Positions 1 through 64,000 of a DNA stretch of 64,000 nt are shown one piece after another. Numbering within the stretch: position 1 is the first letter of the stretch; the number at the start of each line of letters is the position of its first letter. The notes under the pieces were generated by a model. That model was not told the origin of the DNA, did not search any database, and worked only from the letters and a program-made list of their open reading frames with translations. This DNA comes from Phycisphaerales bacterium (lineage in GTDB: Bacteria; Planctomycetota; Phycisphaerae; Tepidisphaerales; Tepidisphaeraceae). A program made the position numbers and the translations under genes. The stretch is from assembly GCA_020853095.1 (NCBI GenBank), contig JADYZN010000035.1, positions 124,001-188,000 on the forward strand. The letters are read 5' to 3'.

Positions 1-1
1 C

Positions 2-256
2 GGCCGCAGCAAGGGCTTTGGTTTCGTGCAGATGGGCAGCGACGACGAGGCGCAGGCCGCCATCGCCGCGCTCAACGGCAAGGAACATGACGGCCGGGCC
101 TTGACCGTCAACGAAGCCAAACCCCGCGAAGATCGACCCCGCTTTGGCGGTGGTGGCGGCGGTGGCGGCGGCCAGCGTCGAGGCGGATTTGGCGACCGCG
201 GCGGCAAAGGCGGCGGCGGCGGCAAAGGTGGCGGTTTTGGCCGAGGCCGCTACTAA
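2..256 (+). CDS. RRM-domain RNA-binding protein, C-terminal part
   Basis: The reading frame is open from the window edge, so the start of the gene is missing. The visible part begins inside an RNA recognition motif: the RNP1 signature [10 protein letters not shown] is followed by the usual helix and last strand ([26 protein letters not shown]). The tail is a Gly/Arg/Lys-rich low-complexity stretch ending in GRGRY, typical of the short single-RRM glycine-rich proteins found in cyanobacteria and planctomycetes. Such proteins bind single-stranded RNA in the cytoplasm and are often cold-induced; that role is known for the family and is not shown here. A strong hairpin terminator follows the stop codon. 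Confidence 0.88.
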
Positions 257-272
257 TCACCCCCGACAGTTC

Positions 273-298
273 AACCGGGCCGCTTCGGCGGCCCGGTT
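273..298 (+). terminator. Hairpin terminator after the RRM gene
   Basis: A perfect 10-bp GC-rich stem (AACCGGGCCG / CGGCCCGGTT) closes a six-base CTTCGG loop, starting 16 nt after the RRM stop codon. It is followed by CCTTTAATT, a poor T-run, so termination strength is uncertain. Confidence 0.7.
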
Positions 299-364
299 CC
301 TTTAATTCCCCCACAGGAACATTCGACCTGGCTGATCTCGCCGGCGGCATGTTCAGGAGCAACC

Positions 365-943
365 ATGGTCGCCAATTCGCCTCAGGAAACCCATCCTCAG
401 CTTGAACTCCTGCTGGCCTCCGCCGGCGCAAAAAATCGCGCCAGCATCGAAAAACATCTCGCGGCCTGTGATGCCGAGGAGGATCCCAACCACGCCCGGC
501 TCTGGCGTCGATTGGCCTCCTTTTTGTTCGAATTGGCCCCCTTGCCCATCCAATACTCTCCCAACGCAATCCTCTTTTTCATCCCCGATGGACGTTACCG
601 GATGCAGGTTTTTTCGTTGGAAGACCGCCGCGATGGCGTCCTTCAACTGTATCTTCCCGATGTATTGGCCGACGCCCTGCGCAAAAAAATCCTTCTCAAA
701 ACCGGCGAACATTACGCCCATCCCCAGCACAAGCTTCAACATCTACAGCTTCTGTCGCTGGATGCCTCCAACACCACGGATCCCGCAACGCACGTCAAGA
801 ACCTGATCGGCTGGAACCGAAAAGCCCTGAAAATCACGCTTCAGACCTCCGAATCCGACGGCCCACAGGTCATCACCGCCGAGGCGTTATGTGCCCTGGC
901 ATCAGAAAAATGGGCCGACAAACCCAAAGCAACCGCGGTCTGA
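365..943 (+). CDS. Hypothetical protein, 192 aa
   Basis: I do not recognise this family. The protein is soluble, with no signal peptide or membrane segment, and is rich in Leu and His. It has a mixed alpha/beta look, with a central block (ILFFIPDGRYRMQVFSLED) that reads like strands and a C-terminal helical part. Coding is supported by the length, by codon use like the neighbours, and by a Shine-Dalgarno AGGAG at 355-359 five bases before the ATG. It lies downstream of the RRM gene terminator and is convergent with the glycosyltransferase gene. It is probably a lineage-specific protein. Confidence 0.7.
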   Translation: MVANSPQETHPQLELLLASAGAKNRASIEKHLAACDAEEDPNHARLWRRLASFLFELAPLPIQYSPNAILFFIPDGRYRMQVFSLEDRRDGVLQLYLPDVLADALRKKILLKTGEHYAHPQHKLQHLQLLSLDASNTTDPATHVKNLIGWNRKALKITLQTSESDGPQVITAEALCALASEKWADKPKATAV

Positions 944-964
944 CCGTGCGAATGAATGTGTGAA

Positions 965-991
965 GTCGTCTCTATACATCGCAGAGGCGAC
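965..991. terminator. Intergenic hairpin between convergent genes
   Basis: A 9-bp stem (GTCGTCTCT / AGAGGCGAC, one T-G wobble) with a nine-base loop lies 21 nt after the stop of the 192-aa gene and 26 nt after the glycosyltransferase stop on the other strand. There is no T-run, so a terminator role for either gene is only suggested by position. Confidence 0.35.
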
Positions 992-1017
992 TGGCTCCGA
1001 CCGCCGTTTCCCACCCA

Positions 1018-2184
1018 TCAGGCATTGAATTGCCGGCGAATCGACTGGACAACATTGAGGTTCATCGCCGCCTCTTGGGCGCGCGGGCCGGTTGGGCTGA
1101 TCTGCGTAAACAGCGATTCGGCTTCTTCGAGTTGTCCCAGCCGCAACAGACAGACGCCGAGGTTCAGCCGGGCATCGTCCCCGACGATTATGTGATCAAA
1201 CGGAACCTCCCGGTCATACGCTCCGGTCTGTCCCATGCTGATCAGCCGGCGAAGGATCGGGATGGCGGCTTCAAAGTCATTTTGCTCAAAAGCCCGCTTG
1301 GCGCGCATCCAGATGATCGGCGCCGCGTTGGGAAACCATCGCTCGGCAAGGCTGGCGGCCTCATCCGCGGACAAGGGCAATTGATCATGGGGTGGCGCAT
1401 AGGCGGCGTATTCCAGCGCGATCTCAACCAGTGCGAACGGCGGCCGCGGACAATCTCGCATCCGTGCGATTTGTTCCAATGCCTGGCACATCACCTGATG
1501 CCCCCTGGGAGCCGATTCGGGAATATCCAGCAGTGTAGCGCCGCAATGAATCATCCAGTAAAGCCTGCCCGGTCGATCGCGGATCTCCATCTCCAGCAGC
1601 CGTCCGTTTCGTTGCGCCTTGCGAAACCGGCCTTCAAAGTAGTAGTCGCAATCATGATCCAGGGTCAGGGGAGCGACCACGAGCTTCAGCCCGGTGCGCG
1701 CCACCAGATCATTGGGCCACGGATACGGCTGTTCGTGACAACGTCCGGTGAAAGAAAACCCAAGGTCGTTGCGAAGCACGCGCAGGATGATGGTTGATAC
1801 ATACTGATCCGCCTTCTCCCCCGGCTTCAACCCGCCAACGTGGTCGCGGCGGATGATGCCATAGGCGAGCACATCATCACGCAGCAGATACGGTCGAAAT
1901 TCGTCGATACTGTCGGGCACGATGCGCTCATCGGCATCAAGCCAGAGCGTCCAGCGGCTTTGCAGGTGGGGGATCGCGGCGTTGCGGGCCGCCGCGAAAT
2001 CGTCGTTCCATTCGTGGAAGATGACCCGCGCCCCCAGGTCGCGGGCGATTTGCGCCGTTGTGTCGGTTGATCCGGTGTCCACCACGATGATCTCATCGGC
2101 CAGCGCGCGGGCCGATTCGATGGATGAGGCAATCCGCGACGCCTCGTTGCGCGCGATCATGGCGACAGTGAGGAGTTTGCTCAT
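1018..2184 (-). CDS. Glycosyltransferase family 2 with C-terminal TPR-like region
   Basis: The first ~230 residues form a GT-A glycosyltransferase: the N-terminal strand LTVAMIARNEA, the nucleotide-binding DTGSTDTT near residue 36, and the metal-binding DAD at residues 83-85 (WLDADERI). The C-terminal ~150 residues are helical and repeat-like (ILRRLI, LNLGVCLLRLGQLEEAESLF), as in the TPR-fused GT2 proteins of the SunS type. It probably transfers a sugar to a protein or cell-surface acceptor; donor and acceptor cannot be read. The ATG lies 15 nt after the stop of the PEP-CTERM gene with no clear Shine-Dalgarno site, so the two genes are likely co-transcribed. Confidence 0.85.
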   Translation of the reverse strand: MSKLLTVAMIARNEASRIASSIESARALADEIIVVDTGSTDTTAQIARDLGARVIFHEWNDDFAAARNAAIPHLQSRWTLWLDADERIVPDSIDEFRPYLLRDDVLAYGIIRRDHVGGLKPGEKADQYVSTIILRVLRNDLGFSFTGRCHEQPYPWPNDLVARTGLKLVVAPLTLDHDCDYYFEGRFRKAQRNGRLLEMEIRDRPGRLYWMIHCGATLLDIPESAPRGHQVMCQALEQIARMRDCPRPPFALVEIALEYAAYAPPHDQLPLSADEAASLAERWFPNAAPIIWMRAKRAFEQNDFEAAIPILRRLISMGQTGAYDREVPFDHIIVGDDARLNLGVCLLRLGQLEEAESLFTQISPTGPRAQEAAMNLNVVQSIRRQFNA

Positions 2185-2199
2185 GGATTGGGCGGACGA

Positions 2200-2829
2200 T
2201 CATGCGGAGCGACGACGCCAAAGCATCCCGAATCCCATCGCCCCCAGGCAGACAACCGCCGAGGCAGGTTCGGGAACCGGCGAAAAGTCCGCCAGGATCG
2301 TGCCCATCTCCACCCCGTTGCTGAAGCCGACCGCGGGGGAGACGGTGCCGAATGAAAGGCGGTTGGTCGATGACAGGGAACCGATAAAAGGATCCAGCAC
2401 CGCCGTATTGCCGGTGAGAATGGCATCGTTCAGTTGCGCTTCATTGAATCCTGGAAAGACGGTTTCAAAAGGCTGACCCAACGCGCCCGAAGCATCGGAA
2501 AACCCCGTGATAAAACGTTCTGTAATGCCCGATCCCAGGCCTGTGCCAAGAATGGTGTACCATTCAGAGAATCCGGACCCTGAACCAAGGGATACGCCGA
2601 GCGTGCGGTATTGCGTTCCCGCATCCATCGCGCCCAGGTCCACGATAACCCATGTCAGGTCATTGCCACCGACAAAGCGAGCGGCCGTAAATGTCCCTGC
2701 CCAGTTGGTTCGGAGATAGACCGTCTGGGTGCCATCCGCCGGAACTGCGATGGCCGGCGAGGATGAACCCGCCCAGGCAACCGCGACGGTTGCGGACAGA
2801 CAGGCTTTGCGGAAGGCATCGGATTGCAT
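2200..2829 (-). CDS. PEP-CTERM sorted exported protein
   Basis: The protein has an N-terminal signal peptide (hydrophobic stretch after RKACLSATVAVAW, likely cleavage after SPAIA) and a C-terminal sorting signal made of PVPEPAS, a hydrophobic helix and RRRSA. This tripartite tail is the substrate of exosortase (EpsH/XrtA), which is not in the window. The middle ~150 residues are Gly/Ser/Thr-rich and beta-like with no recognised domain. The start is supported by AGGAG ten bases upstream. The glycosyltransferase directly downstream fits a shared role in making or decorating an extracellular product, because PEP-CTERM proteins usually accompany exopolysaccharide genes; this link is inferred. Confidence 0.87.
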   Translation of the reverse strand: MQSDAFRKACLSATVAVAWAGSSSPAIAVPADGTQTVYLRTNWAGTFTAARFVGGNDLTWVIVDLGAMDAGTQYRTLGVSLGSGSGFSEWYTILGTGLGSGITERFITGFSDASGALGQPFETVFPGFNEAQLNDAILTGNTAVLDPFIGSLSSTNRLSFGTVSPAVGFSNGVEMGTILADFSPVPEPASAVVCLGAMGFGMLWRRRSA

Positions 2830-2867
2830 ACTCTCTACTCCTGAAGAAAGGTGACGACAACGAACAC

Positions 2868-2897
2868 ATCATAAATAGTCCATTGGTGAGCCGTCAA
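2868..2897 (-). promoter_or_regulatory. Sigma-70-like promoter of the PEP-CTERM gene
   Basis: TTGACG (2892-2897, read on the minus strand) and TATGAT (2868-2873) are separated by 18 nt. Each matches the consensus at five of six positions. The predicted leader is about 32 nt and contains the AGGAG ribosome site. Confidence 0.55.
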
Positions 2898-3063
2898 CAA
2901 AAATCGGACTTGAACAGTGCCCTTTGCCCCCGGCCGACGATCAACCTACGAAATGACCGTATTTTCAAGAATGACACAATGTGAAGCGGTCCGTTTTTGG
3001 CATCATCCCATGTGCCATCATCTCATAAGGTATTTCCATGGGTGATGGATGAGCAGGCCGCAA

Positions 3064-4410
3064 TCAACGATCCCTTGATCGTCTTCGCTGGTTGGCGGGT
3101 CGGCCGGTATTTGAGGCGAATTTTCGAGGCCGTGCCCCACCTCCGATGCGTGGTTTGCCGTGCCGGCCGTTGTGGTCATTCTGCTTCGCATGGGCGGGCG
3201 GCTTGGCCGGTCGATGGGTCGGCGCGGGCTTGGAGCGGGCTGTTGGCGGGTAGGCTGGTGCGGGCATCGGCCGTTGTGCGAACGTGGGTCCATCGGTTTT
3301 CACCGGGATGGTCCGCCGAAGCAGTTTTTCAATCGCCTTCAAATTCGCCACCTCATCATGGTCGCAGAATGACACGGCCGACCCGGATGCCCCGGCCCGC
3401 GCGGTTCGGCCGATGCGGTGGACGTACGATTCGGGTTCGTGGGTCAGGTCATAATTCACCACGTGCGTGACCCCGTCGATGTCGATGCCGCGCGAGGCGA
3501 TGTCGGTCGCCACCAGGACTGGAATTTTATTGCTGCTGAAACTGGCCAGCGCCCGCCGGCGGGCGTTCTGGCTTTTGTTGCCATGAATCGCCTCGGCGCG
3601 AATCCCGTATCCATGCAGATGCCGCACCACCCGGTCCGCGCCATGTTTGGTGCGCGTGAAGACAATGGCCCGCGACATCGGCAAATGTTCCACCAGGTGC
3701 GCCAGCAGCGCCGGCTTGTTGTGCTTTTCCACGCGATAGACCGATTCCTCGATCCGGTCCGCGGTGGATGAAACCGGCGCCACATGTACCCGGATCGGAT
3801 TGCGTAAAATCGACTCGGCCAGCTTTTGAATCTCCGGCGCCATGGTCGCGGAAAACAACAACGTCTGCCGATTGGTTGGCAGCTTCGCCGCGATTTTGCG
3901 GATGTCGTTGATGAATCCCATGTCCAGCATCCGGTCGGACTCATCCAGCACCAATGTTCGCACGCCATCCAGTTTGACGTGACCCTGGTTCATCAGGTCC
4001 AGAAGTCTTCCCGGCGTGGCCACCACCACATCGACCCCTTTGTTCAGGGCTTGAACCTGCGGATTCTGGTTGACCCCGCCGAAAATCACGGCGTACAACA
4101 ATCCCAGTTCCCTGCCATAGGTTCGGAAGCTGTTGCCGATCTGGCTGGCCAGTTCGCGGGTGGGACACAACACAAGACAACGCACCCGACGGGCCGAACC
4201 GGCCGGCGGCGAATCGGCCGAGAGGCGATGCAGGATCGGCAGCGCGAACGCGGCGGTCTTTCCCGTGCCGGTCTGGGCACATCCCAGCACATCCCGTCCT
4301 TCCAGAACGTGCGGGATGGCCTGCGCCTGGATCGGCGTCGCATTGGCATAACCCTGGGCCGCCAACGCGCGAAGTATCGGTTCTGACAAATGGAGATCAA
4401 CAAACTGCAT
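3064..4410 (-). CDS. DEAD-box RNA helicase, RhlE-like (DESD variant)
   Basis: All helicase motifs are present in order: Q motif (TPIQAQAI), motif I AQTGTGKT at 45-52, Ia PTRELASQ, Ib TPGRLLDL, motif II, SAT (III), then the second RecA domain with [11 protein letters not shown] (V) and [10 protein letters not shown] (VI). Motif II reads DESD (156-159) in place of DEAD; the Asp-Glu pair needed for Mg-ATP hydrolysis is intact. The ~70-residue basic, Pro/Lys/Arg-rich tail is typical of RhlE-like enzymes acting in ribosome assembly or RNA turnover. The start is placed at MQFVDL because RhlE proteins begin there; the frame stays open for 27 codons upstream. It is unlinked to its neighbours by function. 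Confidence 0.92.
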
Positions 4411-4670
4411 GAGAAGACAACCCTTCTGGTGGTCCACCAAGGTGGACATTGCGCACCAAAACCAAAGGGCCACGGCAACCTTGCCGATCAATGCCGGTCT
4501 GTGCGCTACAACTGGGTATGAGAAACGATCAGGAAGGTGCCCAAAGGTGGGAAATTCGTGATGAATCCAGGCAAACAGTTGCTGGGGTCATCATAGCCGC
4601 ATTGTTGGCCCCGGTCCAATGACCATGACAAGAAATCCATGGACAAATTCCGATTATCCGCTTTGCGCCC

Positions 4671-4685
4671 TATAATCAGATCGAC
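4671..4685 (+). promoter_or_regulatory. -10 box of a leaderless promoter (DHH gene)
   Basis: TATAAT (4671-4676) ends nine bases before the ATG at 4686, which places the expected transcription start within about three bases of the start codon. A weak -35 (TTCCGA, 4648-4653) lies 17 nt upstream. There is no Shine-Dalgarno site. Confidence 0.6.
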
Positions 4686-5789
4686 ATGACCGCTTTTGTG
4701 GAATCTTGCGTCAGTGCCGCCACCGGCTCGGCCGTCGCCGCCGAGCGCCGGTCCCGGCATCGGCCGCGCGCCCGACAATTGCTCAAGGCGCTGGCCGGCA
4801 AAAGGAACGTCCTGATCGCCACCCACCTTCATCCCGATCCGGATGCCATCGCCTCGTGCCTGGCCTTGTGTACGCTGCTGACCCTCAAGTTGCCCAACGC
4901 CAAATTCAATGTTTCGGTCACGGGAAAGATCGGCGGCGGACTCAATGCGATTTTTCTCCAGCAGGCCGACCCGCGATTTGTTCCCTGGGATACGCTGGAC
5001 TTTGGTCAATTTGACGCGGTGTTGCTGTTGGACACCCAGCCACCCTTCGCCAACAACCCGTTGCCGGCGGACGTGCAGCCGCTGGCGGTGATCGACCACC
5101 ACCGCAGTCGTGGACGCCCGCCCAAATGCGCCTTTTGCGACACCCGATCGGACGTCGGCGCCACCAGCTCGATCATCTTCTCCTATTACATGGAGCTGGA
5201 AGTCCCGATCTCGCGTGAAATGGCGGCGACGCTGCTGTTTGCGATCGAATCAGACCTGGCCGGGGCCGCTGGACAGCCCGGAGAACTGGACAACGTCGCC
5301 CTCTCCAGCCTGACCCTGCAGGCCGACACGCGCAAGTTGTACAAGATGCGCTACGTCGATCTGCCGCAGTCGTATTACATCGCCTATGCCAACGGCCTGA
5401 ACAACGCGCTGTATTACGATTTCGCATTGATGTCGCACATCGACGAGATCGACACCCCTGAAAAGCCGGCCATCATCGCCGACTTTTTGCTCCGGTTCGA
5501 CAAAGCCCAGTGGTCGCTGGTCACCGCGATCAATGGCCGATCCATGGTCCTGTCGTTGCGGACCAATTCAACCAAGCTGTCGGCGTCGGACATCATGAAA
5601 CGGCTGGTGCGAAACCTCGGCGAAGGAGGCGGCCATCGCACCAAGGCCGGCGGGTGGATTCCACTTGAAAGCGGCACGCCCACTGAGATCGAACGCATCC
5701 GCGAATTGTTGCGCCGGCGATATCTGCGCGCCTTGGGCATCAAGGCCGCGCGCGGGCAACGGCTGGTCCCCAAATTGAACGTCTCTTAA
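4686..5789 (+). CDS. DHH/DHHA1 phosphoesterase (NrnA/RecJ-like superfamily)
   Basis: The N-terminal DHH domain shows the metal-binding motifs HLHPDPDAIAS (48-57), LLLDTQ (114-118) and VIDHH (135-139). The C-terminal DHHA1 substrate domain has its hallmark GGGHRTKAGG at 314-323. Members of this two-domain group are Mn-dependent enzymes such as nanoRNases, pAp phosphatases and cyclic dinucleotide phosphodiesterases; which of these applies cannot be decided. The first ~30 residues are an extra basic segment. The gene has its own leaderless-type promoter and is followed 14 nt later by the aminotransferase-like gene, so the two may form one transcript. Confidence 0.9.
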   Translation: MTAFVESCVSAATGSAVAAERRSRHRPRARQLLKALAGKRNVLIATHLHPDPDAIASCLALCTLLTLKLPNAKFNVSVTGKIGGGLNAIFLQQADPRFVPWDTLDFGQFDAVLLLDTQPPFANNPLPADVQPLAVIDHHRSRGRPPKCAFCDTRSDVGATSSIIFSYYMELEVPISREMAATLLFAIESDLAGAAGQPGELDNVALSSLTLQADTRKLYKMRYVDLPQSYYIAYANGLNNALYYDFALMSHIDEIDTPEKPAIIADFLLRFDKAQWSLVTAINGRSMVLSLRTNSTKLSASDIMKRLVRNLGEGGGHRTKAGGWIPLESGTPTEIERIRELLRRRYLRALGIKAARGQRLVPKLNVS

Positions 5790-5803
5790 CCGATTATCAC
5801 GCC

Positions 5804-6703
5804 ATGTCTTATGTTTGGCTCAACGGAAACTGGGTGGACGAATCGGCCGGCGCGATTTCGATTCGTGACAGCGGTTTTTTGCACGCGGCGGGAATTTTCA
5901 CCACGTTGCGATCCGCAGGCGGCGTGCCGCTGTTTCTGGATCGGCATTTAAGCCGGTTGCGCGATTCCTGCCAAAAACTGTCGATCCCTCATCCATTTGA
6001 GGATGACCAACTGACCGTGGCAGTGCGGGAGATTATGGAGCGCAACTCCTTGCCTGAAGCGAGGTTGCGAATCACCATCACGCGCGGCGTGCCTGATGCG
6101 GAATCCTTCGCGCCGACGGTTTTGATCACCGCGACCGCATTTACGGCGTATCCGGCGGAATCGTATGAGCGGGGCATCACGGTTTTGCTGTTGGATGAGC
6201 AAAAATTAAATCCATACGATTTTCAGGCGGGACACAAAACGTTGAATTATCTGTCCCGACTGGCCGGCCTGCGCAGCGCGGCATCCCGCAGCGCGGGAGA
6301 GGCGCTCTGGTTCAACGTCCACAACTACCTTCAAAGCGGCAGCATCAGCAACGTGTTGATCGTGAAGGATGGAAAAGTTCTGACTGCTCCCACACCCCAT
6401 GAGATCGCCGAGCCGGCCATTCAGGAACGGATGGCATATCCACGCAGCGCGGTCCTGCCGGGAATCACCCGCGCGGTGGTGCTGGAATTGGCCCGGCAAA
6501 ACGGCATCGAGGTGGAATTGTCGGCAATCAGCGTGAACCAATTGCTCGATGCGGATGAGGTGTTTTTGACCAACAGCATCATGGGGGTGATGCCCGTCTG
6601 TCGAGTCGAACGAAGCGTCATCGGCGATGACCGGCCGGGATCGGTGACGCGGAAATTGGCCCAGATGTATCGGCTGGAGATGGATCGTCAGATCAAATCA
6701 TGA
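5804..6703 (+). CDS. Class IV aminotransferase family protein (IlvE/PabC/Dat-like)
   Basis: The fold-type IV PLP family is clear along the whole length: an N-terminal strand region (SYVWLNGNWVDE, ISIRDSGFLHAAGIFTTLR), the PLP-binding lysine K145 in GHKTLNYLSR, and the C-terminal LPGITRAVVLELA block. Possible roles are aminodeoxychorismate lyase, D-amino-acid or branched-chain aminotransferase. One residue is odd: the Glu that normally contacts the PLP ring nitrogen (in the EG..xxN motif) aligns with Ser178 in LQSGSISNVL. This may alter or abolish activity. The stop overlaps the end of the convergent AraC gene by 6 bp. A folate role is tempting because folP lies 4 kb away, but nothing ties the two together. 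Confidence 0.85.
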   Translation: MSYVWLNGNWVDESAGAISIRDSGFLHAAGIFTTLRSAGGVPLFLDRHLSRLRDSCQKLSIPHPFEDDQLTVAVREIMERNSLPEARLRITITRGVPDAESFAPTVLITATAFTAYPAESYERGITVLLLDEQKLNPYDFQAGHKTLNYLSRLAGLRSAASRSAGEALWFNVHNYLQSGSISNVLIVKDGKVLTAPTPHEIAEPAIQERMAYPRSAVLPGITRAVVLELARQNGIEVELSAISVNQLLDADEVFLTNSIMGVMPVCRVERSVIGDDRPGSVTRKLAQMYRLEMDRQIKS

Positions 6704-7558
6704 CGCGATCGCCCCGGATGTCCGGCGGCGATAGGATTGCGGGTTCATGCCGGTTTTTCGTTTGAATCGAAGCGAAAAGTAAAACGGGTTGTCGAAGCCG
6801 GTTTCAGCGGCGATTTCCTTGATGGATTGGGTGGTCATGTCCAGCAGTCGGGCGGCGTGGTTGAGCCGTTGCATTTCGAGAAATTGCTGCGGGGTGTAAC
6901 CAACCTGCGCGCGAAACAGGTGCGAGAGGTGCGATGGTGACAAACAGCACTGTTCCGACAGGGATGCCAGCGTGATTTTTTGCTTGAAATGACGGCAGAG
7001 ATACTCCGTCGCAGCGCGGATGCGTTCATCCATCGGCGGGATTTTGGATTGCGGATTGACCTCATCACACCAGAGCAAGGCGGCCTCCATGGCATTCATC
7101 GCCAACTCTTTGGCATGCCGCGGCGCGCCTTGGACCGCCTTGTTCGATTCTTTCAGACACCCCACCACCCGGCGGCGAACGTCGTTGGAATTTTTGCCAA
7201 GCCTTAATCGCATCAGGCCCGGAACGATCTGCGGCCAGTTCAACCAGGAATGCCAGGTCAGGCGGGGATGAAAATGCGCCCACAACAGCTCCCAGCGCAG
7301 CAGCGTCGGCTCGACGCTGTAGTCGTGCGGGATGGATGGCTTCAACATGACCATATCGCCCGGCTCGACGATCAAATCACCTTCGCCGGACCCATTCGGA
7401 TATGAATATCCGAACCGCCCTTTTCCGGAGATCGTATAGATCATCAACCAATCCTCGGTTCCCTGGGGTCGCCAGGCATAATATCCCGTTCCCTTGTAAT
7501 AGTGGCCGGTGATGATCTGATTGACCGGAGCGTGAGGGGTTATCCGGCGCGGTTTCAT
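6698..7558 (-). CDS. AraC family transcriptional regulator
   Basis: The N-terminal ~150 residues form a cupin-type effector domain (RFGYSYPNG, GDLIVEPGDMVMLKPSIPHDY), and the C-terminal ~100 residues carry the two helix-turn-helix motifs of AraC proteins (ASLSEQCCLSPSHLSHLFRAQVGYTPQQFL, then IKEIAAETGFDNPFYFSLRFKRKTGMNPQSYRR in shorter pieces of the same block). Such regulators usually sense a sugar or related small molecule. The start is set at the ATG at 7558 because a TATAAT box lies nine bases before it; a TTG two codons further upstream is less likely. It is divergent from the PhyH gene, which is its most probable target. Confidence 0.9.
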   Translation of the reverse strand: MKPRRITPHAPVNQIITGHYYKGTGYYAWRPQGTEDWLMIYTISGKGRFGYSYPNGSGEGDLIVEPGDMVMLKPSIPHDYSVEPTLLRWELLWAHFHPRLTWHSWLNWPQIVPGLMRLRLGKNSNDVRRRVVGCLKESNKAVQGAPRHAKELAMNAMEAALLWCDEVNPQSKIPPMDERIRAATEYLCRHFKQKITLASLSEQCCLSPSHLSHLFRAQVGYTPQQFLEMQRLNHAARLLDMTTQSIKEIAAETGFDNPFYFSLRFKRKTGMNPQSYRRRTSGAIAS

Positions 7559-7573
7559 TCGCAAGATATTATA
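7559..7573 (-). promoter_or_regulatory. -10 box of a leaderless promoter (AraC gene)
   Basis: TATAAT (7568-7573 read on the minus strand) is nine bases before the ATG. A partial -35 (TTGAAT) lies about 15 nt further upstream. No Shine-Dalgarno site is present. Confidence 0.6.
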
Positions 7574-7660
7574 TGTTTTTCATTCTCGATTCAATTCCCA
7601 TTCTCCAGCCGGCAGGTCATGCTGTTGAACGTACTCAATCGAGGTTTTGAAGGAGCCGAC

Positions 7661-8515
7661 ATGTCGATGTTACAACAGAAGATGAGTTGCCCGGACAACA
7701 GCGCGGAGCAATTTGAACAGGATGGATTTTTCATCGCGCGCGGGTTGTTGTCACCGGCGGATGTCGAGACGATTCGAGAGACTTTCATGCAACAGGCCGC
7801 CAACGGGCCGGTTGAAGGGTTGTCGGAGACTCATCGGCCGGTCGGCAACGCATCACGCGGATATGACAAGTCCGACCCGCTGTCATTTTATCCGCGCATG
7901 ATGCAGCCGCATCAGCATCCGGAGCTGGCGGTCGGGCCGGTGGCGATGAAGTACATGCTTCATCCATCGCTGCATCCGCTGCTCAAGGCGTTTATTGGCC
8001 AGGAGCCGGTCGCGGTGCAGAGCATGTTTTATTTCAAGCCGCCCGGGGCGCGCGGGCAGGATCTGCACCAGGACAATTTTTACCTTCGCGTGAAGCCGGA
8101 CACCTGCATGGCGGCGTGGATCGCCATTGACGATGCGGACGAGGAGAACGGCGGCATGGTCGTCGTTCCGGGCACGCAGAACATGGAGATCGCCTGTCCG
8201 GAACCGTCGGATCGAAGCCGGTTTTTCACCGATCACCATATCGAGCCGCCGCCGGGCATGAAGCCGGTCGCGACCAATCTTAAAGCGGGCGATGTGCTGT
8301 TCTTCAACGGCAGCCTGATCCACGGTTCGTACGAGAACAGCAGCAAGGATCGATTTCGACGGTCGTTGATCTGCCATTACGTCCCGGATAATTCATCGGA
8401 ACTGTCCCAATGGTACACCACGCGCCTGCGTTTTGACGGCACAACCATCTCCATCGCCCCGGCACAGGGAGGCGGCCCCTGCGGCAATCTCCAGGAAATC
8501 GCAAAGCCGCATTAA
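7661..8515 (+). CDS. Phytanoyl-CoA dioxygenase (PhyH) family oxygenase
   Basis: This is a non-haem Fe(II)/2-oxoglutarate dioxygenase. The jelly-roll metal site is visible as HQDNF (the HxD pair) and the distal His in LIHGSYENSS, with an Arg (RFRRSLICHY) positioned to bind 2-oxoglutarate. PhyH proteins hydroxylate small organic acids, CoA esters or phosphonates; the substrate is unknown here. The start at 7661 is chosen for the AGGAG at 7651-7655 five bases upstream; an open frame further upstream overlaps the AraC gene and is not needed. The divergent AraC regulator suggests inducible catabolism of a small molecule. Confidence 0.9.
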   Translation: MSMLQQKMSCPDNSAEQFEQDGFFIARGLLSPADVETIRETFMQQAANGPVEGLSETHRPVGNASRGYDKSDPLSFYPRMMQPHQHPELAVGPVAMKYMLHPSLHPLLKAFIGQEPVAVQSMFYFKPPGARGQDLHQDNFYLRVKPDTCMAAWIAIDDADEENGGMVVVPGTQNMEIACPEPSDRSRFFTDHHIEPPPGMKPVATNLKAGDVLFFNGSLIHGSYENSSKDRFRRSLICHYVPDNSSELSQWYTTRLRFDGTTISIAPAQGGGPCGNLQEIAKPH

Positions 8516-8651
8516 ATGGGGTCTGTTTGATGTCGGAAAGGATGACCTTGTGTCGCATCGGGCTGGTGGGATAGGGCGCCATGCCCGTCGATGATCGTAT
8601 CGTCATCGACAGATTTTCACGGATGGTGTAAACTATCCGCTGGAGAATGTG

Positions 8652-8963
8652 ATGCGAAAGACCGATTGTCATCCATTACCCATCAATCAAATCGAGGCAT
8701 TCTGCCGCAAACATGGCATTGCTGAATTTTCGCTTTTCGGGTCGATACTTCGAGATGATTTCGGTCCGGACAGCGATGTGGACGTGCTCATCGCACTCCT
8801 GCCCGGCCGCGAGATGACCATCGAGGCCTTCATGGACATCCGGGATGAACTTTCAATGATGTTTGATGGTCGCCCGATCGACCTGGTGCAAAAGCCCCTG
8901 CTGACCAATCCTTTCCGCCGTCATGAAATCCTCCGGACGCGGCAGGTGCTGTATGCCGCATGA
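8652..8963 (+). CDS. mntA: MntA-type minimal nucleotidyltransferase antitoxin
   Basis: The protein is a 103-residue single-domain nucleotidyltransferase with the signature GS-x10-DxD (GSILRDDFGPDSDVDV). In characterised MntA/HepT pairs the MntA protein AMPylates a tyrosine of the HepT toxin and so neutralises it. The next gene is the HepT partner and overlaps the end of this one by 11 nt. The ATG at 8652 is preferred because GGAGA lies five bases upstream; a GTG one codon earlier is possible. The sequence ends in the usual NPFRRHEIL... region. Confidence 0.9.
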   Translation: MRKTDCHPLPINQIEAFCRKHGIAEFSLFGSILRDDFGPDSDVDVLIALLPGREMTIEAFMDIRDELSMMFDGRPIDLVQKPLLTNPFRRHEILRTRQVLYAA

Positions 8964-9312
8964 GCATGGAGAGAACGCCTCGCTGTACGACATGCTATAC
9001 GCCGCGGAACGGACGCTACGCATGATCGCCGGTCAATCGCGACGGGATTACGACAACAACGAAATGCTTCGGTTGGCGGTCGAGCGCAGCATCGAGATTA
9101 TCGGCGAAGCGGCCCGTCGCCTGCCGCAGTCATTCCGCGATGCACACCCGCAAATCGCCTGGCGGGCGATCATGGCTACACGACATATCCTCGCGCATGA
9201 CTACGACGAAGTGAATAATGATACGGTTTGGAGAATCCTGACCGACCATATTCAGCCGCTGATCAGCCAGCTCAAACTCCTGATCCCGCCACCGCCGCCG
9301 ATGGATCCTTGA
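8953..9312 (+). CDS. hepT: HepT-like RNase toxin
   Basis: The protein is an all-helical HEPN domain with the catalytic Rx4HxY motif intact (R77, H82, Y84 in RHILAHDY) and the conserved helix IEIIGEAARRLP. HepT proteins are HEPN RNases; Tyr84 is the expected site of AMPylation by MntA. The ATG at 8953 sits inside the end of mntA (overlap ATGCCGCATGA), giving translational coupling. The protein ends in a run of prolines. A second pair of this type is at 34.8-35.5 kb in the same window. Confidence 0.88.
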   Translation: MPHEHGENASLYDMLYAAERTLRMIAGQSRRDYDNNEMLRLAVERSIEIIGEAARRLPQSFRDAHPQIAWRAIMATRHILAHDYDEVNNDTVWRILTDHIQPLISQLKLLIPPPPPMDP

Positions 9313-9352
9313 TTCCTCCATTATCGGAGTCGCGTCGGGTTGGATCGACCGT

Positions 9353-9365
9353 TACAATCACCGGC
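9353..9365 (+). promoter_or_regulatory. -10 box of a leaderless promoter (aroB)
   Basis: TACAAT (9353-9358) is seven bases before the aroB ATG, leaving no room for a ribosome binding site. No good -35 is visible. Confidence 0.5.
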
Positions 9366-10457
9366 ATGTCGCTGCCCAAAACGGTCGTTGGAGTTCGGAT
9401 TCCCGGTTCGGAATATGACATTTCGGTCGGGTGCGGGCTGATCCAGTCCGCCGGGGCGATGTTGCGCGCGATTTCGCAAAGCGACAAGGTGATGGTGTTG
9501 AGCGATTCGCAGGTGGGGCCGCTGCATCGGCCGGCGCTCAAACAGGCGTTGGAATCGGCCGGGTTGCGCGTGATCGAGGCGACGATACCGGCCGGCGAGG
9601 AACACAAGGGATTGAACACCCTGCTGCCGGTTTACGACCAGTTTCTGTCCAGCCACATCGACCGGCAGACGCCGCTGCTGGCACTGGGGGGCGGCGTGGT
9701 GGGAGACATGGGCGGGTTCGTCGCGGCGACGATCCTGCGCGGGATTCCGTTGATCCAGATACCGACCACGTTGCTGGCGATGGTGGATGCCAGCGTGGGA
9801 GGCAAAACGGGGGTGAATCACGCGGTGGGGAAAAATCTGATCGGGGCGTTTCATCAGCCGGCGGCGGTCTGGATCGATCCGGCCGTGCTGACGACGCTGC
9901 CACCCAGGGAATTGCACGGCGGGCTGGCCGAGTGCATCAAACACGACATCATCCGCGATGCGAACGGATTTGCGCAACTGGAACAGAACATTCACCGCGC
10001 CCTGTCGCTGGACCTGGATTATCTGCAACAGCTCATCGCCCACAACGTGGCGATCAAGGCATCGGTGGTGGCGGAAGATCCGTTTGAACGGGGCGTGCGG
10101 GCGCATCTGAACCTGGGCCATACGTTTGGACACGCCATTGAGACGGTCTCCGGGTATGCGTATTCGCACGGAGAGGCGGTGGCGCTGGGCATGGCGGCGG
10201 CGGCAACGCTGGCCGAATCGCTGGGGCTGATTGATGAACGCTCCCGGCTGCGCATCAACGCGGTGATCGCGCAGGCACAACTGCCCACGGCCGGGCTGAA
10301 GCTGGACATCGATCAGGTGGTCGAGGCGATGGCGTTTGACAAGAAGATCAAATCGGGGCGGTTGCGGTTTGTGCTGCCAGCGCCGATCGGCCGGGCGATC
10401 ATCCGCGATGATGTGCCTGCGGAACTGGTTCGCGATGCGGTGCAAAGTCTGGCGTAA
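9366..10457 (+). CDS. aroB: 3-dehydroquinate synthase
   Basis: AroB converts DAHP to 3-dehydroquinate, the second step of the shikimate pathway, in the cytoplasm using NAD and a divalent metal. The NAD-binding glycine motif GGGVVGDMGGFVA, the TTLLAMVDASVGGKTGVN block, the metal ligand Glu in GLAECIKH and the later metal-binding histidines (LGHTFGHAIE, YSHGEAVALGM) are all present. The length of 363 residues is normal. The start at MSLPK is chosen because it follows a TACAAT box and matches the family; the longer open frame upstream overlaps hepT. No other shikimate gene is in the window. Confidence 0.96.
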   Translation: MSLPKTVVGVRIPGSEYDISVGCGLIQSAGAMLRAISQSDKVMVLSDSQVGPLHRPALKQALESAGLRVIEATIPAGEEHKGLNTLLPVYDQFLSSHIDRQTPLLALGGGVVGDMGGFVAATILRGIPLIQIPTTLLAMVDASVGGKTGVNHAVGKNLIGAFHQPAAVWIDPAVLTTLPPRELHGGLAECIKHDIIRDANGFAQLEQNIHRALSLDLDYLQQLIAHNVAIKASVVAEDPFERGVRAHLNLGHTFGHAIETVSGYAYSHGEAVALGMAAAATLAESLGLIDERSRLRINAVIAQAQLPTAGLKLDIDQVVEAMAFDKKIKSGRLRFVLPAPIGRAIIRDDVPAELVRDAVQSLA

Positions 10458-10476
10458 GACCAGTACCGGACACCCT

Positions 10477-11313
10477 TCAGTTTCCCATGATCGCGCTGAT
10501 CATCCGCACCACGTTCATCATCTGATCGACATCATGAACTCGCAGCAGCGATGCGCCGTTGGCCACCGACCAGCCCACCGTCGCGGCCGTGCCGAAGAGC
10601 CGATGTTCGGCCTCCGGCCCTTCGCCGGTGATTCGACCGATGAAGGCCTTGCGTGAAGTGCCCACCACGACCGGGCGGCCCAGTTGGTCCAGTTCATTCA
10701 ACCGCCGCAGCAATTCGAGGTTGTGCGCATCGGTTTTGCCAAAGCCGATTCCAGGGTCGATCAGAATGTCCGGCCGATCCACCCCCGCCGACACCGCCGC
10801 TTCGATCCGGCGGGCCAGATGTTCCATCACCTCGCGAAATACGTCATCGTAGTGCGGATTCACCTGCATCGTCGCCGGTTCGCCCTGCATGTGCATCAAA
10901 ATAATGGGAACGTGGCGTTTGGCCGCCAGAGGCAGCATGTTCGCATCGGCCGAGCCGGCGGAAACGTCATTGATCAGGTGCGCGCCGGCATCCAGCGCGG
11001 CACGGGCCACCGCCGCATCCCGCGTATCGACCGACAAGGTCACGGTGTCGCGTAATTGCTCGATCACCGGGCGGATGCGGCGAATCTGTTCATCGGCCGA
11101 CACCGGCATCGACCCCGGCCGGGTGGATTCGCCTCCGATGTCCAGCACCGCCGCCCCGGCCTCGACCATCCGCCGGCCATGATCGACGGCCGCCTCCACG
11201 CGCACGAATTTTCCCCCATCGCTGAAACTGTCGGGCGTGACGTTCAACACACCCATCACCAGCGCCGCGCGCCGGGGCTGTCGCAGCCAAAGTCGAAATT
11301 CATCCGGTTGCAT
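10477..11313 (-). CDS. folP: Dihydropteroate synthase
   Basis: FolP joins p-aminobenzoate to hydroxymethyl-dihydropterin pyrophosphate in folate synthesis. The TIM-barrel signatures are clear: MGVLNVTPDSFSDGG, LDIGGESTRPG, LSVDTRDAAVARAAL, LINDVSAG, MHMQGEP, DPGIGFGK and VGTSRKAFIG. The length of 278 residues is normal. It starts 3 nt after the stop of the GNAT gene, so the two are co-transcribed, and it is convergent with aroB (19-nt gap). Confidence 0.96.
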   Translation of the reverse strand: MQPDEFRLWLRQPRRAALVMGVLNVTPDSFSDGGKFVRVEAAVDHGRRMVEAGAAVLDIGGESTRPGSMPVSADEQIRRIRPVIEQLRDTVTLSVDTRDAAVARAALDAGAHLINDVSAGSADANMLPLAAKRHVPIILMHMQGEPATMQVNPHYDDVFREVMEHLARRIEAAVSAGVDRPDILIDPGIGFGKTDAHNLELLRRLNELDQLGRPVVVGTSRKAFIGRITGEGPEAEHRLFGTAATVGWSVANGASLLRVHDVDQMMNVVRMISAIMGN

Positions 11314-11316
11314 CGG

Positions 11317-11766
11317 TTATTCGACCAGGTTTTTCTCGAACACGATCAGGTTGTCCGCATGGGTGGAATCCCAGCGGATTCCAACGATGTCATATCCCAT
11401 GGTGATGGCGAAATGGACGAATTCGCGCTGGTGGTTCATGCACTCGCAGCGGATGAATTCATAGCCGTGGTCCCTGGCCCATGCCTGCTGGGCTTCCTGA
11501 AGCTGGCGGCCGACGCCATGCCGGCGAACGTCGCCGGCCACGCCGCCCAGCCAGTGATAAAACATGCCGGGCTTGAGTTCAAAGCCGATCCAGAACCCCA
11601 CCGGGCGATCTCCCATCCGCGCCAGCAGCGTCAGTGGATTGTATCGGCCGGTGAAACGCCGTTTGAAAAATTCCGCCTCACGCTTGGGACGGAAAATGGT
11701 GTTGTGCAATTCCACCGCCTGAGCCAGCATCCCTTCGTCTGCGATAATGATGTCCGCCTGCGCCAC
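11317..11766 (-). CDS. GNAT family N-acetyltransferase
   Basis: The protein has the GNAT fold with the acetyl-CoA loop in GDVRRHGVGRQLQEAQQAWA (the R/Q-x-x-G-x-G/A pattern as RRHGVG) followed by the C-terminal ECMNHQREFVHFAITMGYDIVGIRWD region. The substrate cannot be told. The start is placed at a GTG (11766) because GGAGGAG lies ten bases upstream; the frame continues to ATGs at 11826 and 11862, so a longer N-terminus is possible. It precedes folP by 3 nt. Confidence 0.75.
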   Translation of the reverse strand: MAQADIIIADEGMLAQAVELHNTIFRPKREAEFFKRRFTGRYNPLTLLARMGDRPVGFWIGFELKPGMFYHWLGGVAGDVRRHGVGRQLQEAQQAWARDHGYEFIRCECMNHQREFVHFAITMGYDIVGIRWDSTHADNLIVFEKNLVE

Positions 11767-11900
11767 GGGTGTTGATCTCCTCCGAAAAGAGAGGTGAATG
11801 GTATCCAAAAAACCATGCAAATTCATGGGACACGCCACAACGCATCCCATCGGCCGCCGCAAGGTGGCCGGCCATCAATCCATCCATCGCCGGCACGCAT

Positions 11901-13940
11901 TCAACCCGGCGCCGGCAGCGCGTTGCCGCCGAGATCGACATCCGTGCGGGCGTCGCTGGCATTGGGCTGGACGACCGAACCGCGGCGGTTCTGCTCTTTT
12001 TCAAGCAACTCGCCCACCGTCGGCTTGGTGAGGGTTTCGCCCCGCATCAGGCGGTCGATGTCGGCCGAATCCAACGTTTCATACCGCACCAGCGCCTTGG
12101 CCAGCGCCTCGACGCGGTCGCGGTTGGCTTCCAGCAGTTGGCGGGTTTCTTCGTACAGGCGATCGATCAGCTTCTTGACTTCCTCGTCAATCGCCTTGGC
12201 GGTTTCCTCGGAATATTCGCGGCCGCCGCCAAAATCGCCGAACATGCCCGGCTTGGAATCATCCTCGCCGTAATAGACAAATCCCAGCCGGTCGTTCATG
12301 CCCCAGTCGCGGACCATCTTGCGGGCCAGGCCGGTGGCCTGACGGATGTCGCCGATGGCGCCGGTGTTCACGTCGCCGCAGAACATCTCCTCGGCGATGC
12401 GGCCGCCAAACGCGGTCTTCATCGTGGCGATGCACCACTTGCGCGACAGGTTGTTGCGGTCCTTTTCCGGCAGCGCCATCGTCGCCCCGCCGAAATTGCC
12501 GCGGGGGATGATCGTCACCTTGTGGATCGGATCGGCGTCCTTGGTCAGGTGTTGCACCACGGCATGGCCGGCCTCGTGGTAGGCGGTTGCGATTTTTTCC
12601 TTTTCATCAATCACGCGGCTTTTTCGCGCCCGGCCCCATCGGACCTTGTCGCGCGCCTCTTCCAGGTCATCCTGTTCGATAAACTCCTTGCCCGCCAGCG
12701 TCGCGCCCAGGGCCGATTCGTTGATGATTGCGGCCAGGTCGGCGCCGCTGAATCCCGGCGTGGCGCGGGCCAGACGCATCAAATCCACGTTCGGTCCCAG
12801 CTTCACCTTGCGCGAGTGGACCTTGAGAATTTCCAGCCGGCCTTTGACATCCGGCAGCGGAACGTAAACCTGGCGATCAAAACGGCCCGGACGAGTCAAC
12901 GCCGGGTCCAGCACGTCCACGCGGTTGGTGGCGGCACAGACGATCACCTGGTCGTTGGTTTCAAATCCATCCATCTCCACGAGGATCGCGTTGAGGGTCT
13001 GTTCACGTTCATCGTGGCCGCCCGAACTGAACCCCGACCCGCGACGACGACCCACCGCGTCGATTTCATCCAGGAAGATGATGCACGGCGAGTTGTCCTT
13101 GGCCTGTTTGAACAGATCACGCACGCGGCTGGCGCCCACGCCGACGAACATCTCGACGAAATCCGAACCGCTGATGGAAAAGAAAGGCACCTCGGCCTCG
13201 CCTGCGATGGCCTTGGCCAGCAGGGTTTTGCCGGTTCCCGGTTCGCCGACCAGCAACACGCCGCGCGGGATGCGCCCGCCGAGGCGTTGGAACTTTTTGG
13301 GATTTTTCAAAAACTCGACGATCTCCATCACCTCATCCTTGGCCTCTTCCACGCCGGCCACGTCGTCAAACGTGACGTTGGTGTGTTCCTTGGAGGTGAT
13401 CTTGTGACGCGAACGGCCAAAGTTGCCGAGCATCCCGCCGGCCCCGGCGCTGTTGCGCAACTGGCGGAAGACGAAGAACCAGATGAAACCGAAGATCAGC
13501 AACCACGGGACCAGCGGCACCAGCAGGTTGATCAGCAGGTTCTGGCTGTCTTCCATGGTCAGCACGGCATTGTGGCGCTTGGCATTCAGTTGAATGACCA
13601 TCTGTTCACTGACCGGCCCGTCGGTGGACAGTTTGACGCGGAAGGCCTTGACCTTCTGGCTTTGGCCCTCGACGGGCATTTCGGTGCGAAATTCGCCGTT
13701 GGCCTCGCTGCCGGAAATGGTGAACGATTTCACCTGGTCGGCTTCGAGGCGGGTCATGAAATCGCTGAACGGAATCTCCGTCACCTGGCGGTTTTTGGAG
13801 TTCAGCAGGACAAACAGCATGATCGCCAGGCCGACGAATAGAATCCATCCGAACAGGCCGCGGCCCATGCGCATCCCCCCGTTGGGGCCGCGTGTATTTG
13901 GCCCCTTGCGGGTGGGCCGATCGGGTCGTTGTTCTGCCAT
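11901..13940 (-). CDS. ftsH: ATP-dependent zinc metalloprotease FtsH
   Basis: FtsH is a hexameric inner-membrane AAA+ protease that removes damaged membrane proteins and regulatory proteins. Two membrane helices (about 29-47 and 136-158) flank a periplasmic domain. Then come Walker A GEPGTGKT (232-239), the substrate pore loop MFVG, Walker B IIFLDE (287-292), the second region of homology with the arginine finger (TRPGRFDRQ) and the zinc site HEAGH (455-459). The N-terminal ~25 residues are a basic, Pro/Gly-rich extension. The length of 679 residues is slightly above average. AAGGA lies eight bases before the ATG. Confidence 0.97.
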
Positions 13941-14118
13941 AAGCGAATTCCTTGGTTGTGGATCCGAGGGGGTTGCGGATCGGCCCCATCGAATATACGG
14001 CTCAAACGCCTAATGATACGGTGGATAATCGGTACTTTTCCACTCGATTCACCGGTTTGGGCGCGGAATAATCGTTACCGCCCGCGCCGGCGGCATTGGC
14101 CGGTGGTCAGCCGGGGCA

Positions 14119-14676
14119 TCACCAGTCGGCCTGCAATTCCTGTACGATTCCCAACGCCAAACGTTCCACCGCCTGCTGGGCGCCGACCGATTCGCCTTCG
14201 CCCAGGGTGGGATAATAGGTCGTCGCCTGCTCAAAACCTTTGCGTTGGGCGAGAATTTTGCCGGTTCGCAGGTCTTTCCAGATAAAATTAACGCGAAGCG
14301 TGACCAGTTGTTCCTGTGGAATGGAGGTATGCAGGTCGGAACTGATCGGGTCAATGTGAACCGAGGTCAATTCCCCTTCCAGGATCGTATCCGCCCGATC
14401 ACGGGAAACGACTTTGTAGGGGGTGCTGGCCTCGATCTGCTGGGCCAAAGCCCGTGTCAGCTTGAATTCAACACCCTGGTGAAAATCCTTGCTGGTAAAG
14501 ATTTCCACCGCGACCGACTGCACATCCTGGCGATAAAGCGACTGCCAGCGATAACCGCCCGGCGCATCGCCTTCGTTGGCCGAACGATACGAACACCCCC
14601 CCGCCATCAACGCCGGCAACACCCCGACAAGCAGTAAGACAAAATAAATCCTGGGCTTGCGCATGTGCTGTAACAT
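14119..14676 (-). CDS. LptE-like LPS-assembly lipoprotein
   Basis: The protein has a lipoprotein signal peptide ending in the lipobox LMAGGC near residue 28, followed by ~155 residues with the LptE pattern (VAVEIFTSKDFHQGVEFKLTRALAQQIE, then an ADTILEGELTSV strand pair). LptE sits in the outer membrane as the plug of the LptD translocon; LptD is not in the window. The start is the ATG overlapping the stop of the BamD-like gene by one base (TGATG), which implies translational coupling; an ATG five codons later would also give a good signal peptide. Confidence 0.75.
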   Translation of the reverse strand: MLQHMRKPRIYFVLLLVGVLPALMAGGCSYRSANEGDAPGGYRWQSLYRQDVQSVAVEIFTSKDFHQGVEFKLTRALAQQIEASTPYKVVSRDRADTILEGELTSVHIDPISSDLHTSIPQEQLVTLRVNFIWKDLRTGKILAQRKGFEQATTYYPTLGEGESVGAQQAVERLALGIVQELQADW

Positions 14677-15689
14677 CAATGACTTGGCTGCGTTGAGGGC
14701 AAATATCCTTCGCCGGGCTGGGGTTGCAGACCTTCCAAGGCCCAGGCAGGCATCTTCGCCAGCCTTTTGCGGGCATTCTCGGCGGCGGGTTCATTGGGGA
14801 AGGTTCCGATCAGGTAACGATAATTCCAGACCGCCCCTTTGAGCTGGTTGGTACGACGATAAAACTCGGCCGTGACGTATATTTTGTCCGCCAGGGTTTG
14901 ATCGATGCGGGCGATGATGGTCGGTAGGTTGTCGCGGGCCGCCAGATCGGGATAGGACTGGATCATGTCCACAAGCTGTGAGCGGGCATTGACCAGCTCG
15001 GTGGGATCAAATCGCAGGCCGCGAAACTGGGCATAGGCGGAGAAGGCCTGACGGAGCTTGGTTTGCGGTAAAACCGGGCTGCGCGGATAGTTACGTCCAT
15101 AAGCGGCATAGGCATCCGCCGCCAGTTCGTAATCGCCGATGGAATAATAATAGTCGGCCGTCCGCAACAGCGATTTTTCAGCCAGTGGCGAACCCGGCGA
15201 ACGCTGCTGGATGCGATAGAGCATCTCGATGGCCTCATCCTCGGCCGAAAAGAGCGGAATCAGCAGAAATCGGCGTTTATAGCCGTTGAGATAGTCGTCG
15301 GCGATCTGATACTGTTTTTCCAAAGCCCGATAGAACAACGGACTTTCGGGGTATTCATCCATCAGTTCGTCGAGGTAGTAAAAGCTCTTGATGCGGTCGC
15401 CGTATTGAAAGAATGCCTCGGCCACCAGGAACAACCCCCGGTCGCGCAAGGGTGAATCTTTGTGTTCCAGAACCCAGTTCAGGGCGATTTTTTTGGCGGC
15501 GTTGTACTGGTGATGACCAAGGAGTTGCTCGGCCCGGTCCAATGCCGGATCCGATGTCGGACGGCTGGTCGGCCTGGCGACATCCTGCCACCCCTGGCCG
15601 GTCAATTCACTGACGTGCGGCTCGGCGGATACGACACCCGTCAACGCCATCGACAACGCGAAAATCCAAATCCCTCGGCCCGGCATCAT
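14676..15689 (-). CDS. BamD-like outer-membrane assembly TPR protein
   Basis: A signal peptide (GIWIFALSMALTGVVSA) leads into repeated helical TPR units (DRAEQLLGHHQYNAAKKIA, GLFLVAEAFFQYGDRIKSFYYLDELM, SLLRTADYYYSIGDYELAADAY). This is the architecture of BamD/YfiO and the planctomycete proteins annotated as outer-membrane assembly factor BamD, which scaffold beta-barrel insertion. There is no clear lipobox cysteine, unlike E. coli BamD. The ATG at 15689 lies seven bases after a TACAAT box. It is coupled to the LptE-like gene, so both serve the outer membrane. Confidence 0.72.
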   Translation of the reverse strand: MMPGRGIWIFALSMALTGVVSAEPHVSELTGQGWQDVARPTSRPTSDPALDRAEQLLGHHQYNAAKKIALNWVLEHKDSPLRDRGLFLVAEAFFQYGDRIKSFYYLDELMDEYPESPLFYRALEKQYQIADDYLNGYKRRFLLIPLFSAEDEAIEMLYRIQQRSPGSPLAEKSLLRTADYYYSIGDYELAADAYAAYGRNYPRSPVLPQTKLRQAFSAYAQFRGLRFDPTELVNARSQLVDMIQSYPDLAARDNLPTIIARIDQTLADKIYVTAEFYRRTNQLKGAVWNYRYLIGTFPNEPAAENARKRLAKMPAWALEGLQPQPGEGYLPSTQPSH

Positions 15690-15702
15690 GGCGCGAATTG
15701 TA
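15690..15702 (-). promoter_or_regulatory. -10 box of a leaderless promoter (BamD-like gene)
   Basis: TACAAT (15697-15702, minus strand) is seven bases before the ATG. A CTGGCA element at 15720-15725 lies 17 nt further upstream and could serve as -35. Confidence 0.55.
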
Positions 15703-15730
15703 CCGACACAACGGCCGGATGCCAGACACT

Positions 15731-16690
15731 TCAAACGAATTTGACGGTTTTACGGCGTCGTTGGACCCTGGGTCGTCCGAAGGCATCGGTCTCGGTGCGG
15801 ACACGGCGTTCAGGAACATCGGAGAACAGGGAAGGGGCCTCATCGGCGGATGGAGCGGGCACAACGGATGGTTTGCCATTGGCCTGAGCGCGTTGTTGCA
15901 GGGCGCGTTCGAGGCGTTTTTGGGCATAGGCGACGTATTCGCCGGATTGGTCGATGCCGACGTATTTACGGCCAAGCAATGCGGCCGAGACGATCGTGGT
16001 TCCGCTGCCGTTGAATGGGTCCAAGACGATGTCGCCGGGGTTGGACGAGGCACGAATGATCCGGTCGAGCACCTGCATGGGCATCTGGCAGCCGTGCCAC
16101 CCTTCGCGTTCATTGAACGTGCCGCAAACCCGGCTGACGTTCCAGGTGTCCGAATCGGCTTCAAACCAACCTTCGGGCGTTTCCTGTGGGCGCAGATACC
16201 ACACATCGTCCGGCAGCTTCCCCTTGGGGTTGGCGCGGGCATCGGCATAGGTGGTCTGGCGGGCGCTGGCGACGCGGACGGCATCGGGATTGAACGTGAA
16301 ATTTTCCGCTTCCTTGGTGAAATAAAGGATGTGCGTGTGGCTGCGGGCGAATTTTTGTTTGGTCTGCTGGCCGAAGGTGTAATGCCAGATGATCCAGTTG
16401 CGCATCACCAGCCCCAGTTCACGACGGGCGATGACGCACAGGTCGGCGGCGTAATCATCGCCGATCGCCAGATAAAACGAGCCGGTGGGCTTTAAGGCGC
16501 GCTGAACGGCCGCCATCCAGTCCTTGCTGAATTGGAGATAATCCTCGTGTTTTCGGCGGTCATCGTAGCCGTGGTAGAGATAACCGATGTTGAATGGCGG
16601 ATCGGCAAATACAAGGTCCACCCACCCTTCGGGACCATCGTTGAGAACCTGGATTGAGTCGCCTTGAATGATTTGATTGATTTCGGGCAT
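15731..16690 (-). CDS. Orphan DNA adenine/cytosine-N4 methyltransferase (beta class)
   Basis: The catalytic motif IV is DPPF (VDLVFADPPFNIGY near residue 30) and the S-adenosylmethionine motif I is DPFNGSGTT near residue 220. The order, catalytic motif first and SAM motif second with a target-recognition region between, marks the beta class that includes CcrM-like and many type II enzymes. It methylates an exocyclic amino group on DNA. The start is the ATG at 16690, nine bases after TACAAT. The last ~60 residues are a charged low-complexity tail. No restriction endonuclease is adjacent, so an epigenetic rather than restriction role is plausible. Confidence 0.9.
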   Translation of the reverse strand: MPEINQIIQGDSIQVLNDGPEGWVDLVFADPPFNIGYLYHGYDDRRKHEDYLQFSKDWMAAVQRALKPTGSFYLAIGDDYAADLCVIARRELGLVMRNWIIWHYTFGQQTKQKFARSHTHILYFTKEAENFTFNPDAVRVASARQTTYADARANPKGKLPDDVWYLRPQETPEGWFEADSDTWNVSRVCGTFNEREGWHGCQMPMQVLDRIIRASSNPGDIVLDPFNGSGTTIVSAALLGRKYVGIDQSGEYVAYAQKRLERALQQRAQANGKPSVVPAPSADEAPSLFSDVPERRVRTETDAFGRPRVQRRRKTVKFV

Positions 16691-16755
16691 ATCAACCGCA
16701 TTGTAACGGAGTTGCCCCTGTCCGAAAGAGGCAATGGACCTATAATCATCTTGCG
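16691..16755. promoter_or_regulatory. Divergent leaderless promoters, methyltransferase and thiE
   Basis: This 65-bp divergent gap carries TACAAT on the minus strand (16700-16705, nine bases before the methyltransferase ATG) and TATAAT on the plus strand (16741-16746, nine bases before the thiE ATG). Neither gene has a ribosome binding site. There is no space for a TPP riboswitch. Confidence 0.6.
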
Positions 16756-17823
16756 ATGGAGCGATTTGCAAACAGTTCGATTCTTCGTCTGCTGGATGCC
16801 AATGCCAACCGCGCACGCGAGGCGCTGCGGGTGATGGAGGATTATGCGCGGTTCGTGCTGGATGATGATGAGTTGTGCGGACGGCTGAAAGAGATTCGAC
16901 ACGAGTTGGCCGTATCGACACAAGTCTTTATTCAACAAGCCATTCTGTGCCGAGATACGCCCGGCGACGTGGGGACGGACAACAAGACCGCCGGCGAATT
17001 GTCACGGGAGGACATCGGCCACGTCGTCACGGCGGCGGGGAAACGACTGGGAGAAGCCCTGCGATGCCTGGAGGAATTCGCCAAGATCGACCACCCATCG
17101 ACGGCCGGACAAATCGAAGCGATTCGGTATCGGTGTTATGACATTGAGCAGGTTGTCGCGCGAACACTCCATCCACATGGAAGGATGGAACAGGTTCGGC
17201 TGTGCGTCTTGATTACGGAGTCGGCCTGTCGGCGGCCATGGATGGAGGTGGCAACCGAAGCGATCCTCGGCGGAGCGGATTGTCTTCAACTGCGGGAAAA
17301 AGAGCTGGATGGCAAAATCTTGCTCCGGCGGGCGGTCGAATTTGTGCAAATGTGTCGCCGGCATGGGGTGGTGAGCATCATCAACGACCGTCCGGACGTG
17401 ATGATGATGGCCGGGGCGGATGGGGTGCATCTGGGACAGGAGGACATGCCGGCGGCCGAGGTGCGGAAATGGGTGGGGCCGGACAAAATCATCGGCGTCA
17501 GCACGCATCACATCGAACAGGCCCGCCAGGCGGTGCGCGATGGGGCCGATTACATCGGTGTGGGGCCGTTCTTCAAAAGTTCCACCAAACCGCGCGACTT
17601 CATCGCCGGCGCTGAATATGCGAAACAGGTGGCGGCCGAGATTCGCATCCCGGCGATGGCGATCGCGGGGATTACGGCGGCGAACGTGGATCAGGTGCTG
17701 GAGAGCGGATTGAAGGCCGTGGCGGTCGCGTCGGCCGTGACGGGGCGTGATGATGTGCGACAATCGGCGGCCGAATTGAAATCGCGATTAAGCCGGGCCT
17801 ACAATGCCGCGAAGGAGATTTGA
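16756..17823 (+). CDS. thiE: ThiD2-ThiE fusion, thiamine-phosphate synthase
   Basis: The C-terminal ~205 residues are ThiE, which joins HMP-pyrophosphate and thiazole phosphate: GADCLQLREKELDGK, VSIINDRPDVMMMAGADGVHLGQEDMP, IIGVSTHHIEQA, DYIGVGPFFKSSTK and MAIAGITAANV. The N-terminal ~140 residues (LRLLDANANRAREALRVMEDYARFVLDD) match the helical domain found on ThiE of cyanobacteria and others, known as ThiD2 and reported for that family as an HMP-phosphate kinase. If so, one polypeptide makes and uses the pyrimidine pyrophosphate. The FMN reductase gene follows with no spacing. Confidence 0.92.
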   Translation: MERFANSSILRLLDANANRAREALRVMEDYARFVLDDDELCGRLKEIRHELAVSTQVFIQQAILCRDTPGDVGTDNKTAGELSREDIGHVVTAAGKRLGEALRCLEEFAKIDHPSTAGQIEAIRYRCYDIEQVVARTLHPHGRMEQVRLCVLITESACRRPWMEVATEAILGGADCLQLREKELDGKILLRRAVEFVQMCRRHGVVSIINDRPDVMMMAGADGVHLGQEDMPAAEVRKWVGPDKIIGVSTHHIEQARQAVRDGADYIGVGPFFKSSTKPRDFIAGAEYAKQVAAEIRIPAMAIAGITAANVDQVLESGLKAVAVASAVTGRDDVRQSAAELKSRLSRAYNAAKEI

Positions 17824-18378
17824 ATGAAACCCATCAACGTCGCGGTATTCGTGGGCAGCCTGCGTCAGGATTCGTACAATCGCCGGCTGGCCAATGCGAT
17901 TGAGAAGTTGGCGCCGGCCGATTTGAAATTCAAGCACATCCGGATCGACGACCTGCCTTTGTACAACCAGGATTTTGACAAGGCCTATCCGCCGGCTTGC
18001 CAGAGGTTGAAACAGGAAGTGCAAAGCGCCGATGCGCTGTTGTTTGTCACGCCGGAATACAACCGGTCGATCCCGGGGGTGTTGAAGAACGCCCTCGACA
18101 TCGCCTCGCGGCCGTGGGGGACCAATTCGTTCGCCGGCAAACCGGCGGCGATCTGCGGCATCTCCATCGGCGCGGTCGGGACGGCCATATCACAGCAACA
18201 TCTGCGCGGTTCGCTGGCCTTTCTGGATGCGCCGACGATGACGCAGCCGGAGATGTATCTTCAGTTCCAGGATGGAATGATCGAGCCGGATGGAACGATC
18301 GGAACCGAACGAACGACCAAGTTCATTCAGGGGTTCGTGGACCGGTACGCGCAGTGGGTGAGGAAATTTGTCGGTTGA
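17824..18378 (+). CDS. NADPH-dependent FMN reductase family protein
   Basis: This is a flavodoxin-like quinone or chromate reductase. The FMN phosphate-binding loop GSLRQDSYNRRLA is near residue 11 and the TPEYNRSIPGVLKNALDIASR motif near residue 76. The family (ChrR/YieF/ArsH-like) gives two-electron reduction of quinones and other acceptors with NAD(P)H. The length of 184 residues is normal. Its ATG directly follows the thiE stop, so both come from one transcript, although no metabolic link is apparent. Confidence 0.92.
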   Translation: MKPINVAVFVGSLRQDSYNRRLANAIEKLAPADLKFKHIRIDDLPLYNQDFDKAYPPACQRLKQEVQSADALLFVTPEYNRSIPGVLKNALDIASRPWGTNSFAGKPAAICGISIGAVGTAISQQHLRGSLAFLDAPTMTQPEMYLQFQDGMIEPDGTIGTERTTKFIQGFVDRYAQWVRKFVG

Positions 18379-18418
18379 CATGGCCGGCGTGAAGCATGAC
18401 GGCATGACAAACAAATCG

Positions 18419-20620
18419 TCATCTGGCCGTCACGGATTCGGAAGCATTCCTGTTCAACGGTTTATGCCGGGAATTTGATTTGATCTCCTGATCCTGCCGG
18501 AGATCGAAATCATACCGATCGCCCTGGCGATTGAAGCGGGCGTGCATCCAGCCGTGCGGGGTGAGCAGCGAAAGTTGGCCTTGATCGAGGCCGCCGGGAC
18601 GGGGATCGAAGGTATATTCGGACCAGCCGGGGGCGGTGGGTCGAAGGCCAAACAGATGCCGGACGATCACGTGGGCCGGAGAGCTGCCCCAGGGGTGTGC
18701 CCAACTCATGTTGAGTTTGTCATCGGCCAGAAAAGATTCGGTGGTGACGGTGGCCCCCTGCCGGATCATGTGCAACCATGATTTGCCATCGTCGCGGGTC
18801 ATCAACTCGACGGCGCGGCGGTCCTGGCCATATTGGAATAGTGTTTCCAGAAGATATTGGGCGGTGTAGACGCTGCAGGACATCCCTTTGTTCAGAATGA
18901 ACTCAAGACAATTCGCAATTCGATTCGATGGGACCAGGCCGAAGCGCAAGGCGAAGAGGTTGGCGTGAAATGAGCTGTGGCGGCTGTTCAATGAATCGAC
19001 ATAGAGGCCGGCATCGGGATTGAACAAGTGATGGTTGAATCCCGCGTGAAGCTCGGCGGCGAGAGTGGCGAAGCGGCCGGCATCGGCATCGTAACCCAGC
19101 CAGCGGGCGAGTTGTTCAAGCAATTGCAAACCCCACCAGGCATAGGCGTTGGGGACGGCGTTGGCGGGGCCGAATTCATACCCATCGCGGCAGTTGGCGG
19201 GCCAGTCGATGAGGGTTTCGCGTGGAAATTCGCGGATCAGGCCCTCTTTGAGCAGTGAATGAAACGACGTCCGGTCGCGCAGATATGCGTAGTGATCGCG
19301 CACAAATTCAACGTCGCCGCTGTGGAGCAGATATTCGTAAAACAGGGGGATGTACGTCTGCCACCATTCGCAGGGGAAGGTGGGGTGGCCGATGAGATAG
19401 GCCAGCGTCCGGCGGGCGGATTCGCATGAGCCTTCGGTGTTGAACTGCGTGAGCATGGTGACCAAGGCATCGGCTTCGTACGCCAGTCGCTCGCGGGTGA
19501 GACAGTCGGTGTACACGTCGGCCGTGGTGAAGGCGACCGAGTTTTTGCATAGATTCCAGACCTGTTCGAGGCGGGGGTCGCTGCAAGAGAACGTGGAGCG
19601 GGTTGAATCGAACGGAGCGGCGGCGGCGATGGCGGTGATGTCACGGCTGGTCAGCTCACCCTTCCATCCAAGTACTTCGGCATGGCGGAACATGCGCAAC
19701 CCCAGATGGGAAAGGGGTTCGCTGTCGGGGGTGAAGGTCCAAAGTTCCTGATAGCAATTTCCGGTGCGAAGCTGGAAGCGGGCGTGGCCGTTGGGTTGAA
19801 GTTCCTCGGCCAATCGAAGCTCGATCACCCCTCCGCCCGGCGGGCAGGCCAGTTCGATGCCGCCGAAGAGCGCCCGGCCAAAATCAATGAGAAAATTGCC
19901 CTCGCCCAGTTTTTTGATGGTTTGCGGCCGCAGACAGGTCAGCTCGTAGGGAGGTGTGGAACAAATTTCGCAAGGTTGATCCGCCGCGCCGAAACAGGCG
20001 GCGGGCTTCCACGCCGAATCGTCAAAACCGGGCTGTCGCCACCCCTGTGGGTGGACCCGGCCATCGAGGTGTTCGCGGTATTCGCCCGGGCCCGGGTCGC
20101 CTTTGAAAAACTGGTCGATGGATTGTTGTTCCCAACAGACGGGGCGATAAACGGCGTTGGCATCCAGTTGTTTCCAATGCCGGCCGCTGCGGACCTGATG
20201 ATGCGAGCCATCCGCACAGGTGATGTCGATGAACAGGGCGAACCCCTTTTGTTCGCCGCGTAAAAGGACCGCCAGAGCGTTTGGTCCCTGTTTGAGAAAA
20301 CCGGTCAGGTCATATTGTTGCAGCACCGGCACGCCATCTTCGATCGGTCGAAACGGGCCGATGGCCGCCAGTTGGCCGTTGGCGTAAAAGCGATATTTCA
20401 CGAAGCTGCCGCCGACAAGCCATTGCTCGTATTTGTATTCAGAGGGCAGGATTTGCCAGTGGTGGATGGCGTAGGTGTGCGGGTCGGCGACGATTTTCAA
20501 CGTGGCGCGGGCCGGCGGTGCGGGAAGGTTCAATTCGTGCCGGCAGAAAGATTGCCCCGGCCCGCCGATCCATTGGCAGGAGGTGAATTCCGGAACCTGT
20601 TGTTTGGGATACGATGGCAT
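18419..20620 (-). CDS. Alpha-L-rhamnosidase-like glycoside hydrolase, GH78
   Basis: The protein follows the GH78 plan: N-terminal beta-sandwich domains, an (alpha/alpha)6 barrel and a C-terminal beta domain. Two active-site regions are recognisable: DCLTRERLAYEADA, corresponding to the acid motif, and GATVTTES near 622-629, corresponding to GATTxWExW with E628 as likely base. Both deviate from the usual form (TTESF instead of xWExW), so specificity may differ. There is no signal peptide. The start is the ATG overlapping the upstream stop by one base (TAATG); an ATG three codons earlier is possible. It is the last gene of the saccharolytic operon. Confidence 0.85.
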   Translation of the reverse strand: MPSYPKQQVPEFTSCQWIGGPGQSFCRHELNLPAPPARATLKIVADPHTYAIHHWQILPSEYKYEQWLVGGSFVKYRFYANGQLAAIGPFRPIEDGVPVLQQYDLTGFLKQGPNALAVLLRGEQKGFALFIDITCADGSHHQVRSGRHWKQLDANAVYRPVCWEQQSIDQFFKGDPGPGEYREHLDGRVHPQGWRQPGFDDSAWKPAACFGAADQPCEICSTPPYELTCLRPQTIKKLGEGNFLIDFGRALFGGIELACPPGGGVIELRLAEELQPNGHARFQLRTGNCYQELWTFTPDSEPLSHLGLRMFRHAEVLGWKGELTSRDITAIAAAAPFDSTRSTFSCSDPRLEQVWNLCKNSVAFTTADVYTDCLTRERLAYEADALVTMLTQFNTEGSCESARRTLAYLIGHPTFPCEWWQTYIPLFYEYLLHSGDVEFVRDHYAYLRDRTSFHSLLKEGLIREFPRETLIDWPANCRDGYEFGPANAVPNAYAWWGLQLLEQLARWLGYDADAGRFATLAAELHAGFNHHLFNPDAGLYVDSLNSRHSSFHANLFALRFGLVPSNRIANCLEFILNKGMSCSVYTAQYLLETLFQYGQDRRAVELMTRDDGKSWLHMIRQGATVTTESFLADDKLNMSWAHPWGSSPAHVIVRHLFGLRPTAPGWSEYTFDPRPGGLDQGQLSLLTPHGWMHARFNRQGDRYDFDLRQDQEIKSNSRHKPLNRNASESVTAR

Positions 20621-23600
20621 TATTTCCATTCCTGCACGATGCAGCCGGGTTGCTGGGGGTCGATGGCAAGGGAGATTCGGGCGATGCCGTTGTCGATCAC
20701 GGGGGTCAGTTCCTTGTCGTTCCACGCATCGCGATACGTCGCGCCCGCTTTATGCGGCACTTGGATCACGATACCGCGGTAGGTTTTGGGCCGGCCATTG
20801 TAGATCGTCCACAGGATGCGATTATTCCCCGCGAACGCATTGGCCACAATGCCTTGGGCGGCGGTGTCAACGTGGGGGAGCGGGTTGTCGCCATTGAAAC
20901 AGTCGGCATAGGCGTGTTTGAGAACGTATGCCCGATTGAGTTTTTCGCGGATTCTTGAATGGTGCAGCCGCCATGTGTCTTCCTGGATCGCCTCGCCGTT
21001 GATGAACAGGGCATCCACCTGGCTGGGGTTGTTGCCGGCTTCGATGTAGCCGGGCAGGCCGATCGATTTGTACCGGGTCAGAATGTATCGGCCGATGTTG
21101 ATGGGCATCTCGCGGTACAGGCTGTGCGAGCGGTCGGCGTAGTTGTATCGGCGGGCGAAGACTTCGTTGAGCGTCAGGAAATAGTATTGCAGCGCCCCAT
21201 CTTCCCATTGCGAGGCGACGTCGGTGGGCGGATATTCAGACCAGAGCGCCACGTCGGCGGGCAGTTTGTCCTTCAATTCCTTGAGCACCATCAGGTCGGC
21301 GTGCCGGGGGCTGATGTTTTGATATCCTTTGAGATGCGACCAGTAGGAAAAAACGTCGATGTAGACCATCTTGCAGCCGGTGTCATGCTGCATTTTCACG
21401 ATGTCGTTGAGGACAAAGGCGTACCAGTCGGGATTGCCAAAGGGGATGAAATAGATGCCATCCGGCTGACCGGTGGCGCGCAGGGCGGAGCTGCTGTCCG
21501 CATCGGGCGCGCTGGCCCACGCCTGGGCTTGCAGCTCCTTGGCCAGGTTCTGATCGGGCAGCGCTGAATAACGGAACCGGTCGATCAAGGTGTACAGCGA
21601 AACGGGGACGCCCCATTTACGCTGGATGTCTTCGATGCCTTTGCGGAAAAAGTCCAGGCCCCCCACTTGCGCATAGGCCAGTTCGGTGGCATGGACGCCG
21701 TATTCGTTCTGCTTTTTGCTGTCGTTGTAGGTCCAGTTGTAAAAATGGACCAGTTCCGGCACATGGCCGTGGTGTTCCTTGTCGAAGGCGAAGACTTCGT
21801 CGGTCATCCAGCGCGTGCGGTCGGCGTTGATGAAGGGCGGGGTTTTGGTTTCAAGCCAACTGAGAACGTCGCTGGTGCGGTAACAGGCGATTTCCCACGC
21901 ATTGAGCAGGTAATCCTTGTCCTGTGACTTGTACGGCTTGTACCAGCTTCGCACCCATTGGCGCTGAAGGTCAAATGCCGCGCGCCAATCGCCGTTGTGC
22001 GCGATCAGAGACACGGGAATGTAACTGCGGGATTGCCCGGGATCCAGCGTGTTGTAATCAGCCGGAAAACAGACGCCGCCGCTGATGCCCGCATCATCCT
22101 TACTGAGGGTGAAATGGGCCATCTGTTGTTCTTTGTTGTCGGTGCGGATCATCACGCCGACGCCGAAGGGACGGCTGTAGAGGTCCATGAACTGCTGGGT
22201 GAATTCAGGTCCGTACGGGGCGCGAAGGGAGATGCGTTCGGCCGTGTCCACGTTGCGGTATTGGGGGAAGAACAACCGGGTCCGGGCGACATCGCCGATC
22301 GACACGTCGGCCAGCGCCGGCAGGCACAATTCGGCCGACAGGGGCTTGTCGCCGCGATTGATGGTCTGGACGGCGAAGGACAATTCAGGCGAGTCATCGG
22401 CGGTGATCGTGACCGTGATTTCCATCGGCAATTCCGGGCGGTCGCTGACGAGCTTGATCTGCGCTTGGGTTGGGGTGGATCGAAGCAGTTGGGCCTTGAA
22501 ACACCGGCCGGTGTAGATCGCATCCCCGATGCGCACGCGCAGGCCGCTGGATGGGCCGAGCGTCACGTTGGCCGATGGATTCCATCGGTTGACGTACCGG
22601 TCGATGACCAGCCCGTTGGACAGGTCGATGCCGCACTCGTACCAGCGGTTGGAGATCGACAGGCGATTGCCCTGGGCATGAATGGCCGGCGGCTGGTCGG
22701 CGGGTTGCGGGTTGGATCGGGTCGGTTCGGGCGATTCAACCGCGGCCAGTTCCGGCACGACCGCTTGATCGGTCGTGTTGAACGTCAACGCGGCCAATGC
22801 GAAATTCGGCCCGAAGTGATGATTGTGCAGCGTGATTTTTTTGAGCCGCCGGCCGGGATCAACCGCCACGGCATAGGCGCCCAATTCGCGAGCCGGGATG
22901 TAACTGCCCTTGTCGGCCAGTGAATACGGGAAGGCGATTTCGCGATCTCCCTGGTCGTAAGTCAATTCAACCGAGAAACTTTCAATGTCGTCCAGATGCA
23001 GCGCGGTGTGCGGCTGGCCACCGAAAAACTGGATGGGCCGGGACGACAACGCCAAAAGCAAAAACATCTCGCGGGCCTGCGTGTCAACGTCGATGCTCAG
23101 CGAATCATCGCGCGACTCAGGTTCGAGAAATCGACGTTCCACTTGATGCCCCAGAAATTCAACCTGTTCGGTGGATTCGGCGGACTGGGGCATCAGAGCG
23201 AGATTGTGGTCACCCTTTGCGATAACGAACGGCACGCCCGACACCGACACGGTTCCGGCGGCGAGGGTTTGCGCCCCATCCAATACGATTTTGTGGTTGT
23301 CCAGCGCCTGCTGATACCAAGCGGCCAGCGATCCGTTGAGTTGTTGGCTGAGGTCGGCCGCGATGAAACCGGCCTTGGCCGGGGCGGGTTCGGAAATCTC
23401 GGCCGAAAAGAGCCGCGGAGCTTCATCGAGCAGCTCCAGCCGTTGCAGCGTCAATGAGGGGGCATCATCCTCGGTCACCACCGAGACCTTGATCGAATTG
23501 AGCGTGAAACCTTCGGGAAGCCGCTTGATCAGGGTGTGATATTGGCCATCATTGAGAGGAAGATTGGCTTCGAGCAGCACGACCGGATTGCCATCGGCCG

Positions 23601-24561
23601 CTGCGCTGGTCCCCACAAGCTCCACCAATGGCCGGACTTCGTAGATGCGGCGGATTCCCTGGGCGCGGAAGGTCAATACCGCATACCGGCAATTGTCGGC
23701 CGGGATCGGTTTGGGGAGTGTTCCGGTCCATGTCATGCCGCGCGGCCGGCTCGCCTCGCCATTGAGCGTGAAGGTGATGGAATCCTGTTGCAACGAGACT
23801 TGTTGCAACGGCCGGTCAGCGCCGGTTTCGGTGCGCCCATCGATCAGGTGCAACAGGACAGGACGTTCGGCCTGCGTGATGGTATCGGTGTTGTCCTGCC
23901 ATGTGATCTTGTCCCATTGGGCGCGCCACTGGCGAAGGGACACGTTCTGAACGAGCGGTTGATTGAGCCAGGCATCATCGCCCCGATAAATTTCGATTTC
24001 ATCCATAAAGACATAGGCTCCTCCTCCCTTGTTGACCGGCGTGCAGATGAATTGAACGTAACGGCCGTGGGTTTGAAGTTGATCGGTGGAGAGCCATAAG
24101 GCGGCGTACCCTTGTTTGGGCGGATGATTGGACAGCATCTCCATCAGGTCGCCGGCGCGGCTGAATTTTTTCCCATCCAGACTGACGAGGATTTGAATGG
24201 AGGCCGGCCATTCCACGCCCGCCTGACCCGCGGCGGTATGCAACGCCACCCCCTTGATCGGCTGGTCCTTGCCCAGGTCGATGGTGACGACCGATTGCGG
24301 CACGCCAACCCACCCGACGGCGGCCTTGTCATACCACAAGGGCGTTTTTTCGGCCAACCGCCCATCGGTCAATTGCGCGGCATCCTGCGCATCGCTCACA
24401 TCGGGATAATTGGGAGCCGGCGCGAGTGTCGCGGTTTTAGCGGCCGCGAGGTTCTCCCAGTTCGCATGTGGAGAGACCCCACCCGCCGCCGGAACGGGCA
24501 GACATTGTGCCAGCAGGACCGCCAGAAAGATGAATAAAGATCGGTGAAGAATTTGATTCAT
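20620..24561 (-). CDS. Very large secreted protein, putative glycoside hydrolase
   Basis: The 1313-residue protein has a signal peptide (FIFLAVLLAQCLPVPAAG) and an N-terminal discoidin-like F5/8C region at about 30-195 (TDGRLAE, VTIDLGKDQPIKGVALHT, YVQFICTP). Long beta-rich regions follow. The C-terminal ~450 residues look like a TIM-barrel hydrolase: VPELVHFYNWTYND, DGIYFIPFGNPDWYAFVLNDI, KMVYIDVFSYW, LWSEYPPTD, with acidic residues at strand ends. The closest idea I have is the DUF6259-type domain; I cannot give a substrate. It starts with an ATGA overlap on the GH39-like gene and ends coupled to the GH78 gene, so it very likely acts on the same glycan outside the cytoplasm. Confidence 0.8.
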   Translation of the reverse strand: MNQILHRSLFIFLAVLLAQCLPVPAAGGVSPHANWENLAAAKTATLAPAPNYPDVSDAQDAAQLTDGRLAEKTPLWYDKAAVGWVGVPQSVVTIDLGKDQPIKGVALHTAAGQAGVEWPASIQILVSLDGKKFSRAGDLMEMLSNHPPKQGYAALWLSTDQLQTHGRYVQFICTPVNKGGGAYVFMDEIEIYRGDDAWLNQPLVQNVSLRQWRAQWDKITWQDNTDTITQAERPVLLHLIDGRTETGADRPLQQVSLQQDSITFTLNGEASRPRGMTWTGTLPKPIPADNCRYAVLTFRAQGIRRIYEVRPLVELVGTSAAADGNPVVLLEANLPLNDGQYHTLIKRLPEGFTLNSIKVSVVTEDDAPSLTLQRLELLDEAPRLFSAEISEPAPAKAGFIAADLSQQLNGSLAAWYQQALDNHKIVLDGAQTLAAGTVSVSGVPFVIAKGDHNLALMPQSAESTEQVEFLGHQVERRFLEPESRDDSLSIDVDTQAREMFLLLALSSRPIQFFGGQPHTALHLDDIESFSVELTYDQGDREIAFPYSLADKGSYIPARELGAYAVAVDPGRRLKKITLHNHHFGPNFALAALTFNTTDQAVVPELAAVESPEPTRSNPQPADQPPAIHAQGNRLSISNRWYECGIDLSNGLVIDRYVNRWNPSANVTLGPSSGLRVRIGDAIYTGRCFKAQLLRSTPTQAQIKLVSDRPELPMEITVTITADDSPELSFAVQTINRGDKPLSAELCLPALADVSIGDVARTRLFFPQYRNVDTAERISLRAPYGPEFTQQFMDLYSRPFGVGVMIRTDNKEQQMAHFTLSKDDAGISGGVCFPADYNTLDPGQSRSYIPVSLIAHNGDWRAAFDLQRQWVRSWYKPYKSQDKDYLLNAWEIACYRTSDVLSWLETKTPPFINADRTRWMTDEVFAFDKEHHGHVPELVHFYNWTYNDSKKQNEYGVHATELAYAQVGGLDFFRKGIEDIQRKWGVPVSLYTLIDRFRYSALPDQNLAKELQAQAWASAPDADSSSALRATGQPDGIYFIPFGNPDWYAFVLNDIVKMQHDTGCKMVYIDVFSYWSHLKGYQNISPRHADLMVLKELKDKLPADVALWSEYPPTDVASQWEDGALQYYFLTLNEVFARRYNYADRSHSLYREMPINIGRYILTRYKSIGLPGYIEAGNNPSQVDALFINGEAIQEDTWRLHHSRIREKLNRAYVLKHAYADCFNGDNPLPHVDTAAQGIVANAFAGNNRILWTIYNGRPKTYRGIVIQVPHKAGATYRDAWNDKELTPVIDNGIARISLAIDPQQPGCIVQEWK

Positions 24562-25868
24562 GTCGTTTCCAGTTCAAGAAGTATGACGGCCGAGCCGGTG
24601 GATTTTTCAAACATCACGCGATGCGGTTCCCACCGAACATCCTGATCAACGTTATGAGGACCGCCGAGTGCGTCCAGGATGGTGATGCGCCCGGTTGCGG
24701 CATTGACGGCGCGATCACCCAATTCGATCACCACGTCATTCTGTGAAGTTTTGAATGAACAGAGCAGGATCGACAGCCGATTGCCCGTGGCGGCGGCCAG
24801 CGCATAGTTGTCTTCATCCGAACAGGTCAAATTGATCCTGAATTCATGGCGGGTTAGACATTGGAACAATTCCATGACGTAATACCCGGCCGTCCGCAGG
24901 CCGGTTGGCTCAAAGAGCGCATACCCCAACAGCGTCGATCCGGTGTAATACTCACCCATGGTGATGGGCGTATCCTGCCATCCGGTGAGAACGGCCCCCA
25001 GATAGGCGGCCGCATCGATTCCAAGCATCTGCTCATAAACGCGCTTTGCCCGCTCCAGCGTGCAGGCGCTCCCCCATCCGGGGTGATAATGCCACTCCGA
25101 CAGGTGCAATTCGGTCCGCGAAAACCCATATTCATCCAGCAGCGCTTTGACTTCATGCGGCGCAGCGATGATTTTCCGCGGCTTGTCGCTGTATTGATGC
25201 CAGGAGAAAAAATCGAGCGGAGCTTGTTCATCGCGACAGGCCGCGAGAAATTCACGCACGTACCGACCTTCGTGGTTGTTCAGCCGGGCCATCGACGGCC
25301 CGCCGATCTTCAGATTCGGGCGGATCGATTTGATGTGCCTGGCGGTTTTGACGTACAGGTCGATGAATTGCCGCCAGGTTCCATCCCACAATTGCTGAAT
25401 CTCCTCATCGCACTCGTTGCCGATTTCCCAGTATTCGATTTGCGGATAATGCTCGACGATGCGCTGGCAGATTTTGCACCAATGGTCCAGGTCGGCCGGC
25501 GGCTTTGTCCAGTAATTTTTCCGGCTGTGTTCGATCGAGACCCCCAGGCGGTACATGATGCGCGTGCCGTAGTCATGCGCGTTCTGAATGTAGTCGTCAG
25601 TCTGTTCAAAATAATACGAACCCGGATCGTCCGGGTCGGCGTTGGGGTTGGGAAAGATGCACGGCACATCCACCAGCCGCATGCCGGGATTGTCCAACGG
25701 CGCATCGTGCAGCCGAGTCAGCGGGATGCACAACGGCCGCAGATCATCGGAAATTTGTTTGGAGATTTTGGCGTTGACGATGGGAGCGGCCAGGTTGACC
25801 CCATGCAGGGGCCGAACCTTTTGCGCCATCACGTCTTGTAGCGATACACGGATCATCCGGGCCTTCAC
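24558..25868 (-). CDS. GH39-like retaining glycosidase
   Basis: This is a clan GH-A TIM barrel of the beta-xylosidase (GH39) type. The acid/base motif is EIGNECDE (N151-E152) and the nucleophile is E258 in ELHLSEWHYHPG, each at the end of a predicted strand and about 106 residues apart, as expected. A C-terminal beta-sandwich follows. There is no signal peptide, so it is probably cytoplasmic or leaves by an unusual route. The start is a GTG overlapping the upstream stop (GTGA); an ATG four codons on is an alternative. Its stop overlaps the next gene by ATGA. Confidence 0.82.
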   Translation of the reverse strand: MKARMIRVSLQDVMAQKVRPLHGVNLAAPIVNAKISKQISDDLRPLCIPLTRLHDAPLDNPGMRLVDVPCIFPNPNADPDDPGSYYFEQTDDYIQNAHDYGTRIMYRLGVSIEHSRKNYWTKPPADLDHWCKICQRIVEHYPQIEYWEIGNECDEEIQQLWDGTWRQFIDLYVKTARHIKSIRPNLKIGGPSMARLNNHEGRYVREFLAACRDEQAPLDFFSWHQYSDKPRKIIAAPHEVKALLDEYGFSRTELHLSEWHYHPGWGSACTLERAKRVYEQMLGIDAAAYLGAVLTGWQDTPITMGEYYTGSTLLGYALFEPTGLRTAGYYVMELFQCLTRHEFRINLTCSDEDNYALAAATGNRLSILLCSFKTSQNDVVIELGDRAVNAATGRITILDALGGPHNVDQDVRWEPHRVMFEKSTGSAVILLELETT

Positions 25869-28800
25869 TTTTGGGTCTTTCGCACGATGGCCGCCGACCA
25901 GTCGGGCCAGAGGTTTATCGCCGCATAGGCATGTCCATCAACCATGACACGTTGGGCCTCCTGATCGGTTCGCAGCACACCCTTTTCATCGTAGATGTAG
26001 ACGTCAAAGTCGGAGGAATCATTCCATCCGAAAAATCCGCTGATGCGGGTTAAAATGCGCTCCTTGCCGAACAGAAACCCCGGACCCAGCCGCAGCGGCG
26101 TCAGCGGATACATGTGTTCGGTGAGGGTTTTGTGGGTGGTGTTCACATCCTCGCTGTACCAGTAATAGACGCACCCGTAATCCAGCGCGTTGAGCATGCC
26201 GCGATAGGCATCGGCCTCGGTCACTTCGGACAGATGATCTCCCAGCGCGATGGGCGTGTACAACTGCGTTCGGGCGCAAAAACTCGCCTGGCCGGTTTCG
26301 GTAAAGGCCATGAGGTGCATGTCGCGGATTTCCTGGGCATCGATCGGGCCGTTGGCGATCAGCGTGCGCCCATGTTCGAGGATTTTCTTCGCCTGTTTGA
26401 TGCGCCAGTCCTTTGAAATCATCGCCACCGATGATTTGAGTTGTTTGACCTCAAAGGTCTTCATGTCGATGTCGCCGGAGACGCCATCCCACGGCTTGCC
26501 ATAGTGGTATTGCACCATGCTGTAGGAAATCTCATCCCAGAAAATGCCGTCGAGGTCGATCTTGCCCAGCAGTTGATCGAGCAGCCGCTCCTGTGACCGG
26601 CCATAGTCGTTGTCCAACGTCGGGATGAACAACGGATAATAATAGCTGCCGTAATTGGTTGGTTTTCCGGCCGCATCCAGGATCGCCGCATCCGCGAATC
26701 GCACATCCCCATCGTCGCTGGAATCGATGAAACAGGCGAAATACTGGATGATCTTCAGCCCCGGATCGGCCTGCCTCCATTTTTTTGCGCCGGCGACCTC
26801 CTCCGACACATCCATTGCCGCCTGGCCATGATTGATCAGATAAGGCAGCGTCTTGCCCTTGTACGTCAGCCGGAACGACGGGGCGTTCATGGCGTAATAC
26901 GCGCTGCGATTGAGGAATTGCTCGCGGATTTTTTCCACCGGCCAGTCAATGTACGGCGGATACATCCGCATGAACGCGCCGGGGCCGGTCAGGGTGAAAT
27001 TAACGCCCAGAAACCGTCGAACGGTGTTCAGAAGATTCCAGTAATCCCCATCGGCCGAACCCGCCATCGCCCATCGAACCACGTGGGTTGCTCCGGGGCC
27101 GATCACCAGCATGCGGTCGCACAGGCCGATCGCGTTGTCGCCGGCGACGTAGTTTTCGCCATGAATGCGAAAGACATCATCCAGCGGCAACAGGCCGATG
27201 CCACCCCCATCATCACCCATGAAGGAGGTGGGATTGTTGGATTGAAAATATCCGGGCAGATTCGCCGGGCGTTTGAGTCCGTTGAGATAAAAACTCGCCG
27301 GTTTCTTTTCGGCCGTGATCTCGTGGCGCTGCATGATGCCCAGGGGCTGGTCGCCGAGGTTGGTGAAGGAATCCTCGACAATGATGACGCCCTTTTCTTC
27401 GTGAACTTTGCGTGAATGCTTGAAATACCGGTTGCTGTCATGCACCCACTGCCCGCCGGGGATCGAGAAATAGCTGCGGCAAAGGTACATCGATTTCCCG
27501 ACGTTCACCGCGATTTGCGTATCGGCCGACTCGCGGAATGAAACCTCCGCCACGGGTTGTTCGGGCGTGAAATAGGCCGTCGCGGGAACCAGCTCCCTGC
27601 TGGCTGCCGCTTTGGGCGGCTCCACCTGGCGAAGCTCGGCCTCGACGTGCATGACCCGATCCACCGTCGGGTCGGCGTTCACCAGCCGCAGCACGTTGTG
27701 TCCACTCTTGAGCAGGCCGGACAGGTCGATCAGGAAATCCGTTCGCGGCTCGGTTGTGTCAAACCGCGCGTATGGATTGCCCTGCGCCTGCGACAGGTTC
27801 GCCTCATCATAGGTCGATGCGTAGGGGATGCGGAATCCGAAACTTCCGGCCGAGAAAATCGAGATCGTCCCGCCATCCAGCGTGCGCATCATGATGGGCT
27901 TGTTCATGATCCGCGAACCATCAATCTTCTGATCGTTGACGAAAACGTTCAGGGCGAACGTGTCGCCATCGTTCTTGTTTGATTGCAGACGGGCGCGGAT
28001 GAACAGCGCCGGCGAAAGGCCGTTGTCCGACGGCACAAAATCAAAGGTTCTCGAAATCTCCCCCTTGGGCTGGATCTCCGCGTTGTTCAACAACGTCACC
28101 GGCTTTGGCGCTTCCAGCGGCACGTAATTGCCGGCGGGATCGGCCAGCACCGCCTCGTTCAACCGCCCGCGGCTGTGATGCTTCCACGGATGCGTGGAAA
28201 GGGTCATCAGTTTTTCCTGCCGGCTGGCCGAAGAATCGCAATCGGACAGGGCGACCTCCAGCCCAAACGGCCTGCCCCGCTTGGGGTCGGCAACGCCCAG
28301 TTCCTCCCACGGGATGAAACATTCGATCGTCCACCCCTTTTCAGTTTTGACCGAGGCGATTGCCGCATCCGAAAGACTTTTGTGATCCGGATGGATTCGA
28401 TACACCTCCGCATTGATCCGGCCGAACGACCCGGGCGGTCGATCGTCCAGCAGGTTGCCGGGACTCAGCAGCAGATGCGTCTGGCCGGCCCCAAATTCAT
28501 CGCGCGATGGGTCGCTGGAAGGTGTGGCGTCAAAATACAGCTCCACCACGTCGCCGCGAAATGAATTTTCACCCGAACCACTGTTGGAGAACACATCATC
28601 CCGCACCTCGGCCGCGATGTACAACCCCGCCGGCCGCCAGCACAACCGCACCACCGCGCTCAAATCATCAACCGACTTCCAGTTCTCCGGCTGATACACC
28701 ACCTGTTCCGGCCGATTGATCTCCAATTTCGACGGCACAGACTCCCAATCGTCCAATCGTCCATCCACCGTGATCGGCGGGTCCGGCCGCTGCGGAATGA

Positions 28801-28882
28801 CAATCGGCTTGTCCGCCGCCAACGCGGGAATGGCCATCCATGTCAACGCCAGCAAGAGGGCGATCAAGCCTTTGAAAATCAT
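25865..28882 (-). CDS. Secreted CBM9-like large protein
   Basis: A signal peptide (GLIALLLALTWMAIPALAA) precedes a family 9 carbohydrate-binding-like domain at about 25-250 (ITVDGRLDDWESVP, GLYIAAEVRDDVF, DVVELYFD, GWTIECFIPWEELG). The remaining ~750 residues are beta-rich and end in a barrel-like part (LIKIDLDGIFWDEISYSMVQY-type segment: DGIFWDEISY, MHLMAFTETG) that resembles the catalytic half of the next large gene. It may be a glycosidase as well as a binding protein. The start is the ATG 15 codons inside the open frame, where the signal peptide begins. It is the first gene of the coupled four-gene run. Confidence 0.8.
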   Translation of the reverse strand: MIFKGLIALLLALTWMAIPALAADKPIVIPQRPDPPITVDGRLDDWESVPSKLEINRPEQVVYQPENWKSVDDLSAVVRLCWRPAGLYIAAEVRDDVFSNSGSGENSFRGDVVELYFDATPSSDPSRDEFGAGQTHLLLSPGNLLDDRPPGSFGRINAEVYRIHPDHKSLSDAAIASVKTEKGWTIECFIPWEELGVADPKRGRPFGLEVALSDCDSSASRQEKLMTLSTHPWKHHSRGRLNEAVLADPAGNYVPLEAPKPVTLLNNAEIQPKGEISRTFDFVPSDNGLSPALFIRARLQSNKNDGDTFALNVFVNDQKIDGSRIMNKPIMMRTLDGGTISIFSAGSFGFRIPYASTYDEANLSQAQGNPYARFDTTEPRTDFLIDLSGLLKSGHNVLRLVNADPTVDRVMHVEAELRQVEPPKAAASRELVPATAYFTPEQPVAEVSFRESADTQIAVNVGKSMYLCRSYFSIPGGQWVHDSNRYFKHSRKVHEEKGVIIVEDSFTNLGDQPLGIMQRHEITAEKKPASFYLNGLKRPANLPGYFQSNNPTSFMGDDGGGIGLLPLDDVFRIHGENYVAGDNAIGLCDRMLVIGPGATHVVRWAMAGSADGDYWNLLNTVRRFLGVNFTLTGPGAFMRMYPPYIDWPVEKIREQFLNRSAYYAMNAPSFRLTYKGKTLPYLINHGQAAMDVSEEVAGAKKWRQADPGLKIIQYFACFIDSSDDGDVRFADAAILDAAGKPTNYGSYYYPLFIPTLDNDYGRSQERLLDQLLGKIDLDGIFWDEISYSMVQYHYGKPWDGVSGDIDMKTFEVKQLKSSVAMISKDWRIKQAKKILEHGRTLIANGPIDAQEIRDMHLMAFTETGQASFCARTQLYTPIALGDHLSEVTEADAYRGMLNALDYGCVYYWYSEDVNTTHKTLTEHMYPLTPLRLGPGFLFGKERILTRISGFFGWNDSSDFDVYIYDEKGVLRTDQEAQRVMVDGHAYAAINLWPDWSAAIVRKTQK

Positions 28883-28930
28883 CCTGACTGTACTCCGAAC
28901 GTATGCTGTATGAGTGCGAACAATCACTCT

Positions 28931-36617: not shown

Positions 36618-38669
36618 TTACGACTTTGGCTCCCCTTTTTCCATCGCCGAGATTTCGGCGGCCGACATCTTGTATTGCCGGGTGGGGGCGACCGTGCCAT
36701 CGTCCAGTGCATCTCGTGCGGTGGTTCGCAGATGGACGAACAGCCGTTTGAGATCAATGATGCCGCCGATGGTGAACCAGATGCTGGTGATGACACCCAG
36801 GACCAGCGGCATCAGAATCGCGACGATGTACCAATAACTGGTCCACCAGTCGGTCGACAGCGGCCAGATGAAATTCCAGGCCGTCACCACCGCGAAGACC
36901 ACCACCCAGAGCATGGTCCAGACGAAGACGGAGATCGACAGGACTTTGTCGCCGAGGGTGAACTGGTGGTCGATGCCCAGCAATTTCTGCCAAAAACTGA
37001 CGCGGGCGGACGACAACGCGACATCGTCATCCTTGACGGCGTATTTGCCCCGGTGCAGCAGCTTGTCCATGTCATAATCCTCCCGGCAGGTCAGCAGTGA
37101 GACCACGACATATGCGACGATGGCCGACACCATCGCGATCAACCACATGTACTGGCCGTTGATGGGAAAGCTGTCGGCGTGGGCTTTGAGGTAGGCGCTG
37201 TTGGGAAACCACTGGATCAACAGCGGATAGAGCCGGCCGGCCCAGATTTGTTCGAGGATGACGCCCGTCACGCCCAGAAATCCGCCCAGAATCATCGACA
37301 CCCACGCGGCCGCGGTGGTTCCTTTTTTCCAGTACAACCCGCCGATGATGACCGCCCCCGCCCCGCCGAGGTAGATGCTGCCGGTGAGGGCGAAGAACAT
37401 GTAGATGTACTGCGTCTGACGGAACAGCAGGCTGAAGAAGAAGGCGAACACCGCCACGCCCGCGATGGAAAGCCGCAACAGCCACAAATGCTGCCGCGTG
37501 GTCAGCGGTTTTTTACGCAGCGGCAGAACCATGTCCTGGATGATGATGCTCCCCCATGAGTGCAGGTAGGAGACATCGGTCGTGATGAGCAAAAAGACCA
37601 TCACCGCCAGAAAAATCCCCTTGATGCCGATCGGCAGCAGGTAACTGAGGGCCACCGGCACGCGCATCTGCTCCTGTATCTGCGGGTTGTCGATCTGCGC
37701 CAGTTCGCGGTTGACCTGTGCGGCGCCGGCCGCGAAATCGGGGTGGTGCATGTAGGTGTAGGCGCTGATCGCCAGCAGGATGAGCATCACCCGCAATGCG
37801 AAGTCGCGCCATCGACCGAGGATGCCTCCCATCTTGGCCTCGTGGGGATTGGCGGCCGAGGCGTTGAAGCCCTGGCTCCCCTGCCACGCGAGGGTTCCAT
37901 AGACCGCCCCGAAGATACCGATCAGGACGAACCAGATGTTGAAATCCTTCACCTGGCTGGTGTCGAAGGGGTTCATCAACGACTCGCCCGGCGGCGTCTG
38001 GGTCAGGGAATGGGCCATCTGCGACCAGCTCACGAGGCATAAAATCGCGATGGCGATGATGATGTACATCGCATAGGAAAACAGCCCCTGCACGCAGTCG
38101 GTCACCATGATCGTCAACTGCCCGCCGAGCATGACCAGCACCAGCGCCAACGACAGGAAGATGATCATCACCAGCGCGAAGGTGGAAAACGGATACCCGA
38201 AGATCGGGACCGTCTGCGGAAGTTTGCAGTAATAGATCAAAAACCGCCCGCCGACCGAGGGGAAAATGGCGTAGTTGATGATGCCGGAGACGGAAGCCAG
38301 AAATCCCGAAAAGATGCGAAACGCCTTGGAATAGCGGGCCTCGAACAGTTGCGCCAGCGTCAGCACGCGGGTTTCGCGATAGCGATACAGAACAAACCCG
38401 GTGAGCGCCAGGAACAGCGTCGCCGGCGTTTGCAGCACGCGCCACCAGTCAAACGCCAGCCCGGCCTTGTAGATCAGTTCAAACTCGGCCACGGCGCTGA
38501 TCAAACCCCAGCCGGCCATCATGCCGGCCGTGGCGACCAGATAGCGTCCCGCCCCGCGTCCGGCGGCCATGAAATCGCTCACGCTCTTCATGTACCGCTG
38601 CGTCTTGACGCTGATCCACAACACCCCGATCAACGGAACCAGCAGGATCGTCCAGTCAATCCAGTGCAT
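36618..38669 (-). CDS. Sodium:solute symporter (SSS family)
   Basis: A ~683-residue multi-spanning inner-membrane protein with the SSS core: DWTILLVPLIGVLWIS, the unwound helix region MAAGRGAGRYLVATAGMMAGWGLISA, QLFEARYSKAFRIFSGFLASVSG, and ~13-14 hydrophobic helices in all. C-terminal helices and a hydrophilic tail exceed the minimal symporter. The substrate may be a sugar, organic acid or nucleoside. The ATG at 38669 gives a proper N-terminus; 12 codons upstream are open. It lies 49 nt after the ceramidase-like gene, and such pairings in planctomycetes suggest uptake of the product of that enzyme. Confidence 0.9.
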   Translation of the reverse strand: MHWIDWTILLVPLIGVLWISVKTQRYMKSVSDFMAAGRGAGRYLVATAGMMAGWGLISAVAEFELIYKAGLAFDWWRVLQTPATLFLALTGFVLYRYRETRVLTLAQLFEARYSKAFRIFSGFLASVSGIINYAIFPSVGGRFLIYYCKLPQTVPIFGYPFSTFALVMIIFLSLALVLVMLGGQLTIMVTDCVQGLFSYAMYIIIAIAILCLVSWSQMAHSLTQTPPGESLMNPFDTSQVKDFNIWFVLIGIFGAVYGTLAWQGSQGFNASAANPHEAKMGGILGRWRDFALRVMLILLAISAYTYMHHPDFAAGAAQVNRELAQIDNPQIQEQMRVPVALSYLLPIGIKGIFLAVMVFLLITTDVSYLHSWGSIIIQDMVLPLRKKPLTTRQHLWLLRLSIAGVAVFAFFFSLLFRQTQYIYMFFALTGSIYLGGAGAVIIGGLYWKKGTTAAAWVSMILGGFLGVTGVILEQIWAGRLYPLLIQWFPNSAYLKAHADSFPINGQYMWLIAMVSAIVAYVVVSLLTCREDYDMDKLLHRGKYAVKDDDVALSSARVSFWQKLLGIDHQFTLGDKVLSISVFVWTMLWVVVFAVVTAWNFIWPLSTDWWTSYWYIVAILMPLVLGVITSIWFTIGGIIDLKRLFVHLRTTARDALDDGTVAPTRQYKMSAAEISAMEKGEPKS

Positions 38670-38718
38670 ACGATGTACTCCATCCCAGTACGTGGCCCTG
38701 TTCAACCTCGGATCAAGT

Positions 38719-40230
38719 TCAGATTTTGCCGATCAATTCCCCCACGGCACGCTCGTACATCTCCTGCCATTGCGGCGACAGGGGGCATTCGACGACTTCG
38801 TACCCCCCTTTCTCATAATTTCCCACCGGCGAACCGTAATGCAGATACCCGTTGGAAAAGGCCGCGATGAACGTGTTGGGATATGGCGAGGCTTTCTTCA
38901 CCCGCAGCGCCACCTCCGTCAACACCTCCAGCGGCGAACCGACCAGGATGCCCTCTCCGATGCGCATCACCTGGATCTCGGCGTCGGCCGTGGCCGAGGC
39001 GGTCTGCCGGGTGAGCCGCTGGTGTTTTCGCAGCGTGTCGATGTTTTCGCGAATGCGGGCCAGTTTCTCCATCGCACGGATGTTTTGCAGGTATTTGTCC
39101 AGATTGGAGCGATTCAATTTGTCCATCTGCCGAAGCGTCGGGTCGTTGACTTTGTCGGCCTGCATGTAGAGATAGGCGTCGGCCAGCGGATATTCCGGGT
39201 GCAGTTGATATTGCAGGTACAACGGCAGGAAATTCTTGAAATTCAGCGGGCAATATCGCAACGATTCCAGCAGCCGGTCCCCCTCGGCCTGCAACCGGGC
39301 AATGCACTGGTCGAAATCGGTTCGCCATGGCAGTTTCAGCGTTTTTGAGACCACGCCCAGCATTGCATTTTCATGGGTGGCGATCGTGCGCAACGCCTTG
39401 AGGGTCTGTTCGGCCAGCGCCCAGCCGATCGGTTCGATCTGGCGGACGTGATGGAAATCCTTGAACGTCATGTCGATGACGTCTCCGGCCGCTCCCTGCA
39501 CGAAAAAGGCCATCGCCTCACCGTCCAACGACTGTTCGATCACCCGCTGGGCGACGGCCGGATAATTGCCCGTGATCGCGCCGGTGGGATCGCCGAACAG
39601 CAGATGGCAGGCGAAGTTGAAAACCACCGCCAACGTCCCGCCTTCCACGCGGTCGATGCGGATGATGCCGATCTGCGGATCCTGCGCCCCCACCCCGGCC
39701 ACCTCCTGGTCGGTCGGCGATGGGTTGGTGTGGCGGATGGTCCAGTGCGTGCCATCTTTCATGTCCAGCGTGCGGTTCATCGAGATCCGATCGGCCCGGC
39801 CGCTGCCGGCGCCGATCTTGACCGGGACCATGTTCCGGCGCGCCTGGGAAATGACCTCGAACGTCCGCTTCAACTGCTCCTGGTCATCGCACAACATCTT
39901 CCCCAGCGGGTGCGTGTGCGAGGCGTTGACCAGCACGTTTTTGCCGGCGATGCCCAGTTCGCGTTCAACGCGGGCGCGCAGGGTGGGTAAAAATTCCTCC
40001 GAAACATCCGGCAGCAGGTTGTCGCTGATGATTCGACCTCCGATGGATGTGACATCCATCGTCAGCAAAACAAGCTGGGTCCGCCCATCGTCCAGCACCA
40101 GCGCCCGGGCATACAACGGATCGAGAACCCGCGCATCGGGCGATCGGTTGGTGATCTCAATTTTGGCAACACCGGCCTGAACCGGACTGGAGGAAGTGGA
40201 ATCGGCCGATGGTTCTCGATTTTGGGTCAT
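38719..40230 (-). CDS. Neutral ceramidase-like N-terminal domain protein
   Basis: The 503-residue protein matches the N-terminal domain of neutral/alkaline non-lysosomal ceramidases: VQAGVAKIEIT near the start, LVLLTMDVTSIG, NVLVNASHTHPLGK with metal-ligand histidines, FNFACHLLFG and GNYPAVAQRVIE, FVQGAAGDVID. No signal peptide is obvious, which is unusual for ceramidases. Planctomycetes carry many such proteins as putative hydrolases of amide- or ester-linked substrates, and true ceramide cleavage is not established. It forms a two-gene unit with the SSS symporter. Confidence 0.82.
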   Translation of the reverse strand: MTQNREPSADSTSSSPVQAGVAKIEITNRSPDARVLDPLYARALVLDDGRTQLVLLTMDVTSIGGRIISDNLLPDVSEEFLPTLRARVERELGIAGKNVLVNASHTHPLGKMLCDDQEQLKRTFEVISQARRNMVPVKIGAGSGRADRISMNRTLDMKDGTHWTIRHTNPSPTDQEVAGVGAQDPQIGIIRIDRVEGGTLAVVFNFACHLLFGDPTGAITGNYPAVAQRVIEQSLDGEAMAFFVQGAAGDVIDMTFKDFHHVRQIEPIGWALAEQTLKALRTIATHENAMLGVVSKTLKLPWRTDFDQCIARLQAEGDRLLESLRYCPLNFKNFLPLYLQYQLHPEYPLADAYLYMQADKVNDPTLRQMDKLNRSNLDKYLQNIRAMEKLARIRENIDTLRKHQRLTRQTASATADAEIQVMRIGEGILVGSPLEVLTEVALRVKKASPYPNTFIAAFSNGYLHYGSPVGNYEKGGYEVVECPLSPQWQEMYERAVGELIGKI

Positions 40231-40280
40231 AAAGTGGCGTGTTCACGTCCGACAACACGTTGTCCAGAACGTCGCTAAAC

Positions 40281-40353
40281 AGCGGGCGAAGGGAGTCGAA
40301 CCCTCAACGTCAGGCTTGGAAAGCCTGCACTCTGCCAATTGAGTTACGCCCGC
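40281..40353 (-). tRNA. tRNA-Gly (anticodon TCC)
   Basis: The minus strand folds as a complete cloverleaf: acceptor stem GCGGGCG / CGCCCGC with T as discriminator, D-arm CTCAATTGGCAGAG, anticodon arm CAGGC-TTTCCAA-GCCTG with anticodon TCC, and T-arm GAGGGTTCGACTCCC. The 3' CCA is not encoded. It stands alone between the ceramidase-like gene and the glycosyltransferase gene; the rest of that 355-bp gap shows nothing further. Confidence 0.97.
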
Positions 40354-40585
40354 GAGGGTGGGATATTCATACCCGGATTTGGAGCCTATAACAAGAAGCC
40401 ACTCGAGCGGGCCGGGACAGGGAAGAAAGAAAAATACTGATGGAAAGACCAAACGACCCATAATCCTCCGGCGTATGATGTCAGCGGAGCCGTCCGGGCG
40501 TAAATTGACGGTTTCACAGGACCTGAGACGGGATTCGGACGATAAATCAATCGTAAAAGCAATTTCAGAAGGTGAAAGGGTCAGT

Positions 40586-42361
40586 ATGCAGAGTGTTGTC
40601 CACGTTACACATGAGGCGATTCAGAAAATCGGCGGGATCGGAGCGGTGTTGCAGGGGTTGTTGACCAGCCGGGTTTATCTGGACCAGGTGGGGCGGAACA
40701 TTCTGGTCGGGCCGTTCTGGCCAAGCGATGCGCACGGAGAACAGCGATTGGGACCACAGGGTGAGGTGTTGTACAGCAGCCTCGATCACCTCTATCGCTC
40801 GCCGCTGGCCAGCCGGTTTCGGGAGATTGAGCAGGAATATGATGTGGGGATCGTCTATGGCCGCCGGCGTTACGTGGACAAAACCACCGGCGTCATCAGC
40901 ACGCCGGAGGTGCTGCTGATCGACGTTTCGCGGTACGACAAAAGCAAGATCGACCAGTTCAAATTTGAGCTGTGGAAGACCTTCGGGATCGAATCGGGCC
41001 GGTACGAGAACATCTGGGATTATGAGCAATACCTGAGGCTGGCCAAGCCGGCCATCGCGGCGTTGCATGCGCTGGGGGTCAGCAGCGCGCTGGAACCGTG
41101 CGTCATTTTGTCGCACGAATACATGGGGATGCCCACCGCACTGGCGGCGATCATGGAAGGGGAGCGATCCAACTTCCGCACGATCTTCTATGCCCACGAG
41201 GTGGCGACGATGCGGCGGATCGTCGAATCCCATCCGGGCCATGACACGATGTTTTACAACGTCATGCGCACCGCCATGAGCCAGGGGCATTTTGTCGAGG
41301 ATGTGTTTGGCGATCAGAGCGGCTATTACAAGCATTCGCTGGTGAAGGCGGCGCGGTTTTGCGACGCGATCTTCGCGGTGGGCGATTACGTCCTGAAGGA
41401 AGCCCGGTTCCTGGGGTCGGATTTTGTCCACGTTGAGGCGCAACTGGCGTACAACGGCGTCCCGTGCTGGAAGATCAGCGTCGAGGAAAAAATGGACAGC
41501 CGCCGGAAGTTGCAGCAGTATTGTGAAAATCTGCTGGGATATCGGCCGGATTACGTCCTGACGCACGTGACCCGGCTGGTTCCCAGCAAGGGATTGTGGC
41601 GGGACCTGCGGGTGCTGGAACACCTGGAAAAGCAGCTTCGCCAGCGCAACGAGACGGCGGTGTTGCTCACGCTCAGCACGGAGGTTCCCGGCCGCAGGGG
41701 CGATGACATCCGCATCATGGAACAGCGTTATCACTGGCCGGTGGCGCATCGCGAAGGATTGCCGGACCTGAGCAGCGGCGAGGCGGCGTATTATCAGGGC
41801 GTCCAGGAATTCAACGCCAAATCCCGCAACGTCAAGGTGGTCTTCATCAACCAGTTCGGGTTTGAACAGAAACTGTGCGGCCAGCGGATGCCGGCCGACA
41901 TGGAATTCATGGACATCCGCAAGGGCAGCGACGTGGAATTCGGCCAGAGCATCTACGAGCCGTTCGGCATCGCGCAGGTGGAACCGATCAGCTTTGGCGG
42001 GATCTGCGTCTTCAGCAACGTCTGCGGATGCGCGGGGTTCGTCGACAAGGCCAACGACGGCAAACCGACGCCCAACGTGATCGTGGCGGATTACACCGAA
42101 TTGCCGCAGTCGGGGTTGCGGCCCGAACAGTTGATGGCGATCGGCCAGACCCAGCGCGACCTGATCGAGGACCAGGTGGCCCGTCAGGTGGCCGATGAGC
42201 TGGTGAAACGATTGCCCCATTCACCGGCGGAATTCGAGCAGTTCATCGAGCGGGGCTATGCGCTGGCGCAGAAAATGAGCTGGGACGTGGTGGCGAGGGA
42301 TTACGTGCTGCCGGGGATTCATCGCGCCTCCAGGGCACAGCGGCTCAAGCAGATCGCATAG
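40586..42361 (+). CDS. GT-B glycosyltransferase, glycogen synthase-like
   Basis: The N-terminus has the glycogen/starch synthase nucleotide-sugar motif KIGGIG (HEAIQKIGGIGAVLQG), and the C-terminal domain has SIYEPFGIAQVEPISFGG, the E-x7-E element of GT-B retaining transferases. Conserved segments TIFYAHEVATMRR and THVTRLVPSKGLWRDL fit the GT5/GT3 plan. At 591 residues it is longer than bacterial GlgA (~480), with insertions between the two Rossmann domains, so it may be a separate branch. The ATG at 40586 is placed before MQSVVHVTHEA; AAAGGG lies five bases upstream. No glg partner is adjacent. Confidence 0.85.
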   Translation: MQSVVHVTHEAIQKIGGIGAVLQGLLTSRVYLDQVGRNILVGPFWPSDAHGEQRLGPQGEVLYSSLDHLYRSPLASRFREIEQEYDVGIVYGRRRYVDKTTGVISTPEVLLIDVSRYDKSKIDQFKFELWKTFGIESGRYENIWDYEQYLRLAKPAIAALHALGVSSALEPCVILSHEYMGMPTALAAIMEGERSNFRTIFYAHEVATMRRIVESHPGHDTMFYNVMRTAMSQGHFVEDVFGDQSGYYKHSLVKAARFCDAIFAVGDYVLKEARFLGSDFVHVEAQLAYNGVPCWKISVEEKMDSRRKLQQYCENLLGYRPDYVLTHVTRLVPSKGLWRDLRVLEHLEKQLRQRNETAVLLTLSTEVPGRRGDDIRIMEQRYHWPVAHREGLPDLSSGEAAYYQGVQEFNAKSRNVKVVFINQFGFEQKLCGQRMPADMEFMDIRKGSDVEFGQSIYEPFGIAQVEPISFGGICVFSNVCGCAGFVDKANDGKPTPNVIVADYTELPQSGLRPEQLMAIGQTQRDLIEDQVARQVADELVKRLPHSPAEFEQFIERGYALAQKMSWDVVARDYVLPGIHRASRAQRLKQIA

Positions 42362-42365
42362 CCGC

Positions 42366-43937
42366 TCAGTGGCGGCCATTGGTCAGTATGTCGCGAATCT
42401 TCCGGCCCAGGATGTCGGGCGTGAAGGGTTTTTGCAGGAAATGGCCCGTGCCCTGCCCGGCCACCTCGTGGTAGAGGTCGGAGTCGGCATATCCCGAAAC
42501 AAACAGCACGCGCAAATCCGGGCGCAACGCGACCAGTTCGCGTGCCAGTTGCTGGCCGGACATTTCCGGCATCACCACGTCCGTCACCAGCAGGTCGATC
42601 GGCCCCGAATGCGCGCGGGCGACGCGAATCGCCTCCCGGCCGTGCGGCGCTTCCAGAACGGTATACCCTTCGGCCTGCAGCAGCCGTCGCATCAGCTTGC
42701 GGACGATCGACTGGTCCTCCACCAAAAGCAGCGTGGCGTTGATCTGGGGTCGGGGTTGTTCGGCGACTTTGGATTGCGGCGCCACGACCGCCTGTTGCGC
42801 CAACGGCACAAACAGATCGAACCGCGTCCCCTGCCCCACCTCGCTGTTGACCTGGATGCCGCCGCCCACCTGCTTGACCACCGCATAGACCGTGGACAAC
42901 CCCAGCCCCGTCCCCTTGTCGGGGTCTTTGGTCGTGAAAAACGGCTCAAAAATATGCTGCATCGTCCGCGGATCGATCCCCACGCCGGTGTCCGCGACGC
43001 TCAGCAGCGCCATGTCCTGATTGCACGAGCGGCATTCGGGCGGGATGCGATCCGACCCGGCCTCCAGCCGCTGGGTGCCGATGGTCAGCGTCCCTCCCTT
43101 TGGCATGGCATCGCGCGAATTGACCGCCAGGTTCATCACCACCTGCTCGATCTGGGAAGGATCGGCCAGGATCGGCAGTGGCTGGGTGTCCAGATCGGTC
43201 AACAGGCGGATCTGTTCGCCGATCAGCCGTTGCAACATCCGTTCCACGTCGCCGACCAGCGCGTTGAGGTCCAGCACCTTGGGCAATATGACCTGTTTGC
43301 GGCTGAAGGTCAGGAGTTGTCGCGTCAGCTCGGCCGCCCGCTCGGCCGCCCGCTTGATCTCCTGCACGTCATGGCTCAGGTCGTTGTCATCCCCCAGCCG
43401 CGACAGCAGCAGCTCGGTGTATCCGGTGATCGCGGTCAGCAGGTTGTTGAAATCATGCGCCACCCCCCCCGCCAGCCGGCCGACCGCTTCCATCTTCTGC
43501 GCCTGCAGCAACTGCGCCTCGCGATCGCGCAATTCGCGGAGATGACGGGCCTGCTCCATCGAATAGCGGATGGACCGCTCAAGCAACGGCGCGTTGATCT
43601 GCCCTTTGATCAGGTAATCGGCCGCCCCCGCCTTCATCGCGGCCACGTCGATCTCGTGTTCGCTGGCCCCCGTCAGCAGGATCATCGGGGCATCCACGCC
43701 GCGATCGTGGGCCTCGCGAAGCAATTCCAGGCCGGTGGACTGTCCGATGCGGTAATCGATCAGATAAACGTCGTGCCGGCCGGCCTGCAGTTGCCGTCTC
43801 CCTTTTTCCACGCTGTCCACCCAGTCCAGGTGATAGCGGCCCGGTCCGATTTCATTCAACAGGTCGCGCGTGATGATGAAATCATCCTCATCGTCCTCGA
43901 TGAGCAGGATGTTGACGCGCTCCTCGGCCATGGTCAT
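42366..43937 (-). CDS. Hybrid sensor kinase: REC-HisKA-HATPase-REC
   Basis: Domain order is a receiver (LLIEDDEDDF, phospho-acceptor D61), a linker coiled coil, HisKA with GGVAHDFNNLL (H160), HATPase_c with NLAVNSRDAM and GTGLGLSTVYAVVKQ, and a C-terminal receiver (D453 in LVTDVVMPEMSG). It has no membrane helix or sensory domain, so it takes phosphate from a partner. The ATG overlaps the end of the upstream response-regulator gene (ATGA), so the three genes 46055-42366 form one phosphorelay operon. Confidence 0.95.
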   Translation of the reverse strand: MTMAEERVNILLIEDDEDDFIITRDLLNEIGPGRYHLDWVDSVEKGRRQLQAGRHDVYLIDYRIGQSTGLELLREAHDRGVDAPMILLTGASEHEIDVAAMKAGAADYLIKGQINAPLLERSIRYSMEQARHLRELRDREAQLLQAQKMEAVGRLAGGVAHDFNNLLTAITGYTELLLSRLGDDNDLSHDVQEIKRAAERAAELTRQLLTFSRKQVILPKVLDLNALVGDVERMLQRLIGEQIRLLTDLDTQPLPILADPSQIEQVVMNLAVNSRDAMPKGGTLTIGTQRLEAGSDRIPPECRSCNQDMALLSVADTGVGIDPRTMQHIFEPFFTTKDPDKGTGLGLSTVYAVVKQVGGGIQVNSEVGQGTRFDLFVPLAQQAVVAPQSKVAEQPRPQINATLLLVEDQSIVRKLMRRLLQAEGYTVLEAPHGREAIRVARAHSGPIDLLVTDVVMPEMSGQQLARELVALRPDLRVLFVSGYADSDLYHEVAGQGTGHFLQKPFTPDILGRKIRDILTNGRH

Positions 43938-44389
43938 GGGTCCTTTTTGTCCGGCGGCAGCTCGACGATCTCAAACCAATATCGCCCCAGCGCTTTCATA
44001 ACATCCACCAACCCGGCAAAAGTCACAGGCTTGGTGATGAAAGAATTCACGCCCAAGTCATACGTTCGGTAAATGTCCTCCTCGGCCTTGGAAGTCGTCA
44101 GCACGACGATGGGGATCGACCGCAGCTCCGCGTTGGCCTTGATCTCGCGCAACGCCTCGCGTCCATCCTTGCGGGGCATGTTCAGGTCCAGGAGGATCAA
44201 GCCGGGCCGGGGCGCGGCATCCGGGTCGGCGTATTTGCCCTGCCGGCGAAGATAATCCATCAGCGATTCGCCATCCTCCACCCAGCGAAAATCGTTCATC
44301 AGCCGGCTTTCCTCCAGCGCCTCCCGTGTCATCAGGCGGTCATCCGGATCGTCATCGGCCAGCAGTATCGTGATCGGTTTGGGGGTCAT
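43934..44389 (-). CDS. Single-domain response regulator, Rcp1-like
   Basis: A 151-residue stand-alone receiver: ILLADDDPDDRLM, phospho-acceptor D68 in LILLDLNMPRKDG, LTTSKAEED and NSFITKPVTFAG. The form with the longer loop before the acidic residue resembles the Rcp1/phytochrome-partner group. It has no output domain. AAGGAG lies ten bases before the ATG, inside the end of the kinase gene, with a 38-nt overlap. It is the likely phosphate shuttle between the two kinases that flank it. Confidence 0.93.
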   Translation of the reverse strand: MTPKPITILLADDDPDDRLMTREALEESRLMNDFRWVEDGESLMDYLRRQGKYADPDAAPRPGLILLDLNMPRKDGREALREIKANAELRSIPIVVLTTSKAEEDIYRTYDLGVNSFITKPVTFAGLVDVMKALGRYWFEIVELPPDKKDP

Positions 44390-46055
44390 GGTTTTCGTGC
44401 TCCTTCGCGTGATGGGATGGCAGTAAAATGACAAACGTCGATCCCGCGCCCGCCCGGCTGTGCGCGGTAATGGTCCCGCCGTGCCGTTCGACGATTTTTC
44501 GGCAGACCGCCAGCCCGATGCCGGTTCCTTCGTATTCCCCGCGGCCGTGCAATCGCTGAAACACCGTGAAGATACGATCCAGATATTTTTCGTCAAACCC
44601 GATGCCATTGTCCTCGACGGACAATTCGCACAGCGCCTGCCCATCCTCCCTCTGACGGGCGAAAACCCGCACGCGGGATGGTTCGCCCGGCTTGTGAAAT
44701 TTCAGCGCGTTGCCGATGAGGTTCTGCAACAACTGCCGTATTTGCAGCGGATCGGCGTCGATCGTGGGCAGCGGTTCGATCCGCACCGTGCCGTGGGTTT
44801 GCTCGATGCGGGCCTCCAGGTCGTCCACCACCTCGTGGGCGACGACCGACAGATCGGTGGGGACAAACGGCTGCGCCCGCGAGGTGATGCGGGAGAACGT
44901 CAGCAGGTCGGTGATCAGGTTCTGCATCCGGCCGGCCGCGTTCTGCATCCGGCAGAGATAATCCCGACACTCGGTCCCAAGGCCATCGGCCAGTTTAACC
45001 TGCAACCGGTCGCTGAATGCGAGAATTTTTCGCAACGGCTCCTGGAGATCGTGCGAGGCCACCGAGGCGAAATCCTGCAATTCACGGTTGCTTTGTTCAA
45101 GCTGCGTCGCGGCCTCCTGCAGTTGATCTTCCACCTGCTGCCGCCGGATGATCTCCTGTTCCAACGCGAGATTGGTTTGCCGAGTCTGGGAACTTTGCCG
45201 CCGGGCGGTCTGCGCCAGGTGAACGATCAACGCCAGCAGAATGGACATCCCCACGCCGCAGACGAACACCGCTTCGGGGAGATAACTGTATTCGTCGTTG
45301 AGCAGTTCCCGGCCCGGCCAGACGCGGACGATCCAATTCAGGTCATAGGCGCTGATTCCCTGTTCCCGCGCCCAGCGGCCCTCGATTGACGGGTCGGCCG
45401 GCGCGCTGCGATAAATTTCCTGGCCTTCGTGCAAGACGCTGACGTTGTAACCCGCCAGGCCGATGTTCTTCAGGATCGTGTCCAGCAACTCGGCGGTCCT
45501 GAACGCGCCGATGAGATAGCCGCCGGGCTTTCCATCCTCATCATACAACGGCCAGATCGCCAGAAACCCCCGGCCACCCTGGGCCAGTTCGGTTGGATCG
45601 GTCACCACCATGGTTCTGGTTTGTTCGGCCTCGTTCATGGCCTCTTTGCGTTCAGCGCGGGTATTCATGTCAAACCCGATCGCCTGCTGGTTGCCTTGAT
45701 CGGGAACCGCCATCCGGATGACCCCCTTCGCATCCGCCCACTCGATCGCCTGATATCCCCCGAAATGCGAATAGAGCGCCAGGACATCCTGCTTCCATTC
45801 TTCCGGACTGCGTTGAACTTCCCGCGCGGTTCGATGCGACAGGCGCTCCAACGCGCGCAACCGGGCCTCCATGCGGGCAAACAGCTCATTGCGGACGGCG
45901 GCCGTTTCCAGCACCACGTGCTGCCGGATGCTCTGCCGTTCGTTGTGCGCCAGCGCGGCCCACATTCCGATCGTGATCAATATGCCTGCCGCCGCGATCA
46001 GGATGGGCTTGTACGACCGGTTTTGTTTGAACTTTTCGATCAGATGAAATCCCAT
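44352..46055 (-). CDS. Membrane sensor histidine kinase with CHASE-like domain
   Basis: Two membrane helices (about 17-36 and 262-281) enclose a ~225-residue periplasmic domain with the CHASE-type arrangement (GGYQAIEWADAKGVIRM, GRGFLAIWPLYDEDGKPGGYLIGAFR). A coiled coil leads to HisKA (SVASHDLQEPLRKI, H335) and HATPase_c (NLIGNALKFHKPG, EYEGTGIGLAVCRKIVERHGG). The kinase core is of the cyanobacterial phytochrome type, which normally works with Rcp-like receivers, matching the next gene. The ligand is unknown. Confidence 0.93.
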   Translation of the reverse strand: MGFHLIEKFKQNRSYKPILIAAAGILITIGMWAALAHNERQSIRQHVVLETAAVRNELFARMEARLRALERLSHRTAREVQRSPEEWKQDVLALYSHFGGYQAIEWADAKGVIRMAVPDQGNQQAIGFDMNTRAERKEAMNEAEQTRTMVVTDPTELAQGGRGFLAIWPLYDEDGKPGGYLIGAFRTAELLDTILKNIGLAGYNVSVLHEGQEIYRSAPADPSIEGRWAREQGISAYDLNWIVRVWPGRELLNDEYSYLPEAVFVCGVGMSILLALIVHLAQTARRQSSQTRQTNLALEQEIIRRQQVEDQLQEAATQLEQSNRELQDFASVASHDLQEPLRKILAFSDRLQVKLADGLGTECRDYLCRMQNAAGRMQNLITDLLTFSRITSRAQPFVPTDLSVVAHEVVDDLEARIEQTHGTVRIEPLPTIDADPLQIRQLLQNLIGNALKFHKPGEPSRVRVFARQREDGQALCELSVEDNGIGFDEKYLDRIFTVFQRLHGRGEYEGTGIGLAVCRKIVERHGGTITAHSRAGAGSTFVILLPSHHAKEHENHDPQTDHDTAGR

Positions 46056-46151
46056 AACCGCCGGGCCGCCAGTGTCCGCATCCCGACCCGGTTCAATCTA
46101 GCACCCCTGGCGTCAATCCGGCAACGTGTACAATTTGCCCGAAAACCCGCC

Positions 46152-49100
46152 TCAAGGCCGGACCTGGCCGTGCGCACCGGTGATTTGCAGGTCCTGAGAC
46201 TGGGTATCAAACCACAGCTCATCAAACCCGCCCCGCGACAGCCCCTGCCCGTCAAGCATCTCGCCCCGCTGTGTGGCATCGCCGGCCGCGTGCAGCAGAT
46301 GCCTGGCCGCGTCAAATTCGACCCTCGCGGCACGGCACTCGATCCCCTCGGTTTTGAAATAAATCGAACCCCGGGCACGGACGGAATCCAGTTGCATTCG
46401 CGCTGATTCCCCGGTCGTCGGGGCCGTGGCCGGCGCGGATGAGAAAAGGATCGTCACCTGGTCGGCCGACAATTCGCGACGACGGGCCGGATCATTGGCC
46501 GGTTCCTGAACAATCCGCACCGCGCCGATCAGTTGGGCCTGGTGTTCCTTTGGACTGAACATGAACTCCTTTTGCCATTGAATGGCCGTCATGCCACGAA
46601 AATCACCGGCATCGGGAGAAAGCGGCTCGGCCGGCCGCGTGGCGCCGGTTGCTGGACGATGATCTTCCGCCAGCATCCGTCCAGGGCCTGGAACGACAAA
46701 CCACTCATCGACAACGTGATATTCCGCGGCGTCGGCGTGGAGATTCATGCCGCGCAACACTTTCCCATCGGCCAACAATTCGGATTTAATCTCCACATCT
46801 CCCTGCAACTCAACGGTTTGCAACGATTTATGCCCCATCAAATCAAGCTGGGATGGTTGAGTGGATGGACCGGTGGTCGGCGCTGTGGTGACATCGACCA
46901 GATGAAGCTTGATCCGGCCGGCCGAGGCGACCCGGCTCGAACCATCCGGCCCCGGCGAAGAAATATGAACCTTTCCGGTGGCCTCGCCGAGGTTGGTCTG
47001 GCCGTCAACGTAAGCCCCATCCATCCACGAAATATCCACCACCTGAGCTGGTGACGATCCTTTGGCGGCCTGACGGGCGTGAATCGTCCCCGCGCCACGG
47101 ATGTAAAACTGCTGCTTTTGAGGAAGAACTTCGATCAACGGGCCTGAAAGGGTGCTTTCCTGGCTGGTGATTTTTGCTAAAGGTTGCCCCAATAAGAGGA
47201 TGCGCTGATCCGGCCCATTGCCCAGGACACGAATCTGGTCGGCCGAGGCGGTTGCGCCGTCGGCGGATTTGACCAGCACATTGTCCTGCGCGAGCAGTTC
47301 CTGAATCTCCAGCGCCGGCATGGCATCGGGCCGGGTGGTCGATGTCGGCCGGGTGGCCGGTGCGAGAGTGACCTCGACATGGCCGGCCAAAAGGGTTCGC
47401 TCAACACTGACCGCCTGCACCTGGCCATCGGCACGAACCGTCCGCGGATAAAATCGACCCGCATCGGTCGAGGCCGCCAAAACATCCAGCCGCTGGGCAC
47501 GGAGCGTCTGTTCTCCCTGCGGGCTGGATAAAACACAGTGAACATCGCCGGTCGCCAAGACTCGCTGAAGCTGAATGGCGCCCGGGTCGGCCGGATGGGT
47601 GGTGGAAGAAGTCGTGCCCGAGGCCATGGTCAATTCCAAACCATCGGATTGGAGCTTCAATTCAGGGGTTTGCACATCGACCGCGCCCTGAAGTTTGGCG
47701 GACTGGATCACCATCGCATCGCCGCCGGCGGGATCGAGTTGCAGCGTGCAGGAATCGCTCCAGCGGGCGGTGATGGTCTGGTTGTCGGATGGATCGGGAT
47801 TGCGAAATTGCGCGCTGCCGGTTCCGCTGAGGATGGCCCGGTGTTGCCGGCGATCCAGTTCCATGCGCTGGGCGTGGATGGTGCTGCCTCGCGCATCCTG
47901 GAGAGTCACCGGCGTATCGCCAAACTGATCGAGCGTGATCGTCTGGTCGGCGGTGTGATATTGAAGCCGGGCGCATTCGATCTGCCCCGTCTCCTGTTGC
48001 AGATGAACCGGAGCGCCAAAGAGCCGAACGATGGCCTGACCGGGGGGAGGAGCCGGTTGGGTGTGATCGGGCAGGGGTTCAACCCGCAGAGGACCGGTCC
48101 AGTAGACCGTGATGGGGCCGCGATTCGCCAGGGCGGATGGTGTCGTGGAAGCGGTTGTGGGAGCGGTTGCGGGAGCGGAGGCCGGAGGCTCTGCCGCCAA
48201 CACGGTTTGGGGCGCGGCAGGGGATTTTTGTTCACCTTGTTTGGGAAGAAAATCGATTTCGAGACGGTCGCCCGTCGCCAGTGGCGTTTGATCCTGCGTA
48301 ATGCGAATCCGGTCATGGAAAATCGCGCGATAGACCGGCTGGGCCGGCCGGGTCGCCGGGCGGGTGGCGGCCTGCGTGGCCAGCGCATCGGCAATCGCCG
48401 CATCGTCCGTCGCCGCGATCGCACTGTGCAACGTGGGCGATGCCCACCGTCTCGCAACATCCGATGTCGAGCCGGCGGCGACGACCGGAGACATCAGCTT
48501 GTTGGGGTTCTTGATAATCAGTTTGTCGCCGTGGGCGATTTCCAGCAGCTCCAGCCTTCCGCGCAACTCGTTCCACCGGATGACCAGCCCCCGCCCGGAA
48601 AATTCATAATCCACCCCGTACACCTGCACGGGAACCTCGTCGGCCTCGATCAGCTTGTGGGTCTTTTCCTCCCGATACGCCTCGGTGTAGATGCGAAACG
48701 TCTGCATGTCGAAGGCGACGTTGTTCAATTCCACCGTCAGCGTGGGGGAAGTCGCCTCCTGCGAAGGGAACAGCGCGATGTTCACCTGGTGCAGCTCGCC
48801 CCGTTTTGGAGGTGCCATCGGGCCGGATGCGGCCAGGGAATTGTCCGGCGTGTCGGATGGGTCCATCGCGACCACCCCCGTTTCGCCGGTCAGATGGATG
48901 TATTGGCCGTGCGGGAGATAAATTTTCGCCTGCGGCTTTTCGACAAGGATGGTGCTGTCGGGCTGGGGATCGTAACGCTCGGCATAAAATTCGCTGGCCA
49001 GGTCGCCGGCGCTGTTGAACGATTTCACCCAACCCCGTTGCCCGGAACCGAGCACACCCAGGGTCTGACGGGTCGTGACGGCCGGCCCCGATGCCAGTTG

Positions 49101-49211
49101 ACGTTCACGCGGCGGCTGAATGATGACGGTTTGAGGTTGAACCAGCCAGTAAACCGCGAATGCACCGATCAGCAGCAAAAAAGTGCAGAGAATCAAAACA
49201 AATGAACGCAT
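46152..49211 (-). CDS. Giant LptC/OstA-like LPS export protein
   Basis: One N-terminal helix (RSFVLILCTFLLLIGAFAVYWLV) anchors a ~990-residue periplasmic part. The first ~250 residues resemble LptC (GWVKSFNSAGDLASEFYAERYDPQPDS). Later parts are repeated beta-strand blocks of the OstA/LptA kind (VRLFGAPVHLQQETGQIECARLQY, HAQRMELDRRQHRAILSGTGSAQF, LVDVTT-type repeats) with Pro/Thr/Ala-rich linkers. E. coli LptC has only ~190 residues, so several bridge modules appear fused. It starts directly after the kdsD stop, which supports a role in LPS transport. The exact domain borders need a profile search. Confidence 0.72.
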   Translation of the reverse strand: MRSFVLILCTFLLLIGAFAVYWLVQPQTVIIQPPRERQLASGPAVTTRQTLGVLGSGQRGWVKSFNSAGDLASEFYAERYDPQPDSTILVEKPQAKIYLPHGQYIHLTGETGVVAMDPSDTPDNSLAASGPMAPPKRGELHQVNIALFPSQEATSPTLTVELNNVAFDMQTFRIYTEAYREEKTHKLIEADEVPVQVYGVDYEFSGRGLVIRWNELRGRLELLEIAHGDKLIIKNPNKLMSPVVAAGSTSDVARRWASPTLHSAIAATDDAAIADALATQAATRPATRPAQPVYRAIFHDRIRITQDQTPLATGDRLEIDFLPKQGEQKSPAAPQTVLAAEPPASAPATAPTTASTTPSALANRGPITVYWTGPLRVEPLPDHTQPAPPPGQAIVRLFGAPVHLQQETGQIECARLQYHTADQTITLDQFGDTPVTLQDARGSTIHAQRMELDRRQHRAILSGTGSAQFRNPDPSDNQTITARWSDSCTLQLDPAGGDAMVIQSAKLQGAVDVQTPELKLQSDGLELTMASGTTSSTTHPADPGAIQLQRVLATGDVHCVLSSPQGEQTLRAQRLDVLAASTDAGRFYPRTVRADGQVQAVSVERTLLAGHVEVTLAPATRPTSTTRPDAMPALEIQELLAQDNVLVKSADGATASADQIRVLGNGPDQRILLLGQPLAKITSQESTLSGPLIEVLPQKQQFYIRGAGTIHARQAAKGSSPAQVVDISWMDGAYVDGQTNLGEATGKVHISSPGPDGSSRVASAGRIKLHLVDVTTAPTTGPSTQPSQLDLMGHKSLQTVELQGDVEIKSELLADGKVLRGMNLHADAAEYHVVDEWFVVPGPGRMLAEDHRPATGATRPAEPLSPDAGDFRGMTAIQWQKEFMFSPKEHQAQLIGAVRIVQEPANDPARRRELSADQVTILFSSAPATAPTTGESARMQLDSVRARGSIYFKTEGIECRAARVEFDAARHLLHAAGDATQRGEMLDGQGLSRGGFDELWFDTQSQDLQITGAHGQVRP

Positions 49212-50225
49212 TTACTCCCTGGGGTCGGTGACATCGGCCGCATCGTCCAGAATCTTCAGCACGACCAGGTCCTGCACGTCGATCAGGCCAAGGGGCCGAT
49301 CCTGCCCATCGACCACCGGCAGCTCGTCGATGCGGTGCTGGTGCAACAGGCTCATCGCCTCGCTGGCCAGCCGGTCGGCGCCGATGCGAAGGGGATTGTG
49401 CTTCATCACGTCCGCGATGGGCCGGCGCAGGGCGGTGTCCGGGTCGGCCGTCACCAGCCTCCGCAGGTCCCCATCGGTGAAAATGCCGCTGATGCGCTGC
49501 TGGTCATCCACCAGGATCACCGCGCCGCTGCGGCGCTTGATGGTGCTGACCAGCCGCAACACCTCGGCCACGCTCAGGCGATCGGAGGCGACCGGCAGGT
49601 TGACATCCTTGCGAAACGTCATCGCCTCGCCCACCTTGATCAATTTCCGCCCCAGTTGGCCGGCCGGATGAAACCGGGCGAAATCCTCGGCCGTGAACTG
49701 CCGCAGGTGCATGACGCTCAACGCCAGGGCATCCCCCAACGCCAGCATCGCGGTCGTCGAGGCGCTGGGCGCCAGCCCCAGCGGACAGGCTTCGGCGATC
49801 GCCCCCATCGCCAGCACGATGTCCGCGTGGCGGGCCAGCGTGTTAAACCGCGTGCCGGTCAGGGCGATGACCGGATGGCCCAGTTTTTTCAACAGCGACA
49901 GCAGTCGAAGGATTTCCTCCGACTCCCCCGACGCCGACAGGATCAACACCACATCCCCCTGCCGCAGCGACCCCAGGTCGCCATGCACCGCATCCGTGGG
50001 GGACAGAAAATGGCTGGGAGAGCCGGTGGAGGAAAAGGTGGCCGAGAGTTTGCGGGCCACGTGCCCGGCCTTGCCGACCCCCGTCACCAGCACCGAGGCC
50101 GGACAATGCAGGATCATCTCCGCCGCACGCTCAAACGATTCATCCAGCGCGCCGGCCACCCCCGACACGGCGGCGGCTTCGGCGGCGATGATGCCTCTGG
50201 CAAATTGGATGATGGATTCGCCCAT
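49212..50225 (-). CDS. kdsD: Arabinose-5-phosphate isomerase (KpsF/GutQ family)
   Basis: KdsD interconverts ribulose 5-phosphate and arabinose 5-phosphate, the first step of KDO synthesis for LPS. The SIS domain spans ~35-175 (ASVLVTGVGKAGHVARKLSATFSSTGSP, LILSASGESEEILRLL, PLGLAPSASTTAMLALGDALA), followed by HPAGQLGRKL and two CBS domains (~205-337). The length of 337 residues is normal. The neighbouring LPS-export gene begins at the next base after its stop. The gene is divergent from scpA. Confidence 0.95.
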   Translation of the reverse strand: MGESIIQFARGIIAAEAAAVSGVAGALDESFERAAEMILHCPASVLVTGVGKAGHVARKLSATFSSTGSPSHFLSPTDAVHGDLGSLRQGDVVLILSASGESEEILRLLSLLKKLGHPVIALTGTRFNTLARHADIVLAMGAIAEACPLGLAPSASTTAMLALGDALALSVMHLRQFTAEDFARFHPAGQLGRKLIKVGEAMTFRKDVNLPVASDRLSVAEVLRLVSTIKRRSGAVILVDDQQRISGIFTDGDLRRLVTADPDTALRRPIADVMKHNPLRIGADRLASEAMSLLHQHRIDELPVVDGQDRPLGLIDVQDLVVLKILDDAADVTDPRE

Positions 50226-50247
50226 GGAAACACTGTGCAAAGGGTGG

Positions 50248-50275
50248 ATTATCAGAGGGGGGGGATTAAAATCAA
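50248..50275 (-). promoter_or_regulatory. Promoter of the kdsD-lptC-like operon
   Basis: TTGATT (50270-50275, minus strand) and GATAAT (50248-50253) are 16 nt apart. The spacer holds an uninterrupted run of eight C residues, which would make this promoter prone to slippage-based length change. No Shine-Dalgarno site is evident before the ATG. Confidence 0.5.
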
Positions 50276-50303
50276 GCGACGGGGTGGCGAAAGGATTCGA
50301 GTC

Positions 50304-51104
50304 TTGCCGGACTATCGCGTCGAACTGGAGATGTACCACGGGCCGCTGGATCTGCTCTTGTATCTGATCAAGCGCGACGAACTGGACATCTACGACATCC
50401 CGATCGCGCAAATCACCGAATCGTACATGGAACACATGCAAACCCTCCGCGAGCTGGACCGGCGCGGCGGGCAGGCCGGTTTCGACATCAACGTCGCCGG
50501 CGATTTTCTGGTGATGGCCGCGACGTTGATGGAGATCAAATCGGCCATGCTCCTGCCCCGGCAGGTCCTGCCGGCCGCCGATGGCCAACCCACCGCCGCA
50601 CAGGAACTGGCCGACCCGCGCTACGAACTGGTGCAGAAACTGCTCGAATACAAGCGATTCAAGGATTCCGCCGCCGCCCTCGACCGCCGGCATCAGGATC
50701 ATCAGGACCGTTTTGCCCGTTACCCCGCCAAACTCGACGGCCAGGACGATGAACCCCCGCCGGTCGATCTGGACGAGGTGCAGGTGTGGGATCTCCTCTC
50801 GGCCTTCAGCCGACTGATGAAGGAAGTCGGCGGCCGCGGCCCCGGCTATCACGAGGTCACCTACGACGACACGCCCATCGACCTGCACGCCGCCGACATC
50901 GAAGACCGCCTGTCGCGCGAGGGAAATCTGACCTTGCGACAGTTGATCGTCGGACGGAAAAACCGCTCCGAAATGATCGGCATCTTCCTGGCGCTTCTGG
51001 AACTGATCCGCCAGAAAAAAATCCTGGTCAAACAGGAGGAAGATTTGACCGATATCGACATCACCCCCGCCCCGCGAGACCTTCAATCCATCCAAACCGC
51101 ATGA
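50304..51104 (+). CDS. scpA: Segregation and condensation protein A
   Basis: ScpA is the kleisin of the bacterial SMC complex that organises and segregates chromosomes. The family N-terminus is clear (YHGPLDLLLYLIKRDELDIYDIPIAQITESYMEHM), as are the DFLVMAATLMEIKSAMLLP helix and the C-terminal winged helix (FLALLELIRQKKILVKQEE). No ATG fits the start; a TTG at 50304 with AAGGA eight bases upstream gives 266 residues and keeps the conserved N-terminus. scpB and smc are not in the window. The next gene overlaps by ATGA. Confidence 0.9.
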   Translation: MPDYRVELEMYHGPLDLLLYLIKRDELDIYDIPIAQITESYMEHMQTLRELDRRGGQAGFDINVAGDFLVMAATLMEIKSAMLLPRQVLPAADGQPTAAQELADPRYELVQKLLEYKRFKDSAAALDRRHQDHQDRFARYPAKLDGQDDEPPPVDLDEVQVWDLLSAFSRLMKEVGGRGPGYHEVTYDDTPIDLHAADIEDRLSREGNLTLRQLIVGRKNRSEMIGIFLALLELIRQKKILVKQEEDLTDIDITPAPRDLQSIQTA

Positions 51105-52114
51105 ACCTCGCCGGTGCATCCTCCAGCCGGATTCAAACCAGCGCCGGCCGGCGCTGGCCGATGACCCTCTGGATCGGACTGGCCATCCTCCTGGCGTGCG
51201 AGGCCTTGTTGTTCATCGACGTATGGCAAACCGGCCGGTCCGCCGCGCACACCGAAGCGCTGATCGACGCCTGGCGTCACCGGCCCGTCCACGGAATCAT
51301 CTCCCATGCCGCTCGGTTCGTCTCGATCCACATGACCCCGCTGGTCTGGACCGGATACATCCTCTTTCTCGACGGCCTGCTCGAACTCATCGGCCGGCGC
51401 CGCAACATCGAACGCTCCCCCATCCGCCGCCGCCCGCACCATTTTGCCACGTTGTCATTGGCCTCCATCTTCATCTGGTGCGTCTTCGATGCCATCAATT
51501 TCAACGGCGGCATGAAAGCCTGGATTTACATCGGCATGCCCCCAAACTGGGCCGACCGCTGGTGGGGTTATGTGCTGGCATTCGGCGCCATCGTGCCGGG
51601 GATGCTGCTCAGCGGGCAGGTGCTGCTCAACCTCGGCCTCTTCAACTGGGCACGCTCGCGCCCATGGAAAATGCCCTCATGGGGCATTCTCCTGGTCCTG
51701 CTGGTCGGGGCGGCGATGTTCATCTGGCCGCTGGTTCATCGCGACCCGATCACCAACCTGACCCTCTGGACCAGCCTGGTCTTTTTGCTCGATCCCATCA
51801 ACCTGCTCCTGGGCCGTCCTTCGGTCCTGCGGGACTGGCAGGCCGGCCGGTACGACCGAACCCTGGCCGCCTTCGCCGGCGGGTTGCTCTGCGGCTTCCT
51901 CTGGGAATTCTGGAACTACTGGGCCTTGACCAAATGGGTCTACATCCTCCCCTTCCTCGGATCCGCCGAACACTTCCGCTACTTTGAAATGCCCGTGATT
52001 GGCCTCCTTGGTTTCATCCCCTTCGGCCTCGAATGCTGGGTCATGTGGCAAACCATCCGCATCCCCCTCGATGGCCTGGCCGAACCCCTACCCGACAACC
52101 AGCACCTGCTATAA
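51101..52114 (+). CDS. Multi-spanning membrane protein of unknown function
   Basis: The 337-residue protein has about eight hydrophobic helices (LWIGLAILLACEALLFI, WTGYILFLDGLLELIG, HFATLSLASIFIWCVFDAI, GYVLAFGAIVPGMLL, WGILLVLLVGAAMFI, LWTSLVFLLDPINLLL, FAGGLLCGFLWEFWNYW, PVIGLLGFIPFGLECWVMW). It resembles hypothetical planctomycete and myxobacterial inner-membrane proteins with an FLWEFWNYW motif; I know of no assigned function. It starts within scpA (ATGA overlap), so it is made from the same mRNA. Confidence 0.78.
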   Translation: MNLAGASSSRIQTSAGRRWPMTLWIGLAILLACEALLFIDVWQTGRSAAHTEALIDAWRHRPVHGIISHAARFVSIHMTPLVWTGYILFLDGLLELIGRRRNIERSPIRRRPHHFATLSLASIFIWCVFDAINFNGGMKAWIYIGMPPNWADRWWGYVLAFGAIVPGMLLSGQVLLNLGLFNWARSRPWKMPSWGILLVLLVGAAMFIWPLVHRDPITNLTLWTSLVFLLDPINLLLGRPSVLRDWQAGRYDRTLAAFAGGLLCGFLWEFWNYWALTKWVYILPFLGSAEHFRYFEMPVIGLLGFIPFGLECWVMWQTIRIPLDGLAEPLPDNQHLL

Positions 52115-52269
52115 TTCCATCATCTTCCCCCGTTTTTGCCACAATTCTGTTGTCTGGTCGCTTGACTTTGGTGATCAAGGCGATAAGCTTTTCGATTCTC
52201 CACCGCGGTCGAGATGCCGCGATGTGATTGTATTTTCTGATTCTGACTGTACTTAGAGGTATTTTGACC

Positions 52270-52710
52270 ATGAGCGCTACCACGACCATGCCCAAGCCGG
52301 GTGAAATCAAGGCCGACTGGCATGTGATCGACGCCACCGACCAGGTTCTTGGCCGTCTGGCCGCACGAATCTCCATCGTGTTGCAGGGCAAGCACAAGCC
52401 GACATACACCCCGCACGTGGACACCGGCGATTTTGTCATCGTACTCAACGCCGAAAAAATCCGCGTCACCGGCAAAAAAGCCGAAGTCCTCGAATACGAC
52501 ACCTATTCCCGCTATCCCGGCGGCCGGCACATTTATTCCTACGAGCGGATGAAGCAGCTTCACCCCGAAAAACTGCTGGAACTGGCCGTTCGCCGGATGC
52601 TCCCCAAGAGCAAAATGGGCCGCAACATCCTGGGCCACCTGAAAATCTATCGTGGCACCGAACACCCCCATTCCGCCCAGCAACCCAAGGAATTGAAACT
52701 GGCACGATAA
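52270..52710 (+). CDS. rplM: 50S ribosomal protein L13
   Basis: L13 is an early assembly protein of the large ribosomal subunit. The sequence WHVIDATDQVLGRLAARISIVLQGKHKPTYTPHVDTGDFVIVLNA (in shorter blocks) and the C-terminal MLPKSKMGRNILGHLKIYRGTEHPH are diagnostic. The start at 52270 gives 146 residues, normal for the family with a short N-terminal extension. The 155-nt upstream region has a possible TTGACT/TAAGCT promoter and no evident structured leader. rpsI follows as in nearly all bacteria, here with an unusually long 135-nt gap. Confidence 0.97.
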   Translation: MSATTTMPKPGEIKADWHVIDATDQVLGRLAARISIVLQGKHKPTYTPHVDTGDFVIVLNAEKIRVTGKKAEVLEYDTYSRYPGGRHIYSYERMKQLHPEKLLELAVRRMLPKSKMGRNILGHLKIYRGTEHPHSAQQPKELKLAR

Positions 52711-52845
52711 GTGTCGGATATTACACGACTTAAAATAAATTTGGCACGGCGGCCCACCCGGTCGCCAGTCGATTCGGAACCAAACCCATCGCAACGGTCG
52801 CGAATGGTCAGACGCCGGATCATCTTTTAGAAAGGCAAGTCCAAC

Positions 52846-53277
52846 ATGGCCGAGCAAGAATCCGCAAACGCAACCTCCGCTGGAACCAAAGTCAGCTACA
52901 CCTGGGGCACCGGCCGGCGCAAAACCGCCGTCGCCCGCGTGCGAATCGCCCCCGGCAGCGGCAAAATCGAAATCAACGGCCGCACACTCAACGATTATTT
53001 CACCAAGGAAGTGGACCGCAAGGCCATCTTCGGCCCGCTCGAAGTCACCAGCACCGGCGGAAAAGTCGATGTGCTGGTCAACGCCGACGGCGGCGGACCG
53101 ACCGGCCAATCCGGCGCCATCGTGCTGGGTCTGGGCCGTGCCTTGCTGAAATACGATGCCACCCTTGAATCCGCCTTGCGGGGTTCGGGCTTTTTAACCC
53201 GCGACTCGCGAATGAAAGAACGTAAAAAGTACGGCCAGCGTGGCGCTCGCCGTCGGTTCCAGTTCTCCAAGCGATAA
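52846..53277 (+). CDS. rpsI: 30S ribosomal protein S9
   Basis: S9 lies in the small-subunit head and its C-terminal tail reaches the P-site t[51 protein letters not shown] and the terminal [17 protein letters not shown] are diagnostic; the final Lys-Arg is the conserved tRNA-contacting end. A 17-residue Ser/Ala-rich extension precedes the core. A strong terminator follows. Confidence 0.98.
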
Positions 53278-53302
53278 TCGCCGCGAGAACTTACGAAAAA
53301 TC

Positions 53303-53336
53303 AGCCCATGGACTTGGCGGTCCATGGGCTTTTTTT
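53303..53336 (+). terminator. Rho-independent terminator of rplM-rpsI
   Basis: The 10-bp stem AGCCCATGGA / TCCATGGGCT with an eight-base loop is followed by six or more T residues. It starts 26 nt after the rpsI stop and is the clearest intrinsic terminator in the window. Confidence 0.93.
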
Positions 53337-53362
53337 ATTGGGAGCAGTTTTTATATCGAATT

Positions 53363-54373
53363 TCAACCCGCCAGCGGCTGTTGCGCCGTCGGCCTGGAAA
53401 TGGACATGGTTTGGAAGCTCGACCCGATCGGCCGGATCGAATCCATCAACACGATGAAATCATCCGCCCGGCGCGAAAGATGCGCCTCCGACACCCGGCA
53501 CTGGTTGGCCAGTCGGCCCGCAAGCTGCCCCCCGCGCCGATGCGGATGCAATTCAGCCATCGGCCAGTCACGTTTCAGCGCTGCGCCGGCGAGGATCGGG
53601 GTTAATTCCTGCAACCGTGCCCGTGGCCGCCGGCCGGGAACCACCACCAGGATGTTCTCACAATACGCATGATGCCGGATGCAATCCGGATGCGCCCCTC
53701 CCAAATCCACCCATCGTTCAGGTGCAATCGCCCCGGCGATCCGCAATCGCGGCTCGTGGGCGAATTCCACCTGTCCGGGCACGTGCAGCAGGCTGACTTT
53801 GCCCGCTTCTTCGCGGATCGCGGTCCATCGCTGGCCGATGATCTGATACCCGGCCTCCAGCAACACCCTCAATTCCGGCTCGATGCCGTAAGGCGTCAAA
53901 ATCAACGCCCCCCAGTCGCCCCGCGCAATCGAGACGCCGGGGATCAGATGCAATCCCTTGCCCCGCATCAGTTGAGCCAGCGGCCAGAACAACACGCTGT
54001 CCAGACAGTGAACCGAATCCACCGTCGGATGCGGCAAGATCCAACTGCGAAACTGACCTCTCAATAAATTGAGTTGCGTCATCCCCCATCGGTCGTCCAC
54101 AACCCAGAAATTCTCCCCATCCTCGTAAATCTCGATCAATTGATCGCCCAGATGCAACGGAACCGCCGACGGCGACAACGAACGCGACACCTCACCCGCT
54201 TCGTATGGGCGAATCTGTCCGGAAATCGGAACAAATCCATCCGGAAACGTCGGCGTTAAAAACGATTCAAAGGTGCGCAGAAACTGCGGCAGCAACGCAT
54301 CGACCCCGCAGGTCAATTCCACCGCCAGACCATGCACCACCAGACGATAAGATTTGGAATCGGCGCTGGTCAC
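53363..54373 (-). CDS. HprK-fold protein lacking the P-loop
   Basis: The layout matches HPr-kinase-related proteins: a ~115-residue N-terminal beta part, then LDSVLFWPLAQLMRGKGLHLIPGVSIARGDWGALIL and, further on, GYQIIGQRWTAIRE and VPGQVEF. The segment that should be the ATP-binding P-loop (GPSGSGKST in relatives) reads TPYGIEPEL at 160-168, with no Gly-Lys-Ser/Thr, so kinase activity is unlikely. A GTG at 54373 is taken as start because AGGAG is seven bases upstream; the open frame continues 38 codons further. It is convergent with rpsI and may be a degenerate sensor. The family call is inferred from pattern only. Confidence 0.55.
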   Translation of the reverse strand: MTSADSKSYRLVVHGLAVELTCGVDALLPQFLRTFESFLTPTFPDGFVPISGQIRPYEAGEVSRSLSPSAVPLHLGDQLIEIYEDGENFWVVDDRWGMTQLNLLRGQFRSWILPHPTVDSVHCLDSVLFWPLAQLMRGKGLHLIPGVSIARGDWGALILTPYGIEPELRVLLEAGYQIIGQRWTAIREEAGKVSLLHVPGQVEFAHEPRLRIAGAIAPERWVDLGGAHPDCIRHHAYCENILVVVPGRRPRARLQELTPILAGAALKRDWPMAELHPHRRGGQLAGRLANQCRVSEAHLSRRADDFIVLMDSIRPIGSSFQTMSISRPTAQQPLAG

Positions 54374-54480
54374 GGCTGATCTCCTGCAATGTGGCGATTG
54401 TTCACCATCGGTAAAATGGGAAATTATTTTGAAAATTGGTTCGTCCCATAACCTGTCGTAAGCCGAAGTGCGTTTGCCCG

Positions 54481-54509
54481 CTGACAATTTTTCTTTCCCT
54501 GCGTTATGT
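54481..54509 (+). promoter_or_regulatory. Promoter of the SYLF lipoprotein gene
   Basis: CTGACA (54481-54486) and TTATGT (54504-54509) are 17 nt apart. The leader then carries AGGAG six bases before the ATG at 54532, so this gene is expressed in the conventional leadered way. Confidence 0.45.
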
Positions 54510-54531
54510 TGCTCACAGAAAGGAGATCGTC

Positions 54532-55098
54532 ATGAAACGATCAATGATGTGGATGATGGGGGTTGTGGCGGGAATGCTGATGGTGGGCGCGGGATGCGCC
54601 ACCGCGCCGACTTCGCCTCAGGAAAGACAGGCGTTGCAACAGGAGGCCGGCGCGGCGGTGCGCGACATGAAAACCGCCAGCCCGACCATCAACGACATTC
54701 TGTCCAATGGATACGCCTACGCGATATTCCCCAGTGTCGGCAAAGGTGGAATGGTCGTCGGAGGCGCCTACGGCCGGGGCGTGGTCTATCAGGGCGGCAA
54801 CCTGATCGGCTACAGCGACCTGTCGCAGGCGAGCATCGGGCTGCAACTGGGTGGTCAGACCTATTCGGAACTGATCGTCTTCCAAAACGCCGATGCGCTC
54901 AACAAATTCAAACAGGGCAACTACGCCTTCGCGGCCGATGCCTCGGCCGTCGCGCTCAAGAGCGGCGCTTCGGTGGCGGCGGATTATCGCAACGGCGTGG
55001 CCGTCTTCACCAACCCGCTGGGCGGCGCGATGTTCCAGGCCACCGTCGGTGGCCAAGAGTTCACCTTCGTGGCGGCCGATCAGGTGCAAGGCAACTGA
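54532..55098 (+). CDS. SYLF-domain (YSC84-like) lipoprotein
   Basis: A lipoprotein signal with lipobox LMVGAGC precedes a SYLF domain of ~165 residues: NDILSNGYAYAIFPSVGKGGMVVGGAYGRGVVY, SIGLQLGGQTYSELIVFQN and NYAFAADASAVALKSGAS. SYLF domains bind phospholipids or phosphoinositides in eukaryotes; bacterial forms are envelope stress lipoproteins of unclear role. The length of 188 residues is typical. The gene has its own promoter and terminator, hence is monocistronic. Confidence 0.93.
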   Translation: MKRSMMWMMGVVAGMLMVGAGCATAPTSPQERQALQQEAGAAVRDMKTASPTINDILSNGYAYAIFPSVGKGGMVVGGAYGRGVVYQGGNLIGYSDLSQASIGLQLGGQTYSELIVFQNADALNKFKQGNYAFAADASAVALKSGASVAADYRNGVAVFTNPLGGAMFQATVGGQEFTFVAADQVQGN

Positions 55099-55154
55099 TG
55101 ACGCAACCATGGGATGCGCGGTTTTCCGTGCGTTCAACTGATGCGATGGACTAC

Positions 55155-55180
55155 AGGCCGGCCAACCGCCGGCCTTTTTT
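55155..55180 (+). terminator. Terminator of the SYLF gene
   Basis: AGGCCGGC, a five-base CAACC loop, and GCCGGCCT are followed by six T residues. The T-run overlaps the end of the convergent mnmE gene by two bases. Confidence 0.88.
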
Positions 55181-56495
55181 ATTTGCCGATGCAGAAGCGT
55201 GAAAAAATCTCCCCCAGCAGCTCATCGGGACTGACGACGCCCAGGATTCGGCCCAGATGATCGAGCGCGGCGCGCAGCTCCAGTGCCAGCAACTCGATGG
55301 ATTCCGATTCGGCCATGCCGGCGGCCTGTTGAAGATGATCCATGGCCCGTTCAATGGACTGAACGTGGCGTTGATTGAGGGCCAGCCGCGCTTCGCCGCC
55401 GTCGCCGGCGAAGGCCAGACGATTCAAGGCTCCAATCAGATTGTCACGGCCCAGGCCGGTTTTGGCGCTGATCAGAATCGCATCCTCAACCGAACCGGCC
55501 GGCGCCTTGAGCAAGTCGGCCTTGGTGTCTACGCGCAGGTCAAACGGGCGATCCACCTGAATCGGCGGGCGCGGATCGTTGACCTCCTGAACCAGCACGG
55601 CCAGGTCTGCCTCGGCGATGGCCCGGCGGGCATGTTCCCGCATCTGCGCCTCCACCACGCTTTCAGGCGATTCATCCATCTCCAAACCCGCGACATCAAC
55701 CAGATGAATCGACCCGGCCGGCAACATCACTTCCGCCCACAACACATCCCGCGTGGTGCCGGCCAAAGGCGACACGATGGCGCGATCATGGCCGGCCAAC
55801 CAGTTGAGCAGCGTGCTTTTGCCCGCGTTGGGCCGACCCACCAGCACAACCCGCGGCTGATGTGAAAGTCGTTCAAATCGGCGGCTGTTGGACAACAAAT
55901 TTCGCAGATCGTCCAGGATCGCATCCAGCCGCCGACGCAAATCAGGCCGGGCCAGGAACGTCACCGGCTCATCGACAAAATCAATCTCCGCCTCGATCAG
56001 CGCCAGGGCCTCGGTCAACCGATCCATCATCGGCCGCAATCGGCCGGCCAGCTCTCCGGCCAGCAACTGGCGGGCCGCCTGAAGCTCCCGTTCGCCATGG
56101 GCGTTGATGATCGCGGCCACCCCCTCGGCCCTGGTCAGGTCCAGCCGGCCGTTGAAATACGCCCGCGCCGTGAATTCGCCCGGCTCGGCCATCCGGGCGC
56201 CCTGCCGTTGCAGATACCCGATGAGCAGTTGAACCAACGTCATGTTGCCCGGCAGATGAAACTCCACCATCTCCTCGCCGGTGTAACTGCGCGGTGATAC
56301 AAACCCATACACCCACGCGACAACCTCCAGATCGCAAAAATGCAGCCGGTGTCGCCGGGCGCTGACCTGTGCGGGCAAATCCGGACAAATCGACAACGCC
56401 ATCGCGCGGGCCGCCGGGCCGCTGAGTCGAACAATCATCCGCGCGGCCGGACCGGCCGAACTGCTGATGGCGCAAATGGTGTCGTCGTTGTTCAT
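55179..56495 (-). CDS. mnmE: tRNA modification GTPase MnmE
   Basis: With MnmG, MnmE adds the carboxymethylaminomethyl group to U34 of certain tRNAs. The N-terminal THF-binding domain (DTICAISSSAGPAARMIVRLSG, VSPRSYTGEEMVEFHLPG), the helical domain, the inserted G domain with P-loop GRPNAGKST (220-228), DVAGLE for switch II, and the C-terminal FCIGK with the catalytic Cys are all present. The length of 438 residues is slightly short. It lies 43 nt after the sensor kinase gene, with which it may share transcription. Confidence 0.96.
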   Translation of the reverse strand: MNNDDTICAISSSAGPAARMIVRLSGPAARAMALSICPDLPAQVSARRHRLHFCDLEVVAWVYGFVSPRSYTGEEMVEFHLPGNMTLVQLLIGYLQRQGARMAEPGEFTARAYFNGRLDLTRAEGVAAIINAHGERELQAARQLLAGELAGRLRPMMDRLTEALALIEAEIDFVDEPVTFLARPDLRRRLDAILDDLRNLLSNSRRFERLSHQPRVVLVGRPNAGKSTLLNWLAGHDRAIVSPLAGTTRDVLWAEVMLPAGSIHLVDVAGLEMDESPESVVEAQMREHARRAIAEADLAVLVQEVNDPRPPIQVDRPFDLRVDTKADLLKAPAGSVEDAILISAKTGLGRDNLIGALNRLAFAGDGGEARLALNQRHVQSIERAMDHLQQAAGMAESESIELLALELRAALDHLGRILGVVSPDELLGEIFSRFCIGK

Positions 56496-56538
56496 CCGAT
56501 CCGCCCATCGTGTGACTGGCGCCGCGGGGCAACTTCTC

Positions 56539-58194
56539 CTATGGATTGAGCGCCAGCTTCCCCTTCAAGTCGTGCGATGCCGGTTCGATCTGCACCGGCA
56601 GGCGTATCCAGAATCTCGCCCCCTCCCCCGGCGTGCTCTGAACGCCGATGGTCCCTTTCAACAACGCCACCAGCTCCTTGGAGATCGCCAACCCCAGCCC
56701 CGAACCTCCATGCTCACGCGTCACCGATCCATCGATCTGGCGGAATTTTTCAAAAATCACGTCCTGTTTTTCCGCCGCGATGCCCGGCCCGCGATCCATC
56801 ACCGAGATGCAAACCCGCCCATCCTCCTCCAGGATCGCCGACAGGTCGATCTTCCCTCCCGCCGGTGAAAATTTGATCGCATTGGACAGAAAATTGTAAA
56901 GCACCTGCTGCAACTTCGCCGGGTCGGTGGACAAAATCGGCACATCCGCCGCCACCGATGTCGCGATGGTCAGGTCCCTCGCCTCGCTCATCGGCTTGAG
57001 CAAACTGACCAGCCCTTCAAACACGTCGTTGAGCGACAATTTCTCCGATCGAACCTCCATCCGCCCCGCTTCGATCTTCGCCAGGTCCAGCAGGTCATTG
57101 ATCAAATCCAGCAGGTTCTGGCCGCTGCGAAGAATGTTCTGCACGTACCGCAGCATCTTTCCATCCGTGCCGAGCGAATCCTTCAACAAATCCGCAAACC
57201 CCAGGATCGAATTCAACGGCGTGCGCAGCTCATGGCTGACGTTGGCCAGAAATTCGCTCTTGAGCCGGTTCGACTCGTACAACGCCACGTTGGTCTCGGC
57301 CAACTGCCCCAGCTTCAAATCAAGGCTCTTGTTGATCGCCCGCAACTGGTCGGCGCCGCTCTTGAGGTTCGCCAGCATCGTGTTGAACGTTTCGGACAAC
57401 TGCTGGAACTCATCCCCCGTGCTGATGTCGGAGCGGATGTTCAAATCCCCCTCGCTGACCTTCTGGGCCGTCTCCTGCAACACCCGCACCGGCTGCAAAA
57501 TCAGGTGGGTCGTGATCAGATAAAAAACCACCACCGCCAGCGTCCCCGCCAGCAACCCCGCCGTCAGCAGGATGATGCGATTGAGCAGCAGTTGATTGGC
57601 CTGCACCTGCGAAGGCATCTCCACCACCGCCACGCCGATCAGCTTCGCCGGTCGCGTTGTCGGACGGGTGGTCGGCTCGCGTGCCGGCAGCAACCCCCCC
57701 GCCGCCGGCCCGTTGGATGTATGACAATTCAGACACTCTCCCCGCGCATACAACGCCTCGGCGTACCGATAACGCTGCCCTTCGCGTTTTGGTGGAACTT
57801 CCACCGACTCGCGGTCGGGAAATTTTTCAAAATAACGCACCGCGTTGGCTTCAAACTGCGTCAGCCGATCCAGCGGCACGCGCGGCGGAATGCCGATCAG
57901 TCGCGGCGGAACGTAATGCTCCCCATCCACCGTCACCGTCGCCGGCGGCGGGGATGGCTGTCCGATCGCCCGCCACGGTTCGCTCGCCGCCGCCGTCCGT
58001 TCGGCCACATGCCGCATTACCGCATCCCGCGCCAATCGGGCCGCCGCACTCTGATTGATCTGGTCGATCAACTGCTCCATCCGCTGCCACGGCACAAACA
58101 ACGCCGCCGCGATGATCAGCACCACCGCCGCCCCAAAGAGCAACTGGCATTTGGCCGCCAGCGATATTTTCATCTGCCGCAAGTGCTTGAACAT
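56539..58194 (-). CDS. Sensor histidine kinase with periplasmic haem-c site
   Basis: An N-terminal helix (~14-35) and a second one at ~206-229 enclose a ~170-residue periplasmic domain of the Tll0287/DUF3365 kind that contains GECLNCHTS. The CxxCH (C154, C157, H158) is a covalent haem c attachment motif. HAMP (~230-285), a coiled coil, HisKA (VSHELRTPLNS, H321) and HATPase_c (NFLSNAIKFSPAG, GGSGLGLAISKELV) follow. It probably senses redox state, NO or O2 through haem. The ATG at 58194 is preferred over a TTG one codon earlier. It is divergent from the NtrC-type regulator, its likely partner. Confidence 0.93.
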   Translation of the reverse strand: MFKHLRQMKISLAAKCQLLFGAAVVLIIAAALFVPWQRMEQLIDQINQSAAARLARDAVMRHVAERTAAASEPWRAIGQPSPPPATVTVDGEHYVPPRLIGIPPRVPLDRLTQFEANAVRYFEKFPDRESVEVPPKREGQRYRYAEALYARGECLNCHTSNGPAAGGLLPAREPTTRPTTRPAKLIGVAVVEMPSQVQANQLLLNRIILLTAGLLAGTLAVVVFYLITTHLILQPVRVLQETAQKVSEGDLNIRSDISTGDEFQQLSETFNTMLANLKSGADQLRAINKSLDLKLGQLAETNVALYESNRLKSEFLANVSHELRTPLNSILGFADLLKDSLGTDGKMLRYVQNILRSGQNLLDLINDLLDLAKIEAGRMEVRSEKLSLNDVFEGLVSLLKPMSEARDLTIATSVAADVPILSTDPAKLQQVLYNFLSNAIKFSPAGGKIDLSAILEEDGRVCISVMDRGPGIAAEKQDVIFEKFRQIDGSVTREHGGSGLGLAISKELVALLKGTIGVQSTPGEGARFWIRLPVQIEPASHDLKGKLALNP

Positions 58195-58241
58195 CAACCC
58201 CTCATTCTAAATTCACCATTGCGGCGTTCGCAAATGGTGTG

Positions 58242-58260
58242 GTATGACAGATCGTCGTAG
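58242..58260. promoter_or_regulatory. Degenerate copy of the activator binding palindrome
   Basis: GTATGACAGATCGTCGTAG matches 12 of 19 positions of the perfect palindrome at 59723-59741, with the same 8-3-8 layout. It lies in the divergent gap between the haem kinase and its regulator, where autoregulation would act. Confidence 0.4.
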
Positions 58261-58303
58261 TGACTGATTGTAGCCGGATTTGCAACTTCGATGAGGCGAT
58301 TTT

Positions 58304-59698
58304 ATGTCATCCGCCGGACGAGTGCTGGTCGTGGAAGACCATGAGAGCGAACGTCGCGCTGTCACCCAAATCCTGAAATCGGAAGGATTTACCGTCTTCG
58401 GCGCCGAAAACGCCGACAAGGCCGTCGGTTACATGGACGAAAACATCGACGTTGTTCTCAGCGATCTGCACCTGGGGGATGTCAGCGGCATGGATTTGCT
58501 TCAACTGTGGAAAAAACAACACCCCGAAACCCAGTTCATCCTTTTAACGGGACACAGCAGCATCAACAGCGCCGTCGAGGCCATCAAAAGCGGGGCGTTT
58601 GACTACATCACCAAGCCGGTCAACCCCGATGAGCTGATCCACCTGATTCGTCGGGCCGTCGAATCGTTGCAGAAAGACAAGGAAATTGACGATTTGCGCC
58701 GACGGCTCGACCAGAAGTTCGGCCTCGACCAGATCGTCGGCCAGTCCAAATTGATGAAGGATGTGTTTGACCGCATCCGGCGGGCCGCGCCGGTGGACAG
58801 CACCGTCCTGGTCCTCGGCGAAAGCGGCACCGGCAAGGAGCTGGTCGCGCAAGCACTCCACCACAACAGCCCGCGAAAAAAAGGCCCCTTTGTGGCCGTC
58901 AACATCGCCGCCGTCCCGCCAACGCTGGTCGAAAGCGAACTGTTCGGCCACGTCCGCGGCGCCTTCACCGGCGCCACCGACAAGCGCATGGGCCGGTTTG
59001 AACAAGCCGACGGCGGCACGCTTTTCATCGACGAGGTGGGCGATTTTGAACTTCCCCTTCAGGCCAAACTTCTCCGTGTCCTGGAAAGCCTCACTGTCAC
59101 CCCCGTCGGCGGGCACGATGATCGCAAAGTCAACGTCCGCGTCCTGGCCGCCACCAGCCGCGACATCCGAAAAATGGTTGAACAGGGAACTTTCCGCGAA
59201 GATTTGTATTACCGCCTGAATGTCGTCACCATCAACCTGCCCCCGCTGCGCGACCGCCCGGATGACATCCCCATCCTGGTGGAACATTTCCTGAAGGAAA
59301 TCACCGAAAACAAACACACCGCCTCACGACGGGTCTCCCCCGAGGTCATGCGGCAATTCATGGCCTACCGCTGGCCCGGCAATGTCCGCGAGCTTCGCAA
59401 TGTCCTTGAAAGCATGATGGTTCTGGCCGACGGTGAAATCCTGACCGAAAACGACCTGCCGGACAGCGTCACCTCCAACCGAATCGAACCGGCCTCCCCG
59501 CGCGATTTGTCCACCGGCATGAAAATGGACGACCTTGAAAAAATGGCCATCGCCAAGGCGCTCGATCAGTGCGCCGGCAACCGAACCCACGCCGCCGCCC
59601 GGCTGGGCATCTCCGTCCGCACCCTTCAACGCAAACTCCGGCAATTCGAAAAAGAAGGTTTCAAAACCTGTTCCGAAAACACCGTCAGTTCGTCGTGA
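58304..59698 (+). CDS. NtrC-type sigma-54-dependent response regulator
   Basis: Receiver (phospho-acceptor D54 in VVLSDLHLGD, K104), AAA+ domain with Walker A GESGTGKE (172-179), the sigma-54 contact loop GAFTGA (219-224), Walker B GGTLFIDEVG, and a Fis-type helix-turn-helix at the C-terminus (ALDQCAGNRTHAAARLGISVRTLQRKLRQF). Such proteins remodel sigma-54 polymerase at -24/-12 promoters after phosphorylation. The only sigma-54 promoter seen in the window begins 86 nt after its stop. GAGG lies seven bases before the ATG. Confidence 0.96.
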   Translation: MSSAGRVLVVEDHESERRAVTQILKSEGFTVFGAENADKAVGYMDENIDVVLSDLHLGDVSGMDLLQLWKKQHPETQFILLTGHSSINSAVEAIKSGAFDYITKPVNPDELIHLIRRAVESLQKDKEIDDLRRRLDQKFGLDQIVGQSKLMKDVFDRIRRAAPVDSTVLVLGESGTGKELVAQALHHNSPRKKGPFVAVNIAAVPPTLVESELFGHVRGAFTGATDKRMGRFEQADGGTLFIDEVGDFELPLQAKLLRVLESLTVTPVGGHDDRKVNVRVLAATSRDIRKMVEQGTFREDLYYRLNVVTINLPPLRDRPDDIPILVEHFLKEITENKHTASRRVSPEVMRQFMAYRWPGNVRELRNVLESMMVLADGEILTENDLPDSVTSNRIEPASPRDLSTGMKMDDLEKMAIAKALDQCAGNRTHAAARLGISVRTLQRKLRQFEKEGFKTCSENTVSSS

Positions 59699-59703
59699 CA
59701 ATT

Positions 59704-59741
59704 TGTCGCATACGACTCACATATACGACATCCTGTCGTAT
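59704..59741. promoter_or_regulatory. Upstream activator sites for the sigma-54 promoter
   Basis: The perfect palindrome ATACGACATCCTGTCGTAT (59723-59741) is centred about 78 bp before the predicted transcription start. Just upstream, TGTCGCAT and ATACGACT (59704-59717) repeat both half-sites with one mismatch each. This is the layout of enhancer sites for an NtrC-type activator; the gene just upstream encodes one. Confidence 0.7.
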
Positions 59742-59783
59742 CGCATCGCAATCACCTCATCGACATGTCAGCGAATCATCCTT

Positions 59784-59798
59784 TGGCACGGGGTTTGC
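59784..59798 (+). promoter_or_regulatory. Sigma-54 promoter (-24/-12)
   Basis: TGGCACG-GGGT-TTGC matches the sigma-54 consensus (TGGCACG-N4-TTGC) at every conserved position. The start is expected near 59810, giving a ~50-nt leader to the zinc-ribbon ATG at 59860. Confidence 0.88.
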
Positions 59799-59827
59799 CA
59801 AATGAATCCGTGCATGGACAAGTTAAT

Positions 59828-59846
59828 TTACCGTAACTCTCGGTAA
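59828..59846 (+). other. Small inverted repeat in the leader before the ribosome site
   Basis: TTACCG, seven bases, CGGTAA. It ends two bases before AAGGAG of the zinc-ribbon gene and could fold in the mRNA or serve as an operator. Only the symmetry supports it. Confidence 0.35.
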
Positions 59847-59859
59847 GAAGGAGACTTAT

Positions 59860-60087
59860 ATGTCAATCAGCATGGAACGCTTCGCGTCCGAAGGAAACTT
59901 CGCGACTTACGATCCCTTTGCCGGAAGCCAAAGTCGAATCGCCGTTTTTCAACTGCAATGCCGTTCGTGTGGGTATGAACCTGAGGAAACCATTGTCGCA
60001 CCAAAGATCTGCCCCAAATGTCACGGCAACGCATGGGAACGATTCGCGCGACCAGGGAGCATCCTGGAGAATGCCCAGCGGTATTGA
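59860..60087 (+). CDS. Small zinc-ribbon protein under sigma-54 control
   Basis: The 75-residue protein has two CxxC knuckles (C34/C37 in CRSCGYEP and C51/C54 in CPKCHGNAW), the pattern of a rubredoxin-like or zinc-ribbon metal site. No other domain is recognisable. AAGGAG lies before the ATG. A sigma-54 promoter with enhancer sites stands upstream and a terminator downstream, so it is a one-gene unit controlled by the haem-kinase/NtrC pair. It could be a redox carrier or an RNA/protein-binding adaptor. Confidence 0.88.
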   Translation: MSISMERFASEGNFATYDPFAGSQSRIAVFQLQCRSCGYEPEETIVAPKICPKCHGNAWERFARPGSILENAQRY

Positions 60088-60132
60088 CCAACATTGCGTT
60101 ATTGCGGCTTGAAAAGGACAAGCCGACTGTTC

Positions 60133-60167
60133 AAAAGGTGACCGGCGTGTGTCGGCCGCCTTTTTTT
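60133..60167 (+). terminator. Terminator of the zinc-ribbon gene
   Basis: AAAAGG...CCTTTT with an inner TGACCG/CGGCCG arm (one mismatch, one wobble) is followed by seven T residues. It starts 46 nt after the stop codon. Confidence 0.75.
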
Positions 60168-60188
60168 CTTGTTCACTTCGTGCCGGTT

Positions 60189-61838
60189 TCAGATATCGGC
60201 CATCGTGTCGAAAAATTCGTGGTCGGAGTTGTATCCTCCCTCCCCCTGCCAGACATGCCTGTAGTTGTCGGTAAACTCGATCGCCTCGATCCATTTGACC
60301 ATCTTGAATCCCAGTTGATTCTCCACCCGCAGCCGCAGCGGGGCGCCATGAACCGCATTCAGCGGCTTGAAATTCATGTCATAGGCCAGCAGGGTCTGAG
60401 GATGGCTCGCATTGTCGAGGGTCTGGCTGTCGTAATAAGGGCCACCTTCCAGACCTTCGCCGTAGGAATAAAAGATCACCGCCCGGACTTGTGGCTTTGG
60501 CCGCACCAGCTTGATCAGCTCGGCCATCGGCAGGCCCGCCCATTGAGCAATGCCGGACCACCCCTGGATGCAATGATGCAGCGTGATCTGGGACTGATTG
60601 GCCATCTGTCGCAGCTCCGCCAGTGACAAATTGACAGGGTTGTCGACCAATCCATACACCTTCAGCCGGTAGTCTCGAAAGTCGTTGTCCGCCAGCGATT
60701 TCCATGTTGAGCTGGTGGGCAGTTTTCCATTGGGCCAGAAATAGGGGGAAATATCCTGCCGGCGATAGAGCGACTGGGGGGCATGTCGGCCCAGCAGCAG
60801 GCGTTGGACCGGATTCACGATCATGTCGCCCATCCGCTGAATGGCGCGGGGAAAGAGCCACGTTGACCAGTTGGCCATGATGTTGATCAGGAACAGGATC
60901 ACCAGCCCGCTGAGGCCGATGTACATGCCGAAGCGCAACGGGTTGTCGGTGCCGATGACGATGTGGTTCATGTTGCGGGCAAAACCGGTGATGAAAACCA
61001 TCGTCACATGGGCGATGGTGAACAGGATGTACCCGCACAGCGCCAGAAAATGGATCGACCGGCCAATCTGGCGATTGCCGGGGAGGCGTCGATACCAGTG
61101 GAATCGGTTGACCAGCGCCGGCGACATGGAGGGGCCGGTCAAGATGGAAATGGGGGCGAGAATGAAGACCACGCCAAAATAGCTCAGTTGCTGCAGGGCG
61201 TTGTATTGATAGAAGCCATTGGGTTCGGGGGGAAGGTGAAAGGTCGCGTAATGCACAAAATAAGCCCAGGCCTGCGGGAAGACATCCCATGAGGTGGGGA
61301 CGATCCGGCGCCAGTGGCTGGTGGTGAACAACAGGACGACATAAATCGCCCCGTTGAGCACCCAGAACAAGGCGCTGACAAAATGCCAGTGCCGCGCCAG
61401 CCCCAACGTGTGCCGGCCACCGGGCAGGCCGATCCAGGGGGACAGATAACGGGCATCATCCTTGGCGGTATAAAGTCGATCCAACGGAACCTGCACGGGG
61501 GTGAATCGCACCCACTCGCTGCCGGGCGTGCAGTGGACGTTCCAGTACAACCGCGGATGGTCCATGAGAATTTGCAGGCCGCTGCGGGCCAGCAGGATGA
61601 TGAAGAGCAAATTGACGTAGTGCGTGAGACGAAGCCCGACGGAAAAACCGTAAGGCTCGGTGGCGGTTTGCGGAGTCAATTGAGGATACGATGGGATCGA
61701 CGGCAGACCGGCGAAGATCCATTGCAGGTATGCGGCGATCAACAACCCGCCCAATACAATAACGACAGGCAACAGCGTCCAGAGGCGTATTCGCGGTGAG
61801 ATGGCCACCGGATCGTGGCGGGACATGAATCGACTCAA
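60189..61838 (-). CDS. Cytochrome b561 - sulfite-oxidase-type molybdopterin fusion
   Basis: The first ~340 residues are a membrane diheme-cytochrome b561-like module with several helices and candidate haem histidines (LRLTHYVNLLFIILLARSGLQILM, ARHWHFVSALFWVLNG, RSIHFLALCGYILFTIAHVTMVFITG). Residues ~375-549 form a sulfite-oxidase/YedY-like molybdopterin domain with the Mo-ligand cysteine C423 in HHCIQGWSGIAQW and the C-terminal GFKMVKWIEAIEF. In YedYZ these are two proteins; here they are joined and the order is cytochrome first. It likely passes electrons between quinone and a periplasmic or cytoplasmic substrate; no twin-arginine signal is present. Confidence 0.9.
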   Translation of the reverse strand: MSRFMSRHDPVAISPRIRLWTLLPVVIVLGGLLIAAYLQWIFAGLPSIPSYPQLTPQTATEPYGFSVGLRLTHYVNLLFIILLARSGLQILMDHPRLYWNVHCTPGSEWVRFTPVQVPLDRLYTAKDDARYLSPWIGLPGGRHTLGLARHWHFVSALFWVLNGAIYVVLLFTTSHWRRIVPTSWDVFPQAWAYFVHYATFHLPPEPNGFYQYNALQQLSYFGVVFILAPISILTGPSMSPALVNRFHWYRRLPGNRQIGRSIHFLALCGYILFTIAHVTMVFITGFARNMNHIVIGTDNPLRFGMYIGLSGLVILFLINIMANWSTWLFPRAIQRMGDMIVNPVQRLLLGRHAPQSLYRRQDISPYFWPNGKLPTSSTWKSLADNDFRDYRLKVYGLVDNPVNLSLAELRQMANQSQITLHHCIQGWSGIAQWAGLPMAELIKLVRPKPQVRAVIFYSYGEGLEGGPYYDSQTLDNASHPQTLLAYDMNFKPLNAVHGAPLRLRVENQLGFKMVKWIEAIEFTDNYRHVWQGEGGYNSDHEFFDTMADI

Positions 61839-62185
61839 CCTTTCTTGTCGTCCAGGTATTCTTTCAAAACCAATGCGCCGTTTCGCTGCTCATCCTTGGC
61901 CGCATAGATCAACGTGACCCGACCCTGCCTGGCCTTGCGTCGAAGCAGCTCAACCTCATCGGGGTGGCTTTTTAATTCCTGGCGGTACTTATGCTGGAAT
62001 TGATCCCACCGTGCGGGATCGTGGCCGAACCATTTTCGCAATCCCGGGCTGGGTGCGATTTCCTTGAGCCACAGGTCCAAAGCGGCCTTTTCCTTGGTGA
62101 CGCCACGCGGCCAAAGCCGCTCGACAAGAATGCGCTGGCCATCGGAACTGGCGGGTTGGTCATATGCTCGTTTAAGCTGGATCAT
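61835..62185 (-). CDS. DUF488 (YeaO-like) protein
   Basis: The 116-residue protein has the DUF488 landmarks: KRAYDQPASSDGQRILVERLWPRGVTKEKA, DLWLKEIAPSPGLRKWFGHDPARWDQFQHKYRQEL in outline, and VTLIYAAKDEQRNGALVLKEYL. The biochemical function of the family is not settled. A GTG directly before the ATG is an alternative start. Its stop overlaps the cytochrome-fusion start by 4 bp, so both genes are read together. Confidence 0.92.
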   Translation of the reverse strand: MIQLKRAYDQPASSDGQRILVERLWPRGVTKEKAALDLWLKEIAPSPGLRKWFGHDPARWDQFQHKYRQELKSHPDEVELLRRKARQGRVTLIYAAKDEQRNGALVLKEYLDDKKG

Positions 62186-62362
62186 CACAGGTTGACCTTG
62201 GTTTGAGGTTGGATTTTGGAATCGGTAAGAAAGGCGATATTACGGTTATCGTACATTGTATCGACCTATTTCGTAGCGAATGGCATGAAGGTTCCTTTTA
62301 GATATCGAAGATGCCATTACACCTGCAAATTCGATGCCGTACATCGATGATCGCCGCTAAAT

Positions 62363-62434
62363 TTGGAGGGCGTCGCTGCGCGACGCCGGTGGGGGACAAG
62401 CGCGAATACGGCGGCGGAGGACCGCCGCCCTCCA
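62363..62434. repeat. REP-like A-B palindrome pair, upstream of the transposase
   Basis: Unit A (TTGGAGGGCGTCG-ctgcg-CGACGCC) and unit B (GGCGGCGG-agga-CCGCCGCC-CTCCA) face each other. The outer ends GGAGGGC and GCCCTCC are inverted. A second A-type unit is at 62462-62485. The remainder of the 329-bp gap after DUF488 shows nothing else besides the transposase promoter. Confidence 0.85.
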
Positions 62435-62461
62435 GAAGTCGGATTATCCACAATTCGCGAC

Positions 62462-62485
62462 TGGAGGGCGTCGCTCCGCGACGCC
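62462..62485. repeat. REP-like A unit next to the transposase start
   Basis: TGGAGGGCGTCG-ctccg-CGACGCC repeats the A unit. It ends 29 nt before the transposase ATG and its GGAG tetranucleotide is at the 5' foot of the stem, the usual mark of RAYT targets. Confidence 0.85.
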
Positions 62486-62501
62486 GTGGGAAGCCAGGGG
62501 T

Positions 62502-62514
62502 TACAATCGTCTTC
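62502..62514 (+). promoter_or_regulatory. -10 box of a leaderless promoter (transposase)
   Basis: TACAAT (62502-62507) is seven bases before the ATG at 62515. Any -35 would fall inside the REP-like unit, so the repeat and the promoter overlap. Confidence 0.5.
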
Positions 62515-62991
62515 ATGGAGCCGCAACTTCCACAACGAAAACGTCCTCATCACGACATACGGCCGGTCATCCATCGGCCCACAATTGTGTTTCTAACCGT
62601 TTGCGTCCACGCCCGTATGCCGATTCTGGACAATGCGACAGCACATAAGGCCATTGTGGATGTATGGAAGGACGCCAAGGCATGGCTGGTCGGACGGTAC
62701 GTTGTGATGCCGGATCACGTCCATTTATTTGCGACACCAGCTCCATTGGAGACCATCGATCCTGCGATGGCGGTGGAGCTGTGCAGTTGGGTGAGCTTCT
62801 GGAAGCGCCGACTGGCGTTGGTCCTGGGGAGAGGCATCTGGCAGGAAGGGTATTGGGATCGAACCTTGCGCAGCGATGACAGTTACGACCAGAAATGGGC
62901 TTATGTGCGGGACAACCCGGTGCGAAAAGGGTTGGTGAAAGCGGCCGGCGATTGGCCGTACGCGGGAACACTCAACGAATTGATTTGGTGA
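62515..62991 (+). mobile_element. REP-associated tyrosine transposase (RAYT, Y1 type)
   Basis: The 158-residue protein is a Y1 HUH endonuclease of the RAYT group: the HUH motif MPDHVHLF (H68, H70), the catalytic tyrosine Y130 in WAYVRDNPVRKGLV, and the family QEGYWDRTLRSDDSYD segment. RAYTs nick and move REP palindromes. Here the gene is bracketed by such palindromes whose GGAG feet are typical targets. The gene is intact and without frameshift, so it may be active. Confidence 0.93.
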
Positions 62992-63022
62992 AAACGCGAT
63001 AAGCAATTTCGACAAACCGCAA

Positions 63023-63097
63023 TTGGAGGGCGTCGCTCCCGCGACGCCGGGGGGGGTGTCGAACGCGAATACGGCTGCGGAGGACCGCCGCCCTCCA
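63023..63097. repeat. REP-like A-B palindrome pair, downstream of the transposase
   Basis: It repeats the upstream element nearly base for base: unit A (TTGGAGGGCGTCG-ctcccg-CGACGCC), the spacer GCGAATACGGC, and unit B ending CCGCCGCCCTCCA followed by GAAGTCGGAT, which also follows the upstream copy. A partial remnant (CGACGCCG plus a run of G) lies at 63121-63138, just before the sdhB stop. Confidence 0.85.
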
Positions 63098-63138
63098 GAA
63101 GTCGGATGTTTCGCAATACGCGACGCCGCCGGGGGGGG

Positions 63139-63903
63139 TTAGCCGTTGAAGAATTTTTTGATGGAATGGACGGTGGTTTGGCGGCCGACGGTGGCGATGG
63201 ATTCGAGGTTGGGAATTTCCTTGGGGCAGACCTCCACGCAATTGCCGGCTTTGGAGCAGTCGCTGATGCCACCTTCGTTCATCATCTCGTCGAGGCGGTC
63301 GTTTTTCAGGGCCGCGCCGGTGGGATGAAGGTTAAAGAGCTTGACCATGGTGAAGATCATCGCGCCGGTGAAATGATTGGTCGTGGTGTATTGCGGGCAG
63401 GCTTCCAGGCAGCAGCCGCAACTGATGCAGCGCGACAGCCAGTATCGCTCCTGTTGCACCTTCTGGGACATGGTGGGGCCGGGACCAAGATCATAGGTTC
63501 CATCAATGGGGACCCAGGCTTTGATGCGCTTCATGTCGTCAAAGAGGCGCTGGCGATCCACGAAAAGGTCTCGCACCAGCGGAAATTTGGTCATGGGTTC
63601 GAGGGTGATGGGTTGTTCGAGTTTGTCGACCAGCGCGGAACAGGCCTGCCGGGTCTGGCCATTGATGAGCATCGTGCAGGCGCCGCAGACTTCCTCAAGG
63701 CAGTTGGAATCGTAGACGATCTGCGTGGTTTTTTGGCCATCGGAGGTGACCGGGTGCGCGGCGATGTATTGCAGGCAGGCGATGATGTTGAGATTGGGAC
63801 GCCACGGAATGGAAAATTCCTCCCATCGCGGCTTTTGGTCGGGATTGTCCCGGCGAAGGATGCGGACGGCAATGGTGCGTTCACTGGTTGAAGGTTGGGT
63901 CAT
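63139..63903 (-). CDS. sdhB: Succinate dehydrogenase/fumarate reductase iron-sulfur subunit
   Basis: SdhB carries electrons from the flavoprotein to quinone in the TCA cycle and respiration. The [2Fe-2S] ligands C68, C73, C76 and C88 (CLEEVCGACTMLING...QAC) are present, as are the ferredoxin-like clusters CISCGCCLEACP (C159, C162, C165, C169) and CSKAGNCVEVCPKEIP. The length of 254 residues is normal. It begins 26 nt after sdhA on the same strand, giving the order A-B; GGGAG precedes the ATG. Confidence 0.96.
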   Translation of the reverse strand: MTQPSTSERTIAVRILRRDNPDQKPRWEEFSIPWRPNLNIIACLQYIAAHPVTSDGQKTTQIVYDSNCLEEVCGACTMLINGQTRQACSALVDKLEQPITLEPMTKFPLVRDLFVDRQRLFDDMKRIKAWVPIDGTYDLGPGPTMSQKVQQERYWLSRCISCGCCLEACPQYTTTNHFTGAMIFTMVKLFNLHPTGAALKNDRLDEMMNEGGISDCSKAGNCVEVCPKEIPNLESIATVGRQTTVHSIKKFFNG

Positions 63904-63929
63904 TTCAATCTCCCTGATGAAATCAAAGT

Positions 63930-64000
63930 CTACAATTCCTGAAATTCATAGGCCGGCTCGGCTTCTTCGGCCGCCGGCACGGCGACGCACGTGAACGGAT
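63930..64000 (-). CDS. sdhA: Succinate dehydrogenase flavoprotein subunit, C-terminal end
   Basis: Only the last ~22 codons are in the window. They read ...PAAEEAEPAYEFQEL followed by TAG. The frame stays open to the window edge and lies directly upstream of sdhB. The identity rests mainly on position, since the visible part is a variable tail. Confidence 0.7.
   Translation of the reverse strand, partial: PFTCVAVPAAEEAEPAYEFQEL

Follow-up and report, generated by a model that had tools for sequence, protein, structure and literature searches.

A candidate haem-c kinase, NtrC-type regulator and sigma-54 promoter circuit for one small Cys4 gene in the Tepidisphaeraceae

A predicted haem-c sensor kinase encoded divergently from an NtrC-type regulator, with a sigma-54 promoter and a gene for 75 amino acids beyond it, raises the question of whether these parts form a dedicated circuit. 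We consider this the best explanation of the locus, and a probable one. The window, which is the whole stretch of DNA analysed, is 64,000 nucleotides long, and the circuit probably belongs to the Phycisphaerae family Tepidisphaeraceae. This family consists of planctomycete bacteria, represented mainly by environmental genomes. The comparison set comprised 26 genomes of the family, the own genome included (labelled G000, G001 etc.). A further 391 genomes drawn from the phylum were searched for the small protein. Six kinase loci (L169-L174) and eight weak homologues of the small protein (L069-L076) represent other families. A cytochrome b561-molybdopterin enzyme adjoins the locus, which comprises the following features.

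56539..58194 (58197 with TTG), minus strand: sCache_heme (Tll0287-like)-HAMP-HisKA-HATPase_c sensor histidine kinase (Pfam, alignment)
58204..58233, minus strand: kinase promoter-like site TTGCGA-N18-TAGAAT (pattern search; 1 site against 0.7 in shuffles, weak alone)
58219..58248, plus strand: regulator promoter TTGCGG-N18-TATGAC (recurrent TTGnnn-N17/18-TATGAC pattern)
58245..58257, plus strand: degenerate operator TGAC-N5-GTCG (shares bases with the -10 box of that promoter)
58304..59698, plus strand: NtrC-type response regulator with receiver, AAA+ and Fis HTH (Pfam/NCBIfam, alignment)
59696..59708, no strand: predicted upstream activator dyad 1, TGACAATTTGTCG (dyad search; overlaps the regulator stop codon)
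59723..59741, no strand: predicted upstream activator dyad 2, perfect palindrome ATACGACATCCTGTCGTAT (palindrome search, relatives)
59784..59798, plus strand: sigma-54 -24/-12 promoter TGGCACGGGGTTTGC (TGGCAC-N5-TTGC; kept before 16/16 orthologues)
59860..60087, plus strand: 75-aa Cys4 (CxxC-x13-CxxC) zinc-ribbon or rubredoxin-like protein (weak Pfam/NCBIfam matches)
60133..60164, plus strand: intrinsic terminator-like hairpin, then T-run (fold against shuffles, pattern search)

The kinase matches PF11845 with 30.6 bits against a curated Pfam cut-off of 24.1, and HAMP, HisKA and HATPase_c are matched as well. According to a 2026 preprint, the sCache_heme/Tll0287-like domain is a covalent haem-c sensor. 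Residues are numbered from the TTG at 58197; the ATG at 58194 is the likely start rather than this TTG. The motif CLNCH occupies residues 155-159, flanked by two hydrophobic stretches, and HAMP, HisKA and HATPase_c come after. Together with His63 of the extracytoplasmic domain, CxxCH is invariant in 23/23 aligned family kinases, and His63 is missing from all three aligned kinases that lack CxxCH. In three kinases of other families CxxCH is retained although neither the His63 column nor its neighbours hold a His. We infer from the motif that haem would be attached covalently, and the alignment makes His63 a candidate distal ligand. RpoN is encoded in the own genome, as are two proteins of cytochrome c assembly type. 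The model of the sensor domain is of low confidence (mean pLDDT 68.7). Its top PDB match in Foldseek was Tll0287 (5b82; E 5.2e-3), with none at or below 0.001, and the VIA comparison of 5b82 with this weak model gave Z 8.0 over 127 residues, within 1 Z of the second-ranked, unrelated match (Z 7.6). Below rank 1, Cache/PAS sensor domains were mixed with unrelated chains, and 3b47 and 3b42 stood at Z 4.9. The -10 box of the kinase begins 15 nt upstream of ATG 58194, predicting a near-leaderless mRNA, and a TANRAT box lies at -14 to -20 in 12/15 divergent loci.

The regulator carries the receiver Asp54, GESGTGKE at 172, GAFTGA at 219 and a Fis-type HTH, which confirms the earlier description of a CxxCH kinase divergent from an NtrC-type regulator with GAFTGA. 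Orthologues with at least 67% identity occur in 18 of the 26 family genomes, the own one included, and the kinase lies divergent from and beside the regulator at 15/18 regulator loci, in 14 genera. Three plasmid records contained regulator DNA, none reaching 80% query coverage. The regulator promoter pattern is present (8 or 9 of 9 positions) in 12/17 regulator loci, with a summed score of 141 against 111.5 +/- 2.4 in shuffles, the pattern having been derived from the same sequences. The degenerate palindrome seen earlier between the two regulatory genes does exist, at 58245-58257, and turns out to be part of this promoter; of the 12 loci that have TATGAC, 9 also show GTCR, spaced identically. 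Since this degenerate operator sits on the -10 box, its position suggests autoregulation of the regulator, presumably as repression.

Downstream of the regulator, TGGCAC-N5-TTGC at 59784-59798 is the sole exact match in the window, where allowing one mismatch gives 5 matches against 7.1 expected. In the own genome the exact string occurs 6 times and its reversed control 8 times, so that alone it does not exceed chance. The promoter is convincing because it is conserved in relatives: the element precedes every one of the 16 full-length small-gene orthologues in the family, including one that lies apart from the regulator. The palindrome at 59723-59741 is the only match in the window at up to 3 mismatches (4/100 shuffles also have one) and the only exact copy in the own genome. 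The earlier note had overlooked dyad 1 (TGACAATTTGTCG), so that the own genus has two dyads; dyad 1 lies 30 bp upstream of dyad 2, centre to centre, with identical spacing in G001. In 14 genomes outside the genus, the CGACA-N3-TGTCG dyad score was 119 against 93.0 +/- 2.6 in 1000 shuffles, the highest of which reached 101, and the reversed motif scored 98. Dyad half-sites in 18 windows numbered 36 against 9.0 +/- 3.1. Seven of the 16 promoters (G010, G012, G016, G017, G020, G021 and G024) have no individually significant dyad. Checked for loss in relatives, the -24/-12 element thus persists throughout and the dyad stays above shuffles.

The small protein, previously called a zinc ribbon, has four Cys that are invariant across 18 aligned members. 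Zinc itself is uncertain and a rubredoxin-like protein is an equally good reading, as profile matches include rubrerythrin (E 0.0041) and Pf0610 (E 4.2e-6). All Pfam and NCBIfam matches of the window protein fall below cut-off, among them FmdB/Zn_ribbon_8 at 19.7 bits against 34.4. No signal stretch was visible by eye, and the structure model is of too low a quality for a fold search (mean pLDDT 64.4). At E 1e-8, with no more than 14 candidates scored per genome, the protein was found in 0 of the 391 further phylum genomes. Eight genomes from two other families carry weaker homologues (L069-L076), with other N-termini and no promoter at that place; L075 has a promoter-like score of 10/11, though at -150 and with the G of the -12 element missing. 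The promoter is likewise absent at that place from further weak homologues, two of them in G007 and the others in G020 and G022. The hairpin at 60133-60164, proposed earlier as the gene's own terminator, is plausible rather than strong: its z is -1.39, 12/200 shuffles fold equally well, and the region holds 3 terminator-like sites against 2.6 in shuffles. The next gene past the small gene is convergent.

Kinase, regulator and small gene recur together in family genomes, as a co-occurrence check proposed in the earlier note confirmed. Of the 26 genomes, 16 have the regulator together with the small gene, 2 the regulator only, 1 the small gene only and 7 neither (Fisher p 4e-4, relatedness uncorrected). 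A strict search for the dyad plus the promoter in all 26 genomes returned the small-gene promoter in 5/5 wide-spacing and 2/3 narrow-spacing matches, with control counts of 0 and 1, respectively. The remaining match sits within a reading frame. This pattern fails to detect 11/16 small-gene promoters, so weak targets could escape too. A looser pattern, TGTCG-N20/50-sigma-54, gave 33 matches in 16 genomes against 14 for the reversed control. Three of these precede the small gene or a paralogue of it (G000, G001, G023) and three precede dnaK (G000, G021, G023), the others falling within frames or upstream of other genes. The three dnaK genes have an exact or near-exact sigma-54 promoter and 3, 1 and 2 upstream TGTCG half-sites in G000, G021 and G023, respectively (equalled in 0.4%, 33% and 3% of shuffles); their best dyads reach 7, 7 and 8 of 10 (equalled in 48%, 56% and 9%). 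By eye, a TTGCCA-N3-TGGCA-like element is seen at dnaK in G000 and G023, which suggests another activator. We therefore read the dnaK sites as another activator's, with dnaK as a possible further target of the regulator and a possible second output beside the small protein.

Sequence and conservation support the parts of the circuit and the order in which they stand, as well as the promoter, the dyads and the small gene as the sole recurrent target of the strict pattern. For the pairing of kinase and regulator, phosphotransfer, stimulus and small-protein function, we infer the following course. In the membrane kinase, a ligand or redox change at the haem c of the extracytoplasmic Cache domain, its iron held by CxxCH and probably also by His63, would alter kinase activity. 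Nitric oxide would be the most likely stimulus and redox poise the second. The kinase would phosphorylate the divergently encoded regulator, which would oligomerise on YGAC-N5-GTCR dyads, frequently in tandem, and would use GAFTGA and ATP hydrolysis to open sigma-54 polymerase at the monocistronic 75-aa Cys4 gene. Through the weaker dyad copy on its -10 box, the regulator may restrain its own synthesis. As a guess, the small protein could carry electrons or metal in the cytosol in the manner of a rubredoxin, or serve as a metal-dependent protective adaptor, under nitrosative or redox stress. Tentatively, and with less confidence, we postulate an undescribed family-wide bis-His (CxxCH plus His63) haem-c switch that reads gas or redox state outside the cytoplasm. 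Besides the switch's own genes, its regulon would comprise a single new-family protein of rubredoxin-like or zinc-ribbon type, and regulator and output would have been lost repeatedly as a unit while the sensor stayed.

The cassette could be genuine and the haem kinase nevertheless an older orphan neighbour, with another kinase or acetyl phosphate driving the regulator. Five genomes (G003, G006, G009, G011 and G015) have the kinase but neither regulator nor small gene, and G007 has it but lacks the regulator, so the kinase may serve other partners. In G006, G007 and G015 it occupies a ComB-AlkP-kinase site, and in G003 and G009 it lies near such genes; kinases with no neighbouring regulator are scattered over the kinase tree. 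No orthologous regulator adjoins the kinase in the six other-family loci, and in G004 and G008 the regulator has no adjoining kinase (5.4 kb and 1.1 kb examined upstream). The divergent adjacency at 15/18 regulator loci, with recurrent promoters on both sides, nevertheless renders an orphan kinase unlikely. The palindrome might also be the site of another regulator, such as a BlaI/CopY-like repressor, since the own genome holds 15 near-palindromes (3 mismatches or fewer) where the control has 2. However, predicted reading frames contain 12 of the 14 other sites, the coupling of dyad and sigma-54 element is confined to the small gene bar one in-frame match, and a degenerate copy is located at the regulator's own promoter, leaving this reading very improbable. 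As an extended regulon, the 14 extra sites were rejected: none has a sigma-54 site scoring above 8/10 within 350 bases, and no extra target was accepted.

The same circuit might instead respond to electron flow or redox potential, with His63 as the second His of a six-coordinate haem, much as a redox-linked ligand switch is proposed for the Geobacter domains GSU0582 and GSU0935. The conservation pattern of His63 within the family is consistent with this, as are the adjoining cytochrome b561-molybdopterin enzyme and GSU0935 itself, where distal Met60 ligates one haem and two N-terminal helices are swapped (PMC8396549, in part). Yet the three other-family kinases keep CxxCH without that His, and the equivalence of His63 to Met60 or to the Cys of Tll0287 is positional only. 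Moreover, one tested HAMP-linked sCache_heme member binds NO tightly and behaves as an NO sensor (PMC12889525, in part), which makes the redox- or gas-sensing reading of the earlier note reasonable. In the Geobacter domains, too, NO and CO bind and displace Met60 (PMC8396549, in part), so the gas and redox readings overlap. We regard redox as a possible stimulus, though a somewhat unlikely one, and retain nitric oxide as the preferred reading.

Little is known of planctomycete sensing, and the circuit would offer a compact, family-conserved case with a predicted cofactor, operator, promoter, start site (near 59810) and target, each step being testable in a heterologous host. It would connect the haem-c Cache sensors, only recently described, with a gene output, and would give an unnamed small-protein family a stimulus. 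In the literature searched, no sCache_heme circuit was found in Planctomycetota, nor c-type heme, histidine kinase, NtrC and sigma54 in combination. Searches on Tepidisphaer-/Humisphaera with two-component or sigma54 returned none, those on nitric oxide and planctomycetes lacked sCache_heme, and planctomycetes with sigma-54 and zinc ribbon turned up only conflict systems in the portions of the sources covered. The main text of PMC12889525 makes no mention of planctomycetes.

The earlier note knew of no described system of this makeup. The circuit design has precedent in ZraSR-ZraP and NorR-NorVW, sigma-54 circuits in which a single target yields a small output, whereas sensor and output differ from theirs. 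As partly covered in PMC8249747, ZraSR-ZraP of E. coli likewise has a sensor kinase, an NtrC-family regulator, one high-affinity target region (with 25 further ZraR targets by ChIP-seq), a site permitting autoregulation and a small metal-binding output, ZraP, a periplasmic zinc protein with chaperone activity encoded divergently from zraSR. In contrast, kinase and regulator are here mutually divergent, the output is Cys4 and the sensor a predicted haem-c Cache domain. The small protein had only zinc-ribbon or rubredoxin-like Pfam matches and none of ZraP type, and the regulator scores 363.4 bits against the cut-off of 760 for the ZraR equivalog NF007689. NorR detects NO directly and has no kinase, unlike the separate kinase and receiver domain here with a lone 75-aa output. 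The regulator reaches 315.9 bits against the cut-off of 476 for the NorR equivalog NF003451, and a Response_reg domain is present. NorR-NorVW of E. coli resembles our circuit as an NtrC-family single-target regulator, theirs answering NO with a flavorubredoxin output (PMC8249747, in part). The sensor resembles sCache_heme/DUF3365/Tll0287-like domains in its PF11845 match, in CxxCH, in its place between two membrane helices and in the adjoining HAMP; it differs from Tll0287 (Cys) and GSU0935 (Met ligand) in the conserved His63, which positionally would take that place. The small protein shares the Cys4 knuckle CRxCGY...P..CPxC with PF0610-type zinc ribbons and rubrerythrin rubredoxin-like domains, and is set apart from both by scores under the Pfam cut-offs and by conserved ends of its own, MSISMERF and WERFARPGSIL.

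The genome carrying the window measures 3.6 Mb, and the window forms part of contig C35. Relatives with named records belong to the Phycisphaerae and include one Humisphaera, assigned to the Tepidisphaeraceae by NCBI. The locus comprises the following features.

56539-58194, minus strand: kinase gene of 552 codons, with a Tll0287-like domain, HAMP, HisKA and HATPase_c
58304-59698, plus strand: NtrC-type regulator gene, divergent from the kinase, with a receiver, Sigma54_activat and Fis HTH; GAFTGA at residue 219
59696-59708 and 59723-59741, downstream of the regulator: two dyads (CGACA-N3-TGTCG), the candidate operator
59784-59798: -24/-12 element of a sigma-54 promoter
59860-60087, plus strand: small gene of 75 codons, encoding four cysteines as two CxxC pairs

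A terminator-like hairpin lies downstream of the small gene, where the earlier note had placed a terminator. The next gene, at 60189-61838 on the minus strand, combines a cytochrome b561-type membrane part and a sulfite-oxidase-type molybdopterin domain in one polypeptide, and a similar-looking reading frame follows in G001, the second genome of the genus. At 62311-63124, a Y1_Tnp-like gene scoring just below the Pfam cut-off is accompanied by two direct repeats of 74 nt (62388 and 63051; 85% alike), which looks like a REP-associated transposase setting.

Within a single genome, the TGGCAC-N5-TTGC string does not occur above chance, so the reality of the promoter is decided by conservation. 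Full-length orthologues of the small gene are present in 16 of the 26 family genomes (G000, the window's own, G001, G002, G005, G008, G010, G012, G013, G016, G017, G018 and G020-G024). In all 16, the best -24/-12 match within 200 bases upstream of the start scores 9-11 of 11 (11 in eight genomes, 10 in five and 9 in three), at positions -67 to -111. For thirteen of them, no more than 5 of 300 shuffles do as well; for G017, G024 and G013 the numbers are 21, 25 and 55. The promoter described in the earlier note is thus conserved throughout, and is still present in G012, where the small gene lies on a different contig from the regulator. Second copies of the small gene in G023 and G002 (L077, L078) also carry a sigma-54 promoter, with one or no half-site (TGTCG/CGACA) upstream of it. 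No such promoter stands at that place before the weaker homologues of G007, G020 and G022, nor before those of eight genomes from other families.

The core of the palindrome in the earlier note is likewise enriched in relatives. The 170 bases upstream of each promoter, taken from 16 orthologues and the two second copies (18 windows), together contain 36 half-sites, compared to 9.0 ± 3.1 in 500 shuffles (largest 18). The dyad motif, taken from the window, scores 119 in the 14 genomes outside the genus, against 93.0 ± 2.6 in 1000 shuffles (largest 101) and 98 for the reversed motif. Singly, it is significant at nine of 16 promoters (≤0.7% of shuffles) and not at the other seven; in G016 the 170 bases searched hold no site. 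When matches of at least 8/10 within 230 bases are listed, a threshold at which some pairs may be chance, two dyads stand with centres 30 bp apart in the own genus, 27-29 bp in G010, G020 and G023, 19-21 bp in G005, G008, G022 and G024 (G022 with a third at 25), 38-39 bp in G002 and G018, and 62 and 72 bp in G012 and G017; G013, G016 and G021 have one each. Most spacings look close to whole helical turns, as would be expected for enhancer sites of NtrC-type proteins. The own genome holds 15 palindrome-like sites (L007-L021), mostly inside coding frames, versus two for the control.

The degenerate palindrome copy reported between the regulatory genes is found at 58245-58257 (TGAC-N5-GTCG, the dyad with one half changed), overlapping the TATGAC of a TTGnnn-N17/18-TATGAC promoter. 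This promoter precedes 12 of 17 regulator genes examined, with GTCR at constant spacing after TATGAC in nine of the 12; as the pattern was derived from the same sequences, its shuffle statistic is circular. The small-gene dyad alone scores 139 in the 130 bases before the 17 regulators, versus 122.5 ± 3.2 (largest of 500 shuffles 133), and its best match is the TATGAC site in eight. Since the candidate site sits on the -10 box, the sequence suggests that the regulator may limit its own synthesis. On the kinase side, 12 of 15 divergent loci have a TAGAAT/TACAAT-type -10 box only 14-20 nt upstream of the start (58194-58209 in the window), and the kinase mRNA is therefore probably leaderless or nearly so.

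Across the 26 genomes, GACA-N3-TGTC followed after 75-105 bases by TGGYRY-N5-TTGC gives five matches (control 0), all preceding the small gene (G000, G001, G002, G005, G023). A spacing of 35-65 bases gives three (control 1), of which two precede the small gene (G000 and G001) and the third falls inside a reading frame predicted in G000. As 11 of the 16 small-gene promoters escape these strict patterns, further weak targets are possible. The sole candidate met was dnaK in G000, G021 and G023 (L005/L130, L120, L134), with a sigma-54 site about 75-95 nt before the start and TGTCG half-sites upstream. Its best dyads (7, 7 and 8 of 10) are reached in 9-56% of shuffles, and we read it as another activator's target, probably part of a separate sigma-54 heat-shock circuit. 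By eye, a TTGCCA-N3-TGGCA-like element lies near dnaK in G000 and G023. A sigma-54-like site follows a gene whose end (TGTCGCTG..GATTTTCT.GG) is nearly identical in G018, G013 and G020 (L116, L128, L138).

The kinase carries CLNCH at residues 155-159, flanked by two hydrophobic stretches. Its weak structure model matches Tll0287 (5b82) best and puts His63 close to where the first long helix ends. CxxCH and His63 are retained in all 23 kinases aligned from the 26 genomes; the G008 kinase was left out, and G014 and G019 gave no kinase match in the family-genome search. Among nine aligned kinases of other families, three lack both CxxCH and a histidine at the His63 column, three have CxxCH and a histidine one residue later, and three have CxxCH without such a histidine. 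The kinases without CxxCH come from other families of the same taxonomic class (L101, L102, L103 and L105, the last outside the alignment); the three aligned retain the kinase H-box. In GSU0935, Met60 is the distal ligand of one haem (PMC8396549), and by position alone His63 is a plausible candidate for the same role. A 2026 preprint (PMC12889525) describes PF11845, the family of the kinase's Tll0287-like domain, as a Cache domain that binds haem c covalently, and a HAMP-linked member, there without the axial cysteine of Tll0287, as binding NO tightly and forming no stable oxygen complex. The own genome encodes RpoN, as well as two proteins of cytochrome c assembly type.

Regulator and small gene occur together in 16 of the 26 genomes, and the kinase is the regulator's divergent neighbour at 15 of 18 regulator loci; recurrent co-occurrence was the check proposed in the earlier note. 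Two genomes have the regulator only (G004; G025, where the contig ends beside it), one has only weaker small-gene homologues (G007), and seven have neither (p 4e-4, kinship ignored and several genomes incomplete). No kinase stands beside the regulator in G004 and G008, and the contig ends in G024. By gene names assigned by eye, the order is ComB-AlkP-small gene-regulator-kinase in G020 and G017, and ComB-AlkP-kinase in G006, G007 and G015, where of the three genes only the kinase remains. On the kinase tree, seven kinases without a neighbouring regulator (including G004, whose regulator sits elsewhere) require five changes, of which well-supported branches force at least three; a count this low also arises in 38 of 500 shuffles. 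The pair has therefore likely been lost, or gained, repeatedly. In G009, G006, G015, G007 and G003 (L162, L163, L164, L165, L167), the putative haem kinase lies close to AlkP/ComB-like genes and is not accompanied by an orthologous regulator.

In 18 aligned small-protein members, the four cysteines are invariant, as are Gln33, Glu40, Lys53, Glu60, Pro65, Gly66, Ser67 and Leu69. Their profile matches Pf0610 (E 4e-6) and, less strongly, rubrerythrin (E 0.004); Zn_ribbon_8 is matched by eight of 18 members and the PF0610 ribbon by eight of 18 (E 0.01). The locus holds a real and conserved sigma-54 circuit whose sensor is predicted to carry haem c; single-target NtrC-type circuits as such are known. 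NorR-NorVW and ZraSR-ZraP are so listed in PMC8249747, which also cites further ZraR targets found by ChIP-seq. If the small protein is a rubredoxin-like carrier, the circuit would be a counterpart of NorR-NorVW; if it is a zinc protein, a counterpart of ZraSR-ZraP.
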